This document shows, in pieces, positions 1-58,507 of a stretch of 58,507 nt of DNA. This DNA is from Singulisphaera sp. GP187 (GTDB lineage Bacteria; Planctomycetota; Planctomycetia; Gemmatales; Gemmataceae): the NCBI GenBank assembly GCA_945905925.1, contig CAMDQN010000025.1:1-58507 (forward strand), in the 5' to 3' direction. How positions within the stretch are numbered: the first letter of the stretch is position 1; each line of letters starts with the position of its first letter. Below the pieces are notes generated by a model. The model saw nothing but the letters and a program-made list of their open reading frames with translations, did no database searches and had not been told where the DNA came from. Both the position numbers and the translations under genes were made by a program.

Positions 1-72
1 GTGCCGATCGGGATGCTCCTCGCCGCCGACGCACGCCCAACACTGACACTGGTGAATCGTGATGTCAGCCAT
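1..72 (-). CDS. N-terminus of a putative transposase (ISAzo13-like), cut by window edge
   Basis: An open frame starts at the ATG complementary to 70-72 and runs off the left end after 24 codons. A GGGAG ribosome binding site lies 8 bases upstream. The peptide begins MADITIHQCQCWACVGG and continues with EEHPDRH. This Cys-rich start followed by an HPDR stretch resembles, from memory, the N-termini of ISAzo13-type transposases common in Gemmata genomes. Only the first residues are visible, so the family call is tentative. It reads out of the window, so neither its completeness nor the far element end can be judged. Confidence 0.42.
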   Translation of the reverse strand, partial: MADITIHQCQCWACVGGEEHPDRH

Positions 73-380
73 AACAGGCACTCCCGTAAATCGACTCCTC
101 CTGCCAATGGCAAATTACGGAAAACACGATCTTATTCATTGGCCCCTCCTAAGGAGTGCTGTCCTACAAGATCGCTCAATACCTCCAGATCCGACCCGAA
201 TAGCAACTGGTCGTTCCTGCGGCTGTCGTTGAACGCGGGGCGTGCCGTGTCGCTTGTGAAGTCACACCGCACCTCCGGGCGCACGGCGAAGTTATCGTTC
301 TCGCGACCCACAAGCATGTCCCACCGTTTACCAAACCCGCGTGTACTTTCCGCCGCGTGCGGCTTCGCGAGCGGCGTCTA
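73..380. other. Intergenic region with no convincing gene
   Basis: This stretch separates the putative transposase start from the end of the VWA gene. A reverse-strand frame at 132-317 could encode 61 residues starting MLVGRENDNF, but it has no recognisable domain and no clear codon bias. If the left-edge gene is a transposase, one element end should lie in the first part of this stretch. No inverted repeat was identified. Confidence 0.4.
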
Positions 381-2903
381 CTAAATCATGCCCCAGAGTC
401 GGCGCAGCCCCCACTCCGCGCCGAGGAGCGTTGTGAACACCACCAGCCACAGGGGCAGGAACCCGCGCGACCGGTTCCGGTGCCAGTCGGGGTAGTACCG
501 GGGCTTCTTGCCCAAGTCCGGCGGAACCTCCGCTTTCAGTTCCTTCAGGAAGATCGGCAGGTCCGTGAGCAGCAGCGCCTTGCCGCCGTTCGGGACCGAG
601 AGCCGCGACAGGAACTCCGGGTCCGCGTTCACCCTGAGCATCTCGTCGGAGATATCAGGAATCGCGATGAACTTCGCCGTGGCGTGGTGCATCTTCGGTG
701 CGCCGTCAGCGTTTAACTCGGGCGTGCCGTCGGGCTTCTTCGCGGGGCTGGTGACAGAAACGAAGTACTCGCCTGGCGCCGGCGGGCGGAACAGAATCTT
801 CCGCCCGTCCTTGTCCGAGAGGACGGTCTGCGTGCTGGCCTTCTTCTCGTCTTCGGGCTTCGGTTCGAGCTGACCGGGATTGAGCGGCATCACCCGCACG
901 GTGAGCGGCGCGCTCGGGTCGTCGGTGCCGTCGGGTTTCTTCACGCCCACGCGAACGAGTTGCTCCGCTGTCACCTTCAGTTGCCGCGACTGCGGGCGCG
1001 CGTAAGCCTGGCCTTCCTCTTCGTCCTGGTACGCGAGCCACAGTACGCACTGGCGCCAGAATCGCTCGTGCATGTCGATGCCGTCTTTTTCCTTCGGTTG
1101 ACCGAGGCTGCGCCAGAGGTACGTGTCGAACGCGCCGAACGCGAGCCACCGGCCCTTGTTCGCGTCACCACGCTGCGAACCGACCAGAAGCGGCTCGTGA
1201 ATCGCCGCGTCGAACTCGGTGCCGGCTGCGAGCGCCTTCGGGTCGTTCGGCGAGAGTGTTTTGTTGTCCGGGTCGAGGCGCGCGGTCCACGCGAAGACGG
1301 TGTCGAGTTTGCCCGGCCGCAGCGCGAGTTTACTGTGACCGTTGAGCAACATTCCGGTGCGGAAGTTGTTCATCTGGTCCCACGACGCTTTCGATAGGTT
1401 GCCGCCTTTCGGCGCCGGTTCGCCGGCTTTCGGTGCGGCCGGCTTGGGCACCAACTTGAACATCTTGTTCAAACCGTTTGGGTTCGGCACCGCGGGGAAG
1501 AACACGAGCGGGTCGCCTCGCGGGCTGAGGCTGTCCACGATCGGCCCGCCGGCGATCGGCAGTAAGTCGTTCGGGATGCCGTTGTAAGCGTACTCGCCGC
1601 CGAGGAACATCACGCCCACGCCCTTTGAAGTGGTGAGTTTCGTGAGGTCCGCGAGGAAGTTCGGCGCGGCCCGGTTCAGCGTGCCGGCGCCCACGTTCCC
1701 GATGATGACCACGTCGTAGGCTTGCGCTTCGAGATTCAACAGGTCGCGTGCGTCCTGCGAAACGGTTTGATCGGCTTGAAGAATGACCTCGTACAAGTCG
1801 AACCGCTTTTCGCTGCGGAGCGCGTCGCGGAGGAACGTCTGCTCCCAGCGGAGCTGATCCACGATGAGGACGCGAACGCCTTCCTTGAGCACCGTGAGGT
1901 ACGTTTCGGACCAGTTATTCAGCGGCGACAGTTCGCCCGGCAGCGGTTCGAGCTTCCCGTCCTTCTCGATGCCGACTTGCACCTTCACCTTGATCTCGCC
2001 CTTCTTGTCGGGCATCTTCAGGGGCATCTTCAATTCGTTGCCGCGCTCGCGTTCGAGCGTGAACTCTTCGGTGTGCTTCGGGTCGTCGTCGATGAACACG
2101 CGAGCGGTGACTCGCGCACCGGCGAAGTTGTACGCGTTCACTTTCGCGGTGACGGTCACCTCGCCCTTGATGAATGCGGGAGACGGGTTGCACTCCACGC
2201 TCGTCACGACGACGTCCTTCACGCCCTCGACAGAACTCTCTTTACCGACCAGGAACGTGTGGACCGGCACGCCGCGACGGCCCCAGCGGGCGGCTTCGGA
2301 GGTCGCGGTGAATGTCTCGCCGTTGTCGATACCGTCGCCGACGATGACCACCGCGCGAACGCGTTCGGCTTGCCACCGTTCGTAGGTCTTGTTGAGCGGG
2401 GTGCCGTAGTCAGACCGTTTGGCGTCGAAAGCGGTCGTGAGGTCGTAGCGACTGGTGGCCTCGTTGAAGTCCGGCGGGCCGAACTTGTACAGCACGACGC
2501 TGATGCCTTGTTCCGTGAGTAACTCGTCGAACATCGGCTGACACTTCTCGATCATCTTGCGCACCGCGTCGGCGCGCGCCTGCCCGCCGATTTCGTCCTT
2601 CACTGTCATGCTTTCGGACACATCGACGTAGACGAGCAGCACGGACGGTTGCTTCGGGTTCTCGTTCACGCCGACGCTCGGTCGGGTCGCGGTGATGAGC
2701 ACGACAATCAGTGCGAGGATGCGCAACGTCAGGATGATGAAGATGCGCCGCCGCGTGGCCTGCGGGTGCCCGAAGTACGTCCAGATGGTGAAGATGACGA
2801 GGAGCGCCGCGACCACACCGAGCGCCGGGAGGCCGAGCGGATAAACCGACCACGGGTACGCGGGCCGCGTCGAGAAGAAGTAGTCGCTCATTTGCGCTAT
2901 CAT
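381..2903 (-). CDS. VWA-domain, glutamine amidotransferase-like membrane protein
   Basis: The 840-residue protein has two membrane segments near the N-terminus (about 23-44 and 53-73). A von Willebrand factor A domain follows, with the metal-site motif DVSES (D94, S96, S98). A second half contains a VLIVDQLRWEQTFLR segment like the class I glutamine amidotransferase fold seen in planctomycete BatA-like proteins, and a last membrane segment sits at the extreme C-terminus. The layout places the VWA and amidotransferase-like parts in the periplasm. Such proteins often sit with MoxR/Bat aerotolerance genes, but none is adjacent here, and the role is unknown. The start may instead be the in-frame ATG four codons in (position 2891), giving MSDYFFST. 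The next gene upstream, a kinase, points the same way but is separated by a palindrome. Confidence 0.85.
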   Translation of the reverse strand: MIAQMSDYFFSTRPAYPWSVYPLGLPALGVVAALLVIFTIWTYFGHPQATRRRIFIILTLRILALIVVLITATRPSVGVNENPKQPSVLLVYVDVSESMTVKDEIGGQARADAVRKMIEKCQPMFDELLTEQGISVVLYKFGPPDFNEATSRYDLTTAFDAKRSDYGTPLNKTYERWQAERVRAVVIVGDGIDNGETFTATSEAARWGRRGVPVHTFLVGKESSVEGVKDVVVTSVECNPSPAFIKGEVTVTAKVNAYNFAGARVTARVFIDDDPKHTEEFTLERERGNELKMPLKMPDKKGEIKVKVQVGIEKDGKLEPLPGELSPLNNWSETYLTVLKEGVRVLIVDQLRWEQTFLRDALRSEKRFDLYEVILQADQTVSQDARDLLNLEAQAYDVVIIGNVGAGTLNRAAPNFLADLTKLTTSKGVGVMFLGGEYAYNGIPNDLLPIAGGPIVDSLSPRGDPLVFFPAVPNPNGLNKMFKLVPKPAAPKAGEPAPKGGNLSKASWDQMNNFRTGMLLNGHSKLALRPGKLDTVFAWTARLDPDNKTLSPNDPKALAAGTEFDAAIHEPLLVGSQRGDANKGRWLAFGAFDTYLWRSLGQPKEKDGIDMHERFWRQCVLWLAYQDEEEGQAYARPQSRQLKVTAEQLVRVGVKKPDGTDDPSAPLTVRVMPLNPGQLEPKPEDEKKASTQTVLSDKDGRKILFRPPAPGEYFVSVTSPAKKPDGTPELNADGAPKMHHATAKFIAIPDISDEMLRVNADPEFLSRLSVPNGGKALLLTDLPIFLKELKAEVPPDLGKKPRYYPDWHRNRSRGFLPLWLVVFTTLLGAEWGLRRLWGMI

Positions 2904-2937
2904 ATCCGCGCGCCGGAGATGCTGGAAGAATCCCCGA

Positions 2938-3018
2938 AAGAGAAGGGGAGAAGGGGAGAAAGGGAGAATAAGATAATGCCCTTGCGCCCTTGTCTTCCTC
3001 TCCCTTTCACCGCTTCTC
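2938..3018. repeat. Imperfect GA-rich/CT-rich inverted repeat
   Basis: A purine-rich arm of repeated GGGAGAA-type units is followed about 20 bases later by a CT-rich complementary arm, ending at the stop codon of the kinase gene. It can fold into an imperfect hairpin between two reverse-strand genes and may end kinase transcription. Confidence 0.5.
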
Positions 3019-4662
3019 TTAATCTTTCTTCCCGACGCGGGGCGGGGAGCGGAGTTGTTCCAGCGCGGCGGGTTCGAGTTTGGTCTTGTTGAGGTTCGCG
3101 GCGTTGCGGTTGAGCGCGTCCGAAACGGCGTAGCTCAGGTCCGGGTAGCGGAGCAGGGTCCAGCTCACGGTGACGACCGAGCGATCCACCTTCGGCACGC
3201 CAGGACCACCGAACTTCGGGGGTTGTTCCTGCACCACGTCGAGGAACAACCTGTTCGACGGCTCGGGCTTGTTCTCGTGCGCGAGTACCACAGCGAGACC
3301 GAGGCGCCCGGTGACGCTGGCGGCGCGGGCCGCGACCAGGTCGCGCCACTCCTTCTCGCGACCCTTTAGCTTCTCGAACCGGTCGTTGGCCTCCGGCAGA
3401 CGTCGCTCTTTCGTGTAGAGCAACCCCAACTCGATCGACGCCTTGATCGCGTCGTCGGGCTTCGTGCCCTCGGTGTTGAGAACCAGGATCAACTCGCGCT
3501 CGCGCGTCGTGTTGAGTTTGTCCGGGGATCGCACGTCGGGCAGTCCCGGTGCGGGTTCCACGGGGGTCGGGTTCGCGTGTGGGGCCGGCTGGTGCAGAAC
3601 CATGGCAAGTACCACGCCGCCGAAGGTTGCGACCAGGCACGCGAACGCGACCAGCAGCCACAACGCCCACTGCACACGCGGTGTGGCCAGGGGCGTCGCG
3701 CTGGACTTGGTCAGCCCGAGTGCCGTCTCGCTGGTGGCTGGTCGCGGTTTCCCGTTTTCTTGCGTCAGCGCGAGATTCGCAGGAGTGAGCGCCAACCCGT
3801 CACGCACCTTCAGCAGGTCGCGGAGCACGTCGCGCGCGGACTGATACCGGTCGTCCGCGTTCTTTGCCATCATCTTGTGAACCATGCCGCACAGGTCGGC
3901 CGGCAGATCGGGTCGCAGGTCCGAGAGCATCCGTGGTTGCTCTTGCACATGCTTGAGCGCCACTTCGAACGCGGACACCCCGCGGAACGGCGGTTCCCCC
4001 GCGAGCAGGTGGTAGCACGTCACGCCGAACGAGTAGATGTCGCTGCGGTTATCGACGGCATGCCCCTGCACTTGTTCCGGCGACATGTACAGCGGCGTGC
4101 CGAGCGTGACACCGCTCTGCGTGAGGTTCGTGGGCGGCGTTTCCCCCGCGAAGAACCGGCTCAGCCCGAAGTCGGTGACTTTGACTTCGACCTTCTTCGT
4201 CACCAGGATGTTTTCCGGCTTGATGTCGCGGTGAACGATGCCCTGGTCGTGGGCCTTCTGGAGCGCGAGCGCGACCTGGCGCATGACGCTGAGCGTGATC
4301 GGCAAATCGGGCGGCCCTTTGCGGACCATGTAGTCGCGCAGGTTGCGCCCTTCGACGAACTCCAGTACCATGTAGCGCAGACCGTCGGTTTCGCCGATCT
4401 GGTGGATGTGAACGATGTTCGGGTGGTTGAGCTTCGCAACGGCCTGTGCTTCGGCCTGGAACCGCGCAAGTGCGGTAAAGTTCGCGTTCAGTTCGCCGCG
4501 GAGCAGTTTGAGGGCGACTTCGCGCTTGAGGGAGGTTTGGCGGGCGAGGTAGACTTGGCCCATGCCACCGGCGCCGATCTTGCGCAGGATGTGAAAATCG
4601 CCCAGCGTGCGGCCGGTTAAGTCCGGCTGCGGCGGTGCAGTTTGCGGCTGGGTATCCGGCAT
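3019..4662 (-). CDS. Membrane-anchored Ser/Thr protein kinase (Hanks type)
   Basis: This 547-residue protein has a complete kinase domain at about residues 22-285: a glycine-rich loop GAGGMGQVYLA, invariant Lys in VALKLL (K52), the helix-C Glu (E71), catalytic HRDIKPEN (144-151), DFG (164-166) and SPE in the activation segment. All catalytic residues are present, so activity is expected. A linker and one membrane segment (about 331-355) follow, then a C-terminal region of about 190 residues outside the cytoplasm. That part is helical and TPR-like in feel but has no domain I can name. Planctomycetes carry many such kinases; the substrate is unknown. The ATG at 4662 gives a typical short Pro-rich leader before the kinase domain. 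Confidence 0.93.
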   Translation of the reverse strand: MPDTQPQTAPPQPDLTGRTLGDFHILRKIGAGGMGQVYLARQTSLKREVALKLLRGELNANFTALARFQAEAQAVAKLNHPNIVHIHQIGETDGLRYMVLEFVEGRNLRDYMVRKGPPDLPITLSVMRQVALALQKAHDQGIVHRDIKPENILVTKKVEVKVTDFGLSRFFAGETPPTNLTQSGVTLGTPLYMSPEQVQGHAVDNRSDIYSFGVTCYHLLAGEPPFRGVSAFEVALKHVQEQPRMLSDLRPDLPADLCGMVHKMMAKNADDRYQSARDVLRDLLKVRDGLALTPANLALTQENGKPRPATSETALGLTKSSATPLATPRVQWALWLLVAFACLVATFGGVVLAMVLHQPAPHANPTPVEPAPGLPDVRSPDKLNTTRERELILVLNTEGTKPDDAIKASIELGLLYTKERRLPEANDRFEKLKGREKEWRDLVAARAASVTGRLGLAVVLAHENKPEPSNRLFLDVVQEQPPKFGGPGVPKVDRSVVTVSWTLLRYPDLSYAVSDALNRNAANLNKTKLEPAALEQLRSPPRVGKKD

Positions 4663-5039
4663 CGTCCGGCTCCGCGGAGTGTTCAGGGAGACCGCCGGGT
4701 GAGATACTAAACGAAACGAGACGCTCCCCCGCGACCGCTCCGGGCCGATACAGGGGAACGCGAGGCAGGAGGTACCTCGGTTATCTTATCCGATCGCGAG
4801 GGAAGAACCTACCCCCCCTAACCATCTCGAAAGGGAAGGGGGGGAGAAACACGTCGCTTGCGTGAGCAACTCGCGGCTTGGCGAGTTGCGTTTCCGAAAC
4901 GCTCGCCAAGCCGCGAGCTGCTCTTATCTCCTTCCCTAACAGGGGTTGTGGGTAGGTTCCCCCAACCTACGGAACTTCTGGTGCGCCGCGGGTATAATCA
5001 TCGGAATCCAGTTCGCAACCTCGTCCGACGGAGAACCCC
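4663..5039. other. Divergent intergenic region filled by a large inverted repeat
   Basis: The 377 bases lie between the divergent kinase and LRR genes. The centre is occupied by the nested inverted repeat at 4806-4959. The remainder must hold both promoters, but no clear sigma70-type box pair was identified. A GGAG motif six bases before the GTG at 5040 supports the LRR start. Confidence 0.5.
4806..4959. repeat. Nested inverted repeat, C-rich/G-rich family
   Basis: The outer arms read AACCTACCCCCCC and GGGTAGGTT, bracketing a C-rich then G-rich run. Inside lies a hairpin with arms around AACTCGCGGCTTGGCGAG (from about 4866) and its complement up to about 4921. It belongs to the same family as the copies near 5741, 8723, 9404, 23086, 27981, 45244 and 48486. 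Confidence 0.7.
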
Positions 5040-5729
5040 GTGCGATTCTTGCTGACCCCGTTCTTAGCGATTGGCCTCGTTTCTGTTGTATTGGCACAAC
5101 CGGCGGACCTCACGCCGACCGCAGACGAACAGAAGGCGATTGACGCGGTCGTGAAGGCCGGTGGTAAGGCCGAGATCGACCCGAAACTGCCGGCTGCGGC
5201 CCGCGTCTCCGCGAAGTTCGAGAACGGGACCGACGCCGCGCTGCTTGCTTTGAAGAAGTCCCCGCAGATTGGCTCGGTCGATGCGTACGACGGCACGAAA
5301 TGCACCGAGAAAGGGTTCGTGGCACTCAAGGATTTGCCTCACCTGCGGCGCCTGATCCTCGGCAAATCGGTGATGACCGCGCTCCGCGTGAACGCGATCT
5401 CGCAGTGCAAGGAACTGCGCGACCTGCGCCTCCCCGAGGCCGGGTTGAGCGACGCGGAACTCGTGTACCTGAAAAAACTCACCCTCCTCGAATCGTTCGA
5501 CGCGACCGACAACCCGCAGCTCACCGACAAGAGCATGGCCACGCTCAAGACGCTGGACCGGCTTCAGTCGCTGTACCTGGCCAAGACCGGGATCACCGAC
5601 AAGGGGCTAATGGAGTTGAAGGTGCTGGACGGACTGCGCACCCTCTACGTCGGCTCAACGAAGGTGACCGCGGACGCGGCTGAGAAGTTCACCGACGAGA
5701 TGCCAAACCTACGCGTGATTCGGCGGTGA
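5040..5729 (+). CDS. Secreted leucine-rich-repeat protein
   Basis: The start is GTG, supported by GGAG six bases upstream, and gives a clear signal peptide (MRFLLTPFLAIGLVSVVLAQ) with likely cleavage after ALA/LAQ. The mature part of about 210 residues carries leucine-rich repeats of roughly 24 residues with the consensus L..L..L..L.L..T.ITD.GL, best seen in the second half (LTDKSMATLKTLDRLQSLYL, then ITDKGLMELKVLDGLRTLYV). This resembles the bacterial RNI/LRR repeats abundant in planctomycete exported proteins, usually ascribed to protein-protein binding. No enzymatic motif is visible. A palindromic repeat follows within about 15 bases of the stop. Confidence 0.82.
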   Translation: MRFLLTPFLAIGLVSVVLAQPADLTPTADEQKAIDAVVKAGGKAEIDPKLPAAARVSAKFENGTDAALLALKKSPQIGSVDAYDGTKCTEKGFVALKDLPHLRRLILGKSVMTALRVNAISQCKELRDLRLPEAGLSDAELVYLKKLTLLESFDATDNPQLTDKSMATLKTLDRLQSLYLAKTGITDKGLMELKVLDGLRTLYVGSTKVTADAAEKFTDEMPNLRVIRR

Positions 5730-5740
5730 GGGCAGACCCA

Positions 5741-5828
5741 CCCCCTCCCTGTAGAGGGGAGTAAGACATTCGCGCTGCGATGGCGTTCGACCGCGCCACT
5801 CTTTCTCCCCCTATGCAGGGAGGGGGAG
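5741..5828. repeat. Inverted repeat, C-rich/G-rich family
   Basis: The left half CCCCCTCCCTGTAGAGGGGA and right half TCCCCCTATGCAGGGAGGGG form a stem-loop just after the LRR gene, and each half is also a small palindrome. The spacer includes CGCGCTGCGATGGCGTTC. It may act as a terminator. Confidence 0.6.
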
Positions 5829-5880
5829 CTTCGCGCGAAAGATTCTCCCCAACTCGCCCGTAAGTTCGGGGAGGTGCCGC

Positions 5881-6451
5881 ATGACGACTCCCGCATCGCC
5901 GCCCCGACCCGCCAGGTTCGCCGCCGATGTCGCGAAGTCGCTCGCACTTTCGGGCGCGGCGAAATCGCTGCTCACTCCGACACACACACCGCGAGAGTTC
6001 TTCGACGCACTCAAGGCGCACCCGGCGATGGCCGAAGACGCAATCCGCTTCCTGGCCGCGGCGCTCCCGAAGCGCGAAGCGGTGTGGTGGGCGCTCGCGT
6101 GCGTGCGCTCCGCATTTCCGAAGCCGTTGCCGGAAGCGGCAAAGGCGATTGCCACCGCAGACGCGTGGGTGAAGGAACCGACGGAGATGAACCGGCGCGT
6201 GCGGCGACGCGGCTTCCGCCGCAGACTACGGCACCGCCCCGGGCTGTCTGGCCGCGTCCGCGTTCTGGTCGGGCGGCAGTCTCGCGCCGCCGCACCTCGC
6301 CGCAGTCCCGCCACGCGACGACCTCACCGCGATGGCCGCGAGCGCCGCCGTGCTGCTCGCGGCAGTTGTCGATGTGGATCACATCCCCGCCAACCACGCG
6401 AAGTTCGTCTCGCTGGGGGCTGACATCGCATCCGGCAAATCGCGACTGTAG
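5881..6451 (+). pseudogene. Frameshifted hypothetical gene (DUF6931-like, tentative)
   Basis: Frame 1 from the ATG at 5881 encodes a coherent start (MTTPASPPRPARFAADVAK, then FLAAALPKREAVWWALACVR) to about residue 104. After that the same frame becomes an Arg-rich string typical of a wrong frame. The next frame instead continues sensibly as ADYGTAPGCLAASAFWSGG and SLAPPHLAAVPPRDDLTAMA, ending at the TAG at 6449-6451. The switch falls in the CGGCGCGTGCGG stretch at about 6193-6203, where losing one GC dinucleotide from a CGCGCG run would explain it. The intact product would be about 190 residues. The KREAVWWALACVR and AFWSGGS blocks recall, from memory, planctomycete DUF6931-type proteins of unknown role. 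It is either a real pseudogene or an assembly error. Confidence 0.7.
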
Positions 6452-6550
6452 CTCGCGTGCTGATGAGAAACCCCCCGTCGCGCGATTGAGCCGCGCGCCC
6501 GGTCCGTGTACGATGGACACATTCCACCCAACGACGCGGAAGCACGACCC

Positions 6551-7522
6551 ATGTCACGCACGCCACTCGCTCTTCTCGTCGCGCTGTGCGTTGGCCCCAC
6601 CGCATTCGCCGCGAACACCGCCGGCACGCTTCAGGTGCCCGTCGATGCCGAGAAGTCGCCGGTCGTTGAAGGCTACCGCTTCAAAGAAGCCTACAAGGGC
6701 GATTACAAACTCACGGACCGCTACAACCTGCGGAACAGCGGCGTCGCGGTGTACGACCTCACGTTCCCGTCGCCGCTCACCACCGACATCACCGAGAACA
6801 ACACCGTCCACGCGGAATACTTCGTTCCAAAGGGACCTGGTAAGTTTCCCGCCGTGGTCGTTCTCGACATCATGCAAGGGAACCAGATGATCGCGCGCGC
6901 CGAGGCGATGTGGCTGGCGCAAAACGGGGTCGCATCGCTCGTGGTGTTGCTCCCGCACTACAATCAGCGACGTGCGCCCAATAGCAAGGTGAAACTCATT
7001 TCGGCCGATCTCACGCGAACGCTCGAAGGAATCCGGCAAGGCGTACTCGATTGCCGTTGCGCAATCGCGTGGCTCGCCGCTCGCCCGGAAGTGAACGCCG
7101 ACAACCTCGGGATGATCGGCACGAGTTTGGGGAGTTTCTTCACCGGCATCACGGCCGCGAACGAGCCACGCATCAAGAACGTGTGCATGATCCTCGGCGG
7201 CGGCGGGTTGGTCGATGCCTACTACGACCACCCGAAGGCGAAGGACGTGACGAAGGTACTCGACGCGATAGGCGGCAAGTTCATCGTGAAGCGGCTCATC
7301 GCCCCGGTGGACCCGATCACCTACGCGGAGCAACTGAAGGGCAAGAATCTGCTGATGATCGCGGCGAAGGACGACGAGATCGTCCCACCGAAGGCCGCGA
7401 GCGCGCTGTGGGAGGTAACCGGCAAACAGCGGATCGTCTGGCTCGACGCGGGGCACATCACCGCCGGGTTGTACACCATGACCATGCTGCGAGAGATCCG
7501 CGGTCACTTCCAGGCGAAGTAG
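6551..7522 (+). CDS. Secreted alpha/beta hydrolase (dienelactone hydrolase-like)
   Basis: The ATG at 6551 gives a good signal peptide (MSRTPLALLVALCVGPTAFA); an upstream in-frame ATG at 6506 would bury it. The 323-residue product has the nucleophile elbow GMIGTSLGS with S192, an acidic residue in AAKDDEIVPP (D274/D275) and His in DAGHITAGLY (H302). It therefore has a complete Ser-Asp-His triad in the order expected for the fold. The segment FPAVVVLDIMQGN contains the first strand. It resembles prolyl-oligopeptidase or dienelactone-type esterases exported by planctomycetes; the substrate cannot be inferred. The frameshifted gene lies upstream and the DUF350 operon follows about 100 bases later. 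Confidence 0.85.
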   Translation: MSRTPLALLVALCVGPTAFAANTAGTLQVPVDAEKSPVVEGYRFKEAYKGDYKLTDRYNLRNSGVAVYDLTFPSPLTTDITENNTVHAEYFVPKGPGKFPAVVVLDIMQGNQMIARAEAMWLAQNGVASLVVLLPHYNQRRAPNSKVKLISADLTRTLEGIRQGVLDCRCAIAWLAARPEVNADNLGMIGTSLGSFFTGITAANEPRIKNVCMILGGGGLVDAYYDHPKAKDVTKVLDAIGGKFIVKRLIAPVDPITYAEQLKGKNLLMIAAKDDEIVPPKAASALWEVTGKQRIVWLDAGHITAGLYTMTMLREIRGHFQAK

Positions 7523-7625
7523 CGCGAAGGCCGACGAATCTCGAAAATGACACGGGCTATTCCGCATCGGTAACCGTACAGTGACGCCCGTTCGCTGGTC
7601 CGGTTCTCACGTCCACGGTGCAACT

Positions 7626-7865
7626 ATGATGTTGTTCGCGGAACACTGGAACGCCGAGGCGTTCGGTTACTCACTCCTCGCGGCGGCCGTTTTCGGGCTG
7701 CTCGGCATCGCGCTGCTCGCGCTCGGCTTCAAGGTGTTCGAGTGGATCACTCCGAAACTCCACGTCGAAGAGGAGTTGGGCAAGGGGAACGTCGCGGTCG
7801 GCGTCATGGTCGCCGCAGTGATCCTCGGTGTCAGTTTGATCGTGGTCCGGGCTATTGGTGGTTAA
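7626..7865 (+). CDS. DUF350 small membrane protein
   Basis: This 79-residue protein starts at the first of two adjacent ATGs. It has two hydrophobic helices: YSLLAAAVFGLLGIALLALG near the start and VAVGVMVAAVILGVSLIVVR at the end. They are joined by a short polar stretch, WITPKLHVEEELGKGNVA. The PKLHVEEELGKGNVAVG stretch is typical of DUF350, a family of small inner-membrane proteins of unknown function. Full-length family members usually repeat this unit; this one is a single unit. It leads a tight gene set: the lipoprotein gene begins 4 bases after its stop and the P-II-like gene follows. Confidence 0.8.
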   Translation: MMLFAEHWNAEAFGYSLLAAAVFGLLGIALLALGFKVFEWITPKLHVEEELGKGNVAVGVMVAAVILGVSLIVVRAIGG

Positions 7866-7869
7866 CTCC

Positions 7870-8388
7870 ATGCGCAAGTCGCGCGCGATTACTCTCGCGG
7901 TGCTGGCCGGGTGGACACTCACCGGCTGCTGCATCACGTCGCTCGGGTGCGGCAAACGCGGTTCGTCGACCGGACCACGGTACGAGCCGCCGGACCACAC
8001 CTGGTACGACGCGGACGGGAACAAGATCACCGAGAAGTGGAAGACCGACGAACAAGGCAACCGCGTCCTCGACGAACAAGGGCGCCCGATCCCGGAACCG
8101 GGCGTTCCTTACGACCGCCTCCACCGCCCGTGGGTCCACACCAACGGCGTCTGGTCGCCGCTCCCGATACTGATCGCGCACAGTTTGTCCTCCGGTTCGC
8201 GGTCGAGTTCGTGGTTCAGTGGCGGTTCGGGCTACCGCACAAGCGGCACCACCACAACGTACCGCTCCGGCACTGGGAGCGGATCGACTTCGATCGGCTC
8301 GTCTTCGGCGGCTCCTTCGGGGTCGTCTATCAGTCGCGGCGGCTTCGGCAGCACCGGGTCTTCGTCTAGCAGTAGCAGTAGTTCGTGA
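7870..8388 (+). CDS. Ser/Gly-rich lipoprotein, unknown function
   Basis: The start at 7870 gives MRKSRAITLAVLAGWTLTGC, a lipoprotein signal peptide with the lipobox LTGC. The mature part has a short polar domain (YEPPDHTWYDADGNKI, LDEQGRPIPEPGVPYDRLHR) and then a low-complexity tail of Ser, Gly and Thr that ends in a run of nine serines. The tail contains SISRGGFGSTG, like the surface-exposed flexible tails of membrane-anchored proteins. No known domain was recognised. A start at 7855 would overlap DUF350, but 7870 fits the signal peptide better. The gene is sandwiched between DUF350 and the P-II-like gene, which suggests co-expression of the three. Confidence 0.75.
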   Translation: MRKSRAITLAVLAGWTLTGCCITSLGCGKRGSSTGPRYEPPDHTWYDADGNKITEKWKTDEQGNRVLDEQGRPIPEPGVPYDRLHRPWVHTNGVWSPLPILIAHSLSSGSRSSSWFSGGSGYRTSGTTTTYRSGTGSGSTSIGSSSAAPSGSSISRGGFGSTGSSSSSSSSS

Positions 8389-8403
8389 CGGGTGTTCCCT
8401 TCA

Positions 8404-8718
8404 ATGAAACAACTCACGATCGTGGTGAAGCCGTTCCGGGCGGAGGCCGTGCTGCGTGCGATCGCGGATCTTGGCGTGACCGCCTGCGCGGTGCGCGAGG
8501 CCAAGGGCTACGGTCGGCAGAAAGGCTATCTCGATCGTTACCGCGGGTCCGAGTACAGCACTGCGTACCTGCCGAAAGTCGAGATCACCGTTTGGGCGAC
8601 CGACGAGCAGGCCGCGGCGCTGAGCGAGGCCGTGCCGAAGGTCGCGCGCACCGGGCGCATCGGTGACGGCAAGGTGTTCGTGGTGCCGCTTGCGTGGCCC
8701 GAACCGCTCGTGTTTTGA
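8404..8718 (+). CDS. P-II-like nitrogen regulatory protein, short C-terminus
   Basis: The 104 residues align with GlnB/GlnK across the fold: MKQLTIVVKPF at the start, then VREAKGYGRQKG with Q39, RGSEYSTAYLPKVEI carrying the T-loop Tyr at position 51 (the uridylylated residue in proteobacteria), and TGRIGDGKVFVVP, the ATP/2-oxoglutarate-binding loop. The usual C-terminal RIRTGE segment is absent; the protein ends PLAWPEPLVF. Canonical P-II proteins sense ATP/ADP and 2-oxoglutarate and control AmtB, glutamine synthetase or kinases. No amtB or glnA is nearby. The gene follows DUF350 and the lipoprotein, 15 bases after the latter, so a membrane partner other than AmtB is possible (inference). Confidence 0.85.
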   Translation: MKQLTIVVKPFRAEAVLRAIADLGVTACAVREAKGYGRQKGYLDRYRGSEYSTAYLPKVEITVWATDEQAAALSEAVPKVARTGRIGDGKVFVVPLAWPEPLVF

Positions 8719-8722
8719 AGAG

Positions 8723-8746
8723 ACCTCTCCCCCAACCCCCTCCCCT
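8723..8746. repeat. Left fragment of a C-rich/G-rich inverted repeat
   Basis: ACCTCTCCCCCAACCCCCTC and the following CCCT match the left arm of the intact copy at 27981-28070. At 8747 the match stops abruptly and AT-richer sequence begins. The missing continuation, AGAAGGGAGGGGGAGCCGG, resumes at 9404. The repeat was therefore split by inserted DNA. Confidence 0.75.
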
Positions 8747-8747
8747 A

Positions 8748-8954
8748 CACAAGAACGTCTCTATCCTAGTACCGCAAGCAATCAAACTAGGTCTTTATGA
8801 CGAATTCACACTATGGGATACTAATGGTGTAAGCTACTCGAAGGACGGGAAACAAATTGGTAAGCCCAAGAAGATAGCGTCCGCTGTAGGTAAGAAGCTC
8901 AAGATACACGACAAGGTTGCGTGGCAAAAGTTCTTGGATAAGGGGAAAGAATAA
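8748..8954 (+). CDS. 5'-truncated gene in the AT-rich island
   Basis: The reading frame enters from the flanking repeat, with no plausible start codon inside the island before coherent protein begins. The visible part of about 68 residues includes LYDEFTLWDTNGVSYSKDGK, then KPKKIASAVGKKLKIHDKVA and WQKFLDKGKE. It is Lys-rich, with AT-rich codons unlike the host. The upstream part appears to have been lost at the island boundary (8747). Its TAA overlaps the ATG of the next gene, which implies an operon in the donor. No family was recognised. Confidence 0.5.
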   Translation, partial: HKNVSILVPQAIKLGLYDEFTLWDTNGVSYSKDGKQIGKPKKIASAVGKKLKIHDKVAWQKFLDKGKE

Positions 8955-9385
8955 TGTTAACTAAAGTTACCCAGAAACAGATGTATAAGATCATGGACCA
9001 GATGCTTAACGGGGTAGAGGTTACCGTTACTGGACCTGGGGTAGAAGAGTTCAAGCAACAGTTCGCTAGGGACATGGCTTACGCTGATGCTAACGGTCTC
9101 ACTATAGATATCCCCTTCGACCTTGCAACAGCAAGTGGTGATAATGAGGTAGAGGAATATGAGGAGATAGAGGAAGAGGACGATGACCCCGAACTGGAGG
9201 TCGACCTCTCCGCTCTGAACATGTCCTGTGCTACTGGAGAAAGTGGCGAGATTGACCCTACATGTAAGACAGGGAGTGGTGGTCGCTCCTTATCGACACT
9301 CCCTGGGAATCCTCCGTATAAAGGAGCTGATGAGACTCGGGTTGTTGACATCTCTCCTCCTCCTCCTAAGAAAGGTAAGAAGTGA
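8954..9385 (+). CDS. Small acidic protein of foreign origin, possibly phage-derived
   Basis: The 143-residue frame starts MLTKVTQKQMYKIMDQMLNG and has a highly acidic stretch (EVEEYEEIEEEDDDPELEVD), then CATGESGEIDPTCKTGSGG and a proline/lysine C-terminus (PPPPKKGKK). The Cys-Gly-rich motif with DPTC between two Cys resembles, from memory, short tags in phage or plasmid structural proteins; this is weak. The ATG overlaps the preceding stop (TAATG). Codon usage is AT-richer than the host and the gene is complete within the island. Function unknown. Confidence 0.55.
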   Translation: MLTKVTQKQMYKIMDQMLNGVEVTVTGPGVEEFKQQFARDMAYADANGLTIDIPFDLATASGDNEVEEYEEIEEEDDDPELEVDLSALNMSCATGESGEIDPTCKTGSGGRSLSTLPGNPPYKGADETRVVDISPPPPKKGKK

Positions 9386-9403
9386 GAACCCTCATAGACC
9401 CGT

Positions 9404-9513
9404 AGAAGGGAGGGGGAGCCGGAAACGGCTCGCTCGCGGCCGAAGAAGGTGCGGTGCCCGCCGCACCGCTTTCTCCCCCTCCCTTCTTAGGGGAGGGGGT
9501 TGGGGGGAGAGGT
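9404..9513. repeat. Right part of the split C-rich/G-rich inverted repeat
   Basis: AGAAGGGAGGGGGAGCCGG begins at 9404, followed by a spacer with the hairpin CGGTGCCCGCCGCACCG. The right arm then reads CCCTCCCTTCTTAGGGGAGG and continues GGGTTGGGGGGAGAGG. Joined to 8723-8746 it rebuilds a full repeat like that at 27981-28070. Confidence 0.75.
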
Positions 9514-9592
9514 TCTTCCCCTCAACTTCCCCCATCCACAAGGCCGATACAACCCGAACAGTCGGAATCCGTACTGGTTCGGGGGCGGGCAC

Positions 9593-10873
9593 GTGCGCAA
9601 GCGAATCGTCGCGGTGGGATTGGGTGTGATTCTGGGGACGAACGGCGCGAGCGCGCAACCACTTCCCACGTTCCCCATGTCGCCGGCGCCGCCGGGGTTG
9701 CTCCCGCCACTGACGGCGAAGCCCCCGGTCGCTAACGCGCCCCTCGCGATGCCCAAGCAACCCGGTTCCGAAATCCCGCTCCCGCAACCGGAACAGAAAC
9801 TCGCGTTCAGCGCAATGGACGTGAGCGTGAAGCGCGTCGTGGGTGGGTGGGAAGTATGGGCCGGGCAGAAGGTGTTGCGGAACACCGGCGACAACGAAGG
9901 CATCGCACGCGACGTGGCGCGTGTCCTGCGCGAACTTCGCCCGACGGAGTGGGTTGCTATCGGCGGAACGAAGCCGGTCATCGAGTACGGGTTGACCAAC
10001 GGGCGCCCGGCGGTTACCGGTGCGCCGGACCCGAAGGAGAACAACGGCGGCAACGTGGCTCTGGCGGGCGGGCCAGGCGCCGCGGCCAGCACCGCCGCGA
10101 AGTTCGTACAGCAGATCGACCTCCGCACCACTCGCGTCGAGGCGATTCGCGGCGTGTGGTGCGTGCGCGACGACAACAACATCTTGTTCAACTTTGGCGC
10201 CGACAAAGGCGGCGCGGAGCAAGCGAGTGCCGTGATTCAGAAGTACGGGTTCAACCGTGTCGGCGTGGTCGGCACACCGACGCAACCCGTGATGAGTTAC
10301 CTGTTCGTTTCGCTCGACCAACCGAAAATCGCGCCCGGCGGTGCGCTGCTGCTGCTGAACGCCCAGATCGACGCGCTGACGCGAACCGGTATCCCGATTC
10401 CGGGCGTGGGGTTCACCGGCGAGATGGTGAAGATCGACCCGCGCAGGATCGAAGTGCGGAAAGACGGCCCCGAATGGGTGGTCGCGTCCGGGCCGGAAGT
10501 GTTGGGCCGGTTTGGGCCGACGGAGTGGGCCGCGCGCGACGCCGCGCGCACGGTGCAGGACGCGAAATTCACCGAGTTCTGCAAGCTTGGCGGTGTGTCG
10601 GGTTTGACGTTCTTCCTCGTTAACGGGAAGGCGCCGACGCGGGCACCTTTCAACGCTCAGGGGCGGAACTTCGACAACTCCGCGCTGAAGGTTCAGCAGA
10701 TCAACCAGAAGTGGGCCGTGACCGACGCGGGCAAGCAGGTGTTCGAGGTGGGCAGCGAGCAGGAGGGCGAGACGATCGTGCGCGTGCTGAAGGCATACGG
10801 CTTCGACCAGACCGCGCACCTGTCGGCCAGTGGCGCAAAGGGTGGCATCACGTTTCTGATCAAGAATCGGTAG
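9593..10873 (+). CDS. Secreted protein with four copies of an unrecognised ~65-residue repeat
   Basis: The GTG at 9593 gives a signal peptide (MRKRIVAVGLGVILGTNGAS) and then a Pro-rich linker (about 25-70). The remaining 355 residues contain four similar units at about 76-139, 176-244, 282-348 and 364-425. Each has a beta-like start with one aligned Trp (W86, W189, W295, W374), a turn reaching an aromatic or small residue plus Gly (for example NILFNFG, EVLGRFG, QVFEVG), an amphipathic helix (ARDVARVLRELRPTEW; AEQASAVIQKYGFNRV; ARDAARTVQDAKFTEF; GETIVRVLKAYGFDQT), and a final strand ending in Y.LTNGRP or FFLVNGKAP. No catalytic motif is seen and I do not know the family. Upstream in-frame starts lie in the repeat and are unlikely. 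Confidence 0.75.
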   Translation: MRKRIVAVGLGVILGTNGASAQPLPTFPMSPAPPGLLPPLTAKPPVANAPLAMPKQPGSEIPLPQPEQKLAFSAMDVSVKRVVGGWEVWAGQKVLRNTGDNEGIARDVARVLRELRPTEWVAIGGTKPVIEYGLTNGRPAVTGAPDPKENNGGNVALAGGPGAAASTAAKFVQQIDLRTTRVEAIRGVWCVRDDNNILFNFGADKGGAEQASAVIQKYGFNRVGVVGTPTQPVMSYLFVSLDQPKIAPGGALLLLNAQIDALTRTGIPIPGVGFTGEMVKIDPRRIEVRKDGPEWVVASGPEVLGRFGPTEWAARDAARTVQDAKFTEFCKLGGVSGLTFFLVNGKAPTRAPFNAQGRNFDNSALKVQQINQKWAVTDAGKQVFEVGSEQEGETIVRVLKAYGFDQTAHLSASGAKGGITFLIKNR

Positions 10874-10891
10874 GCGCGTTGGTGTTTTGTA

Positions 10892-10949
10892 TAGCCGCAA
10901 CCCCGCGGGGGTGCGCGGAGCTTTCGCGCACCCTGCGGGGTTGCGGCTA
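10892..10949. terminator. Hairpin between convergent genes
   Basis: The left arm TAGCCGCAACCCCGCGGGGG and following TGCGCG pair with a right arm ending CCCTGCGGGGTTGCGGCTA, with a short loop and one mismatch or bulge. It sits between two convergent stop codons (10873 and 10961), so it can serve both strands. The outer TAGCCGCAA matches the AGCCGC repeat family at 16201. Confidence 0.7.
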
Positions 10950-10960
10950 AACGAACTGCC

Positions 10961-11215
10961 TCACCATCCCAACTTGTTACGCAACTGGTCGAGTCCGCCC
11001 GCAATCGCGGCGTCGGCGGTGGGGTAGGTCGCGGTGCTGTCGTCGAGGCGCTTGCCGTTGACCGTGTTGCTCACGGCGCACGCGAACGTACTCTTCGCGG
11101 GCCGCACTTCCAACTTGTACAGCGGTTGCCCTTCGAGCATCACGAACGTCGTCTCCGGGCGCACGCCCGACTTCAACGAGCCGCTTCGCGTTTGCAACCA
11201 GTCCGGAACCGTCAT
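10961..11215 (-). CDS. Small hypothetical protein, 84 residues
   Basis: The frame encodes MTVPDWLQTRSGSLKSGVRP and continues with a beta-rich stretch (TTFVMLEGQPLYKLEVRPAK) and a helical C-terminus (AIAGGLDQLRNKLGW). There is no signal peptide or membrane segment. GC-rich third positions match real genes on this strand. It lies downstream of the MFS transporter on the same strand, 47 bases after it. No family recognised. Confidence 0.6.
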   Translation of the reverse strand: MTVPDWLQTRSGSLKSGVRPETTFVMLEGQPLYKLEVRPAKSTFACAVSNTVNGKRLDDSTATYPTADAAIAGGLDQLRNKLGW

Positions 11216-11262
11216 CGCGCGTCTTCCTTTCGGATTTCGTTCTTCGAGTTTCGTGCTTCCCG

Positions 11263-12807
11263 CTAGTCCGGCAGTGGCTTGTCCTTCGTCTCGGGCAGGA
11301 ACGGTAGCACGATCAGCCCGATAAGGAAGATACTACACATCGTCACGCCCGCGTATCGCAGCGGGTTCGGTTGTTCGTATCCCGCGTACACCTGACTGGT
11401 GAGCAACCCGAGCGCGAACGGTCCGCCCGCGGCGATGAGGCGACCCACGTTGTAGCAGAACGATGTACCGGTGCTGCGTAACCGCGTCGGGAACAGTTCC
11501 GGGAAGTAGATCGCGTACCCGCCGAACAGCGCGATCTGGAAGAACCCCATCAGCGGGATCATCCAGAAGATGTCCGACCACTGACTGAGGAACATGAACA
11601 CCGTCGCCGTCGATGCGCCGGCCGCGAGGAAGAATATCCCGAACGTGATGCGCCGGCCGAGCAGCGACGTGACGTAACTGAACGCGAAGATGCCGAAGAA
11701 CGCCCCGGTGTTTTGCACCAGCGACGTGATCCCGGCCCAATACGCCTTCTGCCCGTTTACATATTTGGTGGTGAACGCTGCTGCTTCCTGGCCGGTCAAC
11801 TGCTGCTGTGCCACCAACTCCGCGGCCTCTTTTTTGTACTGCGGTTCGGCCACGTGCTGTTGAAGGTCCGGGGAGAAGAACCCGATGCCCCACAGCCCGA
11901 TGACGCCGGACAGCGCGAGGATCAATCCCAGGATCGCGTGTCTGCGCCAGAGCGGGTCGCCGAGTAACTCGCTGTACGACCCGGCCTTCTTCTCGCCCGA
12001 CGCACGGGCTTGCAACCACCGTTCTGGCTCCTTCAACTTCGCTTGCACCACGACGATGAGGAACCCCGGGATCACCCCGATGAGGAACATGAGCCGCCAC
12101 GGGACCACCTCGATCCCGAAGTACGACTTGCCCGCGAATGCGCCGCTCTCTTGCAACGATCCGAACCACATGGAGATGAGTGCCGCGGTGATGTTCCCCA
12201 TAACCGATGACGCCTGGAACAACCCCAGTACGAATGGCCGCGCGTTGTTGGGCATCGTGTCCGCGAGGAGCGTGACGGCAGCCGCGAACGCACCTCCGAC
12301 GCCCATTCCCGTGAGGAACCTGAACGCGTAGAAGTCGGCGGTGGACTGGGAGAGCGAGTTCAATCCCGTGAACATCGAGTAGAGGCCGATGGTTGCCATG
12401 AGCGTCTTCACTCGCCCGATGCGGTCGCCCATGATCCCAAACCCAATCCCACCGAATGCCCAACCGAGCATGAAGAACGACGTGGCGTAGGTCGCCGCGT
12501 CGCTGATGTCGGCGGCCTGGATCGCGGCTATCACCCGCGTCTGGTCCGGTTTCGGCTTATTGTCCTTCTCCGCTTGCGCCGTGAGCTTCTCGGTGAACGC
12601 TGGGAGCCGCGAATCGTCCTTCGTGACCTTCGGCACCAGTTCGGTCATCGCCGGGCGCCGCGCGAGAACGAACAACTGCTGGTCCATGCAGTCCATGTCC
12701 CACGCGAGACAGCAGACAACGAACACGAACCACTGGTAGCGGCTCAGGTCTTTGAGGCTGGCCCAACCGGTTCGCGGAGCGGTTGGGGTGGGAGAGTCGA
12801 CGGACAT
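11263..12807 (-). CDS. MFS transporter
   Basis: The 514-residue protein has about 12 membrane helices. Motif A of the major facilitator superfamily, GDRIGRVKTL, sits after the second helix, and RFLTGMGVGGAF follows as in sugar or metabolite:H+ symporters. A C-terminal-half equivalent is seen at SLLGRRITFG. An unusually long polar insert of about 60 residues (from RRPAMTELVPK to VIAAIQAADIS) separates helix 1 from helix 2 and would face outside. A second loop, between helices 6 and 7, contains EPERWLQARASGEKKAG as in sugar porters. The substrate cannot be inferred. It shares its strand with the small protein downstream and is divergent from proC. Confidence 0.88.
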   Translation of the reverse strand: MSVDSPTPTAPRTGWASLKDLSRYQWFVFVVCCLAWDMDCMDQQLFVLARRPAMTELVPKVTKDDSRLPAFTEKLTAQAEKDNKPKPDQTRVIAAIQAADISDAATYATSFFMLGWAFGGIGFGIMGDRIGRVKTLMATIGLYSMFTGLNSLSQSTADFYAFRFLTGMGVGGAFAAAVTLLADTMPNNARPFVLGLFQASSVMGNITAALISMWFGSLQESGAFAGKSYFGIEVVPWRLMFLIGVIPGFLIVVVQAKLKEPERWLQARASGEKKAGSYSELLGDPLWRRHAILGLILALSGVIGLWGIGFFSPDLQQHVAEPQYKKEAAELVAQQQLTGQEAAAFTTKYVNGQKAYWAGITSLVQNTGAFFGIFAFSYVTSLLGRRITFGIFFLAAGASTATVFMFLSQWSDIFWMIPLMGFFQIALFGGYAIYFPELFPTRLRSTGTSFCYNVGRLIAAGGPFALGLLTSQVYAGYEQPNPLRYAGVTMCSIFLIGLIVLPFLPETKDKPLPD

Positions 12808-12827
12808 TGGCAGTGCTCTTCTTTACG

Positions 12828-12905
12828 AGTGATGAGTGATGAGTAATGAGTGATGAGTAAAGACAAGCTGACAGGCTCATCACTCATCACTCGTCACTCA
12901 TCACT
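12828..12905. repeat. GAGTGATGA tandem units forming an inverted repeat
   Basis: Tandem GAGTGATGAGTGATGAGTAA-type units are followed, after the spacer AAAGACAAGCTGACAGG, by the complementary CTCATCACTCATCACTCGTC. A second run of the same tandem unit lies at 35965-36000. Here it sits in the divergent region between the MFS gene and proC. Confidence 0.65.
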
Positions 12906-13013
12906 TCGTTTTGAAGACATTACACGGGCGCGGGTTCCGAAGCCAGCATTTCCACGAACCCGGCGCGCGATATGATGAATCCTTTCCCCTATTGCCGGTT
13001 CGCAGGATGGCGC

Positions 13014-13844
13014 ATGACGCACGAGGACATGTTCCCGCTCTCGGTCGGCTTCCTCGGCGCCGGGCAGATGGCCACCGCGCTCGCGTCGTCGTGGGTGAAG
13101 GCCGGCTTGCTCGACGTGAAGCGGTGTCGCGCCGCCGACCCGTACCCGGAAATGCGCGCGAAGTTTGAAGCCGCCACCGGCATCGAAACCGTTCCGACCA
13201 ATGGCGTCGTGGTTGCGCACTGCGACGTGCTCATCGTGGCCGTGAAGCCGCACATCGTTCCCGCTGTGATGACCGAAGTTCGTGCGGCACTGGAACCGCG
13301 ACATTTCGTGATCTCGATTGCGGCCGGAGTCACGCTTGATGCGCTCGCGGCCGGGTTCGGGATCGCGCGAATCGCTCGCGTAATGCCCAACACGCCATGT
13401 CTGGTCGGGGCCAGCGCGTCGGGCTACGCGCTGTTAAGCAAGCGGCTGGACAACCCCGATATCGGCGTCGTCGGGAAGTTGTTCGGTGCGGTGGGACAGG
13501 CGTTCCACATTCCTGAAAACCTGCTCGACGCGGTCACCGGGCTGAGCGGTAGCGGCCCCGCGTTCGTGTACATGTTCATCGAAGCGCTCGCCGACGGCGG
13601 CGTGAAGTGCGGCCTCCCGCGAGCAATCGCGCAGACGCTCGCGGCGCAAACAGTGATGGGCGCGGCAAAGATGGTACTCGAAACGGGACAGCACCCCGGC
13701 GCGCTGAAAGACGCGGTCGCGAGTCCGGGCGGCACGACCATCGCGGGGATTCACGCGCTGGAACGCGCCGGCTTCCGCGCCGCCACGATGGACGCCGTCG
13801 AAGCCGCCACGAAGCGCTCGCAGGAGTTGGGGAAGAAAGAATAA
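13014..13844 (+). CDS. proC: Pyrroline-5-carboxylate reductase
   Basis: This enzyme performs the last step of proline synthesis, reducing 1-pyrroline-5-carboxylate to proline with NAD(P)H in the cytoplasm. The N-terminal Rossmann motif VGFLGAGQMATAL and the family signature GLSGSGPAFVYMFIEALADG (dimerisation and substrate region) are present. MPNTPCLVGASASGYAL and the C-terminal SPGGTTIAGIHALE are also typical. The length, 276 residues from 13014, is normal. That ATG has an AGGA eight bases upstream; an in-frame ATG at 12972 is less likely, and one at 13029 sits too close to its GAGG. A large perfect palindrome follows the stop within a few bases, and guaA lies downstream. Confidence 0.95.
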   Translation: MTHEDMFPLSVGFLGAGQMATALASSWVKAGLLDVKRCRAADPYPEMRAKFEAATGIETVPTNGVVVAHCDVLIVAVKPHIVPAVMTEVRAALEPRHFVISIAAGVTLDALAAGFGIARIARVMPNTPCLVGASASGYALLSKRLDNPDIGVVGKLFGAVGQAFHIPENLLDAVTGLSGSGPAFVYMFIEALADGGVKCGLPRAIAQTLAAQTVMGAAKMVLETGQHPGALKDAVASPGGTTIAGIHALERAGFRAATMDAVEAATKRSQELGKKE

Positions 13845-13849
13845 GAGTA

Positions 13850-13959
13850 TTCACCGCGGAGAACGCAGAGGACGCAGAGAGAAAACAAGAGAGTGGGACA
13901 CGGTCACTCTTCAAACTCTCAGGTCTTCTCTCTGCGTCCTCTGCGTTCTCCGCGGTGAA
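13850..13959. repeat. Perfect 34-bp inverted repeat between proC and guaA
   Basis: The arm at 13850-13883 (starting TTCACCGCGGAGAACGCAGA) is exactly complementary to 13926-13959, with a 42-base loop. Repeated CGCAGAG units give it a GAGGACGCAGAG look known from dispersed repeats in other bacteria. Position and size suit a terminator or an RNA-level barrier between two tandem genes. Confidence 0.85.
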
Positions 13960-13979
13960 ACGGTTTTCTGGTCTCTCAT

Positions 13980-15524
13980 ATGACAAACGAACTCGTCCTG
14001 ATCTTCGACTTCGGTTCGCAGTTCGCGCAGCTCATCGCGAGGCGCGTGCGCGAACTGAACGTGTTCTGCCAGGTGGTGCGCCACGACCTCTCGGCCGCGC
14101 GAGTAAAAGAGCTGAACCCGAAAGGGATCATCCTCTCGGGCGGGCCGATGAGCGTGTACGAACCCGGTGCGCCGCACTGCGACCCGAAGCTCTTTGACCT
14201 CGGCGTTCCGGTACTCGGCATCTGCTACGGAATGCAACTCGCGTGTCACTTCCTCGGCGGCAAGGTGGGCCAGACCGCGCACAGCCGCGAGTACGGCCGT
14301 GCCACGCTCAACGTGACGAATCGCAACAGCATATTTCAAGGTTACCCGATTGAATCGACCGTGTGGATGAGTCACGGCGATCAGGTGCAGAACGTGAGCG
14401 GTGACTTCGAGGCGCTCGCATCCACGGACACATGCCCGCTCGCGGCGGTGAAGCACAAGTCTCGCCCGCTGTTCGGGCTTCAGTTCCACCCCGAAGTCGC
14501 GCACACGCCATACGGCGGACAGATCCTCGCGAACTTCCTTCGTGATGTGTGCGGTTGCTCAGGCGCATGGAAGATGACCGCGTTCATCGAGAGTACGGTC
14601 GCCGACATCAAGCGAAAGGTCGGCAACAATCGCGTCATCTGCGGGCTGTCCGGCGGCGTCGATTCGAGCGTGTGTGCGGCGCTGCTCGTGAAGGCGATCG
14701 GTACCCAGGTCGCGTGCATCTACGTCGATAACGGCCTGATGCGCGAAGGCGAAACGGAACTGGTGAAGCACACGTTCCGCGACTGGTTCAAAGCCGACCT
14801 CCACGCCGTTGACGCGAAGGAGCAGTTCCTTTCGGCGCTCGCGGGCGTGAGCGATCCTCAGCAAAAGCGGAAGATCATCGGGAAGGTGTTCATCGACGTG
14901 TTCAAGCACGAAGCGAAGAGCATCCCGGATGCGCACTTTCTGGCGCAGGGCACGCTGTATCCCGATGTGATCGAGAGTGGCGGCGCGATCGACGGCCCGG
15001 CCGCGACGATCAAACTGCACCACAACGTTGGCGGGCTGCCGGCCGAACTTGGTTTCGAGTTAATCGAACCGCTCCGCGATCTCTTCAAAGACGAGGTGCG
15101 GAAGCTCGGTGTCGAACTCGGCCTACCGGAAGATGTGGTGTGGCGGCACCCGTTCCCCGGTCCCGGACTCGCGGTGCGGTGTCTCGGCGACGTGACCGAA
15201 GAGAAGTTGGTCACGCTTCGCAAGGCAGACACGATCTTCCTCGACGAACTGCGGAAGGCCGGGTTGTACCGGAAGACGTCGCAGGCGTTCGCGGTGCTGC
15301 TGCCGGTGCGATCTGTCGGCGTGATGGGCGACGGCCGCACTTACGAGAACACGATCTGCCTGCGGTGTGTGCAGACCGACGACTTCATGACTGCGGACTG
15401 GTCTCGCCTCCCGGAAGACCTGCTCGCCCGCGTCGCGACCGCGATCATCAACAAAGTGAAGGGCATCAACCGCGTGGTGTACGACATCAGCAGCAAGCCG
15501 CCCGCGACTATCGAGTGGGAATGA
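13980..15524 (+). CDS. guaA: GMP synthase (glutamine-hydrolysing)
   Basis: This is the single-polypeptide form (514 residues) that converts XMP to GMP using glutamine and ATP. The N-terminal amidotransferase has the nucleophile in GICYGMQLA (C82) and the His/Glu pair in FHPEV. The synthetase half has the PP-loop [10 protein letters not shown]. The C-terminal dimerisation domain contains [13 protein letters not shown] and ends with the canonical IEWE. All catalytic parts are present. The stop overlaps the start of a small downstream gene in the string ATGATG, suggesting coupled translation. Confidence 0.97.
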
Positions 15525-15766
15525 TGCGTGTCGACATCTGCGCCTCCGACGACCACGACACCCGTGACCGCTTGCTGAGCGCGATCCACGAACTCAGCGG
15601 CGCGCACGAAGGCAATTGGGAATCGCTCGGTGTGGGGCTGAACCGCTTCCGGTTCCCCGGCGGCGAACTGTCCCTGTTCATCGACGCGTGGTTCGTGGAC
15701 GTCGCTGGACCAGACGAACTGGTAACGCGGGTGCTGGTTGAAATGGAGCGGGCCGACTACAGATAA
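15521..15766 (+). CDS. Small protein overlapping the guaA stop
   Basis: The ATG at 15521 overlaps the guaA TGA (15522-15524) and a second ATG follows at 15524. The product has 81 residues beginning [20 protein letters not shown], with a predicted alpha/beta pattern, an acidic start and [20 protein letters not shown] in the middle. It has no signal or membrane segment. Codons have GC-rich third positions. The four-base overlap argues for a real, translationally coupled gene. Unknown family; a link to purine metabolism is only suggested by position. Confidence 0.65.
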
Positions 15767-15795
15767 CCGGGCTGATTCAACCAGAGGAAACCACA

Positions 15796-16197
15796 ATGCC
15801 CGGCCACGCGATCGTTTTTGGCATTCTGCTGAGTGCCCTTGGCGTAACTGCCTACGCCTCTCCCGACACATTTGGCGGGGGCAAGCCGTACCAAATTTCG
15901 GCCTTGTCACCTGCGTTCATTGGGTTGCCAATCTTGCTGGCGGGGATTGCGGCCATCGCTGCTCCTGGCACGCGAAAGCACGCGATGCACGCGACCGCAG
16001 TGCTGGGCCTACTGGGCACCGTCGGCGGGTTTGTCCCGGTAATCCTTCGGAAATTCGACCTCGAGCAAACGGCAGTCCTTGTCGGCTTGACGATGACGGT
16101 GCTGTCGGGGGTGTTTGTCGGGCTGTGCGTGAACTCGTTCATCCAGGCGAAGAAGGCGCGTAAGGCAAAGGAAGTTGCTGGAACGCCTGTCGTTTAA
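15796..16197 (+). CDS. Four-helix membrane protein, unknown
   Basis: This 133-residue protein has about four hydrophobic helices (around 3-20, 38-57, 64-82 and 92-112) and a basic C-terminus (AKKARKAKEVAG). The start MPGHAIVFGILLSALGVTAY could also act as a signal anchor. Pro-Gly-rich loops such as SPDTFGGGKPYQIS lie between helices. No known family. It stands about 30 bases after the small guaA-linked gene, and a hairpin follows the stop. Confidence 0.6.
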   Translation: MPGHAIVFGILLSALGVTAYASPDTFGGGKPYQISALSPAFIGLPILLAGIAAIAAPGTRKHAMHATAVLGLLGTVGGFVPVILRKFDLEQTAVLVGLTMTVLSGVFVGLCVNSFIQAKKARKAKEVAGTPVV

Positions 16198-16200
16198 CCT

Positions 16201-16260
16201 GTTAGCCGCAAGCCGCAGGCGAGCGCGTACCTTTGCGCTTGTCTGCGGCTTGCGGCTAAC
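16201..16260. terminator. Palindrome of the AGCCGC family between convergent genes
   Basis: Arms GTTAGCCGCAAGCCGCAG (from 16201) and CTGCGGCTTGCGGCTAAC (to 16260) are perfectly complementary over 18 bases, with a GC-rich inner spacer. It lies between two convergent genes and can act as a bidirectional terminator. Related cores occur at 10892, 17796, 25508 and 40079. Confidence 0.75.
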
Positions 16261-16269
16261 GAAATGTCT

Positions 16270-17202
16270 TTACTTCTTCGCTGCTTCCATATCGTCGAGC
16301 CACTTCGAGACGATGACGCAGTAGTACGCGCCGCTCATCGAAGACTTGTCGCCGTGTTTGGTCGCGTATCCACCGTCCTTGTTGCGGTGAGCGTCCACGA
16401 ACTTTCGCACCGCAGCTAAATCGGCCGACTTGTGTTTCCGATTGTCCTTCGGATTGTCCTTATGTAGCACCATCGCTCGCATCACGCGGTACGTCGTCTC
16501 GATATCCGACGCCTTCTCGCCCTTCTTACCCCACCCGCCGTCTTGCCTCTGACCGAGCGCGAGGTAATGATCTGCGACAGACTCTTCCCGTCGGGTCAGC
16601 CCGAGTCGCAAATTGAACGCCACAACGGAGCCAAGCGACCGAGCTTCGCCGTCTCTCAGCGCCTCGGCTGCTGCGTCTTTCATGCCCGGATGCTGCTTGC
16701 CGATCTCATTCCATTCCTTCAGGTCGAACGGGCAGTCCTTCACGCCCCACGCTTCGACCGCGGCGGCGCCGATACGCACGTCCTCGAACGTCTTCGCGTT
16801 CTCTTTGAGGTAGTCCATCGCCTTCGCGAACTTCTCCTTCGGAATGCCTAATTCCGCCGAAGCCATCACGCCAATGCTGGTGATGGTCACGTCGGGTTTG
16901 CCGCCCGGTTCCGCGAACCCGCCGGTCTTCGGGTCGTAGCAACTCAGCACGAACGCCGCGTGCTTATCCTTGTTCGGAACTTCCGCGCCGAGGTATTTCA
17001 TCGCCCGAACCGCGCCGTTGGTCGCGCGCAACATGGGCACGGGCTTCGCGTCGATGTTTGGGTCTTGCGGGGCGAGGTAGAACCCGCCGTTCGGGGCTTC
17101 AAGGGCCGTGATCCACTTGACGGTTTCCTTCTTCTGCGCCGCAGTTGGCTGTGCGAACACCAACGAAGGGCACAGCAACACCAATGCAATCGCGATGCGC
17201 AT
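16270..17202 (-). CDS. Secreted prenyltransferase/squalene oxidase-repeat protein
   Basis: This 310-residue protein has a signal peptide (MRIAIALVLLCPSLVFAQ) and alpha-alpha barrel repeats. The units resemble those of prenyltransferase beta subunits, with Gly-rich turns such as APNGGFYLAP, DPKTGGFAEPG, QDGGWGKKGE and NKDGGYATKH. True type II geranylgeranyl transferase beta chains have a zinc site made of D, C and H; the segment ETTYRVMRAM lies in the right place but a full site was not confirmed. The export signal argues against a cytosolic prenyltransferase. It is likely a planctomycete terpenoid-toroid protein of unknown substrate. Confidence 0.75.
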   Translation of the reverse strand: MRIAIALVLLCPSLVFAQPTAAQKKETVKWITALEAPNGGFYLAPQDPNIDAKPVPMLRATNGAVRAMKYLGAEVPNKDKHAAFVLSCYDPKTGGFAEPGGKPDVTITSIGVMASAELGIPKEKFAKAMDYLKENAKTFEDVRIGAAAVEAWGVKDCPFDLKEWNEIGKQHPGMKDAAAEALRDGEARSLGSVVAFNLRLGLTRREESVADHYLALGQRQDGGWGKKGEKASDIETTYRVMRAMVLHKDNPKDNRKHKSADLAAVRKFVDAHRNKDGGYATKHGDKSSMSGAYYCVIVSKWLDDMEAAKK

Positions 17203-17241
17203 GTCGCACTCCCCTGTTTAGCGTTCGTCCCGAAGGGGCGA

Positions 17242-17763
17242 TCATACTTTGGGCCTGAACGCTTTCACCACATTCTCGTTCGTCGTGAGAAACGGGCCGC
17301 CGATAAGGTCGATGCAGTACGGGATTGCGGGCATCACCGCGAGCAGACACTCGCGGATCGCGGTCGGCTTGCCGGGCAGGTTCACGATCAGCGACTTGCC
17401 GCGAATGCCGGCCGTCTGGCGCGACAGGATCGCGGTGGGCACCGACTTGAGCGACACCTCGCGCATCAACTCGCCGAAGCCGGGCAGCAGCTTTTCGCAC
17501 ACGGCTTCGGTCGCTTCGGGCGTCACGTCTCGCTGCGCCGGCCCGGTGCCGCCGGTCGTCACGACGAGGCAACAACTCTCGTCGTCGCAGAACGCTTTCA
17601 GCGTGGACTCGATCTGATCCTGCTCGTCGGGGATGACGAGAGTTCGCGGTTCCCACTCGCAGGTGAGCACTTCGCGCAAGAACTCGATGATCGCCGGCCC
17701 GCTCTTGTCTGGGTACACGCCGCGACTGGCCCGGTCGGAGACGGTGAGGATGCCGATTCTCAT
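17242..17763 (-). CDS. mog: Molybdopterin adenylyltransferase (MogA/MoaB family)
   Basis: The 173-residue cytoplasmic enzyme starts RIGILTVSDRASRGVYPDKS and contains the family motif VVTTGGTGPAQRDVTPEA, which binds MPT-AMP and Mg. The NLPGKPTAIRECL segment near the C-terminus is also characteristic. MogA adenylates molybdopterin as the step before molybdenum insertion, so a molybdoenzyme is expected elsewhere in the genome. No other moa or moe gene lies in the window. The family also covers MoaB-like proteins of unclear role, but the motif set fits MogA well. Confidence 0.85.
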   Translation of the reverse strand: MRIGILTVSDRASRGVYPDKSGPAIIEFLREVLTCEWEPRTLVIPDEQDQIESTLKAFCDDESCCLVVTTGGTGPAQRDVTPEATEAVCEKLLPGFGELMREVSLKSVPTAILSRQTAGIRGKSLIVNLPGKPTAIRECLLAVMPAIPYCIDLIGGPFLTTNENVVKAFRPKV

Positions 17764-17904
17764 GTGAATTGCGGAGTGTGAGTGTGAGTCTGGTCAGTTA
17801 GCCGCGAGCCGTCGGCGAGCGTGCGCGTTCGCCGACAATTCACAACTAACCATACACTATCTCCTATTCTGTGTCTTGCTCTCATTCTCACACTCACGCT
17901 TCAC

Positions 17905-19113
17905 ATGAGAACTTGGTCCTTCTCCTCCGCCGGTGCGCTGTTCTTCGGCCGCAACGCGGTTCGCGTTCACCTCCGCGAAGCGTGCGAACGGCTCAACGCG
18001 AAACGCGCGTTCGTTGTTACTGACGCCATCTTGGTGAAAGCCGGGTTGCTCAGCCAGACCACGGAACCGCTCACCGCGGCCGGCGTGGTGTTCGCGCACT
18101 TCGACAAAATCACGCCAGAGCCTGGCGTGGAGCTGGTCCGCGAATGTGTCGCGGCGGCGAAGGCGTTCAACCCTGATGTGATCGTCGGGCTTGGCGGCGG
18201 CAGCAACATGGACACGGCGAAGCTCGTGTCGATGATTCTGGCGCACGGCGGCGACCCGCTCGACTATACCGGCGACTGCCGCATCCCGGGTCCGGTGAAG
18301 CCGTTGATCTGCATCCCGACCACCGCCGGAACTGGGTCGGAGGTGTCCGCGGCGGCCGTGTTCACCGACACCGCGAACCACATCAAGGTATCGTGCCTCA
18401 GCCCGTTCTTGCGGCCCGCGTTCGCGATCGTCGATCCGCTGTTCACGGTCAGTTGCCCGCCGAAGGTGACCGCCGATTCCGGCATCGACGCGCTCACGCA
18501 CGCCATCGAAGGCTTCTGCGCCGTGAACAACGACGAGTTCCCGCTGCCGAGCGGCGAGAAGAGCGTGTATCAGGGTAGCAACCCAATGGCCGACTCGATG
18601 GCACGTGAAACGTTCCGGCTGGTCGGGCAGTTTCTGAAGCGCGCGGTAAAGGACGGCAACGACCTCGAAGCGCGTGACGGTATGGCACTGGCCGCGACGC
18701 TCGGCGGACTCGCGTTCTCGAACTCTGGGGTCGCGCTGGTTCATGCGATGGAGTACCCTGTTGGTGGCGCGGTTCACGTCTCGCATGGCGCGGGGAATGG
18801 TTTGCTGCTCCCCTATGTCATGCGATTCAATCTGGAGAAGCGGATTCGCCGGACGGCCGAGATCGGTCTCGTCATGGGTGCGGACGGCATTCGCGGCACG
18901 CTGGACGCGAACGCGGAAGCCACCATTCGCGAGATCGAACAACTCCGTGCGGACATCGGCATTCCGCTGCGACTCCGCGACATCGGCGTGACCGAAGACA
19001 TGCTGCCCGGCTTCGCGACGAAGGCGTTCAGCATCAAACGCCTGATGCGAGTCAACCCGCGGATGCCGCAGAGTGAAGTCGAAATCCTCGGCATCTACCG
19101 GGCCGCGTTCTAA
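17905..19113 (+). CDS. Iron-containing alcohol dehydrogenase
   Basis: The start at 17905 (MRTWSFSSAGALFFGRNAV) is preferred over the longer frame from 17821, which has no sensible N-terminus and overlaps an AGCCGC-type repeat. The 402-residue protein has the GLGGGSNMDTAK nucleotide-binding motif and the metal-site segments DSGIDALTHAIEGF and HAMEYPVGGAVHVSHG. Family members oxidise alcohols or reduce aldehydes with NAD(P). The substrate is unknown; IPTTAGTGSEVSAAAV fits Fe-ADH group III. It is followed 8 bases later by the GT39-like gene on the same strand, likely one transcript, though no functional link is obvious. Confidence 0.9.
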   Translation: MRTWSFSSAGALFFGRNAVRVHLREACERLNAKRAFVVTDAILVKAGLLSQTTEPLTAAGVVFAHFDKITPEPGVELVRECVAAAKAFNPDVIVGLGGGSNMDTAKLVSMILAHGGDPLDYTGDCRIPGPVKPLICIPTTAGTGSEVSAAAVFTDTANHIKVSCLSPFLRPAFAIVDPLFTVSCPPKVTADSGIDALTHAIEGFCAVNNDEFPLPSGEKSVYQGSNPMADSMARETFRLVGQFLKRAVKDGNDLEARDGMALAATLGGLAFSNSGVALVHAMEYPVGGAVHVSHGAGNGLLLPYVMRFNLEKRIRRTAEIGLVMGADGIRGTLDANAEATIREIEQLRADIGIPLRLRDIGVTEDMLPGFATKAFSIKRLMRVNPRMPQSEVEILGIYRAAF

Positions 19114-19121
19114 GCTTCGGC

Positions 19122-20882
19122 ATGAACGCGCGCAGCCTTTTCGTCGTCGCGGTATGTCTTGCGCTCGTCGCGTGGTTCTGGTGCCGCGGCGAGCGGTTCC
19201 TTGCCGCGAACGGTCCGACGTTCGACGAACCGGTTCACCTCGCGGCCGGGTATTCCTACTGGGCCACCGGCAGTTTCAAACTCAACCGCGAAGACCCGCC
19301 GCTTCTGAAGTTGCTCTGGGCCGCGCCACTCGCACTCGGTGACGCACCGCCGTACCCGCACGATGTCGCACGCGAAACGGACGACAATCACTGGCACGTC
19401 GGGAACGCGTTCCTCTTTAATTCCGGTCGTGCGCCAAGTGAGCTGCTGAACCCGGCCAGACGCGTGAACCTCGCGATCGGGTGCGCAGTGGTGCTGCTCG
19501 CGGGGTGGTGGGCGTACCGGCTGTGGGGAGCGAGGATCGCGGGCGTTGGCGCGGTTGGCTTCGCGGTGTGCGATCCGACACTGCTCGCGCTCTCGTGCGT
19601 CCTCTCCACGGACATCGGGCTGACACTCTTCACGCTGCTCGCGTGCTACCTCGTCTGGGAATACACCGCGAAGCCGTCACGCCGGTTACTCATCGGTGCC
19701 GGTGTCGCGCTGGGCCTCGCGCTAGGAACCAAGTTCTCGGCGCTCGCGGTCGTTCTGGGTCTCGGCGCCGCCGGGGTTGTGTATGTGCTTCGTGGCGGAA
19801 GGCTCGCGCTCCCGAACGCACCGGCCGATGCGTCGCGCGGTCGCGCGCTGGCGGAGTTCGCGTTCCGGTTCGGGTTGATCGCGTTCGTCACCCTCGCCGC
19901 GACCTACTGGTTCGTTCACTTCGATCAGTGGGGACGTGGGCTGAAGTTCCAACTCACACGCGCTGAGCACGGCGATGGGATGATGTACCTGAACGGTGAG
20001 TTATCTCGCACCGGTTGGTATCACTATTTCCTCGTGCTGCTGCCGCTCAAGCTGCCACTCGGGTTGCTCGTGGGTGTGCTGCTCGCGACCGCGGCCGGAA
20101 GGTTGCGGCGCGCGCCGCGACTCGCGTTCCTGATCGTGCCGGCGATGGTGTTCTTCGCGCTCGCGTCGTACTCGCGGGTGAACCTCGGTGTTCGCGTCGT
20201 GCTGCCGGTGCTGCCGTTCCTCTACATACTCGCGGCTGGACTCGGTTCCAATGCGTGCTGTCGCTGCGCGGGGATCGCGCTGCTCGCGGGGTGCCTCGCG
20301 TGGGCCGGTGTTTCCGCGATGCGAAGTGATCCGTACCCGGTCGCGTACTTCAACGAACTGGCCGGCGGGTCGCGCGGCGGGATTCGCTACGTCGCGGATT
20401 CCAACGCGGATTGGGGGCAGGGGCTTCCCGCACTGAAGGCTTATCTCGATGCGAATGGGCCGGACGTGATTTACCTCGCGTACTTCGGCACCGCCCGCCC
20501 GGAGGCTTACGGCATCCGCTATCAGTCGCTCCCGACCTACGGGCGCGTCGGCGAACCGGGCGGCGAAGTCGTGCGCGCGAATGCCTCGCGACACGTTGTT
20601 GTGGTGAGCGCGAACAACCTGCTCGGCATCTACCTGAACGATCCGCGGACGTTCGCATGGCTGCGCACCCGCGAACCGGTCGCGATCCTCGGCGGCTGTC
20701 TGTACGTCTTCGACCTCACCGGGGACGCGGACGCCATTCATCGCGTGCGCGCGATTTCAGAGAAGTTCGGGTCGAGGCCCGCGCCGTGGCCGACTGCGAC
20801 CCAGTCGGCGCAACCGGTGCAACTCCGCGAGCGACGCGGCCTGCTTCTGGCGGAGCAGGTCGCGCGAGATCGCGTTCAATAA
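19122..20882 (+). CDS. GT39/ArnT-like membrane glycosyltransferase
   Basis: This 586-residue protein has a signal-anchor first helix, then the GT-C motif FDEPVHLAAGYSYWATGSF and the segment REDPPLLKLLWAAPLA, matching the acidic motif and PPL of dolichyl-phosphate-mannose mannosyltransferases and ArnT. Many hydrophobic helices follow (from VVLLAGWWAYRLWGARIAGV to about residue 390) and then a soluble C-terminus of about 200 residues. The likely role is transfer of a sugar from a lipid phosphate carrier to a target on the outer face. It lies 8 bases after the alcohol dehydrogenase. Confidence 0.8.
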   Translation: MNARSLFVVAVCLALVAWFWCRGERFLAANGPTFDEPVHLAAGYSYWATGSFKLNREDPPLLKLLWAAPLALGDAPPYPHDVARETDDNHWHVGNAFLFNSGRAPSELLNPARRVNLAIGCAVVLLAGWWAYRLWGARIAGVGAVGFAVCDPTLLALSCVLSTDIGLTLFTLLACYLVWEYTAKPSRRLLIGAGVALGLALGTKFSALAVVLGLGAAGVVYVLRGGRLALPNAPADASRGRALAEFAFRFGLIAFVTLAATYWFVHFDQWGRGLKFQLTRAEHGDGMMYLNGELSRTGWYHYFLVLLPLKLPLGLLVGVLLATAAGRLRRAPRLAFLIVPAMVFFALASYSRVNLGVRVVLPVLPFLYILAAGLGSNACCRCAGIALLAGCLAWAGVSAMRSDPYPVAYFNELAGGSRGGIRYVADSNADWGQGLPALKAYLDANGPDVIYLAYFGTARPEAYGIRYQSLPTYGRVGEPGGEVVRANASRHVVVVSANNLLGIYLNDPRTFAWLRTREPVAILGGCLYVFDLTGDADAIHRVRAISEKFGSRPAPWPTATQSAQPVQLRERRGLLLAEQVARDRVQ

Positions 20883-20991
20883 CGCGGCACTCTACTGAAG
20901 GAGCAGTGTGGCGCCCACGCGTGCGAGGCGACGAGCAGCACCGCGAACATCGCGAACGGAGCGAGGGGCTTCCGGCGCACGGCATGTCTTC

Positions 20992-22179
20992 TCACGGTTT
21001 GGTTCGGGGCGGCGGTGCGGTTTCGGGCGGTTCCGGCGGCTTCGCGATCTTCGACGCGAACGTATCGAAGAACTCGTAGGTCGCCCGCAGCGCGGCGAGC
21101 GACTTCTCCTCGTACTCGCCGAGGACTGCCGCGGTTGTCAACCAATCCACGCTGTGCGTGCGCGCGACGCCGAACGCGAGATTGTAGCGACCCGCCTCGA
21201 AGTGCCCGACAGCCTCCGACTTAGCCGCGTCGTGCGCGACCTTGAACAACCGCCCACGCGCCATCGCGAATCGGTTCTCCTCGGTGTCGAGCGACTTCAG
21301 CGCGAGTACGTCCCAGTGCGTTTGCTTCCAGAACTCGCGCGTCGGCGGGGCGTTGCCGGCCTTCGGCGCGAACTTGTTCGACACGATGAACTCGACCGAC
21401 GAATCGACCCACTCAGCTTCCGCTCGCAGGATCGCGTCGCGTGTGTCGGGCAGTGCGTCCGCGAGCGTCTGCCGCCCGAACGCGGTGGCGTTGAACCCGG
21501 TCCAGTTCCCCGGCTTCAGACTCGACAACTCGTGCGTCTTCGCGTGGAGGACGTTGGAGAGCCACTGCCGCCGGGCCGTGTCGAGCCGGTCGGCGCCCGC
21601 GGGGTACGCTTTGCTCATGAGCGCGATCGGCTCGCGCAGCGCTTCAACGCTCTTGAAGTCGTCCAGCGGTGCCCGCCGGTACCGCGCGACGATGTCGTCC
21701 ACGACCCCCGCGGCCCAGCGGTCGTAGTCGGCCTGCAAGTCGTTCGTCAATGACGGGTAATGCGCGCGAAGAAGTTTGAGTTCTGCGTGCCCATTTGATC
21801 GCTCCAACTCTTCGGCGGTCGCCTGCACCAAGTTTGCCTTGTACCAGTCGCGCTTTTCGGCTGCGTCTTGCAGCGACAGATTCGGTTTGGGCGAAATCGG
21901 TACGAGCCACCACGCGGCACTAGCCGCAACCAATCCGACCAACCCCACAACGGCGCGGCGCGGTGACCACCGCGACCACACCAACGCCAACCCGCACACG
22001 AATAGCGGCGCAATCGCTGCGAGCACCCGCGGCGCGTGCGCGTCGGTGCCGAACCCGGCTAACCCAAAGCCCCGCCACACGGTGCCGAAGCCGATCGCCG
22101 CGAACGCGACCGCACCGAGCAGGCGCGGAGGCGTGAGCCGGCTTGGTGGCGGGGCAGGAGGTGGTGCGGTCGCGGACAT
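20992..22179 (-). CDS. Membrane-anchored helical protein, unknown function
   Basis: The start at 22179 (MSATAPPPAPPPSRLTPPRL) gives 395 residues. The N-terminus has about three hydrophobic segments (RLLGAVAFAAIGFGTVWRGF, VLAAIAPLFVCGLALVWSRW, AVVGLVGLVAASAAWWLVPI). The rest is a soluble alpha-rich domain with EEN and AAEKRDW stretches and a Pro-rich tail (PPEPPETAPPPRTKP). No known domain was identified; the repeated AxxxAR and LxxA patterns suggest TPR-like helices. A longer frame to 22281 would run through a GC-rich hairpin zone. Confidence 0.65.
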   Translation of the reverse strand: MSATAPPPAPPPSRLTPPRLLGAVAFAAIGFGTVWRGFGLAGFGTDAHAPRVLAAIAPLFVCGLALVWSRWSPRRAVVGLVGLVAASAAWWLVPISPKPNLSLQDAAEKRDWYKANLVQATAEELERSNGHAELKLLRAHYPSLTNDLQADYDRWAAGVVDDIVARYRRAPLDDFKSVEALREPIALMSKAYPAGADRLDTARRQWLSNVLHAKTHELSSLKPGNWTGFNATAFGRQTLADALPDTRDAILRAEAEWVDSSVEFIVSNKFAPKAGNAPPTREFWKQTHWDVLALKSLDTEENRFAMARGRLFKVAHDAAKSEAVGHFEAGRYNLAFGVARTHSVDWLTTAAVLGEYEEKSLAALRATYEFFDTFASKIAKPPEPPETAPPPRTKP

Positions 22180-22199
22180 GGTGTGGCTTCCGGTGAGGC

Positions 22200-22275
22200 G
22201 AGCCCCGCGCATCCGGGCGGGGCTGTTGGATTGGCGCGACACCCCACCGCCCCTGCGGGCGGGGTTTCCCGGGCC
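22200..22275. repeat. GC-rich hairpins upstream of an unknown gene
   Basis: AGCCCCGCGCATCCGGGCGG and CCGCCCCTGCGGGCGGGG are both self-complementary and sit between two reverse-strand genes. They could terminate the DUF1080 gene's transcript, which ends at 22278. Confidence 0.5.
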
Positions 22276-22277
22276 AA

Positions 22278-23060
22278 TCACTCCGGCTTCTTCGCTTCGG
22301 GTTTCTTGCCTTCGAGTGCCTTGATCTCGCGGATCCAGATGTTACGGAACTTCACCAGGTCGCCGTGGTTTTGCAACCGGATCGGTTGCTTCAGTGGGTG
22401 CTTCTGGTACGCGGCCGGTTTGTCGTAGTTCGTGTTGCCTTGCAGCTCGAAATGGTTCTGTACCACCACGCCGTTGTGGATCACCGTGACATAACCCGGT
22501 ATCAACACCTTCAGCTCCTTCGACTGCTCATCGAATCGCGGCGCGGTGAAGATGATGTCGTAGGTCTGCCACTCGCCCGGCTTGCGGCACGCGTTCACCA
22601 TCGGCGGCGTCTGCTTGTAGAGGCTCCCGCACTGTCCGTCGAAGTACGTCTTGTTGTCGTGCGAGTCGAGCACTTGCACCTCGTAACGGTTCGCCAGGAA
22701 CACGCCGCTGTTCCCGCGACCCTGCCCGCTGCCCTTCACAACTTCCGGGGTCGCGAACTCGATGTGCAGTTGGTAATCGCCGAACGAGTCCTTCGTGAGA
22801 ATGTCGCCGCCCTTCACGATCGCGTAGCCGTCTTTCACTTCCCACTTCTCGCCGTTGTTCCATTTCGAGAGGTCTTTGCCGTCGAAGAGAACGGTCGCGT
22901 CCGAAGGCGGGTCGCCGTAGGCTTTTCCGGGCGTGATGAGTGCCGGTTCCGGCCAGATGATCCCGCTCTTGTATTCCTTCTGAAGCGCGGCCGCGCCGAA
23001 CGCACCCAGGGCGCTGAGCGTAACGGCCGACACCAATAGCAACGTGCGCGTACTCAACAT
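22278..23060 (-). CDS. DUF1080 (3-keto-disaccharide hydrolase-like) secreted protein
   Basis: The protein has 260 residues with a signal peptide ([20 protein letters not shown]). The DUF1080 core shows [43 protein letters not shown] and [19 protein letters not shown], and the end contains [20 protein letters not shown]. The LFDGKDL and RNIWIR blocks are the family hallmark. The fold is a concanavalin-like beta-jelly roll; members are associated with breakdown of 3-keto-glycosides or polysaccharides. A Gfo/Idh/MocA oxidoreductase lies across the divergent region; that pairing is frequent in planctomycete sugar-catabolism loci, so the two may cooperate (inference). Confidence 0.9.
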
Positions 23061-23085
23061 TGGGAGAAGCTCCGTGATAAGGCGA

Positions 23086-23202
23086 AGAAGAACCTCTTCC
23101 CCCGCCCCTCAGCAGGGAGGGGAGTTAGAGAAGAAACGACAGCTTCTTCCGTCTTACTCCCCGTCCCTTCTTAGGGGAGGGGCTGGGGGAAGAGGTTCTT
23201 CT
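23086..23202. repeat. Inverted repeat, C-rich/G-rich family
   Basis: Outer arms AGAAGAACCTCTTCCCCC and GGGGGAAGAGGTTCTTCT are complementary, with inner halves CCCCTCAGCAGGGAGGGG and CCCTTCTTAGGGGAGGG. It lies in the divergent region between the DUF1080 and oxidoreductase genes. Confidence 0.75.
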
Positions 23203-23248
23203 CTGGTATTGTGGGACGGCTTTCCATCCTCTTCCACAAGGTGTCTCC

Positions 23249-24379
23249 ATGTCAAACGTCAATCGTCGCGCGTTTCTCGCTTCCGCGGCCGTCGCCACGG
23301 CCACCGCATCGCGTCTCTCAGCAGCGGACACCGAACCGCTTCGCGTCGGATTCATCGGAGTGGGCGGACGCGGTACGGCGCTGCTCCGTAACTTCCTCGA
23401 AGCGAAACTCGGGAACGTGGTCGCGGTGTGCGACATCAAGGACGAACACGCGAAGCGCGCCGCCACGCTCATCACCGGCGCCGGGCAGAAGCAACCGGTG
23501 CTGCTCGAAGACTGGAAGAAGTTGCTGGAGTTGAAGGACGTGCAGGCGGTGGTATCCGCGCTGCCGTGCGATCTGCACGCGGCGTGCTACCTCGATGTGA
23601 TCGCGGCCAGCAAAGACCTGTACGGCGAAAAGCCGATGTGTCTCACGCCGCAGGATTGCGACCGCGTGGTGAAGGCCGCGAACGCGAGCAAGCAAATCGT
23701 GCAGATCGGTTTCCAGCGCCGCGCCGACCCGCGATTCATCGAACCCATGAAGCTGATTCACGCGGGCGAACTCGGCGACTTGGTCGAAGGCCGCATCATG
23801 TGGTCGAACTCGTGGGGTCCGCTCGGCGACTGGTTCGGAAAAAAGGCCCGCAGCGGTGACTGGATGGTGGAGCAAGCGTGTCACAACTGGGACGTGATTA
23901 ACTGGGCGTGCAAGGGTCTGCCGGTCCGCGCGATGGGCTTGGGCAAGACCGGGCTTTACAAGACGTTTCAGGCCGACCGCGACGTTCACGACTATTACTC
24001 CGCGATCGTCGAATACGAGAACGGCGCGATCATCAACATTCTGCACTCCTGGGTCGCGCCGGGGCAGAACGGGAAGTTCACGAAGGAGTTCAACGACGAG
24101 TATACGCGGCTCAACGGTGTGAAGGCCGGCATCGACTTCAACAGCGGGTTAATCGCGTACCGCAAGGAACTGAACATCCCCGACAAGATCGGCCACAGCG
24201 CGAAGGGTGCAATCAACAACACGAAACTCGGCCTCGAAGCGTTCGCCGCAAGCGTGAAGGACCGCAAGGCGCCGGTGGCGACGGTCGAGCACGGCCGCGA
24301 CGCGGTGCTCGCGTGCCTGCTCGTGCGCGAAGCCGTGTACCAGAAAAAGCCCATCACGATGAAGGAATTGAAGGGGTAA
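23249..24379 (+). CDS. Gfo/Idh/MocA-family oxidoreductase with Tat-type signal
   Basis: The N-terminus NRRAFLASAAVATATASRL is a twin-arginine-type signal (NRR-A-F), and the Rossmann motif VGFIGVGGRGTALL follows. The 376-residue protein contains the catalytic-lysine segment GEKPMCLT and a His/Asp region typical of the family (ACHNWDVINWACKGLP). Members use NAD(P) to oxidise or isomerise sugars. The export signal suggests a periplasmic location, common in planctomycetes. It is divergent from the DUF1080 gene and may share substrates with it (inference). Confidence 0.88.
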   Translation: MSNVNRRAFLASAAVATATASRLSAADTEPLRVGFIGVGGRGTALLRNFLEAKLGNVVAVCDIKDEHAKRAATLITGAGQKQPVLLEDWKKLLELKDVQAVVSALPCDLHAACYLDVIAASKDLYGEKPMCLTPQDCDRVVKAANASKQIVQIGFQRRADPRFIEPMKLIHAGELGDLVEGRIMWSNSWGPLGDWFGKKARSGDWMVEQACHNWDVINWACKGLPVRAMGLGKTGLYKTFQADRDVHDYYSAIVEYENGAIINILHSWVAPGQNGKFTKEFNDEYTRLNGVKAGIDFNSGLIAYRKELNIPDKIGHSAKGAINNTKLGLEAFAASVKDRKAPVATVEHGRDAVLACLLVREAVYQKKPITMKELKG

Positions 24380-24455
24380 TCGCGGACCACTGACATCGGG
24401 GTGTCACTGTGGTGCGTGGTATACTTCCTACTACCACCACTGCGAGATACGCCCG

Positions 24456-25178
24456 ATGTGTGCGCGCATTACCATCACTACAACCGGAACGGAAATCGCC
24501 GACTTGTTCGGCCTATCCTACGACATGAGCAACCCGCGACCGCTTGCCGCGCCGCGCTACAATGTCAGCCCCTCAACGATCATTCCCGTGATGCGCGGCG
24601 TCAACAGCGTGCGCGAACTCGCGGACCTGCGCTGGGGACTGATCCCGTTCTGGAACACCAACCCGAAGCACACTGGGTTCGTGAACGCTCGCGCCGAAAC
24701 CGCACCCGGGAAGCCCGCGTTCCGCGACCCGTTCCACTGGCGGCGCTGTCTCGTCCCCGCGGACGGTTTTTTCGAGTGGAAGACCACGCGCAAGAAGAAA
24801 CAGCCGTACTTCTTCCGCAAGGCCGGTGGCGGGATGTTGGTTTTCGCTGGCGTGTGGGACCGCTGGAAGAGTACAAACGGAGTAGTCGAAACGTTCGCGC
24901 TGATAACGGTCCCGGCGAACGATTTGGTGAAACCGCTTCACGACCGGATGCCCGCGATCATCAGCGAAGGGCAATTCGGCGCGTGGCTCGATCCGAAAGA
25001 ATCTCGCCCCTCGCGGTTACTCCCGCTATTGCAACCGTATCCCGTGGAACGGATGGAGATGTGGGCGGTGAGTGATCGTGTGAATTCCGCGACGAACGAC
25101 GAACCGGAGTTGCTCACAACCGTGCCCGAACCTCCGAAGCCGTCGTGGACACAACCCACGCTATTCGATGTTGCCTGA
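24456..25178 (+). CDS. YedK/HMCES-type abasic-site processing protein
   Basis: The protein starts MCARIT, leaving Cys2 as the new N-terminus that cross-links to abasic sites in single-stranded DNA. FVNARAE (Asn), RCLVPADGFFEW (active-site Glu) and LHDRMPAI (His) complete the known SRAP catalytic set. The length of 240 residues is usual. The role is protection of abasic sites in ssDNA during replication, in the cytoplasm. No lexA or other SOS gene is next to it; the ABM gene begins 8 bases after the stop. Confidence 0.93.
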   Translation: MCARITITTTGTEIADLFGLSYDMSNPRPLAAPRYNVSPSTIIPVMRGVNSVRELADLRWGLIPFWNTNPKHTGFVNARAETAPGKPAFRDPFHWRRCLVPADGFFEWKTTRKKKQPYFFRKAGGGMLVFAGVWDRWKSTNGVVETFALITVPANDLVKPLHDRMPAIISEGQFGAWLDPKESRPSRLLPLLQPYPVERMEMWAVSDRVNSATNDEPELLTTVPEPPKPSWTQPTLFDVA

Positions 25179-25186
25179 GGACCGCC

Positions 25187-25495
25187 ATGATTCACGTTAT
25201 TGCGACCATCACACTGAACCCCGGCGTGCGTACACCGTTCCTCGAAGTGTTCCGCTGGCTCACGCCGCTCGTTCGCGCGGAAGCGGGCTGCATTGAGTAT
25301 CAGGCGACCGTAGACGTGCTGACGACGATCGGGGTGCAGGACGGCCCTTACGACCACGTGGTTACGGTTGTCGAGAAGTGGGAGAGTGTCGAGGCGCTCT
25401 ACGCCCACAGCGCGGCCTCGCACATGACGGAGTATCGCGCGAAGGTGAAAGACTTCGTTGTGGGCGTGAAACTGGTCGTGTCGGAACCTGTCTGA
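25187..25495 (+). CDS. ABM-type small monooxygenase
   Basis: The start at 25187 gives 102 residues beginning MIHVIATITLNPGVRTPFLE. The pattern, a beta-alpha-beta ferredoxin-like fold with ECGCIEY-type (EAGCIEYQATVD) and VEKWESVEALYAHSAASHM segments, is that of the antibiotic biosynthesis monooxygenase (ABM/YgiN) family. Such dimeric proteins act on quinols or aromatic compounds without cofactor, but many have no known substrate. A longer frame starting at 25145 overlaps the YedK gene and is unlikely. Confidence 0.82.
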   Translation: MIHVIATITLNPGVRTPFLEVFRWLTPLVRAEAGCIEYQATVDVLTTIGVQDGPYDHVVTVVEKWESVEALYAHSAASHMTEYRAKVKDFVVGVKLVVSEPV

Positions 25496-25507
25496 TTCGC
25501 TGCCCTG

Positions 25508-25555
25508 TTCGCCACAAACCGAAGGCGAGCGTGTACCTTCGGCGATCACACCTTC
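25508..25555. repeat. Short palindrome near the convergent gene ends
   Basis: AACCGAAGGCGAGCG and the following TACCTTCGGCGATCA resemble the AGCCGC-family core and can pair (CCGAAGG with CCTTCGG). It lies between the ABM stop (25495) and the end of the WD40 gene (25546), so it may end both transcripts. Confidence 0.45.
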
Positions 25556-26604
25556 GGCACACTCCACATCTGAATCGGTGACGTGTTCTCGGGGTAGTCC
25601 CCACCGGCACCCTTCACGCGCCCGTTGCCGCTGCTGTTCGCGTTGGTCGCGCTCACCGCAACCTTGTCACCGTCAGGGTGAATCGCGATGCTGTGGCAGT
25701 TCGGCAGTTTGCCGCCGCTGAAGAACGCGGTGGCGGCGTCTGGCTTCCAGAGGTGAAACTTCCCCTGTCCCGGCTGGCCGCTCGTGGTGAATGCGACGAA
25801 CCCGTTCGCGTGCCACGCCATATCGGTGACGTAGCCTTCGTTGTCGTTCGCGCCCTTGTACTGGCTACTCGGCTTGCCGGTCGCGAGATCGAACGCGACG
25901 ATCAGCGGAACGCACTGCACGAAGCCCCCCGTTTTCGGCTCGGCGCCCGCGACGAACAGCGTTTTGCCGTCGCCCGCGAGGAGCAGGTTCTTCACGCCAC
26001 CTACGTCCTGAATGCGGTCGAGTTTGTGCAGTTCTTTTACCGCGAAGGTTCGTGTGACCTTGCCGGACGAAACCTCGAACTCGCGCACGATGCCGAACAG
26101 ATCGCCCGCGAACACGCTCTTGCCGTCCGCGCTGAAGCACACCGAGAGCACGTCGGTCTTCGTCTCGAACTCGTTAAACTTCTTACCCGTTTCGCGATTC
26201 CAGAGTCGGACAAAACCATCCTTGCCGCACGTTGCGAGCGGAGAGTCAACCGGCGCGATCGCAACGGTGCGCGCCCAGCCGTCGTGTGCCGCTTCGACGG
26301 TCCAGAGTTTGGGTTCCTTCGCGGTAACGTCGGACGCGATGAGCCGGCCCCACGAATCCGTGCTGAATAGCGCGTTACCCGCGAACGCAAGCCCGGTGAC
26401 CCAACCGTTGTGCCCGCTGATGAGTGGCAGTTCGGTTGGGTCTTTTGCGCTCGTGTCCCAGCGGCGAATCTTGCCGTCGAAGCACGCCGCGGCGAGCGTC
26501 TTGCCGTCGGGACTAAATCGAACGCGTGTGACCTGTGTGGTCGGCGCGAGTGGCTTGCCCAACTCTTTCGGCGCGTTGGGGTTGGGGTCTTTTTTGGGTT
26601 GCAT
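25546..26604 (-). CDS. WD40-repeat protein
   Basis: This 352-residue protein has WD40 units such as VTRVRFSPDGKTLAAACFDG, KIRRWD, VLSVCFSADGKSVFAGDLFG and ATCGKDGFVRLWNRETGK, enough for a beta-propeller. There is no obvious signal peptide. It is the last gene of a reverse-strand run with DUF1549/1553, a lipoprotein and DUF1501; WD40 proteins next to DUF1501/DUF1549 pairs are typical in planctomycete genomes, function unknown. A short spacer with a CGATTGCAATCG palindrome lies between it and the DUF1501 gene. Confidence 0.82.
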   Translation of the reverse strand: MQPKKDPNPNAPKELGKPLAPTTQVTRVRFSPDGKTLAAACFDGKIRRWDTSAKDPTELPLISGHNGWVTGLAFAGNALFSTDSWGRLIASDVTAKEPKLWTVEAAHDGWARTVAIAPVDSPLATCGKDGFVRLWNRETGKKFNEFETKTDVLSVCFSADGKSVFAGDLFGIVREFEVSSGKVTRTFAVKELHKLDRIQDVGGVKNLLLAGDGKTLFVAGAEPKTGGFVQCVPLIVAFDLATGKPSSQYKGANDNEGYVTDMAWHANGFVAFTTSGQPGQGKFHLWKPDAATAFFSGGKLPNCHSIAIHPDGDKVAVSATNANSSGNGRVKGAGGDYPENTSPIQMWSVPKV

Positions 26605-26677
26605 GGCTTTTTTTCACGCCCATCGATTGCAATCGATGGGCGGACCCGCAGTTTGTGGTTGAAAAGAGGTGAAAGAG

Positions 26678-27958
26678 TTACGCCAGCACTTCCTTGACAG
26701 CTTTCATGTCCTCGTGCGCGATCGGCAAGGGCTGGCCTGCGTTGCCGTATTGCGCGTCGGTCGGGTCGATGCCGAGCGCGCGGAACCACGTGTGGAACAA
26801 CCCGCCGATGTCCACCGGGTCGTTCGGCACGTCGGTACCCTTGTCGTTCGTCTTCCCCGCGACCACACCGCCCTTCTTGATCCCGCGACCGGCCATCGCC
26901 ACGGACCACGCCTGCGGCCAGTGGTCGCGACCGATGTGACCGTTGATGCGCGGCGTGCGCCCGAACTCCGCGCACGCGATCACCAGCACGTTGTCCAGCA
27001 TTCCGCGGTCCGCGAGGTCTTCGATCATCGCCGCGAACGGTTTGTCGAACTTCGGGTGCAGGCTCGCGGCACCGTTGAAATGGTCGCCGTGCGTGTCCCA
27101 CCCGTAGCTCGTGACCTTCACGAACGTCACACCTTCTTCGAGCAGTCGCCGCGCGAGGAGCATGTGCCGCCCGAGGTCGTGCGTGCCGTAGCGGTCCTGG
27201 TCCTTCTGCGGCAACTTCGAGAGGTCGAACAGTTCGATCTTCTTCTGAAGTTGCGCGGCCATCTCGTAAGCGTAACTGTTCGCTTCGGTGAGTTCGGTGC
27301 GGCGCTGGGCCGCGTAGTTCTTGTCGAGTAACTTGCGGAGGTCGTTGCGCTCGTTGTCCTCTTCGGCGGTGATGGCTTTGGGTCGGAGCAGGTTTTCCGG
27401 TGGCTTGCCGTCGCCGAGTGCGAGCGCGCCGTACTTCGGTCCGAGGAACCCCGCGTCCTTGTAGATGAAGCCGCCGCTCATCGGCTTCACCCAGATGTAC
27501 GGTGGGAGGCCGCTGTCGCCTGGACCGACCAACTTCGCGACCGCCGAACCGAGCAGCGGGTACGTGACGCCGCGGTTCTTCGGGTCGCCCCGCTGGATGC
27601 GCTCGACGCCCGCGGAGTGCGAATCGTCCTGCGTGGAAACGCTGCGCACGATCGCGAGGTGCTTCATCTGCTTCGCGCATTGCGGAAGCAATTCGGAAAT
27701 CTGGATGCCGGGAACCGCGGTTTGAATCGGGCGGAACGGTCCGCCGAACGGTGTGTTCGGCTTCGGATCCCACGATTCAAGTTGGCTCATGCCGCCGTCG
27801 AGCCAGACGAACAGCACCTGCCGCCGTTGCTTCTTCAACTCTTCGGCGACGAGCGGGTTCGCGAGCGAGGACAGCCCGACCGCGCTCGCAGCGGAGCCGA
27901 GGAAGCGGCGCCGCGTGACGCGATGGTCGGTGGGTGTGCAGAGCGGGTTGCGCGGCAT
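26678..27958 (-). CDS. DUF1501 protein (sulfatase-fold family), secreted
   Basis: The start at 27958 gives 426 residues, an N-terminal RVTRRRFLGSAASAVGLSSL Tat-like signal and the DUF1501 core VLFVWLDGGMSQLESWDPKP, ISELLPQCAKQMKHLAIVRS, AEFGRTPRINGHIGRDHWPQ. DUF1501 members share the alkaline-phosphatase-superfamily fold with sulfatases and are abundant in planctomycetes, but their substrate is not established. It is encoded with a DUF1549/DUF1553 partner upstream on the same strand, the usual pairing. A C-rich/G-rich repeat separates it from the lipoprotein gene. Confidence 0.9.
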   Translation of the reverse strand: MPRNPLCTPTDHRVTRRRFLGSAASAVGLSSLANPLVAEELKKQRRQVLFVWLDGGMSQLESWDPKPNTPFGGPFRPIQTAVPGIQISELLPQCAKQMKHLAIVRSVSTQDDSHSAGVERIQRGDPKNRGVTYPLLGSAVAKLVGPGDSGLPPYIWVKPMSGGFIYKDAGFLGPKYGALALGDGKPPENLLRPKAITAEEDNERNDLRKLLDKNYAAQRRTELTEANSYAYEMAAQLQKKIELFDLSKLPQKDQDRYGTHDLGRHMLLARRLLEEGVTFVKVTSYGWDTHGDHFNGAASLHPKFDKPFAAMIEDLADRGMLDNVLVIACAEFGRTPRINGHIGRDHWPQAWSVAMAGRGIKKGGVVAGKTNDKGTDVPNDPVDIGGLFHTWFRALGIDPTDAQYGNAGQPLPIAHEDMKAVKEVLA

Positions 27959-27980
27959 GGTGTTTGTCTCCAAGAAGGCA

Positions 27981-28070
27981 ACCTCTCCCCCCAACCCCCT
28001 CCCCTAAGAAGGGAGGGGGAGCCGGATTTTCTCCCCTCCCTTCTTAGGGGAGGGGGTTGGGGGGAGAGGT
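27981..28070. repeat. Intact C-rich/G-rich inverted repeat (reference copy)
   Basis: Arms ACCTCTCCCCCCAACCCCCT and GGGGTTGGGGGGAGAGGT are complementary; inner halves CCCCTAAGAAGGGAGGGG and CCCTTCTTAGGGGAGGGG each fold on their own. It lies between the lipoprotein and DUF1501 genes and is the cleanest copy for comparison with the others. Confidence 0.8.
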
Positions 28071-28080
28071 CTCTTCGCTC

Positions 28081-29325
28081 CTACTTCTTCACCGGGGTCA
28101 TGTTCACTTCGGCGGTCTTACCGGGCACGATATCCACGATGCGGCGTTCGTCGCCCAGACGCACTTCGTAGCGGCCGGTACCGAGGTTCTTCACCACTGC
28201 CTTGCCAGCGAGTACCTCGACCTCGGTGCGCACCACCTGAATCGAGATACCCTCGAACAGTCGCGCGTCCAGGGGCGGTCGCGTCGGTTCGTCCGCGGGC
28301 GCGATGAACACACGACCCTTCGCGTCCGCCGGGGCTGCGACTTCCAGAGCGCCGGCCTTTGTCACGTCGAGCGTCAGGTTCTCCGTCAGCGCGCCGGTCG
28401 CGGGCACTTCTACCCACTTCCACACCGCGGGGCCGCCAGTGACCGCAGCCGAGAACAGGTAGCGACCGGGCTGTAACCTCACGTGCTCGTACCGGAACGG
28501 TCGCATCTTGCCGTCGCCGGGAACGAGCGTGCTGATGCGCGGCTTCTCCGTGTCGTCGCGGGTCCAGCGCGCCTGTTCGACCGGTAGTGGGTCGGTCGCG
28601 AGTTGGAGTTCCTTGAAGAACACGCCCCCCGCAGTCAGGAACCCGGCATACGCGACCCGCACTTCGGCTGTTGGCGCCGCCCCGACCACGGTGATTTCAC
28701 CCGTAACGTAGGGCGCGTCGTCCGGTCCAGGCTTCTCGGTGTGTGGTCGGAAGTAGTCCGCCGTGAACGCGCCCGCGAGTACCGTCTGGTCTTTGTCCGG
28801 CAGGCTCAGGAAGATCTTTCCCGACACCTTTCCGTCTTTCCGTGCGCCGAGTTCGAGCGTCATCGCGTAGCCGGACGGGTGCAGGTGAATCGATTGCCCC
28901 TGAACCTCTAACCAGATTTCCGGCACGTTCGGGCCGGGAGCGTCGCCGCCTTTCACCTTCCAGTTCCGGCCCAGCGGCGAGGCACCGGGCGCGAACTTGA
29001 CCGACACCGACCGTTCCGACTGCGGCGTGCCGGGCTTGCCCACACGGAACGTCAACTCGTCGCCCGTGACCGACACTTCCGGCGTCGCCTCGACTGCGGC
29101 GATGCGCCCGCTCACGGGCGCCGCCGGGAACGCGTGTTTGTCCGCGTCGAGTTCCCACACTACTTTCGGCGTCTCGACCTTCGGTGGGTTTGGTGGTGTC
29201 GGGTCCGGCTCCTTTTTCGGCTCCGGTTCTGGCGCGGCCGGTTGCGTCGGCAGTGGCTTCGACCCGCACCCCGCCGCGACCGCCAGCCCGAAACACAGCG
29301 CGATACCGAAGATCATCCGTGACAT
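28081..29325 (-). CDS. Lipoprotein of unknown function in the DUF1549/1501 cluster
   Basis: The 414-residue protein begins MSRMIFGIALCFGLAVAAGC, a lipobox (VAAGC), then has a Pro/Lys-rich linker (EPEPKKEPDPTPPNPPKVET). The mature part is beta-rich, with VSVTGDELTFRVGKPG, FLSLPDKDQTVLAGAFTADY and VRLQPGRYLFSAAVTGG, consistent with Ig-like or carbohydrate-binding beta sandwiches. No enzymatic motif is seen. The gene sits between the DUF1549 and DUF1501 genes on the same strand and is probably co-expressed. Confidence 0.7.
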   Translation of the reverse strand: MSRMIFGIALCFGLAVAAGCGSKPLPTQPAAPEPEPKKEPDPTPPNPPKVETPKVVWELDADKHAFPAAPVSGRIAAVEATPEVSVTGDELTFRVGKPGTPQSERSVSVKFAPGASPLGRNWKVKGGDAPGPNVPEIWLEVQGQSIHLHPSGYAMTLELGARKDGKVSGKIFLSLPDKDQTVLAGAFTADYFRPHTEKPGPDDAPYVTGEITVVGAAPTAEVRVAYAGFLTAGGVFFKELQLATDPLPVEQARWTRDDTEKPRISTLVPGDGKMRPFRYEHVRLQPGRYLFSAAVTGGPAVWKWVEVPATGALTENLTLDVTKAGALEVAAPADAKGRVFIAPADEPTRPPLDARLFEGISIQVVRTEVEVLAGKAVVKNLGTGRYEVRLGDERRIVDIVPGKTAEVNMTPVKK

Positions 29326-29335
29326 GCGTCTTCCT

Positions 29336-30919
29336 CTAATGATTGACCCCGAATTCCATCGACGCGAGCAGTGCCCACGCGACGCGACCGACCGCCTCGG
29401 TGCGCTGGTCGGGGTGTTTGGCTAGCACCTTCGTGATCGCGGTTCGCTCGTCGGTGGACGGCTTGCGTGACAGGATCGCGAGGTACAGTTCGTCGATCGT
29501 GTCGGCGTCGGATAGCTTCGCGACCCGCTCCACGAGGTTACCGGGTTTCGGTGCAAGTAGACCCAGAACCGCGTCGTCGTGCAACACGAACAGCGCCGCC
29601 TTTAACGAAGGCGTGAACTCCTCTTCCGGTTCGCGTGCCTGATTCGCGAATGCTTTCACGAACTTCGGCCGCAGAGTGTCGGCACTTTTGGGGTCGCTTC
29701 CGGTTGCGATCAGCGTGCTTTGAAGCAGTTGTTCGGCCGTGAGCCGGCGCTCGATCGCGGTCGCGAAATACTGTGCGGGTGCCGCCTTGTTCGCGGACGC
29801 GGGCAACTTGCTCGACCGTGCGTAGGTCTTGGTCAGGGCGATTTCGCGGAACAAATACTTGATGTCGAAGTTGCGACCCGCGAACTCGCTCGCGAGCAAG
29901 TCGAGCAACTCCGGGTGCGACGCGGGGTTCTTGCTGTGGTGCAGGTCGAGCGGGTGAACCTGCCCGCGACCGAGCAGCATGAACCACAGTCGGTTGGCAG
30001 CGTTACGCGTGAAGTCGGCGTTTGCTTTCGTGGGCAGTCGCTCGGAGATTTCCTTGAGCGGGCTGAACTTTAGCACGCCCGGCGTGCCGGTCTTTTTGTC
30101 CGGCTGCTCACTGAACTCCATGCCCTTCGTGAGCGCGGGAATGTCGATCATAACCGCGCCGGGCAGTGCCGGTGCGGTGGCCATTTGCACCTTCGTGAAC
30201 ACCGATGCGAACGGCGTCTTCTCGACCGTCGGCCGCTCGCCCACAACTGTCTTCGCGAGGTACGTGTTCTTGAAGAAGGTGTGTAAGCCCTGGAAGTCCT
30301 GTTGCTTGTAGTCCGGGATGAACAGGTGGTCGTGGCACTCGGCACACTGGAGGTTTTTGCCGAGGAAGATACGGCCGACGTCGCGCGTGAGGCCGGAGTA
30401 ATCGACCGGGTTCTGGCCGTAGTTCTCCAGCCTCTTCGCGAGCCAGAACGCCGCGCCCGGTTGCGCCGTTTCCTTCGGGTCGGCGCGGAGCATCTTCTTC
30501 ACCATCGCGTCCCACGGCATGTTCTTCTCGAACGACTCCTTGAGGAACTTGATCCATTCGGGGTTATCGCCGAGCCGCTCCAGGAGCATCACGTTGAACA
30601 GATCGGCCATGCGGGTCGCGTATTCCTGCCCGCCGAGCAGTTTGTCGAGTAACTTCGTGCGTTTGTCGGCGGAAGTATCCGCGAGGAAGGCTTTCGTTTC
30701 GGCGGCGGTCGGAATGCGTCCTGCGAAGTCGAGGTACGCGCGCCGCACGAACTCCGCGTCGTCTGCGGGCGTGCTCAGGGGAATGCCGTCGGCTTTCGCT
30801 TTCGCTTCGATGAACGCGTCGAGGCGCGCGTGCAGCGGTTCTTCTGCCTGGGCGAGCCGGGGGCGTAAGCCCTCCGAGGCAATAAGGACGAGGAGGAGAG
30901 AAGTCCAGCGAAGAGGCAT
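29336..30919 (-). CDS. DUF1549/DUF1553 secreted protein
   Basis: The start at 30919 gives 527 residues with a signal peptide (MPLRWTSLLLVLIASEGLRP). The DUF1549 part has DAEFVRRAYLDFAGRIPTAA, and the heme-like CxxCH in NLQCAECHDHLF. The DUF1553 part has FTRNAANRLWFMLLGRGQVH and FAGRNFDIKYLFREIALTKT. The family is planctomycete/verrucomicrobial and often contains a cytochrome-c type motif, with a presumed role beside DUF1501 partners. This copy is shorter than many members (which reach 700-1000 residues). The longer frame to 30991 adds a hydrophobic-poor leader and is unlikely. Confidence 0.88.
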   Translation of the reverse strand: MPLRWTSLLLVLIASEGLRPRLAQAEEPLHARLDAFIEAKAKADGIPLSTPADDAEFVRRAYLDFAGRIPTAAETKAFLADTSADKRTKLLDKLLGGQEYATRMADLFNVMLLERLGDNPEWIKFLKESFEKNMPWDAMVKKMLRADPKETAQPGAAFWLAKRLENYGQNPVDYSGLTRDVGRIFLGKNLQCAECHDHLFIPDYKQQDFQGLHTFFKNTYLAKTVVGERPTVEKTPFASVFTKVQMATAPALPGAVMIDIPALTKGMEFSEQPDKKTGTPGVLKFSPLKEISERLPTKANADFTRNAANRLWFMLLGRGQVHPLDLHHSKNPASHPELLDLLASEFAGRNFDIKYLFREIALTKTYARSSKLPASANKAAPAQYFATAIERRLTAEQLLQSTLIATGSDPKSADTLRPKFVKAFANQAREPEEEFTPSLKAALFVLHDDAVLGLLAPKPGNLVERVAKLSDADTIDELYLAILSRKPSTDERTAITKVLAKHPDQRTEAVGRVAWALLASMEFGVNH

Positions 30920-31024
30920 GATGGCGGCCCGGCGAAGGAACCGGAGGCGGGAATGCAGGCAGTGAGAAAAGTATACCTGAGCAGCACGCACTGGGAAACG
31001 TGGAAAATGAGTACGATTAGCCGT

Positions 31025-31666
31025 TTAGCCGTGACGGTCGAGTTCGGCGAAGAGTTGATTGAGGGGAAGCGTGAACCCCGGCAGGACGGTTCCGCCGTCG
31101 AGGGTGTCGGTCGCGGTGAGGTCGGTGAACGCGGTTTCAGAGGTGTAAACGCGCACGGTTCGCGCGCGCGGATCGATCTCCCACACGAGGCGCACGCCAG
31201 CGGTGAAGTATTCGCGACGCTTGCGCGCCATCTCGCCGAGCGTGTTGCCCGCGCTCAACACTTCGACAGCGAGGTCGGGAACGACGTTCGGAACCGGCTC
31301 CTCGGGAAGCCGTCGGTTCGGCAGACGGTCCCACGAGACGAACGCCAAATCCGGCAACCGGACCAGGCCAGAGATCAGTTCGTAAGTTCCGTCCGCGCCG
31401 GTTAGGATGCCGAGGTTTTGCCCCCGCACGAGCGGTCCGAGCAACTCGCCCAGATAGATCGCCAGGAGAGATTCTCGAACTCCCATCGACTTCTCCACGA
31501 GGGTTCCTTCGATTAGTTCGCATCCCTCGTTCTCGGCACGCAACAAGTCGTCGATGGTCGCCGTTCCGGGAACGGGCGTGAAGCGAACCCGATCCGGTGG
31601 AACGTCGCCGAGTCGGTGGAGCAGGTCGGCCATGGTCCGCACCGGTGGTTTGAATGGGATGTTCAT
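31025..31666 (-). CDS. Uma2-family (DUF820) nuclease-fold protein
   Basis: The 213-residue protein has the PD-(D/E)XK-like core: ENEGCELIEGTLVEKSMG (the Glu position), LPDLAFVSWDRLP, VPDLAVEVLSAGNTLGEM and RLVWEIDPRARTVRVYTS. This matches Uma2, a family of predicted restriction-endonuclease-fold proteins expanded in planctomycetes and cyanobacteria, role unknown. No methylase gene is nearby. It lies downstream of clpX on the same strand but is separated from it by a strong terminator. Confidence 0.85.
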   Translation of the reverse strand: MNIPFKPPVRTMADLLHRLGDVPPDRVRFTPVPGTATIDDLLRAENEGCELIEGTLVEKSMGVRESLLAIYLGELLGPLVRGQNLGILTGADGTYELISGLVRLPDLAFVSWDRLPNRRLPEEPVPNVVPDLAVEVLSAGNTLGEMARKRREYFTAGVRLVWEIDPRARTVRVYTSETAFTDLTATDTLDGGTVLPGFTLPLNQLFAELDRHG

Positions 31667-31700
31667 GCTTCCACTCTAACGGCGGTCGGAACCGAAAACA

Positions 31701-31733
31701 AGAACGCCCGCGGGTTCCTCCCGCGGGCGTTCT
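31701..31733 (-). terminator. Intrinsic terminator after clpX
   Basis: The stem AGAACGCCCGCGGG / CCCGCGGGCGTTCT is perfect over 14 bases with the loop TTCCT. Read on the reverse strand, a T-rich tail (TTGTTTTCGGT) follows, as for Rho-independent terminators. It sits just after the clpX stop. Confidence 0.85.
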
Positions 31734-31755
31734 GCTCAGTCACCCTCCAGGGTTC

Positions 31756-33057
31756 TCACGCGCTCTTCTTGCCGGGCTTCTTCTCGCCCAACTTGCGCTC
31801 GCCGCGAACCACCTCGGCCGTGATGATGTGCTTACCCTTGTGCTCCATCTCCGGCAGATCGTACATCACGTCCAGCATAACGTCTTCGACGATCGCGCGC
31901 AAGCCGCGTGCACCGGTGTCGCGTGCTTTTGCCAGCCGCGCGATCTCCTTCAGTGCCGGTAACTCGAACTCGACCTCCGCGCCCTCCATCTCGAAGAGCT
32001 TCTGGTACTGCCGCACCAGAGCATTTTTCGGTTCGGTTAAGATGCGGAGCATCGCTTCTTCGTCGAGCGGGTCGAGCGGGGCCAGCACCGGCAACCGGCC
32101 CACGAACTCGGGGATCATGCCGAACTCGATCAGGTCGTCCGCGGTCACCTGGCTGAGCAGTTCACCGAGCGTTTTTTCTTTCTGCTCCTTTTCGACCGCA
32201 CCGAAACCGATGCTCTTGCGGCCCAATCGCCGGGCGATGATGTCTTCCAAGCCGACGAACGTGCCGCCACAGATGAACAGGATGTTCGACGTATCGACCT
32301 GAATGTACTGCTGCTCGGGGTGTTTGCGCCCGCCCTGTGGCGGCACGTTGCTCACAGTTCCTTCGAGCATCTTCAGGAGTGCTTGTTGGACGCCCTCACC
32401 CGAGACGTCGCGCGTGATGCTGACGTTCTGGCTGGTCTTCGCGATCTTGTCGATTTCGTCGACGTAGATGATGCCGCGCTGGGCCGCTTCGATGTCGAAA
32501 TCGGCCGCGTGCAGCAACTTCAGGAGCAGGTTCTCGACGTCTTCACCAACGTAGCCGGCTTCGGTGAGCGTGGTCGCGTCACCGATGGCGAACGGCACGT
32601 CGAGAATCTTCGCGAGCGTGCGTGCCAGGAGCGTTTTGCCGCTCCCGGTCGGACCTACGAAGAGGATGTTCGACTTCTCGATTTCTACTTCGTGCCGGCT
32701 GCTGGCGTCGAGGCTCAGACGCTTGTAGTGGTTGTGGACCGCGACCGAGAGCACTTTCTTGGCTCGCCCCTGCCCAATTACGTAGCCGTCCAGCTTTTCC
32801 TTGATGGAGCGTGGGGCCGGCGTGTTCGAGGTGGCCGTCTTCGGTCCACCGCGGCGCTTCTTTTCCTGGTCGATGATCGACTGGCACAGTTCGATGCACT
32901 CGCCGCAAATGTATACGTCGCCTGGACCCTCCACGAGGGGGCCGACGTCGCGATGACTGCGGCGGCAGAACGAGCAGTATGCGTTGCGATTGCGGCCGGC
33001 GGTGCCGGGCGGGCGGCGTCCGCCAGCGTCACTACCGGTTGTACGATCCGAAGGCAT
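31756..33057 (-). CDS. clpX: ATP-dependent Clp protease ATP-binding subunit ClpX
   Basis: ClpX unfolds tagged substrates and feeds them to ClpP. The 433-residue product has the N-terminal zinc-binding domain (YCSFCRRS and ICGECIELC), Walker [13 protein letters not shown], Walker [11 protein letters not shown], and the sensor segment [13 protein letters not shown]. The start at 33057 ([15 protein letters not shown]) is preferred; a longer frame to 33129 lacks typical leader sequence. No clpP is adjacent, unlike in many bacteria. An intrinsic terminator follows the stop. Confidence 0.96.
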
Positions 33058-33260
33058 TGGGATCCCCGATTTGATGATGCCGGATAGGTTGGTGTTTCGC
33101 GTCGTGTGGGAGAGGTCAGGTTCCCGCACCGAGTTCGGTCGCTCCTCGACTTCAGCCTAATCATACCGCCCGGTAGGAGTCGAGTCGCACGGGAATGGGA
33201 GAACAGGCGCAATCGCGTCGACTGAACGACTGGCAGTGCGGGTTCTGCCCACAGTGCCGA

Positions 33261-33683
33261 CTAAGAGGTTCCTGGCGGCGCAGGCGGTTCGGGCGGTGGA
33301 GTCGACGGTGCCGGCGGGTCGAGTTTTGCACCGGGAGCAGGCGGCGCGGGCACCACGAACTTCGCCGGGTCCGGGCGTCCGGTCGGGTCCGTGGCTGCCG
33401 CTGACGGCACCGACGCGGGCGCACTCTTGACTTTCTCCGCGATCTTGCGACGTAATTCCGCGTATTCCACTTCGGTGATCTCACCGTGTTCGTACATGTC
33501 GCGGTAGGTGGTGAGCACGTCGGTTTCGTCGTGTGTTGGGGCCATTGCGCGCTTGCGCCATTTGTCTGTGAGGGAAATCACGACGGCCCCCGCGAGCAGC
33601 GCGGCGATGAGGCCGACGATGCCGAAGATGATTTCCGGCCGTTGCAGCGGGTCGTCCACCGCGAGAAGGGAAAGCGCCCACAT
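33261..33683 (-). CDS. Membrane protein with SHOCT-like C-terminus
   Basis: The start at 33683 gives 140 residues. A hydrophobic segment (IIFGIVGLIAALLAGAVVIS) is followed by the short helical motif TYRDMYEHGEITEVEYAELR, which matches the SHOCT (short C-terminal) pattern of one turn and one helix seen in many bacterial membrane proteins. The tail is Pro/Ala-rich (PTGRPDPAKFVVPAPPAPGA). The role is unknown. The upstream extension to 33971 would run through a palindromic repeat and is not credible. Confidence 0.7.
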   Translation of the reverse strand: MWALSLLAVDDPLQRPEIIFGIVGLIAALLAGAVVISLTDKWRKRAMAPTHDETDVLTTYRDMYEHGEITEVEYAELRRKIAEKVKSAPASVPSAAATDPTGRPDPAKFVVPAPPAPGAKLDPPAPSTPPPEPPAPPGTS

Positions 33684-33825
33684 GCAAATCGCCTCGCACT
33701 GACGAGAACGGGCAATCTTTCCACATTTTACCCCGTTCGCCAAACCGCGACAATCCAAAGACGGGGGAAGATGGGAGGACGGGGTGCGGTAATGTGCAGA
33801 GTGAGGAAGAATCGGGCCCGAGCAG

Positions 33826-33892
33826 GATTCAGGAGTCAGAGCAGAGAAGACAAGAAGGCCCACATTGTCTTCTCTGCCCTGACTCCTGAATC
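33826..33892. repeat. Inverted repeat with one mismatch, 27-bp arms
   Basis: Arms GATTCAGGAGTCAGAGCAGA (from 33826) and its complement TCTGCCCTGACTCCTGAATC (to 33892) pair over 27 bases with one mismatch and a loop of about 13. It lies between the SHOCT gene and the next reverse-strand gene and may end the latter's transcript. Confidence 0.75.
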
Positions 33893-33912
33893 TTGTACCT
33901 TGAATCCTGCGA

Positions 33913-35034
33913 TTAGAAGGTAGTGCGGTAGCGTTTGAGCTTCTCGCGATACTTCTTGGCTTGCTCCTCATCGGCCAGTGGCTTCTTGTTGGGATCCTCG
34001 TCCATCGGTGCCTTCTCGAACAACTCGGCCAACCGCGAGATCGCCTTGAACACCTCGTCCTTGTCCTGATTCACCACCGTTTCGACCCAGAGAAACATCC
34101 ACATCGCGTCGCGGAACTTGCCGCCAGCGAGGTACAGTTCGCCCATCATCGCGTACCCGGTGGCGTGGACCGTCGGGTCTTTCGTCTTCTCCATCTCGGC
34201 CTTGATCTTCTCCACGCCCTCCACGTACTTGCTGTCGCTGCCGGCCTTCGCGGCGAGCAGGTAGATAGCGAGCCGTTCTTTTCGCGAGCCGGCTGCGGTC
34301 TTGAGCAGTCCCTCCGCGAGAGCCGCTGCGGTCGGGTACGTCTTGCTGCGGATACGGAGATCGATCTCCTGGAGACCGGCTTCGAGTTTCGGCTCGGGCG
34401 GCAGGTCCGCGATGCCGCGGATCTTCGCCCACGCGGCGGCCGCGTCGTCGTACTTGTTGCGCTCGATCTGCAACCGGGTTATGGAGCGGACCGCGGGCCA
34501 GATCTCCCACCCGAACGCGTCCTTGTAGTCGTCGAGGAACCCTTTCCAGTCGGAGATGGCCTTGTCCGCCTTGCCCTCCCACTCTTTTCCCGCGTCGAGT
34601 TCGTCCACGAGTTTGTGGTTGATGCTGTACACCTTGAAGTCCAGATACCGCTTGCTCCGGGGCGCGAGGTTGCTTTTGGCCAGCGCCTTGTACCCGTCTC
34701 GGGCATCCGTGTAGTCCTTCGTGGTCGCGCCCTTCTTGTTTTCCTTGTCGCGCGCGGCGCGGAACAGGGTCGGGTCCACGCCGGGCAGTTCGTTGATGGT
34801 CACTTTGATGATGTCGTCGGGTGCGAACGCTTCGCTCGCCTTGTCGAACTTCTCGCCGCTGAACACCTGAAACCCGGCGGGTGTAACCTTGAACTGCCCG
34901 CTGTGAATTTTGGTGCTGCCGTCCTTGCGGTTGCGCACCTCGACCGAGTCGAGTGCGTTCTGGGCGCTCACGGTGGCCGCCGCGGTCGCGAACAGCCCCA
35001 ACATCACCAAGCCGCGAATCACGTGTCGTTTCAT
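33913..35034 (-). CDS. Secreted helical protein, TPR-like, unknown
   Basis: The 373 residues start with a signal peptide (MKRHVIRGLVMLGLFATAAA). A short N-terminal part (HSGQFKVTPAGFQVFSGEKF) precedes an alpha-helical region with repeats of paired helices (DARDGYKALAKSN, KTAAGSRKERLAIYLLAAKA, YAMMGELYLAGGKFRDAMWM). That pattern suggests TPR-type repeats. No catalytic motif is visible. It lies downstream of the SDR gene on the same strand, separated by about 160 bases. Confidence 0.7.
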   Translation of the reverse strand: MKRHVIRGLVMLGLFATAAATVSAQNALDSVEVRNRKDGSTKIHSGQFKVTPAGFQVFSGEKFDKASEAFAPDDIIKVTINELPGVDPTLFRAARDKENKKGATTKDYTDARDGYKALAKSNLAPRSKRYLDFKVYSINHKLVDELDAGKEWEGKADKAISDWKGFLDDYKDAFGWEIWPAVRSITRLQIERNKYDDAAAAWAKIRGIADLPPEPKLEAGLQEIDLRIRSKTYPTAAALAEGLLKTAAGSRKERLAIYLLAAKAGSDSKYVEGVEKIKAEMEKTKDPTVHATGYAMMGELYLAGGKFRDAMWMFLWVETVVNQDKDEVFKAISRLAELFEKAPMDEDPNKKPLADEEQAKKYREKLKRYRTTF

Positions 35035-35196
35035 GGGGAGTGGCCCTTTGAGGATCGGGTCGGTTCAGCATACCGCACCGGTGCGGGCGTGGCTACAGCC
35101 GCGCGTTCGGTCCGATTCGGAGGCGCCGGCCGTGTGCCGTTGCTTCGACGATGCGGACCGCTTCGCGGTTCCGACATTACGTTGAAAGCACCGCGC

Positions 35197-35961
35197 TCAC
35201 ACCCACCCGCCGGTCACGGGGAGCACCTGTCCGGTGATGTACCCGCTCTCCTCGGTCGCGAGGAATAGCACCGCGTTTGAGATATCCTCTGGTTTCCCGA
35301 GCCGCCCGGCCGGAATCTGCTTCAGGTATTCGGTCATCACTTCCGGTTTGACTTCACCGAGCATTGGTGTCTGGATCACGCCGGGCGCGACCGCGTTCGC
35401 GGTGATCTGGCGGCGAGCGAATTCCTTCGAGAGTACGCGCGTTAAGCCGATCACACCGGCTTTCGCGGCGGCGTAGTTGGTCTGCCCGTGGAATCCGACC
35501 AGTCCGGCGACCGACGCGATATTCACGATCCGCCCGCCGTCGCGCATGATCTCGGTGCCGTACTTGCAGCAGTGGAACACGCCATCGAGGTTCGTCTGAA
35601 TGACCGCGTGCCACTCGTCGAGCGTCATCTTCTTGAGCGTGCGGTCCTTGATGATGCCCGCGTTGTTCACGAGGATGTCCAGCCCGCCGCACTGTTCCTT
35701 CACTTGATTCATGAGTGATTCGACTTGCGCCGCGTCTCGCACATCGCCCGCGAAGACGTGAACCGCGGGCTTGCTCGTCAGTTGGCGGAGTCCGTCCGCG
35801 AGTGTTTCGGCGTCCTTCCGGTTCGCGCCGTCTGGGTCGTCCCAGAAGTGGAGGACGCACGTCGCGCCGGCGCGCGCGAACGCGGACAGCACGCCGGCGC
35901 CGATTCCGCGCGAACTGCCGGTGACGAGAACCACCTTGCCGGGGAAGCTGTAAGTAATCAT
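35197..35961 (-). CDS. SDR-family oxidoreductase (FabG-like)
   Basis: The 254-residue protein is a classical short-chain dehydrogenase: cofactor motif VVLVTGSSRGIGAG, LDILVNNAGIIKD, catalytic Ser in NIASVAGLVG and Tyr/Lys in TNYAAAKAGVIGLTRV. The C-terminus has GYITGQVLPVTGGWV, typical of FabG-type reductases. FabG reduces 3-oxoacyl-ACP in fatty-acid synthesis, but other SDRs look alike; no fab cluster is adjacent. It is divergent from the metallophosphoesterase gene. Confidence 0.9.
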   Translation of the reverse strand: MITYSFPGKVVLVTGSSRGIGAGVLSAFARAGATCVLHFWDDPDGANRKDAETLADGLRQLTSKPAVHVFAGDVRDAAQVESLMNQVKEQCGGLDILVNNAGIIKDRTLKKMTLDEWHAVIQTNLDGVFHCCKYGTEIMRDGGRIVNIASVAGLVGFHGQTNYAAAKAGVIGLTRVLSKEFARRQITANAVAPGVIQTPMLGEVKPEVMTEYLKQIPAGRLGKPEDISNAVLFLATEESGYITGQVLPVTGGWV

Positions 35962-35964
35962 GTG

Positions 35965-36007
35965 AGTGGTGAGTGATGAGTGATGAGTGATGAGTTGGGC
36001 AACTCAA
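35965..36007. repeat. GAGTGATGA tandem repeat in divergent promoter region
   Basis: About four direct units of GAGTGATGA lie upstream of the SDR gene, the same unit seen at 12828-12905. A short hairpin (GAGTTGGGCAACTC) follows. It could affect the promoters of the divergent SDR and phosphoesterase genes. Confidence 0.55.
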
Positions 36008-36051
36008 GCACTCGCGTTACGCGGCGTATCTTATCAACGGTGCCAGCACTC

Positions 36052-36954
36052 ATGACGGTGAAACTCGCGCACTTCAGTGACATCCACCTGACCGTCCGGC
36101 CGCTCGGCTGGCGCGCGCGGGACGTGTTCAACAAGCGCACGTCGGGCTGGGTGAACCTGAACGCGCTCGGTCGCGGCTTGCGCTTCAAGCACGCGAACGA
36201 CGTGACCGCCGCTCTGCGGAAAGAGTTCGCTTCACGGGACTTTGACCAACTGGTGTTCTCCGGCGATGCGACCGCGCTCGGCTTCCCCTCCGAGCTGAAG
36301 GAAGCCGCGACGCGGCTCGGTGTCGGCGACGCGACGCTTCCGCCGGGGATCGCGGTCCCGGGCAACCACGACCTCTACGTCCGGCACTCGGCTCGCGACC
36401 GGTTTTTTGAAGAGGCGTTTGCGTCCTGGCAGCACGGGCAGCGCATCGGCACCGACGCGTACCCGTTCGCGCGGAAGGTCGGGCACGTGTGGCTGATTGC
36501 CCTGAACTCCGCGAAGCCGACCTTCTTGTTTTGGGACGCAACCGGTCGGGTCGGGGACGCGCAGTTGCAGCGGTTGCGCGCGTTGTGCGCCACGCTCGAC
36601 GCCGGTCCGCGGATCGTGGTGAGTCATTACCCCTTACTAAAGGAAGGGCATCAGGTCGAACCGCGCTGGCACCGACTTCACGACTGGCGCGCGGCCCGCG
36701 ACACCGTGGCCGAGTGCGGCGTGAACCTGTGGTTGCACGGCCACCGTCACCACTGGTACGTTCTCCCACCTGCTGCGAACCTGCCGTTCCCGACGATCTG
36801 CACCGGCAGTTCGACGCAAACGAATCGCTGGGGGTATCACGAGTACCGCATCGACGGCGGGCATCTGAAGGGCGTGCGACGGGTATACGATCTGGCGACA
36901 GGCGCGTTCATCGATGCAGAACAATTCGATTTCGATCTTCAGCGTCAAGTTTAG
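36052..36954 (+). CDS. Metallophosphoesterase (calcineurin-like)
   Basis: The start at 36052 (MTVKLAHFSDIHLTV) directly provides the first metal motif, D-x-H (SDIH). GDATAL and PGNHDLYV supply GD and GNHD; VVSHYPL and LWLHGHRHHWYVLP complete the set of metal-binding His residues. The 300-residue protein therefore has all five family motifs of a binuclear phosphoesterase. The family covers nucleotide, lipid and protein phosphatases, and the substrate is unclear. There is no signal peptide. A GC-rich palindrome follows about 160 bases after the stop. Confidence 0.9.
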   Translation: MTVKLAHFSDIHLTVRPLGWRARDVFNKRTSGWVNLNALGRGLRFKHANDVTAALRKEFASRDFDQLVFSGDATALGFPSELKEAATRLGVGDATLPPGIAVPGNHDLYVRHSARDRFFEEAFASWQHGQRIGTDAYPFARKVGHVWLIALNSAKPTFLFWDATGRVGDAQLQRLRALCATLDAGPRIVVSHYPLLKEGHQVEPRWHRLHDWRAARDTVAECGVNLWLHGHRHHWYVLPPAANLPFPTICTGSSTQTNRWGYHEYRIDGGHLKGVRRVYDLATGAFIDAEQFDFDLQRQV

Positions 36955-37112
36955 CGTCGGACCCGGAGGGGCCATGCTCTTTGCCTTTCTCTCTGTTGGG
37001 GCTACAACGCTCTCAACTGATTCGGTCCGGTTTAGCTCGTCGCTCTGCGACAGGACGATGTTGCGTCGTCCGAGTAAATCGCCAAGCACCCCACGTGGGG
37101 AAGGCTGTTCCA

Positions 37113-37214
37113 GCACCGCTTTCGCTGCGCATGCCCCCCTTGCGGCAGCGGTCTGGAGCAACCCCACCGGTCGTGGTTCCGCTGCCGCAAGGGGGGCATG
37201 CGCAGCGGCGGTGC
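37113..37214. repeat. Long GC-rich inverted repeat
   Basis: The left arm GCACCGCTTTCGCTGCGCAT and continuing GCCCCCCTTGCGGCAGCGG pair with a right arm ending GCATGCGCAGCGGCGGTGC, leaving a loop of about 27 bases. It stands alone between two forward genes and may terminate transcription of the phosphoesterase. Confidence 0.75.
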
Positions 37215-37267
37215 CGTGAGCCTTCCGCACCACAGGATGAGAAGTAGACCGGCCGGATCGGTTCCAC

Positions 37268-37298
37268 GAAAGCCCGCGAACGTCGTTCGCGGGCTTTC
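37268..37298. terminator. Perfect 14-bp hairpin upstream of the selenoprotein
   Basis: GAAAGCCCGCGAAC and GTTCGCGGGCTTTC are perfectly complementary with the loop GTC. It ends 24 bases before the selenoprotein start. A T-tract is weak (ATTTCCC), so it may be a terminator for upstream transcription or part of a leader. Confidence 0.6.
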
Positions 37299-37322
37299 CG
37301 ATTTCCCCCGTGGGAGGCTCCC

Positions 37323-37676
37323 ATGCCGAAGCGCATCGACTGGCTATACGACCGGCGCGGCTGAACGACGTGCCAGAAAGCCCAGGGGTTCCTTGGGCAC
37401 GAGTCCGTGACCGTCGTGGAAACCGTGAACGCGACCAAAGTTCGCTACGACGCGGACCAGTCGCTCAAACTCCTCGAAGAAATCGACACGCTCATCGCCG
37501 CGAAGGGCAAGAAGGTCGAAACGTTCGACCTGAAGAACGACCGGCCGGACGATGCGACGCTGCTCGCGCGTATGATGGGTCCGACCGGCAACCTGCGCGC
37601 GCCGACGGCACGCGTCGGGCGCACGCTTGTCGTCGGGTTCAACGAAGACGTTTATGCACGTGTGTTCACGAGCTGA
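37323..37676 (+). CDS. ArsC-like selenoprotein (in-frame TGA read as Sec)
   Basis: The ATG at 37323 has a GGGAGG five bases upstream. Codons 1-13 read MPKRIDWLYDRRG, codon 14 is TGA (37362-37364), and the same frame continues TTCQKAQGFLGHESVTVVE to the stop TGA at 37674-37676. The result is 117 residues with U-x-x-C at the position of the catalytic Cys in ArsC/Spx-type thioredoxin-fold proteins. The remainder (YDADQSLKLLEEIDTLIAAK, PTARVGRTLVVGFNEDV) is consistent with a compact thioredoxin-like fold. A hairpin 16 bases downstream of the TGA fits a bacterial SECIS. The gene is easily missed because callers stop at TGA and restart at the GTG at 37407. I recall ArsC-like selenoprotein families from surveys; the substrate is unknown. 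A hydrolase gene follows. Confidence 0.85.
37380..37398 (+). promoter_or_regulatory. SECIS-like hairpin after the UGA codon
   Basis: GCCCAGGG and CCTTGGGC pair over 8 base pairs (one G-U) around the loop GTT. It begins 16 bases after the UGA codon and exposes a G next to U in the apex, as bacterial SECIS elements bound by SelB do. The UGA-to-loop distance of about 23 bases is in the known range. No folding software was run. Confidence 0.65.
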
Positions 37677-37762
37677 ATCGCACATCGCGAGAAACTCTCC
37701 AACCTCTCATGCGGTACAATTGCCACGAATTGGCTTCCCTACTCAACGACGAGGCGGACGCG

Positions 37763-38587
37763 ATGAACGTGTTGTGCGTGCTGGCGGCGCTGGGAATCGG
37801 CGCACCGGCGGACGATAAAGTCGCGATGCACGAACGACACGCGGACATCGCGTACCGCACCGACAAGGACGCGGACAAGGAACGGCACCTACTCGACGTG
37901 TACACGCCGAAGGGCAAGAAGGACTTCCCGACCGTGCTGTTCGTTCACGGCGGGAGCTGGAAGAGCGGCAACAAGAACCTCTACGCGCTGCTCGGTCAGG
38001 CGCTCGCGGACGACGGCATCGGGTGCGTGATCTGCAACTACCGGCTCTCGCCTGCGGTTCAGCACCCCGGACACATCGAAGATGTCGCGAAAGCGTTCGC
38101 GTGGACTGCGGACAACATCGCGAAGTACGGCGGGAAGAAGGACCAACTCTTCCTGTGCGGTCACTCCGCGGGCGGGCACCTCGTCTCGCTGCTCGTCACC
38201 GACCCGCAGTACCTGAAGGCGGAGAAGTGTTCGCCCGCTGATGTAAAGGGCGTCGCGTCGTTGAGCGGCGTGTATCAGATCGTCGCGGGTCAGAAAGTAT
38301 TCGACGCACCGTTCGGGAAGGACGAGAAAGTGTGCAAACTCGCGTCGCCGATGACGCACGTGGCCGGGAAGCACCCGCCGTTCTTCCTCGCGTACGCGGA
38401 CAACGACTTCCCGCAACTCGATAAGATGGCCGAGAACATGCACGCGGCATTGAAGAAGGCGGAAAGTACGACCGAACTGATCAAGTGTAAGGACCGCAAC
38501 CACTACACCATCATCATCCAGTTTGTGAGCAACACCGACCCGCTCAACAAGTCGTTCCGTGAGTTCGTGCAGAAGAACAGCAAGTAA
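37763..38587 (+). CDS. Alpha/beta hydrolase (esterase/lipase type)
   Basis: The start at 37763 gives 274 residues beginning MNVLCVLAALGIGAPADDKV, which may be a weak signal sequence. HGGSW (62-66) forms the oxyanion hole and GHSAGGH holds the nucleophile S135; the acidic and His members lie in AYADNDFPQ and RNHYTI. The upstream region of the long frame (from 37310) overlaps the selenoprotein and is not translated. This HGG-type esterase resembles planctomycete hydrolases acting on acyl esters. It ends 69 bases before a perfect terminator hairpin. Confidence 0.88.
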   Translation: MNVLCVLAALGIGAPADDKVAMHERHADIAYRTDKDADKERHLLDVYTPKGKKDFPTVLFVHGGSWKSGNKNLYALLGQALADDGIGCVICNYRLSPAVQHPGHIEDVAKAFAWTADNIAKYGGKKDQLFLCGHSAGGHLVSLLVTDPQYLKAEKCSPADVKGVASLSGVYQIVAGQKVFDAPFGKDEKVCKLASPMTHVAGKHPPFFLAYADNDFPQLDKMAENMHAALKKAESTTELIKCKDRNHYTIIIQFVSNTDPLNKSFREFVQKNSK

Positions 38588-38655
38588 GCAGTTTGAAGTG
38601 GGGCAGGTCTCACTTGTTTGCAATCGGGTTGGCTCGTGACCGCTGGTTTTTGGTC

Positions 38656-38686
38656 TTGTCCCTCTCCCACAAGGGGAGAGGGACAA
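38656..38686. terminator. Perfect 13-bp hairpin between convergent genes
   Basis: TTGTCCCTCTCCC and GGGAGAGGGACAA are perfectly complementary with the loop ACAAG, lying between the hydrolase stop (38587) and the sulfatase stop (38717). Both strands carry T residues beside the stem, so it can act bidirectionally. Confidence 0.85.
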
Positions 38687-38716
38687 ACCGTGGTTGCGGT
38701 TCGACGCGAGGAGGTC

Positions 38717-40138
38717 TCACTTCTTCGCGTCGATCGCCTGAAGTGGGAAGTTCGGGTTCGGCGTGTGCTGATCCTTCATTAGTTTCTCCAGGCGCGCGAC
38801 CACATCCGCGTTCTGTGCGGACACGTCCTCTTTCTCGCTGACGTCCTTCGCGAGGTTGTACAACTCCGTCTTCACGACACCTTTCGCGAGGTTCTGTCGC
38901 ACCGCCTTCCACTCGCCTGAAATCACTGCTTGCTGACCGCCGTAGCCCGGGAACTCCCAATAGAGGAAGTCGTGTGTGCGCTGCTTCGCGAACCCCACGA
39001 GCACGGGGCGGAAGCTGATGCCGTCGATGTTGTCGGGTGTCTTCGCGCCGGCGAACTCGCAGAGTGTCGGGAGAATATCGGGGAAGTAGCATGGCGCGTC
39101 GAAGGTGCTGCCTGCCTTGATCGTGCTAGGCATGTACGCGATCAGCGGCACGCGAATGCCGCCCTCGTACACGCTACCCTTTCGGCCACGGAGTTTGCCG
39201 GCGGAGTCGAAACCGTTGTCCACGCCGGCTCCGCCGGACGGCATCGTTGGACCGTTGTCGCTAGTGAACAGCACCAGCGTGTTCTTCTCCAGGCCCGCCG
39301 TTTTCAGTTTCTCGATGATGCGCCCCACGCTACGGTCCATGCGCGTGACCATCGCGGCGTAAGCGGCTCGCGGCGTTTCGTGAGGCAGATAGCCGAGTTT
39401 CTTCCCGTCGTAGGGCGGGTCGTCGCCGAGTTTCCCCTTATACTCGGCGAGCGAGTCCTCGGGCACCTGGAGCGCGACGTGCGGCACCGTGAACGGGAGA
39501 TACAAGAAGAACGCCTTCGCCTTATTCTTCTCAATGAAGTCGAGCGATTCGGCTTCAAAGAGGTCTTGCGTGTACTGCTTGCCGGTCTTGCCGTCGTTGT
39601 CCTTCAGGTCGATGCGCTTGTCGTTGCGGTAGATGTGCGTGGGGTAGTGGCTGTGCGCGTGGCCCTGACAGTTATAGCCGTAGAACAGATCGAACCCGTG
39701 CTTCATCGGGCTGCCCGTGGTGTCGAACATCCCCAATCCCCACTTGCCCATCGCGCCCGTGGTGTAGCCCTTCTCCTTGAGCAACTCGGTGACGGTCATG
39801 TCCTCGGTACGAATGGGGAATTGGCCCTCTTCGCCCTTCTTGAACTGCACGTTGTTGCGCACGGTAGCGTGGCCCATGTGCTTGCCAGTCATGAGCGCGC
39901 ATCGTGAAGGCGCGCACACCGGGCACCCGGAGTAGAACCGCGTGAACTTCATCCCGCCCGCCGCCAGTTTGTCGATGTTTGGGGTCTTGATCTTGGTCTG
40001 CCCGTAGCAACCCAACTCGAAGCAACCGAGGTCGTCGGCGACGATAAGCACGATGTTCGGCGGCTTCTCGGCGGCCGTTAGCCGCGAGCCGAAGGCGAGC
40101 GGGACAAGCGTAACGAGGCACGCAACGAAACGGAGCAT
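38717..40138 (-). CDS. Secreted arylsulfatase-type sulfatase
   Basis: The 473-residue protein has a signal peptide (MLRFVACLVTLVPLAFGS). The metal-site start NIVLIVADDLGCF is followed by C75 in GCPVCAPSRCALMTGKH. This is the C-x-P-S-R site at which the Cys is converted to formylglycine, and MTGKH continues the motif. Later, FTSDNGPTMPSGG and LFYGYNCQGHAHSHYPTHIY are typical of sulfatase family S1. Such enzymes remove sulfate from marine or plant polysaccharides and are abundant in planctomycetes. The coding region for the end of the signal peptide contains the AGCCGC-family repeat (40079-40105). No sulfatase-maturing enzyme is in the window. Confidence 0.92.
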   Translation of the reverse strand: MLRFVACLVTLVPLAFGSRLTAAEKPPNIVLIVADDLGCFELGCYGQTKIKTPNIDKLAAGGMKFTRFYSGCPVCAPSRCALMTGKHMGHATVRNNVQFKKGEEGQFPIRTEDMTVTELLKEKGYTTGAMGKWGLGMFDTTGSPMKHGFDLFYGYNCQGHAHSHYPTHIYRNDKRIDLKDNDGKTGKQYTQDLFEAESLDFIEKNKAKAFFLYLPFTVPHVALQVPEDSLAEYKGKLGDDPPYDGKKLGYLPHETPRAAYAAMVTRMDRSVGRIIEKLKTAGLEKNTLVLFTSDNGPTMPSGGAGVDNGFDSAGKLRGRKGSVYEGGIRVPLIAYMPSTIKAGSTFDAPCYFPDILPTLCEFAGAKTPDNIDGISFRPVLVGFAKQRTHDFLYWEFPGYGGQQAVISGEWKAVRQNLAKGVVKTELYNLAKDVSEKEDVSAQNADVVARLEKLMKDQHTPNPNFPLQAIDAKK

Positions 40139-40247
40139 GACGGAACCTCCTGTGGGGTGCCGTCAGTGTCCGGTTCGTGTGTGGTGTGTCAATGAGAAAT
40201 GAATGCGCGATGCCGTTTAGCGGCGACCCCGACGGAGTCGCGCGACG

Positions 40248-40517
40248 TTAATCGGTTACGTGCGAACTGCTGTCGCCGACGCGACTGCAGACCCAGGCGA
40301 GCAGGATCACCAGGCCAACCACGCCGACGATGATGAGTAAACCGTCGATCGGTAACTCCTCTTGTTGGGCCGTTGTGTCGGTCTTCGTGCGGGCCGTCGT
40401 CCGCGCGGTCGTGACCGGTTCGGTCGTGTGGCGCGCGGCGTCCGCCGTTTGTGCGGCGAAAGCCAGCGCCGCGGCGAGCAGCAGTACGCGAACGGGAGTG
40501 GTGAAGTACGCAACCAT
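40248..40517 (-). CDS. Small signal-peptide-bearing membrane protein
   Basis: The start at 40517 gives 89 residues: a signal sequence (MVAYFTTPVRVLLLAAALAF), a Thr/Arg-rich stretch (TTEPVTTARTTARTKTDTTA) and one membrane helix (IDGLLIIVGVVGLVILLAWV) near the C-terminus. No family recognised. It stands alone upstream of the sulfatase gene on the same strand. Confidence 0.55.
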   Translation of the reverse strand: MVAYFTTPVRVLLLAAALAFAAQTADAARHTTEPVTTARTTARTKTDTTAQQEELPIDGLLIIVGVVGLVILLAWVCSRVGDSSSHVTD

Positions 40518-40630
40518 CGGATGCCTCCCCGGAAGAAGGTCGCGGCCGGGAATCGTGTCCTGTACTGACACCCGAATTCACCCTATTGTTCGCTCCTCGC
40601 GGGCCGAAATTAAAGGTGAACTGACGCAAA

Positions 40631-40757
40631 GAAGAAGAGAGCCGCACGATAAACGCAGACAGAAGACACGATCAGACAAGAGAGAAGAGTGTTTTCAAAC
40701 ACTGTTTTCTTTCTTGTCGTGTCTTCTGTCTGCGTTTATCGTGCGGCTCTCTTCTTC
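40631..40757. repeat. Perfect 41-bp inverted repeat
   Basis: The arm at 40631-40671 (starting GAAGAAGAGAGCCGCACGAT) is exactly complementary to 40717-40757, with a 45-base loop containing TTTTCAAACACTGTTTTC. It lies between a small membrane-protein gene and the SEC-C gene, both on the reverse strand, and ends 11 bases from the latter's stop. It is one of the longest perfect palindromes in the window. Confidence 0.9.
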
Positions 40758-40768
40758 TTGTTCTTTCT

Positions 40769-43045
40769 CTACGTTGCCTTTCGCGCGGCGGCGGCGAGTT
40801 CGGAGCAATGGCCTTCGAGGTCGCGGTTGTTCGTGCGCCGCGCCGTCTCCAACCCGGCCTCCGCGAAGTGCAGCGCCTTCGCACCGTTCTTCATACGAAG
40901 CATCTCTTCCGCAGCGGTCGTGTAGAACTTGCCTTCGTCCGGGTGCATGGCTACCAGCCCCTCGAACTCTGCCGCGGCCTTCTCCGCGTCCTTCGCCTTC
41001 ACGTAGAGCTGCGCCTTGCGGAGTTTGTACTCGGTTTCGCGCTGACCGCTGTTGTGGTCGGCGTCGTACTTCGCGCCCTGGTCGATGAGTTCGGCGGCGC
41101 GGGCCGTGTCGCCGGTCGCAGCGGCCCCGGTGATGGCGGTCGCGTAGAGCCGATAGCGGTCCGGCGTCGCCGCGTCGAACGGCTTCAACAGCCCGGCCTG
41201 CGCGAACGCGACTGCCAGTTCGCGCGCGTCGAGTTTCACCGCCGCGAGCAGCGCCTGTTCGAGTTCGCCCACCGACAGCGCCGCGACATCGAGGGCCGCG
41301 AGTTCGGCCGTGTTCAGCGCGCCGATCTCGCGATTCTTGGGCGCCGGCGCCTCCTGGCGAGCGGGGGGCGTGAACCCCCTGATGTCTTCTGCCTTCTCTT
41401 GTTTCTTCTCGTCGGGCGCGTCGGCGGGCACGTTTACCACGGGCGGCGCGGCGCTCACGTACTCCAACCCCAACTTGTGCCGCAGCGCGGCGAAGTCGTA
41501 CACCTGAATCGGCACCACTTCTTCGCCCACTCGCTTGTGCGGTAAGGCCGTCGCGAGACAGTCTTCGAGGAATTTCACCACGCCGAACACGTGCTTGCGG
41601 AGTACCTTGCTGCCGACCGCGTCGAGAGCGTTGTTCCCACTTAGCGCCTTTAGTGGTTTGTGCAGCCAGAGGTTCTCGAAGTAGTTCGTCGCGTGTCCGC
41701 GGAGCTTCGCTTCGAGCGCGGCTTCGTCGCCGGCCCCTGCCGGTTGCGCGAGCGCCTCCAGTACCACGTCGCGGAAGTTCAGCGGGTTGGTGCTCTCCGC
41801 CGGTTGTTCGACGGCCAACTGTAACGCAGTGCGAATCTCGTCGGCGGCGCGCATCACCGAGTCGCGGTTCGGGTGGCTCAGGCGAATTACGCCCTGGCCG
41901 ATCATCACGCGCGCCGCAACGCGGGCCAGATTCACCGTGCCGACTGCCAAGAGCGACGGCAGTTCCTCCACGAGCAGCCCGAACATCATCCCGCGTTCCT
42001 GATCGACGTGGACGCCGCGGAGTTTGCCGGCCTGTTCGTAGGCGCCGAGCAGGCGCATCACCGGTTGCGGGTCGCGAATCGGCATCACGACTGCGTGGCC
42101 CATGTGGTCCGAATCGTTCTCCATGCCGAACCCGCACCGGAGCACTTCCGCGAGTGCGCCGGCTTCTTCCGCGCGGTAGTCGTCCGTTTCGAGTTCGATC
42201 GACTCGACCAGCGCCGCGACCGCTTTCGGCTGTTCGCCGATCCACGCGAGCACGAGACCCAGGTCGAACCACGCGGCCGGATCGTCGGGCGTGATCTGTG
42301 TCAGGTTCTCGAATGCCTTGCGGGCGTCGGAGAGTTTCCCGGTCGCGGCAGATTCGGGCACCGGTTTCGCAGTCGGGCGGAACTGGTACTTCTTGCGCGC
42401 AGAAAGGGGGAACGGACCCTCAGGGCCAAACTCGCTGTCGAGTTGCGCCTTGATTTCGGGGGCACCCGACTGAATGTGCGCCGCACGCTCCAGCGCGGCC
42501 CGCGCTGCCACCGGTCGGTTCAGCATCGACTCGTTTTCGTAAATCTTGACGCACACGGCTGCGATTTGGTCGTGCGCCTCCGCGTCGTAGGCTTCCGCCG
42601 CCTTACGGTAGAGAAGGAGCGAACCGATCAGTTCGCCTTCGTTCTCGCGGAACTGACCGCGAAGGAAGTAAGCCATCCCGAACTGCGGGTTCAGTTCCAG
42701 CGCCTTCGAGAGCGCCTCTTCCGCCTGCTCGAACTTCTGTGTGTAACCCGGAGGTGGGTCGTTCGGCCCGGCAGGGCGACGCGCCGCGGGGCTGCGCGCG
42801 GCGGCGTCAAATTCCGCCGCGGCCGCCTTGTACAGAAACTGCGCGTAGTAGAACCACACCGACGGGTTCTTGTCGTGTGCCGTGAGTAGTCCCTTGATGG
42901 TCTGGAGCGCGGACTCGTGTTGCCCCTGGTCTTCCTGTTGGAACGCTTTCTCGACGGTCTCGAAGTAGGGAGCGCAGCACCACTTGGACTTTTTCCCGCT
43001 GCCGCACGGGCACGAGACGTACGGATCGAGAGGCATTGCGGTCAC
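40769..43045 (-). CDS. SEC-C metal-binding and TPR-repeat protein
   Basis: The 758-residue protein begins with MTAMPLDPYVSCPCGSGKKS and KWCCAPYF, the SEC-C zinc motif C-x-C-x8-C-C. TPR-like helical pairs follow (NPSVWFYYAQFLYKAAAAEF; NPQFGMAYFLRGQFRENEG; DPAAWFDLGLVLAWIGEQPK) and recur near the end (ALHFAEAGLETARRTNNRDL). SEC-C motifs occur in SecA and in many proteins of unknown role; the remainder looks like a scaffold. No signal peptide. A second in-frame ATG at 43036 (MPLDPYV) is equally possible. Confidence 0.82.
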   Translation of the reverse strand: MTAMPLDPYVSCPCGSGKKSKWCCAPYFETVEKAFQQEDQGQHESALQTIKGLLTAHDKNPSVWFYYAQFLYKAAAAEFDAAARSPAARRPAGPNDPPPGYTQKFEQAEEALSKALELNPQFGMAYFLRGQFRENEGELIGSLLLYRKAAEAYDAEAHDQIAAVCVKIYENESMLNRPVAARAALERAAHIQSGAPEIKAQLDSEFGPEGPFPLSARKKYQFRPTAKPVPESAATGKLSDARKAFENLTQITPDDPAAWFDLGLVLAWIGEQPKAVAALVESIELETDDYRAEEAGALAEVLRCGFGMENDSDHMGHAVVMPIRDPQPVMRLLGAYEQAGKLRGVHVDQERGMMFGLLVEELPSLLAVGTVNLARVAARVMIGQGVIRLSHPNRDSVMRAADEIRTALQLAVEQPAESTNPLNFRDVVLEALAQPAGAGDEAALEAKLRGHATNYFENLWLHKPLKALSGNNALDAVGSKVLRKHVFGVVKFLEDCLATALPHKRVGEEVVPIQVYDFAALRHKLGLEYVSAAPPVVNVPADAPDEKKQEKAEDIRGFTPPARQEAPAPKNREIGALNTAELAALDVAALSVGELEQALLAAVKLDARELAVAFAQAGLLKPFDAATPDRYRLYATAITGAAATGDTARAAELIDQGAKYDADHNSGQRETEYKLRKAQLYVKAKDAEKAAAEFEGLVAMHPDEGKFYTTAAEEMLRMKNGAKALHFAEAGLETARRTNNRDLEGHCSELAAAARKAT

Positions 43046-43088
43046 CTTGGGGCGGATAGTTGAGAGCCTGGCGGAAGAGAAGAGCGGT

Positions 43089-43154
43089 AAGGGGTGAAAG
43101 AGTGACGAAGAAAATGCTCAACCAAACCCGACCTTCGTCACCCTTTCACCCCTT
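43089..43154. repeat. Inverted repeat between divergent genes
   Basis: AAGGGGTGAAAGAGTGACGAAG pairs with CTTCGTCACCCTTTCACCCC with one mismatch and a loop of about 22. It lies in the divergent region between the SEC-C gene and the pseudokinase gene. Confidence 0.7.
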
Positions 43155-43232
43155 CTCCCTGATTCTCCTCGCGCCGTTCGTTCTGCTCAGGATAGTGGGT
43201 CGGGATACGCCTGAAAACGGGGTTGTGCGAGT

Positions 43233-43260
43233 TTGACAGGCGGGAAACCCGTCCTAATTT
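43233..43260 (+). promoter_or_regulatory. Candidate sigma70-type promoter for the pseudokinase
   Basis: TTGACA at 43233-43238 and TAATTT at 43255-43260 are separated by 16 bases, matching the consensus (TTGACA / TATAAT) in the -35 box and partly in the -10 box. The gene begins 115 bases downstream. Planctomycete promoters are poorly characterised, so this is a candidate only. Confidence 0.4.
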
Positions 43261-43374
43261 TGCGTGCCTCAGTTTTAGCTGTGGCGGAAAGCGAATCCGC
43301 CGCCCGGGCCTGAAGCCGCACCCCGACTCGATCTCTTGCCGGCCCATTCCGGCTTCTCGAAGGACGAATTCCCA

Positions 43375-44979
43375 ATGGTGACGAGCGACCTCGGCGCGTG
43401 CGAATGGTTTGTATGGGATCTCCGGCGGAGTGGTCTCATCGACCGCGGCCCGCTCGACCAACTCGTGGGCGAGTTCCTCAAACGCAACCCGCGCGCCGAA
43501 TCGCCGGCACTGGCCGAGCACCTCGTCGATCAGGGTACGCTAACCACGTTTCAGGCCGAACGGATTCTCAACGGCAAGAGTCAGGGTCTCGTCCTCGGGC
43601 CGTACGTACTGCTCGACGCGGTCGGCTCCGGCAGTATGGGACAGGTCTACAAGGCCAGTTCGAAGAACGACAACGCGCACTACGCGGTGAAAGTGCTGCC
43701 GCGGCGCAGTATGTGGAACGTACGGCTCGCGAGGCGCCAGGTGCGATCGTTCGCGAGCTTTTCGCACCCGGCGGTCGTGCCGTTCGTGGACGTGGGCACT
43801 GTTGGCGGTTTGCACTACCTCGCGTGGCCGCTGGTCGAAGGCACCACGCTCGAATCGGTCATCCAGCACCAGGGTAAGCTTCCGCCGAACCAGGCCGCGC
43901 TGTACGCGGTTCAGGTGGCCCAGGGGTTGATGCTGGCACACCAGAACAACTTGTTCCACGGTCTCGTGAAGCCGTCGAACATCATGATCGGCTCGGACAA
44001 CCAGGCCCGCATCCTCGATTTCGGTATCGGGTCGCTGTTGGTTGAAAACGAAGGCGAAAGCCTCGTGGACACCATGTCCACCGCGAACACGCTTACAAGC
44101 GGGCTGGACTGCGCCAGCCCCGAGAGCATCATGGAGCCGACCAATCGCACGCCCGCCGGCGACCAGTACAGCCTCGGCTGCGTTCTGTATTACGCGCTGA
44201 CGGGTCACGTGCCGTTCCCCGAAGGGTCGGCGGTCGAGAAGATGATGGCGCACCAGATGAAGGAACCGACGCCGATCCGCGAACTGGCTCCGGATGTGTC
44301 TGCTGGCTTGGAAGCAGTTGTGAAGCGTCTCATGGCGAAGGCGGCCGACGGTCGGTTCAGCGGGTGCGATGAAGTCGTCGAATCGCTGGAGCCGTTCTTG
44401 GGCGACCTGAACCCGATGTCCGGTGGGAGCCGTGGCGCGATGCCCGGTATCGGGAACCGTTCGAGTGGCAACATCCCCGGGCTTCCAGCGTGGTCGAATC
44501 CAGCCACGCGAATCAGCTTGCCGAACTCGAAGAACTCGCCGGCCTCGAACGCGAGCGGGCACATGCCGGAGCCGCAATCCGGTCCGGTGGCGGTGAACAC
44601 GCGGACCCCGAACCCGCAACCGCCGCGCTCTGGCGCGAGTGTCCCGAGTCGCGCGTCGTTCAACTTGCCCGGAGTGAGTGACGACCACGACACCGGTGCG
44701 ACCGCGAAGGCGCACACACCGCCCGAACCTGCCCGCGGTGCGCTGCCGAAACTCCCATCCCGTGCCGCGGCGGCCGGTTGTCCCGAGCCGAAGCCCGCGA
44801 AGCCCCTACCGGCCCCGGCGCCCGAACCGGAATCGCAGGAAAAAGTCGACAACCGGGACGTGTGGGCCGAGGAGGTTCGAGAGGGCAAGGACAACAACAT
44901 GGGCACCATCGGGCTGATCGCCGCTGCGGTGCTTTTGATGGTTGGCGTGTACGTCGCCACCACGATGCTGATGAAGTGA
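43375..44979 (+). CDS. Kinase-fold protein lacking the catalytic Asp (pseudokinase)
   Basis: The start at 43375 gives 534 residues. About 75 N-terminal residues typical of planctomycete kinases (DQGTLTTFQAERILNGKSQG) precede the kinase fold. The glycine loop GSGSMGQVY and the Lys in YAVKVLP (K106) are kept. Helix C has Gln instead of Glu (RRQVRSF, Q122), the catalytic loop reads HGLVKPSN instead of HRDxKPxN (Leu197 in place of Asp), and DFG (215-217) is intact. Activity in the usual mode is thus unlikely. A Pro/Ser/Asn-rich linker and one membrane helix (LIAAAVLLMVGVYVATTMLM) close the protein. It could serve as a scaffold or regulator of another membrane kinase (inference). Confidence 0.88.
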   Translation: MVTSDLGACEWFVWDLRRSGLIDRGPLDQLVGEFLKRNPRAESPALAEHLVDQGTLTTFQAERILNGKSQGLVLGPYVLLDAVGSGSMGQVYKASSKNDNAHYAVKVLPRRSMWNVRLARRQVRSFASFSHPAVVPFVDVGTVGGLHYLAWPLVEGTTLESVIQHQGKLPPNQAALYAVQVAQGLMLAHQNNLFHGLVKPSNIMIGSDNQARILDFGIGSLLVENEGESLVDTMSTANTLTSGLDCASPESIMEPTNRTPAGDQYSLGCVLYYALTGHVPFPEGSAVEKMMAHQMKEPTPIRELAPDVSAGLEAVVKRLMAKAADGRFSGCDEVVESLEPFLGDLNPMSGGSRGAMPGIGNRSSGNIPGLPAWSNPATRISLPNSKNSPASNASGHMPEPQSGPVAVNTRTPNPQPPRSGASVPSRASFNLPGVSDDHDTGATAKAHTPPEPARGALPKLPSRAAAAGCPEPKPAKPLPAPAPEPESQEKVDNRDVWAEEVREGKDNNMGTIGLIAAAVLLMVGVYVATTMLMK

Positions 44980-45014
44980 TCGCGTTGCTTTGTAGGGTGG
45001 GTCGATCCGCAGGT

Positions 45015-45260
45015 TCAGTTTTCGTTCGCGCTCACCGGCAACTCGTCTTTCTTGCCATCGGGTAGGTGCGGTGAACCTCATGTCCTTGCCGCGCCGGTTC
45101 ACGCACGAGAACAGCACGACGCCCACAACGTCGGCGTCGAGAACGCGCACTGGGTTGTCGGGGCATGGCGTGTGCGAAGAGGAGAACCAACACGAGAGCG
45201 AAGAGGGAGAACTCGCGTGGGAGAAGTGGATGCGGAAGGCAACCTACCCCCAACCCCTTT
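45015..45260 (-). pseudogene. Possible small secreted protein gene split over three frames
   Basis: On the reverse strand, three neighbouring segments in successive frames show normal codon bias. The first is a hydrophobic leader (FSLFALVLVLLFAHA), the second is NPVRVLDADVVGVVLFSCVN followed by RRGKDM, and the third is GSPHLPDGKKDELPVSANEN then stop (45015-45017). Each frame ends where the next becomes plausible, suggesting a small exported protein broken by two frame changes. It may instead be chance; no homologue was recognised. The stop lies 36 bases after the end of the convergent pseudokinase gene. Confidence 0.3.
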
Positions 45261-45355
45261 CCTGAGGGGAAGGGGAGTAAAACCACTGCGCTTCGCTCGT
45301 GCTTGACGGCACGCCTAACTGTTGCTTTCCTTCAGGGAAGGAGGTTGGGGGTAGT
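45244..45355. repeat. Inverted repeat, C-rich/G-rich family
   Basis: CTACCCCCAACCCCTTTCCT pairs with AGGGAAGGAGGTTGGGGGTAG, enclosing CTGAGGGGAAGGGGAG and a spacer. It lies 6 bases beyond the rpoZ stop and probably helps to end that run's transcript. Confidence 0.65.
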
Positions 45356-45360
45356 GTGCT

Positions 45361-45672
45361 TCACTCGTCGGACGGCTTCGCGGTGGAGCCGGGCGCCGGC
45401 GGGGTCGCGCCGGGCATCCCGGGGTACGAGCCGGGGAGGTTCGCCATCACCGTCTGGTTCTTCGACTGCACTTCGCCGCTTGCGTCGAGGTGAATCTTGT
45501 CCTGCAAGATTTCCTGAATCACAATCGCCATGCGGTCGGGCAACCCGCGAGTGTCCACCTGCGGCTTGGCGCCGGTGTTCAGCGCGACCATGCGCTTCTG
45601 GATGAGCGTCGACAGCTTGAACCGACCGCCCACCTTGTTCACAATGCCTTCTTCTTTCAACTCGTCGAGCAT
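45361..45672 (-). CDS. rpoZ: DNA-directed RNA polymerase subunit omega
   Basis: The 103-residue protein starts MLDELKEEGIVNKVGGRFKL, continues STLIQKRMVALNTGAKPQVD and DRMAIVIQEILQDKIHLDAS, and ends with a Pro-rich tail. GGRFKLSTLIQKRMVAL corresponds to the conserved omega helix region that binds RpoC. It lies 10 bases after gmk on the same strand; gmk-rpoZ is a common bacterial pair. Omega helps assemble RNA polymerase and can mediate ppGpp effects. Confidence 0.82.
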   Translation of the reverse strand: MLDELKEEGIVNKVGGRFKLSTLIQKRMVALNTGAKPQVDTRGLPDRMAIVIQEILQDKIHLDASGEVQSKNQTVMANLPGSYPGMPGATPPAPGSTAKPSDE

Positions 45673-45682
45673 ATCGGTTCCC

Positions 45683-46261
45683 TTAGTTGTTGAAGCGTTC
45701 GCGAATGACCCGTTCGAGTTCGCGGACGGCTTCAGAAAGATCGCGGTTCACGATTCGGTGATGAAACTTGTCGGCCTGAGTCAGTTCGTCGCGGGCCGTC
45801 GCGAGCCGCCGGAGAACGCGCTCTTCCGGCATGTCCTTCCGGCCGCGGAGCCGTGCTTCCAGTTCCTCGAAACTCGGCGGTTCGATGAACACCGACAGGT
45901 GATAGTTGGGGAGCAACTCGCGGACGCGCGCCGCGCCCTGCACGTCGATCACCAGAATCACGCCGACGCCTCGCGCGCGGTATTCGTCCACTTCGCTTCG
46001 CGGGGTGCCGTAGAAGTCGCGGCCGAACACTACGGCCCATTCTAACATCCGCCCGCTATCAATTGTGGCTCGGAACTCCCCCTCGCTCCAAAAGTAGTAG
46101 TCGGTGCCGTCCACTTCGCCGGGTCGCGGCTCGCGAGTCGTCGCGGTGATCGCGCGCCGCAGACACAGGTTCGTTCCTTCGAGCAACCGCGTCACGACAG
46201 TCGTTTTCCCGACGCCGGCAGGCCCGGAAACGACGATCAGCGGCGCGTGGTCTTTGGTCAT
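45683..46261 (-). CDS. gmk: Guanylate kinase
   Basis: The enzyme phosphorylates GMP to GDP with ATP. The 192-residue product has the P-loop GPAGVGKTTVV, the guanylate-binding segments AITATTREPRPGEVDG and DYYFWSEGEF, and YGTPRSEVDEY. The length is typical. rpoZ lies 10 bases downstream and yicC upstream, all on the reverse strand. GMP for this step is supplied by guaA, encoded 30 kb away in the window. Confidence 0.95.
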   Translation of the reverse strand: MTKDHAPLIVVSGPAGVGKTTVVTRLLEGTNLCLRRAITATTREPRPGEVDGTDYYFWSEGEFRATIDSGRMLEWAVVFGRDFYGTPRSEVDEYRARGVGVILVIDVQGAARVRELLPNYHLSVFIEPPSFEELEARLRGRKDMPEERVLRRLATARDELTQADKFHHRIVNRDLSEAVRELERVIRERFNN

Positions 46262-46317
46262 CGGCGCCTCGCGCTCCTCCGGTTCGCGCTCCCCTTCGGG
46301 TCGCGGCTAACCTCACC

Positions 46318-47208
46318 TCATTCGACGTTCTGCACCTGCTCGCGCAGTTTCTCGAGGGTCGATTTCATCTCGAAGACGTGCCGGCTGATGGCCACGTCTC
46401 CGGCCTTCGAGCCGATGGTGTTCGTCTCGCGGCCCATTTCCTGAATAACGAACTCCAATTTCCGACCCGCCTCGTCGCCTTTGCGGATCAGGTCCGCGAA
46501 CTGTTCCAAGTGGCTCGTGAGTCGCATCACTTCTTCGGACACGTCGGTGCGGTCGGCGTAGAGCGAAACCTCGCGCACGACCGTTTCCGCGTTCATCAGA
46601 ACCCCGGCGTCCGCAATCGCGGTTCGCACGCGTTCCATAATGCGCTGTCGGTAGTCGGTGACCACACCCGGCAGCAGCGTGCGAATCGCCGTGAGTTGCT
46701 CTGCGATGAACCCGTGGTGGGCGAGCAACTCAGTTGCGACCGCTTTGCCCTCTTCGCCGCGCATTCGGTTGAGTTTCGCGAGCGCCGCGTCGAGGGTCTT
46801 TTCGACCACGGGCCACTCGTCATCGGGTGGGGTGCCACCGTTACGCGTTTCGGGCGCCACGCCGGGCAGGTTCAGCGCGCCGGCCGCGAGCGGGGCGATC
46901 AGTTCCGGTGTCCCGGCTTCGTGGCACGCAACGCGAATCTGCCGCAGGTAGTCGGCCAGGGTCTTTGTGTTCAGGCTGGGTGCCGCGGTGTGGTTCTGAC
47001 GCTCGACGCGAATGTGAACGTGGAGCGTGCCGCGTTTCACGTGTCGGCGGACGACCTTCTCCAGTTCGCTTTCGTACAGTGGGTACGGGTCGGAGCCGCG
47101 CACGGTGAGTTTGAGGTGGCGGTTATTCACCGCTCGCACTTCGACGGAGACTCCGACCGCGTCGGTCTGGTTGCGGGACTCGCCGAACCCGGTCATGCTG
47201 AGCAACAC
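46318..47208 (-). CDS. YicC-family endoribonuclease-like protein
   Basis: The family start (SMTGFGES) identifies YicC. GTG at 47208 (giving MLLSMTGFGE) is favoured, with GAGG nine bases upstream; TTG at 47205 is an alternative. The 296-residue product contains VEVRAVNNRHLKLTVRGSDP in the N-terminal half and DVSEEVMRLTSHLEQFADLI and QEMGRETNTIGSKAGDVAIS in the C-terminal half, matching the family. YicC proteins are RNases acting on small RNAs, and often adjoin gmk-rpoZ. Here gmk follows 56 bases downstream. Confidence 0.9.
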   Translation of the reverse strand: MLLSMTGFGESRNQTDAVGVSVEVRAVNNRHLKLTVRGSDPYPLYESELEKVVRRHVKRGTLHVHIRVERQNHTAAPSLNTKTLADYLRQIRVACHEAGTPELIAPLAAGALNLPGVAPETRNGGTPPDDEWPVVEKTLDAALAKLNRMRGEEGKAVATELLAHHGFIAEQLTAIRTLLPGVVTDYRQRIMERVRTAIADAGVLMNAETVVREVSLYADRTDVSEEVMRLTSHLEQFADLIRKGDEAGRKLEFVIQEMGRETNTIGSKAGDVAISRHVFEMKSTLEKLREQVQNVE

Positions 47209-47316
47209 GCCGGTGAGCCTCGTTTGCGGTGGAATTTCTGTAACTGGCCTTTGTGAGGACGGGCTACGCAACTGGTTCCGCTCCAACCTCACAGAGGCCG
47301 GCTCCAGAAGTAAGGT

Positions 47317-47613
47317 TCAGCCCGTGACCGTTGTTTGCGACTTGTTCTTGTCGGCTTCGACGTCGTACTTGACCACCTTTACGTGGATCATGATGACGAG
47401 TACCCAGACGCCCGCGAGCCAGAGCGTGATCTTCACGAACTGGTCCGCGGCGCGCGACCCGAACGGGCTGGATCCGCCGGCGCCGCCGAACGCACCCGCC
47501 AAGCCGCCGCCTTTACCGCGCTGAATCAGCACGAGCAGCACGAGCAGGAACCCGAGCGCAAGAACAACGGCGTTAAGGGCGTGTGACGGCCACCACGCGG
47601 CGAGAAGTTCCAC
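47317..47613 (-). CDS. secG: Preprotein translocase subunit SecG
   Basis: The 98-residue protein has two membrane helices (SHALNAVVLALGFLLVLLVL and FVKITLWLAGVWVLVIMIHV) separated by the Gly-rich IQRGKGGGLAGAFGGAGGSS loop that defines SecG. It helps the SecYE channel during export. It sits between tpiA and yicC in the same run; a tpiA-secG pair is widespread in bacteria. Confidence 0.92.
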   Translation of the reverse strand: MELLAAWWPSHALNAVVLALGFLLVLLVLIQRGKGGGLAGAFGGAGGSSPFGSRAADQFVKITLWLAGVWVLVIMIHVKVVKYDVEADKNKSQTTVTG

Positions 47614-47701
47614 GGCCGACCTCCACTATCTACGATCCCGGAATAACTGAACTGCTACTGTACGAACAAACCGCACAGGTGTGAAGAGCGCAACGCCCGC
47701 G

Positions 47702-48469
47702 CTAAACGACGCCGGCCGCCTTCACGATGGCGAGGAACGAGTCGGCCTTGAGGCTTGCCCCGCCAACGAGGGCACCGTCCACGTCCGGTTGGCTCATCAA
47801 CCCAGCGGTGTTTTCGGGAGTGACGGAGCCACCGTAGATGATTGGAGTCGCCTCGGCGATTTTATCGCCGTAAAGTTGCTTGAGTTTCGATCGCACGAAC
47901 TTGTGCGCGTCTTGCGCCTGTTCCGGCGTCGCGACCTTACCCGTGCCGATCGCCCAAACCGGTTCGTAGGCGATCACGATGCGGTGGAACTGCTCGTCGG
48001 TTAGTCCGGCGCACGCGGCGAACACCTGTCGCTGAAACACGCGTTCCTGCAGGTTCCGTTCGCGCTCCGAGAGCGTTTCGCCCATGCACAGGATCACGTG
48101 CAACCCCTCTTCGAGGGCGGTGTGAACCTTGTGATTGATGACCGACTCGCGCTCGCCCAGAATGTGTCGGCGCTCGCTGTGGCCGATGATCGCGTATGTG
48201 CAACCGGCTTCGAGGAGCATCGCGGGACTAACTTCGCCCGTAAACGCGCCCTTCTTCTCGAAGTGAACATTCTGCGCGCCGAGTACAACCGAAGACCCCT
48301 TGATGGTATCGCCGACGGCGGAGAGCCACGGGTACGGCGGGCACACCGCGACCGTTACCTTGCTGTCGGTGCCGACGCCTTTCGCCACCGCCGCGCCGAG
48401 CGCCTTTGCTTCGGCAAGTGTGGTGTTCATCTTCCAGTTGCCGGCAACGAACTTCTTGCGAATCGGCAT
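47702..48469 (-). CDS. tpiA: Triosephosphate isomerase
   Basis: The start at 48469 gives 255 residues beginning MPIRKKFVAGNWKMNTTLAE. Catalytic residues are visible: Lys in AGNWKMN, His in IIGHSERR and Glu in AYEPVWAIGTGK. The C-terminus has GGSVTPENTAGL, the phosphate-binding loop. It interconverts dihydroxyacetone phosphate and glyceraldehyde 3-phosphate in glycolysis. secG lies downstream; a repeat separates it from aroF. Confidence 0.96.
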   Translation of the reverse strand: MPIRKKFVAGNWKMNTTLAEAKALGAAVAKGVGTDSKVTVAVCPPYPWLSAVGDTIKGSSVVLGAQNVHFEKKGAFTGEVSPAMLLEAGCTYAIIGHSERRHILGERESVINHKVHTALEEGLHVILCMGETLSERERNLQERVFQRQVFAACAGLTDEQFHRIVIAYEPVWAIGTGKVATPEQAQDAHKFVRSKLKQLYGDKIAEATPIIYGGSVTPENTAGLMSQPDVDGALVGGASLKADSFLAIVKAAGVV

Positions 48470-48485
48470 TGAGTGATCCCTGAAG

Positions 48486-48580
48486 AAACCCACCCCCAAC
48501 CCCTCCCTGCAGGGAGGGGAGAAAGAGGGCTTGTTGGTCTGGCTCCCCTCCCTGCAGGGAGGGGTTGGGGGCGGGTCTTC
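48486..48580. repeat. Inverted repeat, C-rich/G-rich family
   Basis: CCCACCCCCAACCCCTCCCT and AGGGAGGGGTTGGGGGCGGG pair, each half also folding around CCCTGCAGGG. It lies directly after the aroF stop (48581) and before tpiA, and likely ends or attenuates aroF transcription. Confidence 0.75.
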
Positions 48581-49612
48581 CTACTTCTCCGGCGGCGCCC
48601 AGAACTCGCTGCCCAGCGCGGATGCGAGGCGGCGCAAGTCGCCCATCAGGTCGAGGAACTGGTGCGGCAACAGCGCCTGCGGACCGTCGGAGAGTGCCTT
48701 TTCGGGGCAAGTGTGAACTTCGACGTGAACGCCGTCGGCGCCAGCCGCGACACTCGCACGGCACATGCTTGGGATCAGGTCCGGGCGCCCGGTTGCGTGC
48801 GACGGGTCCACGATGATCGGCAGGTGACTTTGGCCCTTCACGTTCGGGACGGCGCTCATGTCGAGCATGTTTCGCGTGCTGTCCTCGAAACTCCGCACGC
48901 CTCGCTCGCACAGCACCACGTCCTTGTTCCCCTCGGACAGAACGTATTCTGCCGACATCAGCAAGTCCTTGACGGTGGCACTCATGCCGCGTTTCAACAA
49001 CACCGGTTTCATCGCCTTGCCGCACTCTTTCAGCAGGTCGAAGTTCTGCATGTTGCGGGCACCGATCTGAAGCATGTCGGTGTACCGGCACACCAGTTCG
49101 ACCTGCCGCGGGTCCATCACCTCGGTGACAACCGGCATATCATACTTCTGGCCCACGTCTTTCAGAATCTTCAGGCCGTCTTCGCCCATGCCCTGGAACG
49201 CGTAGGGGCTTGTTCGAGGTTTGAACGCGCCACCGCGAAGGATGTTCGCGCCGCCAGCTTTCACGTATTTCGCGATGGCGTCGAGAACCTCGTACCCCTC
49301 GATTGCGCACGGCCCCGCGATCATCGCGAGGCTGCCGCCGCCGATCTTCACCTTGCCGACGTAGACTGAACTGTCTTGTTTGTGGAACTCGCGGCTTGCG
49401 AGTTTGAATGGCTTCATGATGCGGAGCACTTGTTCCACACCCGAGATGGCGGAAAAGTTCTCCGCACCGGGTTTCGTTTCGTCGCCGATCACGCCGACGA
49501 TAGTGCGGCTCTCGCCACGGCTCACGTGCGGCGTAAAGCCCATCTCGCGGACCCGCTCGATTACGTGGTCGATCTGTTCGAGGGTCGCGTCGGGCCGGAT
49601 AACGAGGATCAT
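48581..49612 (-). CDS. aroF: 3-deoxy-7-phosphoheptulonate synthase (DAHP synthase)
   Basis: This enzyme joins phosphoenolpyruvate and erythrose 4-phosphate in the first step of the shikimate pathway. The 343 residues start with an ACT/ferredoxin-like regulatory domain ([20 protein letters not shown]) typical of the AroA(I-beta) form. The catalytic part contains [45 protein letters not shown] and [12 protein letters not shown], which supplies the metal and PEP ligands. Feedback control by tyrosine or phenylalanine through the N-terminal domain is likely (family knowledge). pheA lies just upstream. Confidence 0.95.
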
Positions 49613-49616
49613 TATT

Positions 49617-49758
49617 AGGGGATAGGGGTTAGGGGTTTGGGGAGAGGGGGAGCCAGCGAGGGCGATACTATGATCTTACAACGCGCCGCAGAGATGGGGG
49701 AGGGGAGAGATTGTGTTTCTCTCCCCTCTCCCCTCTCCGCTCTCCCCTAACCCCTCAG
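49617..49758. repeat. GGGGAGAG/CTCTCCCC inverted repeat
   Basis: A reverse-complement pair of AGGGGTTAGGGG-type and CTCTCCCCTCTCCCCTAACC-type tracts brackets a spacer of about 50-60 bases, between the pheA stop (49760) and the aroF start (49612). It resembles the other C-rich/G-rich palindromes but lacks their CCAACCCC core. Confidence 0.55.
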
Positions 49759-49759
49759 C

Positions 49760-50893
49760 CTACTCGTCTTCCGCACGTGCCATCGGGAACGAACCCAGCA
49801 CCGTGACCGATTCGCAGATGTCTTCGAGCGCGACGAGTACCTTCTTGATCTTCGCCTCGTCGCGGTGGCCATCGAAGTCCACGAAGAACACGTACTCGCC
49901 TTTCACCTCGCGGAACGGGAAGGATTCGATCCACGTCAGGTTGATCTTGTTCACCTTGAACGCGGTCAGCACGTCCGCCAGCGAACCCGGGGTGTGGCTA
50001 ATTTGAAACATCAGCGCCGTTTTGTCGCTGCCGGTCTTCGCGGAGTCGGTTGCGCCGATCACCGCGAACCGCGTCTCGTTGAACCGCGAGTCCGCGATGT
50101 TCTCCGCGAGCACGCCGAGGTTGTAACGCACCGACGCTTCGCGGCTGGCCACCGCCGCGACGTTGGGCGTGGTTTGCACGAGGGTGGCCGCGTCCGCGGT
50201 ACTCGCGACCTCGTGCAGCGACGCTTGCGGCAGGTTCTTCGAGAGCCAGTTGCGACACTGACTGAGCGCCTGTGCCTTCGAGTACACGCGGCGAACTTCC
50301 GACTGCGAGCAGTTCGCGAGCAAGTGGTGCCGCACGCGGAGCCTAATCTCGGAGCAAATCTTGACTTGTTCAGGGAACCGAATGAACATCTCCAACGTGT
50401 CTACAATGCGCCCGTCGGTCGAGTTCTCCAGTGGCACGACGCCGAAATCCGCGTGTTTGCGAACCACCTCCTCGAACACGGCCGCGATGCTCGCGGTGCG
50501 GTTGTAGACCGATGCTTCGCCGAACCGCTGAATCGCGGCGAGGTGGCTGTAACTGTATTCCGGCCCGAGGTACGCGATCTTTTGCTGCTTCTGGATTGCA
50601 CGCGAGCCGCTGATGAGTTCGCGGAAGATGGCCTTCACGGTGACGGTCGCGAGCGGGCCTTTGTGCGCCTCGAGGACGTTTGCAAGAACTTCTTCCTCGC
50701 GCGCCGCGGAGAATACGTCTCCGCCCGCGTCGGCCTTGACCTTGCCGATTTGCGACGCGACCGTGGACCGCTTATTCAGCAGTTCGAGAATGTGTAAATC
50801 GAGTTTGTCGATTTGGCCGCGCAACGCGGTGAGGTGCGCGGCCCCTTTGTCGGGCGCGGAGTTGGAACTGGGTTCGCTCTTGCTGCGTGCCAT
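49760..50893 (-). CDS. pheA: P-protein: chorismate mutase / prephenate dehydratase
   Basis: The 377-residue bifunctional enzyme carries chorismate through prephenate to phenylpyruvate. The N-terminal mutase is seen in LRGQIDKLDLHILELLNKRS and KVKADAGGDVFSAAREEEVL. The dehydratase has AYLGPEYSYSHLAA, VPLENSTDGRIVDTLEM and the threonine/phenylalanine region ETRFAVIGATDSAKTGSDK. The C-terminal ACT domain (LMFQISHTPGSLADVLTAFK, NLTWIESFP) mediates inhibition by phenylalanine. It is the first gene of the reverse-strand run leading to rpoZ. Confidence 0.95.
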   Translation of the reverse strand: MARSKSEPSSNSAPDKGAAHLTALRGQIDKLDLHILELLNKRSTVASQIGKVKADAGGDVFSAAREEEVLANVLEAHKGPLATVTVKAIFRELISGSRAIQKQQKIAYLGPEYSYSHLAAIQRFGEASVYNRTASIAAVFEEVVRKHADFGVVPLENSTDGRIVDTLEMFIRFPEQVKICSEIRLRVRHHLLANCSQSEVRRVYSKAQALSQCRNWLSKNLPQASLHEVASTADAATLVQTTPNVAAVASREASVRYNLGVLAENIADSRFNETRFAVIGATDSAKTGSDKTALMFQISHTPGSLADVLTAFKVNKINLTWIESFPFREVKGEYVFFVDFDGHRDEAKIKKVLVALEDICESVTVLGSFPMARAEDE

Positions 50894-51388
50894 GTCCGGT
50901 CCCGCGTGTGGTAGGTCATTTGAATTGGGGTGAATCTACCGGGGTGGTAAGGTTGAGTCAACGAACGCGGTGCGATCCGGGGGTAGTTATCGTGCGGGTT
51001 GTGCGGTTCGTCCGCCGCCGTTGGCGAGATCACAGGGCGTCGCAATCCCGTCACTGACAGGATGTTGTGGCGAGACTGCTGAATTGGCATGCGGCAGAAA
51101 TGACGTGGATTAATCGCGTGCAACAATTCCGTTGCAAGTCGCGATTTTACCGAAGGTTGCGTGACGACTCACGGTTTGCTGATGCTGTCGGCATGGTGGT
51201 TGCAGATCGAAGGCGAAAATAGCGGAATCGTGGGAGAAGTTCTCTCATCCAAAATGAGGTGCGTTGAATACGACTCGTGGTTTAGCGTCGCCCCGGAGGG
51301 GCGAACGCTAATCGGCGAGCGACGAACACTCAGAGACTGACCAACGCCCTACTACAATAATATCAACACCCTTACTGGGAGATAACGA
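50894..51388. other. Intergenic region upstream of dnaK and pheA
   Basis: The 495 bases hold the divergent promoters. The palindrome TTAGCGTCGCCCC / GGGGCGAACGCTAA lies at 51282-51311 and GGGAG occurs at 51377 before the dnaK start. A TACAAT box at 51353 is a possible -10. No CIRCE heat-shock operator (TTAGCACTC-N9-GAGTGCTAA) and no gene were found. Confidence 0.55.
51282..51311. repeat. Palindrome of the TTTAGCG family
   Basis: TTAGCGTCGCCCC and GGGGCGAACGCTAA flank CGGA, forming a hairpin about 78 bases upstream of dnaK. Related cores occur at 17220, 36951 and 40211. Its place between divergent promoters suggests it could be a regulatory or transcript-stabilising element. Confidence 0.6.
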
Positions 51389-53341
51389 ATGGCTGAAGAG
51401 AAGATCATCGGCATCGACCTGGGCACAACAAATTCCGTCGTCGCGGTCATGGACGGCACTGTGGTCAAGGTCATCCCGAACCAGGATGGCAACCCCACCA
51501 CGCCGAGCGTCGTCGCGTTCACGGACAAAGGCGACCGCTTGGTGGGCGATCAGGCGAAGCGCCAGGCCGTCACGAACGCCAAGCGCACAATCTATTCGAT
51601 CAAGCGGTTCATGGGCCGGCGGCACAACGAAGTCGAGAGCGAGGAGAAACTCGTTCCGTACAAGCTCGTCGGCGGGCCGAACGATCTCGTGAAGGTGGAC
51701 ATCGACAACAAACAGTTTTCGCCGCCGGAAATCTCCGCGATGATCCTCCGCAAGCTCAAGGAAGCTGCGGAAGCGTACCTCGGCCACACGGTGCGCAAGG
51801 CGGTCATCACGGTGCCCGCCTACTTCAACGACGCGCAGCGGCAAGCGACCATCGACGCCGCGGCTATCGCCGGATTCGACACGGAATACGAGATTCGCGG
51901 GAAGGACGGCAACGTCGTCAAACAGCGGATGCGAATCATCAACGAGCCGACCGCAGGCGCGCTCGCGTACGCGCTCGACAAGAAGAAGGATGAGAAGATC
52001 GCGGTGTTCGACCTGGGCGGCGGCACCTTCGACATCTCGATTCTGGATGTCGGCGAAGATGGCGTGTTCCAGGTGAAGAGCACCAACGGCGATACGCACC
52101 TCGGTGGCGATGACTTCGACCAAGTGCTGATGGACCACATCGCCGACGAGTTCAAGAAGCAGAACGGGATCGACCTGCGCAAAGACGCGATGGCGATGCA
52201 GAGGCTCAAGGTGGCCGCGGAGCAGGCGAAGAAGGATTTGAGTCAGCAGGTGAACGTGGACATCAACCTGCCGTTCATCACCGCGGACGCGGACCGCAAC
52301 CCGCTGCACTTGGTTATGACCATCAGTCGCGGGCAGTTCGAGCGGATGGTGGATCACCTGATCGAGCGGTGCAAGAAGCCGGTGCTCGCAGCGCTCAAGG
52401 ACGCGAAGTTCTCGCCCAACCAGATCGACGAAGTCGTGATGGTCGGCGGTATGACGCGAATGCCGCGCGTGCAGGCGCTGGTGAAGGACATCTTCGGCAA
52501 GGAAGGGCACCGGGGCGTGAACCCCGACGAAGTCGTCGCGATCGGCGCGGCGATCCAGGGGGCGCAACTCCTGTTGGGCGCGGCGGCCGACATTCTCCTT
52601 CAGGACGTGACTCCGCTTTCGCTGGGCCTGGAAACGCTCGGCGGTGTGATGACGGTGATGATTGAGCGGAACAAGTCGATTCCAACGAAGAAAAGCGACA
52701 AGTTCACCACCGCCGCGGACAACCAACCGTCGGTCGAGATTCAGGTTTTCCAGGGCGAGCGCCAGATGGCCCAGGACAACCGGCCGATCGGGAAGTTCCA
52801 CTTGGATGGCATCCCGCCGGCGCCGCGCCAGGTGCCGCAGATCGAGGTGACATTCGAAATCGACGCCAACGGCGTGCTGTCGGTGTCCGCGAAAGACCTC
52901 GGCAGTGGGAAGGAGCAGCAGATTCGGATCGAAGGCTCGTCCGGGATGAACAAAGACGAAGTCGAGAAGATGAAGCGTGACGCGGAGTTGCACGCCGACG
53001 AGGACAAGAAGAAACGCGAGTTCGCGGACGCGAAAAATGCAGGAGAAGGGCTCATACACCAGATCGAGAAGATGTTCGCGGAGGCCGGCGACAAACTCAC
53101 GGACACGGACAAGGCTCCGATCGTCGCGGCGATTGGCAAGGTGAAGGAAGCGATCGGGCGCAACGACTTGGCCGCGGTGAAGGCCGCGACCGCGGAGTTG
53201 CAGCAGTCGTCGCAGGCGATGTCGCAGCACATGTACGCGAAGGCCAGCGCGCCGGGTGCGACCGGTCCGGCTGCGGGGCCGGAGGGGAAGAAGGACGGTC
53301 CCGACGACGTTATCGACGCCGAGTACGAAGTGAAGAAGTAA
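51389..53341 (+). CDS. dnaK: Chaperone DnaK (Hsp70) with an ATPase-domain insertion
   Basis: The 650-residue protein has the full Hsp70 architecture: ATPase domain ([55 protein letters not shown]), linker and substrate-binding domain ([20 protein letters not shown]), and an acidic tail ending [12 protein letters not shown]. Between AAIAG and RIINEPTAG an extra segment (about residues 164-181, [17 protein letters not shown]) is about 15 residues longer than in Escherichia coli DnaK. GrpE/DnaJ are not adjacent. The ATG is preceded by GGGAG. A long perfect palindrome follows the stop. Confidence 0.96.
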
Positions 53342-53360
53342 AAGGCCGAGGGAAACAAAA

Positions 53361-53507
53361 GAGAAAGGCAGTGTTAACCACAGAGTCACAGAGAACACAG
53401 AGGAAGTCGAATACCGAGAAAGGCAGAAGACTGAGTTCAAAACACTGCATTCTCTCTGTGTCTGCTTTTGTGTTCTCTGTGACTCTGTGGTTAACACTGC
53501 CTTTCTC
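53361..53507. repeat. Perfect 39-bp inverted repeat after dnaK
   Basis: The arm at 53361-53399 (starting GAGAAAGGCAGTGTTAACCA) is exactly complementary to 53469-53507, with a 69-base loop. It begins 20 bases after the dnaK stop. The sequence is unrelated to the 34-bp and 41-bp palindromes elsewhere, except for CACAGAGA-like units. It may terminate dnaK. Confidence 0.9.
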
Positions 53508-53601
53508 TTCTCTTTTTGGCTCGTAGTGTTGCAAATTCACAAACGCCCGCGGCGCGGGTATGTTAGAGCAGTGAGAGTTCGTTCCCTCTTGAGGGTTCGT
53601 C

Positions 53602-54627
53602 ATGTCAACAGCGCCGCCCGCTCCAAACCCAAAGAACGCCCCCACAGCGGCCAAGAAGCCGTTCGTCGTCGAGGGGCTGCCCGAAGAAGAGTTCTGGGAG
53701 CGATACAACCAGCGGCTGGAGTTTCCGCTTGCGGCCGTCGCCACCGTGTTGGTTCATGTGATCGTTGGCGTGGTGCTGGTATACGGCATCCTGCAACTGA
53801 TGGCCGGCGACAACAACCCCGGTCCGAAGGTGCAACTCGTCGCGGTGGGCGGGCTGGACGACGACGGCGACGGTTCAGCCGGGTCAGGCGGCGCCCCGGA
53901 CCCGGACCTCATCCGCGACGTGTCCCCACTGACCGCGGCCAAGAGCGTGCTTCCCACCACAGCGGCCATCGATCAGGCGAAAGAGAACGTCCGGACGATC
54001 GTGCTGGAAGACCCGAACGGGAAGATTCCGATCGCGGCCCCGAACGCCGCCGCGTACAGTCAGCTCAACGAAGACCTGCGCAAGAAGTTACTCGGCGTGG
54101 GCGGGCAGAAAGGCGAGGGGAACCAACCCGGTAAGGGTTCCGACGGTAGCGTGGGGGCGGGCCCAGGCGGCACCGGCGCGGACTCGACTCAGCGCCGCGG
54201 GCTGCGGTGGGTACTGCGGTTCAAGGTGTCCAACGGCCGCGACTACCTCGCCCAGTTGGAGGCGATGGACGCCGAACTGCTGTTTCCCATGCCCACCGGC
54301 AAGGACAGCATCCTGATTAAGAAGATCAGCAACCCAGGCGCGCAGAAGGTCGCGAGCGACACCGACCTGCGCGGGTTGGCGAACAAGATCCAGTTTAGCG
54401 ACTCGCGCCGCGACGCGGTGCAGGGCGTGGCCGGGGCGTTGGGGCTGGACTTCACACCCAAGACGTTCTTCGCGTTCTTCCCGAAGGACATCGAAGAGAA
54501 ACTCGCGCGCCTCGAAACGGGTTTCCGTAACCGCCGCACGGAGGACATCGAGGAGACGATCTTCCGCGTCACGATCCGCGGTGGTAGTTACGAGTTCGTG
54601 GTGGACGAGCAAGTGGCCAAGAAGTGA
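53602..54627 (+). CDS. Membrane-anchored planctomycete protein, TonB-like topology
   Basis: The 341-residue protein has a cytoplasmic N-terminus (MSTAPPAPNPKNAPTAAKKP), one membrane segment (AAVATVLVHVIVGVVLVYGI) and a periplasmic part with Gly-rich spacers (GDGSAGSGGAPDPD and KGSDGSVGAGPGGTGADS). A compact C-terminal domain follows (GLRWVLRFKVSNGRDYLAQL; FFPKDIEEKLARLETGF; EETIFRVTIRGGSYEFVVDE). The topology resembles TonB/ExbD-type periplasmic proteins, but the conserved TonB C-terminal motif was not confirmed. It lies 260 bases after dnaK. Confidence 0.7.
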   Translation: MSTAPPAPNPKNAPTAAKKPFVVEGLPEEEFWERYNQRLEFPLAAVATVLVHVIVGVVLVYGILQLMAGDNNPGPKVQLVAVGGLDDDGDGSAGSGGAPDPDLIRDVSPLTAAKSVLPTTAAIDQAKENVRTIVLEDPNGKIPIAAPNAAAYSQLNEDLRKKLLGVGGQKGEGNQPGKGSDGSVGAGPGGTGADSTQRRGLRWVLRFKVSNGRDYLAQLEAMDAELLFPMPTGKDSILIKKISNPGAQKVASDTDLRGLANKIQFSDSRRDAVQGVAGALGLDFTPKTFFAFFPKDIEEKLARLETGFRNRRTEDIEETIFRVTIRGGSYEFVVDEQVAKK

Positions 54628-54636
54628 CGTTCGTTT

Positions 54637-54720
54637 TCGTAGGGGTGGCACCGCCCACCATGAGTTTTGCACCTCGAAGAACGAATTGCGAAGCGTGGTG
54701 GGCGATGCCCACCCTACGAA
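54637..54720. terminator. Inverted repeat spanning the convergent gene ends
   Basis: TTCGTAGGGGTGGCACCGCC and CCA pair with TGGTGGGCGATGCCCACCCT and ACGAA over about 24 bases with small mismatches. The loop holds GCACCTCGAAGAACG. The right arm overlaps the final codons of the DUF1501 gene (stop at 54714), so this palindrome has entered coding sequence. Confidence 0.7.
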
Positions 54721-56141
54721 AGAATCTTCTCGATCACGTGCCCGTGCACATCGGTTAAACGGCGGTCGGTGCCGTCGTGCCGCACGGACAGCAGCGTGTG
54801 GTCGATGCCCATCAGGTGCAGAATCGTCGCGTGAAGATCGTAGCAGTAGGTCCGGTTCGTCTCCGTGCGCCAACTCCACGGATCGCTCTCGCCGTAACTC
54901 ACTCCGCCCTTCACGCCTGCGCCCGCCATCCACGCGACCGACGTTCCCTGATTGTGATCGCGACCAGTTGCGCCCTGCGTGAACGGCTGCCGACCGAACT
55001 CCGTGCTGAACACGACGAGTGTGTCGGAGAGCATTCCGCGATCGTGCAAATCTTGAAGCAGCGCCGCGGCCGGTTGATCGACCGAGTGCGCGATAGGAGG
55101 CAGTTCCTTGATGATGTCGCCGTGGTTGTCCCAGTTGTTCGCCGGCCCACCGGCCCCGCTCCACACTTGAACGAACCGCGTCCCCCGTTCGAGTAACCTT
55201 CGCGCGAGCAAACACCGCCGGCCGAAGTCCGCGGTCGCGGGTTCATCCAAGCCGTACTTGGCGCGGGTCTTTGCTGCTTCGCGCGAGAGGTCGAGCGCTT
55301 CGGGCGCGTGCTTCTGCATCTTCGCGGCCAACTCGTAACTCTCGATGCGCGATTCCAGCCGCGAATCGTTGGGCCGCGTGTCCGCGTGATTCCGATTCAC
55401 TTTCCCCAACAACTCAATCGCGTCCTTGTCAGCGTCCGGCGTAACGAATTTCTCTTTGCTCGAAGACGCGAGATCAGGAATCGGCGGGTTGCCGTTCGCG
55501 TTGAGGATGGTGCCCGCGTGCGCGACTGGCAGGAACCCCGAACCGAAATTCCCCTTCTGATTGTATGGCAGCCCGCGTGCGTCCGGCAGCACGACGAACG
55601 TTGGCAGGTTATTCGTTAACCGACCCAAACCATACGAGAACCACGCACCCATGCACGGGAAGCCGGGAAGGATGAACCCGGTGTTCATCATGTAACTGGC
55701 CGGGCCGTGGACGTTTGTCTTCGACGCGACCGCCATGAGGAACGCCATGCGATCGACTTGCGTGGCGAGGTGTGGGAACACCGAACTGACCCACCGCCCG
55801 CACTGCCCGTGCTGTGCAAACTTGAACGGCGACTTCATGAGGTTGCCGGGCGTGCTGGTCACGCCTTCGGGCTTCTCGGGGGTGCCGGGGTCGAACGGTT
55901 TGCCGTGTCCTTTCTCCAGTGCCGGTTTGTAGTCGAACGTGTCCATCTGGCTGACGCCGCCGTTCATGAAGAGCTGCACGACGCGTTTGACCTTCGCGAC
56001 GTGGTGCAGTCCGCCGTTGAACTCAGCCTTCGGCTTCGCGACACCGGGCAGTTCGCCCGCTTCCGCGAGCAGTTGGGTGAGCGCAAGCCCGCCCAACCCA
56101 CAGCCGAGAGAGAAGAGGAAGTCGCGTCGCGAGTGTGTCAT
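54714..56141 (-). CDS. DUF1501 protein (sulfatase-fold), secreted
   Basis: The 475 residues start MTHSRRDFLFSLGCGLGGLA, a Tat-type signal (SRRDFLF), then VVQLFMNGGVSQMDTFDYKP, MAFLMAVASKTNVHGPASYM, FVVLPDARGLPYNQKGNFGS and STEFGRQPFTQGATGRDHNQ, all DUF1501 hallmarks. A second DUF1501 gene lies only 730 bases upstream. No DUF1549 partner is in this block. The substrate is unknown. The stop codon sits inside the palindrome that also serves the convergent gene. Confidence 0.88.
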   Translation of the reverse strand: MTHSRRDFLFSLGCGLGGLALTQLLAEAGELPGVAKPKAEFNGGLHHVAKVKRVVQLFMNGGVSQMDTFDYKPALEKGHGKPFDPGTPEKPEGVTSTPGNLMKSPFKFAQHGQCGRWVSSVFPHLATQVDRMAFLMAVASKTNVHGPASYMMNTGFILPGFPCMGAWFSYGLGRLTNNLPTFVVLPDARGLPYNQKGNFGSGFLPVAHAGTILNANGNPPIPDLASSSKEKFVTPDADKDAIELLGKVNRNHADTRPNDSRLESRIESYELAAKMQKHAPEALDLSREAAKTRAKYGLDEPATADFGRRCLLARRLLERGTRFVQVWSGAGGPANNWDNHGDIIKELPPIAHSVDQPAAALLQDLHDRGMLSDTLVVFSTEFGRQPFTQGATGRDHNQGTSVAWMAGAGVKGGVSYGESDPWSWRTETNRTYCYDLHATILHLMGIDHTLLSVRHDGTDRRLTDVHGHVIEKILS

Positions 56142-56229
56142 GGTACGCCTCTTGTTGCCTTCGCGGTGGGCCGCGTGAGCCGCCCAAGGTTTGCTCGAAG
56201 ACTCGCCGCACTATGGGCTAACATCTGCC

Positions 56230-56244
56230 GCCCGCTCCGCGGGC
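56230..56244. repeat. Short perfect hairpin after the Y1 transposase
   Basis: GCCCGC TCC GCGGGC forms a 6-bp stem with a 3-base loop, 9 bases beyond the transposase stop (56254). IS200/IS605 elements carry such a hairpin at the right end, so this may be that end. No matching left-end hairpin was found. Confidence 0.45.
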
Positions 56245-56253
56245 TATAGCCGT

Positions 56254-56703
56254 TCAATCGAGATACTCTTCCTTGAACGCCACTCCGTGCTTCTCCAACA
56301 TTACGCGGAACTTTTCCTTGTAGTCGCGTTTGTTGTGATGTTCCTTCTGGTTCGCGATGTGCGCCCCGACCGCGTCGATGTTGGAGTGGCTGATCGTGAA
56401 CGCGCCGTACTGGCCTTGCCACCGGAAGTCGCTCAGGCCGGGGAACGTGTCGTGAACCCAGCCCGACGAAGCCGTCTTGATGTCGCGTAGCGTGTCGGAG
56501 AGCGACGGTTGTTGTCGGAGCGTTATCAGCAGGTGAACGTGATCTTCAATTACGCCGATCTGAATGGGCGTGCCGCCCAAACCGCGAACGGTGCCCGCGA
56601 GATATTCCCACAACTGCGATTCGATCTCCGGAGTGATGGTCGGAACGCGGTTCTTGGTGCAGAACACGGGGCGGTAACGCAGGCAAACATAGGATTGCGA
56701 CAC
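56254..56703 (-). CDS. Y1 (IS200/IS605-type) transposase
   Basis: The start is a GTG (MSQSYVCLRYRPVFCTKNRV) giving 149 residues. The HUH motif is HVH in VIEDHVHLLITLRQQ (55-57), and the single catalytic Tyr is Y99 in FRWQGQYGAFTIS. GWVHDTFPGLSDF and VGAHIANQKEHHNKRDYKEK match the family as I recall it from Gemmata-type genomes. These enzymes cut and paste single-stranded DNA and are used both by IS200-type elements and by REP-associated RAYTs. The gene directly abuts a truncated gene on its 5' side. It is complete and may be active. Confidence 0.88.
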   Translation of the reverse strand: MSQSYVCLRYRPVFCTKNRVPTITPEIESQLWEYLAGTVRGLGGTPIQIGVIEDHVHLLITLRQQPSLSDTLRDIKTASSGWVHDTFPGLSDFRWQGQYGAFTISHSNIDAVGAHIANQKEHHNKRDYKEKFRVMLEKHGVAFKEEYLD

Positions 56704-56707
56704 ACGG

Positions 56708-56860
56708 CGCCTCGAGCAAACGCGTGTCGCTGAAGAGGTGCGAGATCGTTCGACAGCAATCGCAAGCAAAGAGGCGCAGCGTGCGAGTGGTAGCCCGAGG
56801 ACCGAGGTGCTCCCAGAGCGATTCCCGGTCGTCGCACGCTTCCCACTCTGTTTCCGTCAT
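56708..56860 (-). pseudogene. N-terminal fragment of a TIGR02996/MTEAEW-type gene
   Basis: The frame from the ATG at 56860 begins MTETEWEACDDRESLWEHLG, followed by PRATTRTLRLFACDCCRTIS and HLFSDTRLLEA. This strongly resembles, from memory, the common Gemmata N-terminus that reads MTEAEWLACTDPxPML...KLRLFACACCR. After LLEA the similarity stops at about 56708, next to the transposase start (56703). The rest of the gene is absent from the window. It was probably cut by a transposon-linked rearrangement. Confidence 0.7.
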
Positions 56861-56873
56861 CTTGCACCCCGTT

Positions 56874-58268
56874 TCAAAACACGCCGGGGATCGGGTCGCT
56901 ACCCGCGACGAGGTTCGCGATGGTTGCGGGGATGTCGCGCGTGATGCGGATCGCGCCCACGTCGAACAAGTGGTGCATCACCGTCGCCGTCAGATGCGCG
57001 GTCGTCACCGGGTCGCTCGCGGGCACGTCGTTGGTTCGCGCCGAACGGCCCACCACCTGACCTGTTTTCAACGAACCACCGAACAGCGCCAGCGTGCAGA
57101 GGTTCGGCCAGTGGTCGCGACCGCCGTTCTTGTTGATCTTCGGCGTGCGCCCGAAGTCACCCGTCACCACCACCAGCGTTTTCTCCAATAAGCCGCGTTC
57201 GCTTAAGTCCGTGAGGAACGCCCCGAGCGCCTTGTCTAGCGGCGTGCCGAGCATCTCCATACCTTCCTTCACGCCGGGGTTGTTGCCGTCCGCGTGCATG
57301 TCCCACCCGGCACTCTGCACCGTCACGAACCCAACGCCCGCTTCGATCAACCGCCGCGCCATCAGGAACTGCTTGCCGATGATGCACGGCTCGAATTTCT
57401 TCTTCCCGGTCTTGAACGACGACGTGTCGTATTTGTCCTGAGCGCTCTTCGACTCTTTGGAAATGTCGAACGCGTCGCCCGCACCGCGCGTGAGCAGGTC
57501 CATCGCCTGCCGCTCGAACGGGTTCAACCCGTTGGTTGTGTCGAGGTGTTTCTTCGCGTCGTTGAGTCCGCGAAGCAGCTCCACGCGCTCCGCGAAGCGT
57601 GCAGCGGGGACACTAAGTTCCATGTTGCGGAGCGCCGGCCCCTTCCCATTCGGCACGAACGGCTCATAAATGCTACCGAGCGGCCCGGACCGCGACCCGA
57701 CCGTGACGCGGCGCATTTCCTGGTTGTACTGCGGGTCCGCGTGGGGGTCGGTGAGCAGCGCGTAAGTCGGAAGTCCGGTCTTCGGGTGGTTCGCCCCGCG
57801 AACGCGCGCGAACAGCGACCCGATGCTGTGCCCGTCTTTCGCCGCGCCCGATTCGTCGCTCCCGCCGGTGAGGACGTGACTGATGGCCTGTTCGTGCCCG
57901 CCGATCGGGTGCTTGAACGACCTGACGATCACCGCATCTTTGGCGTGTTTCGCCAGCTCAGGGAACGTGCCGCCGAACGTGACGCCGGGGAGCGTGGTCT
58001 TCACTTCGCCGGTGACGGATCGCGACTGTTCTGGGCCGTCCATGTTTGGGTTGAACGTCTCGATGTGGCTCGCCCCGCCACCGAGGAACACCATCACGAC
58101 GGCGCGATCCTTCACCCATGTCGGTTCGATCGCGGCAGCTTGTGCGCGCGTTTCGAGCAACCACGGGAGCGTCAACCCGCCGAGCGCGAGGGAGCCGGCA
58201 CGCAGGAAATTGCGGCGCGAAATCCCGGCGCAGTCGCGGGAGCCGGAACCGGTGTGAAGTGTGAACAT
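56874..58268 (-). CDS. DUF1501 protein (sulfatase-fold), secreted
   Basis: The 464-residue protein has the start MFTLHTGSGSRDCAGISRRN followed by FLRAGSLALGGLTLPWLLET, a Tat signal (SRRNFLRAG). DUF1501 motifs follow: VVMVFLGGGASHIETFNPN, LGTPLDKALGAFLTDLSERG and VTGDFGRTPKINKNGGRDHW. It resembles the neighbouring DUF1501 gene in family but belongs to the longer form with a TAHLTATVMHHLFDVGAIRI end. The truncated TIGR02996-type fragment and the transposase lie downstream. Confidence 0.9.
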   Translation of the reverse strand: MFTLHTGSGSRDCAGISRRNFLRAGSLALGGLTLPWLLETRAQAAAIEPTWVKDRAVVMVFLGGGASHIETFNPNMDGPEQSRSVTGEVKTTLPGVTFGGTFPELAKHAKDAVIVRSFKHPIGGHEQAISHVLTGGSDESGAAKDGHSIGSLFARVRGANHPKTGLPTYALLTDPHADPQYNQEMRRVTVGSRSGPLGSIYEPFVPNGKGPALRNMELSVPAARFAERVELLRGLNDAKKHLDTTNGLNPFERQAMDLLTRGAGDAFDISKESKSAQDKYDTSSFKTGKKKFEPCIIGKQFLMARRLIEAGVGFVTVQSAGWDMHADGNNPGVKEGMEMLGTPLDKALGAFLTDLSERGLLEKTLVVVTGDFGRTPKINKNGGRDHWPNLCTLALFGGSLKTGQVVGRSARTNDVPASDPVTTAHLTATVMHHLFDVGAIRITRDIPATIANLVAGSDPIPGVF

Positions 58269-58464
58269 GGTGGGTTAGCAGTATGGGGGCGGAGGAAAGC
58301 AGTGGGCCAGTATACCCAATCCCGCGACGCACCGCGACAGACAACGCGGTTTCAAGGTCCGCTCGGGTCCACGACACGGTTTGCGGGTTGGGTTATCATG
58401 GTGGGTGGCCGCGCGAGGAAATAACGACAGTTTTAGTTTCGCAACTCGTTGTGGGGGAACGGGG

Positions 58465-58507
58465 ATGTCACGGACCAAAGACGCTCGTCCTGAAGTCGCA
58501 GCGAACA
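58465..58507 (+). CDS. Start of a gene cut by the right window edge
   Basis: The ATG at 58465 is preceded by GGGGG-A-A-C-GGGG and followed by codons for MSRTKDARPEVAAN. It is divergent from the DUF1501 gene. Only 14 codons are visible, so no family can be proposed and the start itself is tentative. Confidence 0.35.
   Translation, partial: MSRTKDARPEVAAN

Follow-up and report, generated by a model that had tools for sequence, protein, structure and literature searches.

The locus considered here raises the question of whether an in-frame TGA, met 13 codons into a reading frame, is decoded as selenocysteine (Sec) and, if it is, what kind of protein is produced. The window (the whole stretch analysed, 58,507 nucleotides of contig CAMDQN010000025.1, assembly GCA_945905925.1, from Singulisphaera sp. 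GP187) belongs to a genome of 6.47 Mb that is 96.6% complete and contains one match to the protein. When the TGA was read as U, translation from ATG 37323 gave MPKRIDWLYDRRG-U-TTCQKAQGFLG..., 117 residues in all, of which 103 codons lie downstream of the internal TGA. The start codon with its GGGAGG at 5-base spacing and the long open frame behind the TGA, both proposed in the initial annotation, were confirmed by reading the sequence base by base (Table 1). A mechanical ORF caller applied to this frame returned an 89-aa ORF starting at GTG 37407, exactly the fragment that a normal annotation had been expected to report, and a naive annotation would accordingly keep only the last 89 residues of the gene. 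The gene had for this reason been called hidden, which is correct for a naive caller but may be too strong a word, since NCBI maintains a dedicated model, NF041106, for the family.

Table 1. Features of the putative selenoprotein gene (window coordinates).
Feature	Position	Strand	Remarks
Shine-Dalgarno-like GGGAGG	37312..37317	+	5-nt spacer to ATG 37323; sequence read directly
Selenoprotein gene, ArsC family NF041106	37323..37676	+	117 residues, Sec at 14; stop TGA 37674-37676 included
In-frame TGA, codon 14	37362..37364	+	first position of U-x-x-C; Sec decoding inferred from orthologues
Codon 17, resolving Cys of U-x-x-C	37371..37373	+	Cys in 66/67 orthologues
SECIS hairpin, 8 bp with GTT apical loop	37380..37398	+	overlaps codons for residues 20-26

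The read-through protein was compared with profile libraries and scored 143.9 bits against NCBIfam NF041106, 'ArsC family (seleno)protein' (cut-off 85; profile positions 1-107 of 107), and 28.1 bits against Pfam PF03960, ArsC (cut-off 24). Its match to NF041106 spans the whole profile and exceeds the cut-off by 59 bits; the UxxC motif is shared as well, and nothing essential is different. The selenoprotein family list of a 2026 review (PMC13188914) includes 'Arsenate reductase-like protein, NF041106, UxxC', and this review was the sole match to the accession in a full-text literature search. Related entries appear in other papers: COG1393 with UxxC is listed in PMC9312934, where UxxC relatives are filed under arsenate reductase; the Global Ocean Sampling selenoproteome (PMC2398784) names 'Arsenate reductase 2' (cd03032, UxxC), which shares an ArsC/Spx-type domain with UxxC and, being likened here by its description, could belong either to this subfamily or to another; ArsC-like selenoproteins were already described in 2006 (PMC1794560); an arsenate reductase with UxxS is given in PMC1088965; and selenoproteins are recorded from other planctomycetes in PMC4807772. 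The portions of the literature retrieved by the search held no experimental role for the NF041106 family. Judged by its sequence, the window gene is an additional member of a selenoprotein family already on record.

Decoding of UGA as Sec had been taken to imply that the organism has SelA, SelB, SelC and SelD, and all four were located. In profile searches of the window genome, selA (555.6 bits), selB (365.4 bits with its neighbours in frame) and selD (387 bits) scored over their cut-offs, and the best tRNA-Sec locus scored 69.5 bits against RF01852 and was identified by ARAGORN as tRNA-SeC, anticodon tca. The gathering score of RF01852 was passed by three loci; one of the other two was called tRNA-Ser and one received no call. 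Some SelD proteins carry Sec near the start; the SelD of this genome reads A-G-C-A-A-K there and so has Cys at that site. The same genome (G000) holds a second selenoprotein candidate at 42486-42704 of contig C18 (L147), an Rdx/SelW-family gene in which an in-frame TGA supplies the U of C-S-V-U.

Orthologues were collected from 99 genomes, the window's own included, and 69 of these contained a match to the family, 68 of them over the cut-off. Two loci were left out, one (G042) beginning at contig base 4 and covering profile positions 43-107 only, and the other (G053) lying near a contig end with no readable U/C-x-x-C, so that 67 remained. Codon 14 was TGA in 45 and Cys in 22 (18 TGC, 4 TGT), the motif being UxxC in 44, CxxC in 22 and UxxV in one, and the family alignment showed conservation of the protein before and after the TGA. 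The two expectations placed on homologues, Cys in the place of Sec and conservation of the downstream frame, were thus both borne out. A gene for selA or selB over the cut-off was found in 44 of the 45 TGA genomes, and both genes in 35; the sole exception (G018) is 65% complete and carries a selA fragment. Eight TGA genomes had no selB and three no selA over the cut-off, and while several of these are incomplete drafts, some are not (G009, 96%; G034, 95%; G056, 92%). Among the Cys genomes, 15 of 22 had both genes and 7 had neither, and among the 30 genomes without the family, 13 had selA or selB. The difference in sel genes between TGA and Cys genomes gave a Fisher p of 0.0012 with kinship ignored.

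A further scan of named genomes looked for exact peptide patterns taken from the window protein, an approach that favours close copies, and returned 17 loci. Two of these (L136 and L137) were other ArsC-type proteins and one (L138) was a partial match; the remaining 14 family loci (L122-L135) all had TGA at the site. Three of the 14 are apparently G015, G003 and G009 again, and the others are titled as Planctomycetota, Deltaproteobacteria or other Proteobacteria, Spirochaeta, and Thermoanaerobaculales MAGs. In two TGA forms the second Cys of U-x-x-C is replaced, giving UxxV in L091 (G059) and UxxA in L127; these are monothiol-type variants or errors, and with them a two-residue mechanism may not be universal in the family.

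The hairpin downstream of the TGA, GCCCAGGG-GTT-CCTTGGGC, has its arms at 37380-37387 and 37391-37398. The bSECIS description in PMC13188914 includes a loop of 3-9 nt whose first two positions contain a G, an upper stem of 4-16 bp, a distance of 16-37 nt between UGA and apical loop, and a minimum free energy (MFE) of at most -7.5 kcal/mol. The hairpin has a 3-nt loop reading GTT on 8 bp, 23 nt from TGA to loop (37365-37387) and an MFE of -14.2, or -16.8 kcal/mol for 51 nt. Folding of this region had been suggested as a check in the initial annotation (37365-37410), and the stability found for 37360-37410 was not above chance (z = -0.56; of 200 dinucleotide shuffles, 48 folded at least as well), and 18 of 200 synonymous-codon resamplings of the window sequence folded as well. 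Stability alone was consequently rejected as evidence, being within chance for a single sequence.

It is conservation and covariation across relatives that raise the predicted hairpin above chance. With the T of TGA numbered 0, 314 of 352 cells (89.2%) were paired in the 44 distinct TGA forms, against 27.8-62.5% when the partner was slid by 1-3 positions; in the 22 Cys forms 37.5% of cells were paired, against 23.9-46.6% when slid. The apical loop was GTT in 43 of the 44 distinct TGA forms. Pair 20-34 was T-A in 20, C-G in 13 and G-C in 7 TGA forms, and double (compensatory) changes amounted to 34, 20 of them at pair 20-34 and 9 at pair 25-29, compared with a mean of 10.7 and a maximum of 19 in 1000 shuffles, although such shuffle tests are inflated by related sequences, an effect that the slid controls and the contrast with Cys forms offset only in part. 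Three inner pairs had no double changes, two being paired in 44/44 and one in 43/44 forms, and the outermost pair, 18-36, was weak (formed in 25/44). The mean z against synonymous-codon resampling was -1.44 for TGA forms (35/45 under -1) and -0.06 for Cys forms (3/22). Among the more distant TGA loci L125-L135, 10 of 11 formed a hairpin at about the same place, though in some of these the stem is spelled quite differently or the loop is broader, and L126 folded differently. The eight paired bases with a GTT apex, which had been regarded as a plausible SECIS, thus agree with the published description and are further supported by covariation.

These observations bear directly on the less elaborate view that the gene is broken, the TGA being a true stop, through nonsense mutation or sequencing error, so that the peptide would end after 13 residues and the rest of the gene would be dead or re-initiated. 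The 89-aa ORF of the mechanical caller and the chance-level folding of the single sequence would fit such a pseudogene. The same codon is nevertheless TGA in two thirds of the readable orthologues and Cys in all the rest, the protein is conserved either side of it, the hairpin accompanies TGA and has mostly disappeared where Cys stands, and the full sel machinery is present in the genome, so that a pseudogene is highly improbable. A changed code with TGA as Trp was also considered and rejected, because the codon aligns with Cys and TGA also ends the same gene. The gene is, with little doubt, a genuine NF041106 selenoprotein gene of the ArsC/Spx fold in which UGA would be decoded as Sec at codon 14.

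A gene tree of the family was made without the motif and hairpin residues. It required 14 Sec/Cys changes (13-15 in bootstraps), at least 6 of them forced by starred branches; the tree rests on few columns, its deep forks are weak, with 25 of 64 inner branches open, the bootstrap did not converge, and the direction of change is not readable from it. The Sec label was clustered on the tree, as few changes being needed in 2 of 500 shuffles. One Cys form (G050, TGT) retains the GTT loop and 6 of 8 hairpin pairs, counted by eye, and looks like a recent Sec-to-Cys change. Frequent exchange of Sec and Cys in close relatives provides matched natural pairs for studying what Sec gains over Cys.

For the analysis of fold and active site, an alignment (A1) was built from the window protein, 32 of the 66 other readable loci and 6 of the 14 named-genome family loci, with L136 and L137 (YffB/ArsC-type) as controls. 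The AlphaFold2 model obtained from A1 had a pLDDT of 92.5. The best Foldseek matches were Spx chains (E 1.9e-4, TM about 0.52, rmsd 5.9-7.4); VIA-align gave an ArsC-related protein (Z 9.1), reduced Spx (8.7) and YffB (8.5), the program itself warning that top Z values of 7-8 often arise by chance; and a profile search of solved structures gave YffB 1rw1 as best (4.9e-17). The predicted fold is Spx/YffB/ArsC-like. The expectation that U-x-x-C falls at the catalytic site of ArsC/Spx-type proteins held in the profile alignment with Spx chain 3l78, where UxxC lies at the place of its CxxC. Arg11, Sec/Cys14, Pro94 and Gly105 were invariant in the 39 family members of A1, and Cys17 was present in 38. 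The YffB-type proteins 1rw1 and 2kok, in spite of the profile match to 1rw1, have C-x-x-M and Lys-Arg-Pro where the window protein has U-x-x-C and Arg-Ala-Pro.

The protein had been described as ArsC-like, which is right for family and fold and should not be extended to arsenate reductase. An arsenate reductase in which Sec improves catalysis would agree with the PF03960 score and with the filing of UxxC relatives under that name in PMC13188914, PMC9312934 and PMC2398784. Of the 67 orthologues, however, 64 have Ala and 3 have Ser just before the conserved Pro94, whereas both controls have Arg. Arg94 of E. coli ArsC occupies this place. With an E limit of 1, TIGR00014 (arsC) was not among the matches listed for the window protein, in a search whose HMMER filters drop most weak matches, and matched 2 of 41 A1 members at 0.001 in a table silent on which two; no arsenic-related Pfam family was matched by the seven neighbouring window proteins scanned. 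Arsenate reduction by this protein is accordingly improbable. An Spx/MgsR-like redox-sensing regulator binding the alpha subunit of RNA polymerase comes slightly closer, and is still unlikely. All 41 A1 members match TIGR01617 at E up to 0.001, and the fold and the position of UxxC are shared with Spx/MgsR (1z3e, 3gfk, 6ghb, 3l78), but the window protein, at 29.7 bits, is far under the TIGR01617 cut-off of 75.05 and has Arg-Ala-Pro against the Arg-Arg-Pro of 3l78. Most likely, we infer, it is a U-x-x-C thiol/selenol oxidoreductase and not an arsenate reductase. On this reading, SelB bound to the hairpin would deliver Sec-tRNA(Sec) to UGA to give a single-domain redoxin of 117 residues; the Sec14 selenolate would attack an oxidised substrate (disulfide, sulfenate or persulfide), Cys17 would resolve the selenenyl-sulfide, and a thioredoxin-type donor would recycle the redoxin.

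Gene neighbourhoods were compared over 68 loci with probes drawn from the same loci; representatives of moeB-rhodanese, fabF and JAB were named by NCBIfam and Pfam, and the labels fabD, acpP and plsX are our own reading from sequence. The window gene lies downstream of genes for a short-chain dehydrogenase and a phosphoesterase and upstream of genes for an alpha/beta hydrolase and a sulfatase. On the same strand upstream, fabF was found in 14/68 loci (14 genera, two families), moeB-rhodanese in 10/68 (the rhodanese part only in G030) and both in 6/68. The gap from the stop of fabF or moeB-rhodanese to the family gene was 2-45 nt in 8 loci and 75 to 2218 nt in the other rows of the gap table, from which the G041 row was left out as no stop was met before the family gene's start in the frame walked. 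This linkage in some relatives is a first handle on function and the best lead. One could accordingly regard the protein as a dedicated redox partner of the linked pathways, either fatty-acid synthesis (FabF, ACP) or sulfur transfer (MoeB-rhodanese persulfide), a tentative proposal that is favoured over either named function above and is itself rather unlikely. The short gaps and the confirmed identities of representatives speak for it; against it, 54/68 loci are without fabF and 58/68 without moeB-rhodanese in the stretch covered, some stretches being short, a phosphoesterase adjoins the gene instead in 12 of 17 loci of the window's genus, usually with a dehydrogenase, and a shared ancestral gene order accounts for the linkage equally well. 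One such order is suggested by the locus in G023 (L058), which carries both neighbourhoods at once: fabD-acpP-fabF, then the family gene (Cys), then the phosphoesterase and short-chain dehydrogenase known from the window's genus. A still more speculative scheme, to which we give rather little credence, places an Spx/ArsC-fold selenoredoxin directly behind a plsX-fabD-acpP-fabF(-moeB-rhodanese) cluster in the ancestor of this planctomycete order, as a redox or persulfide partner of acyl- or sulfur-carrier chemistry, with repeated swaps of Sec and Cys, some of them inside a single genus. In G030 (L118) the Cys form is preceded by a row consisting of a JAB/desampylase-like gene, then acpP and fabF, and a solitary rhodanese domain.

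A scan of 36900-37800 found no sigma-70 promoter. A perfect hairpin of 15+15 nt with a 1-nt centre is located at 37268-37298, just 5' of the ribosome-binding site and without a T run, and could be a terminator or attenuator. Farther upstream, a perfect inverted repeat of 29 nt (37123-37151/37179-37207) lies inside a dispersed element of about 140 nt (window 37085-37240); stretches of at least 130 bases of this element recur, at 67-81% identity, at 11 further sites in the genome, and it is a REP- or MITE-like family.
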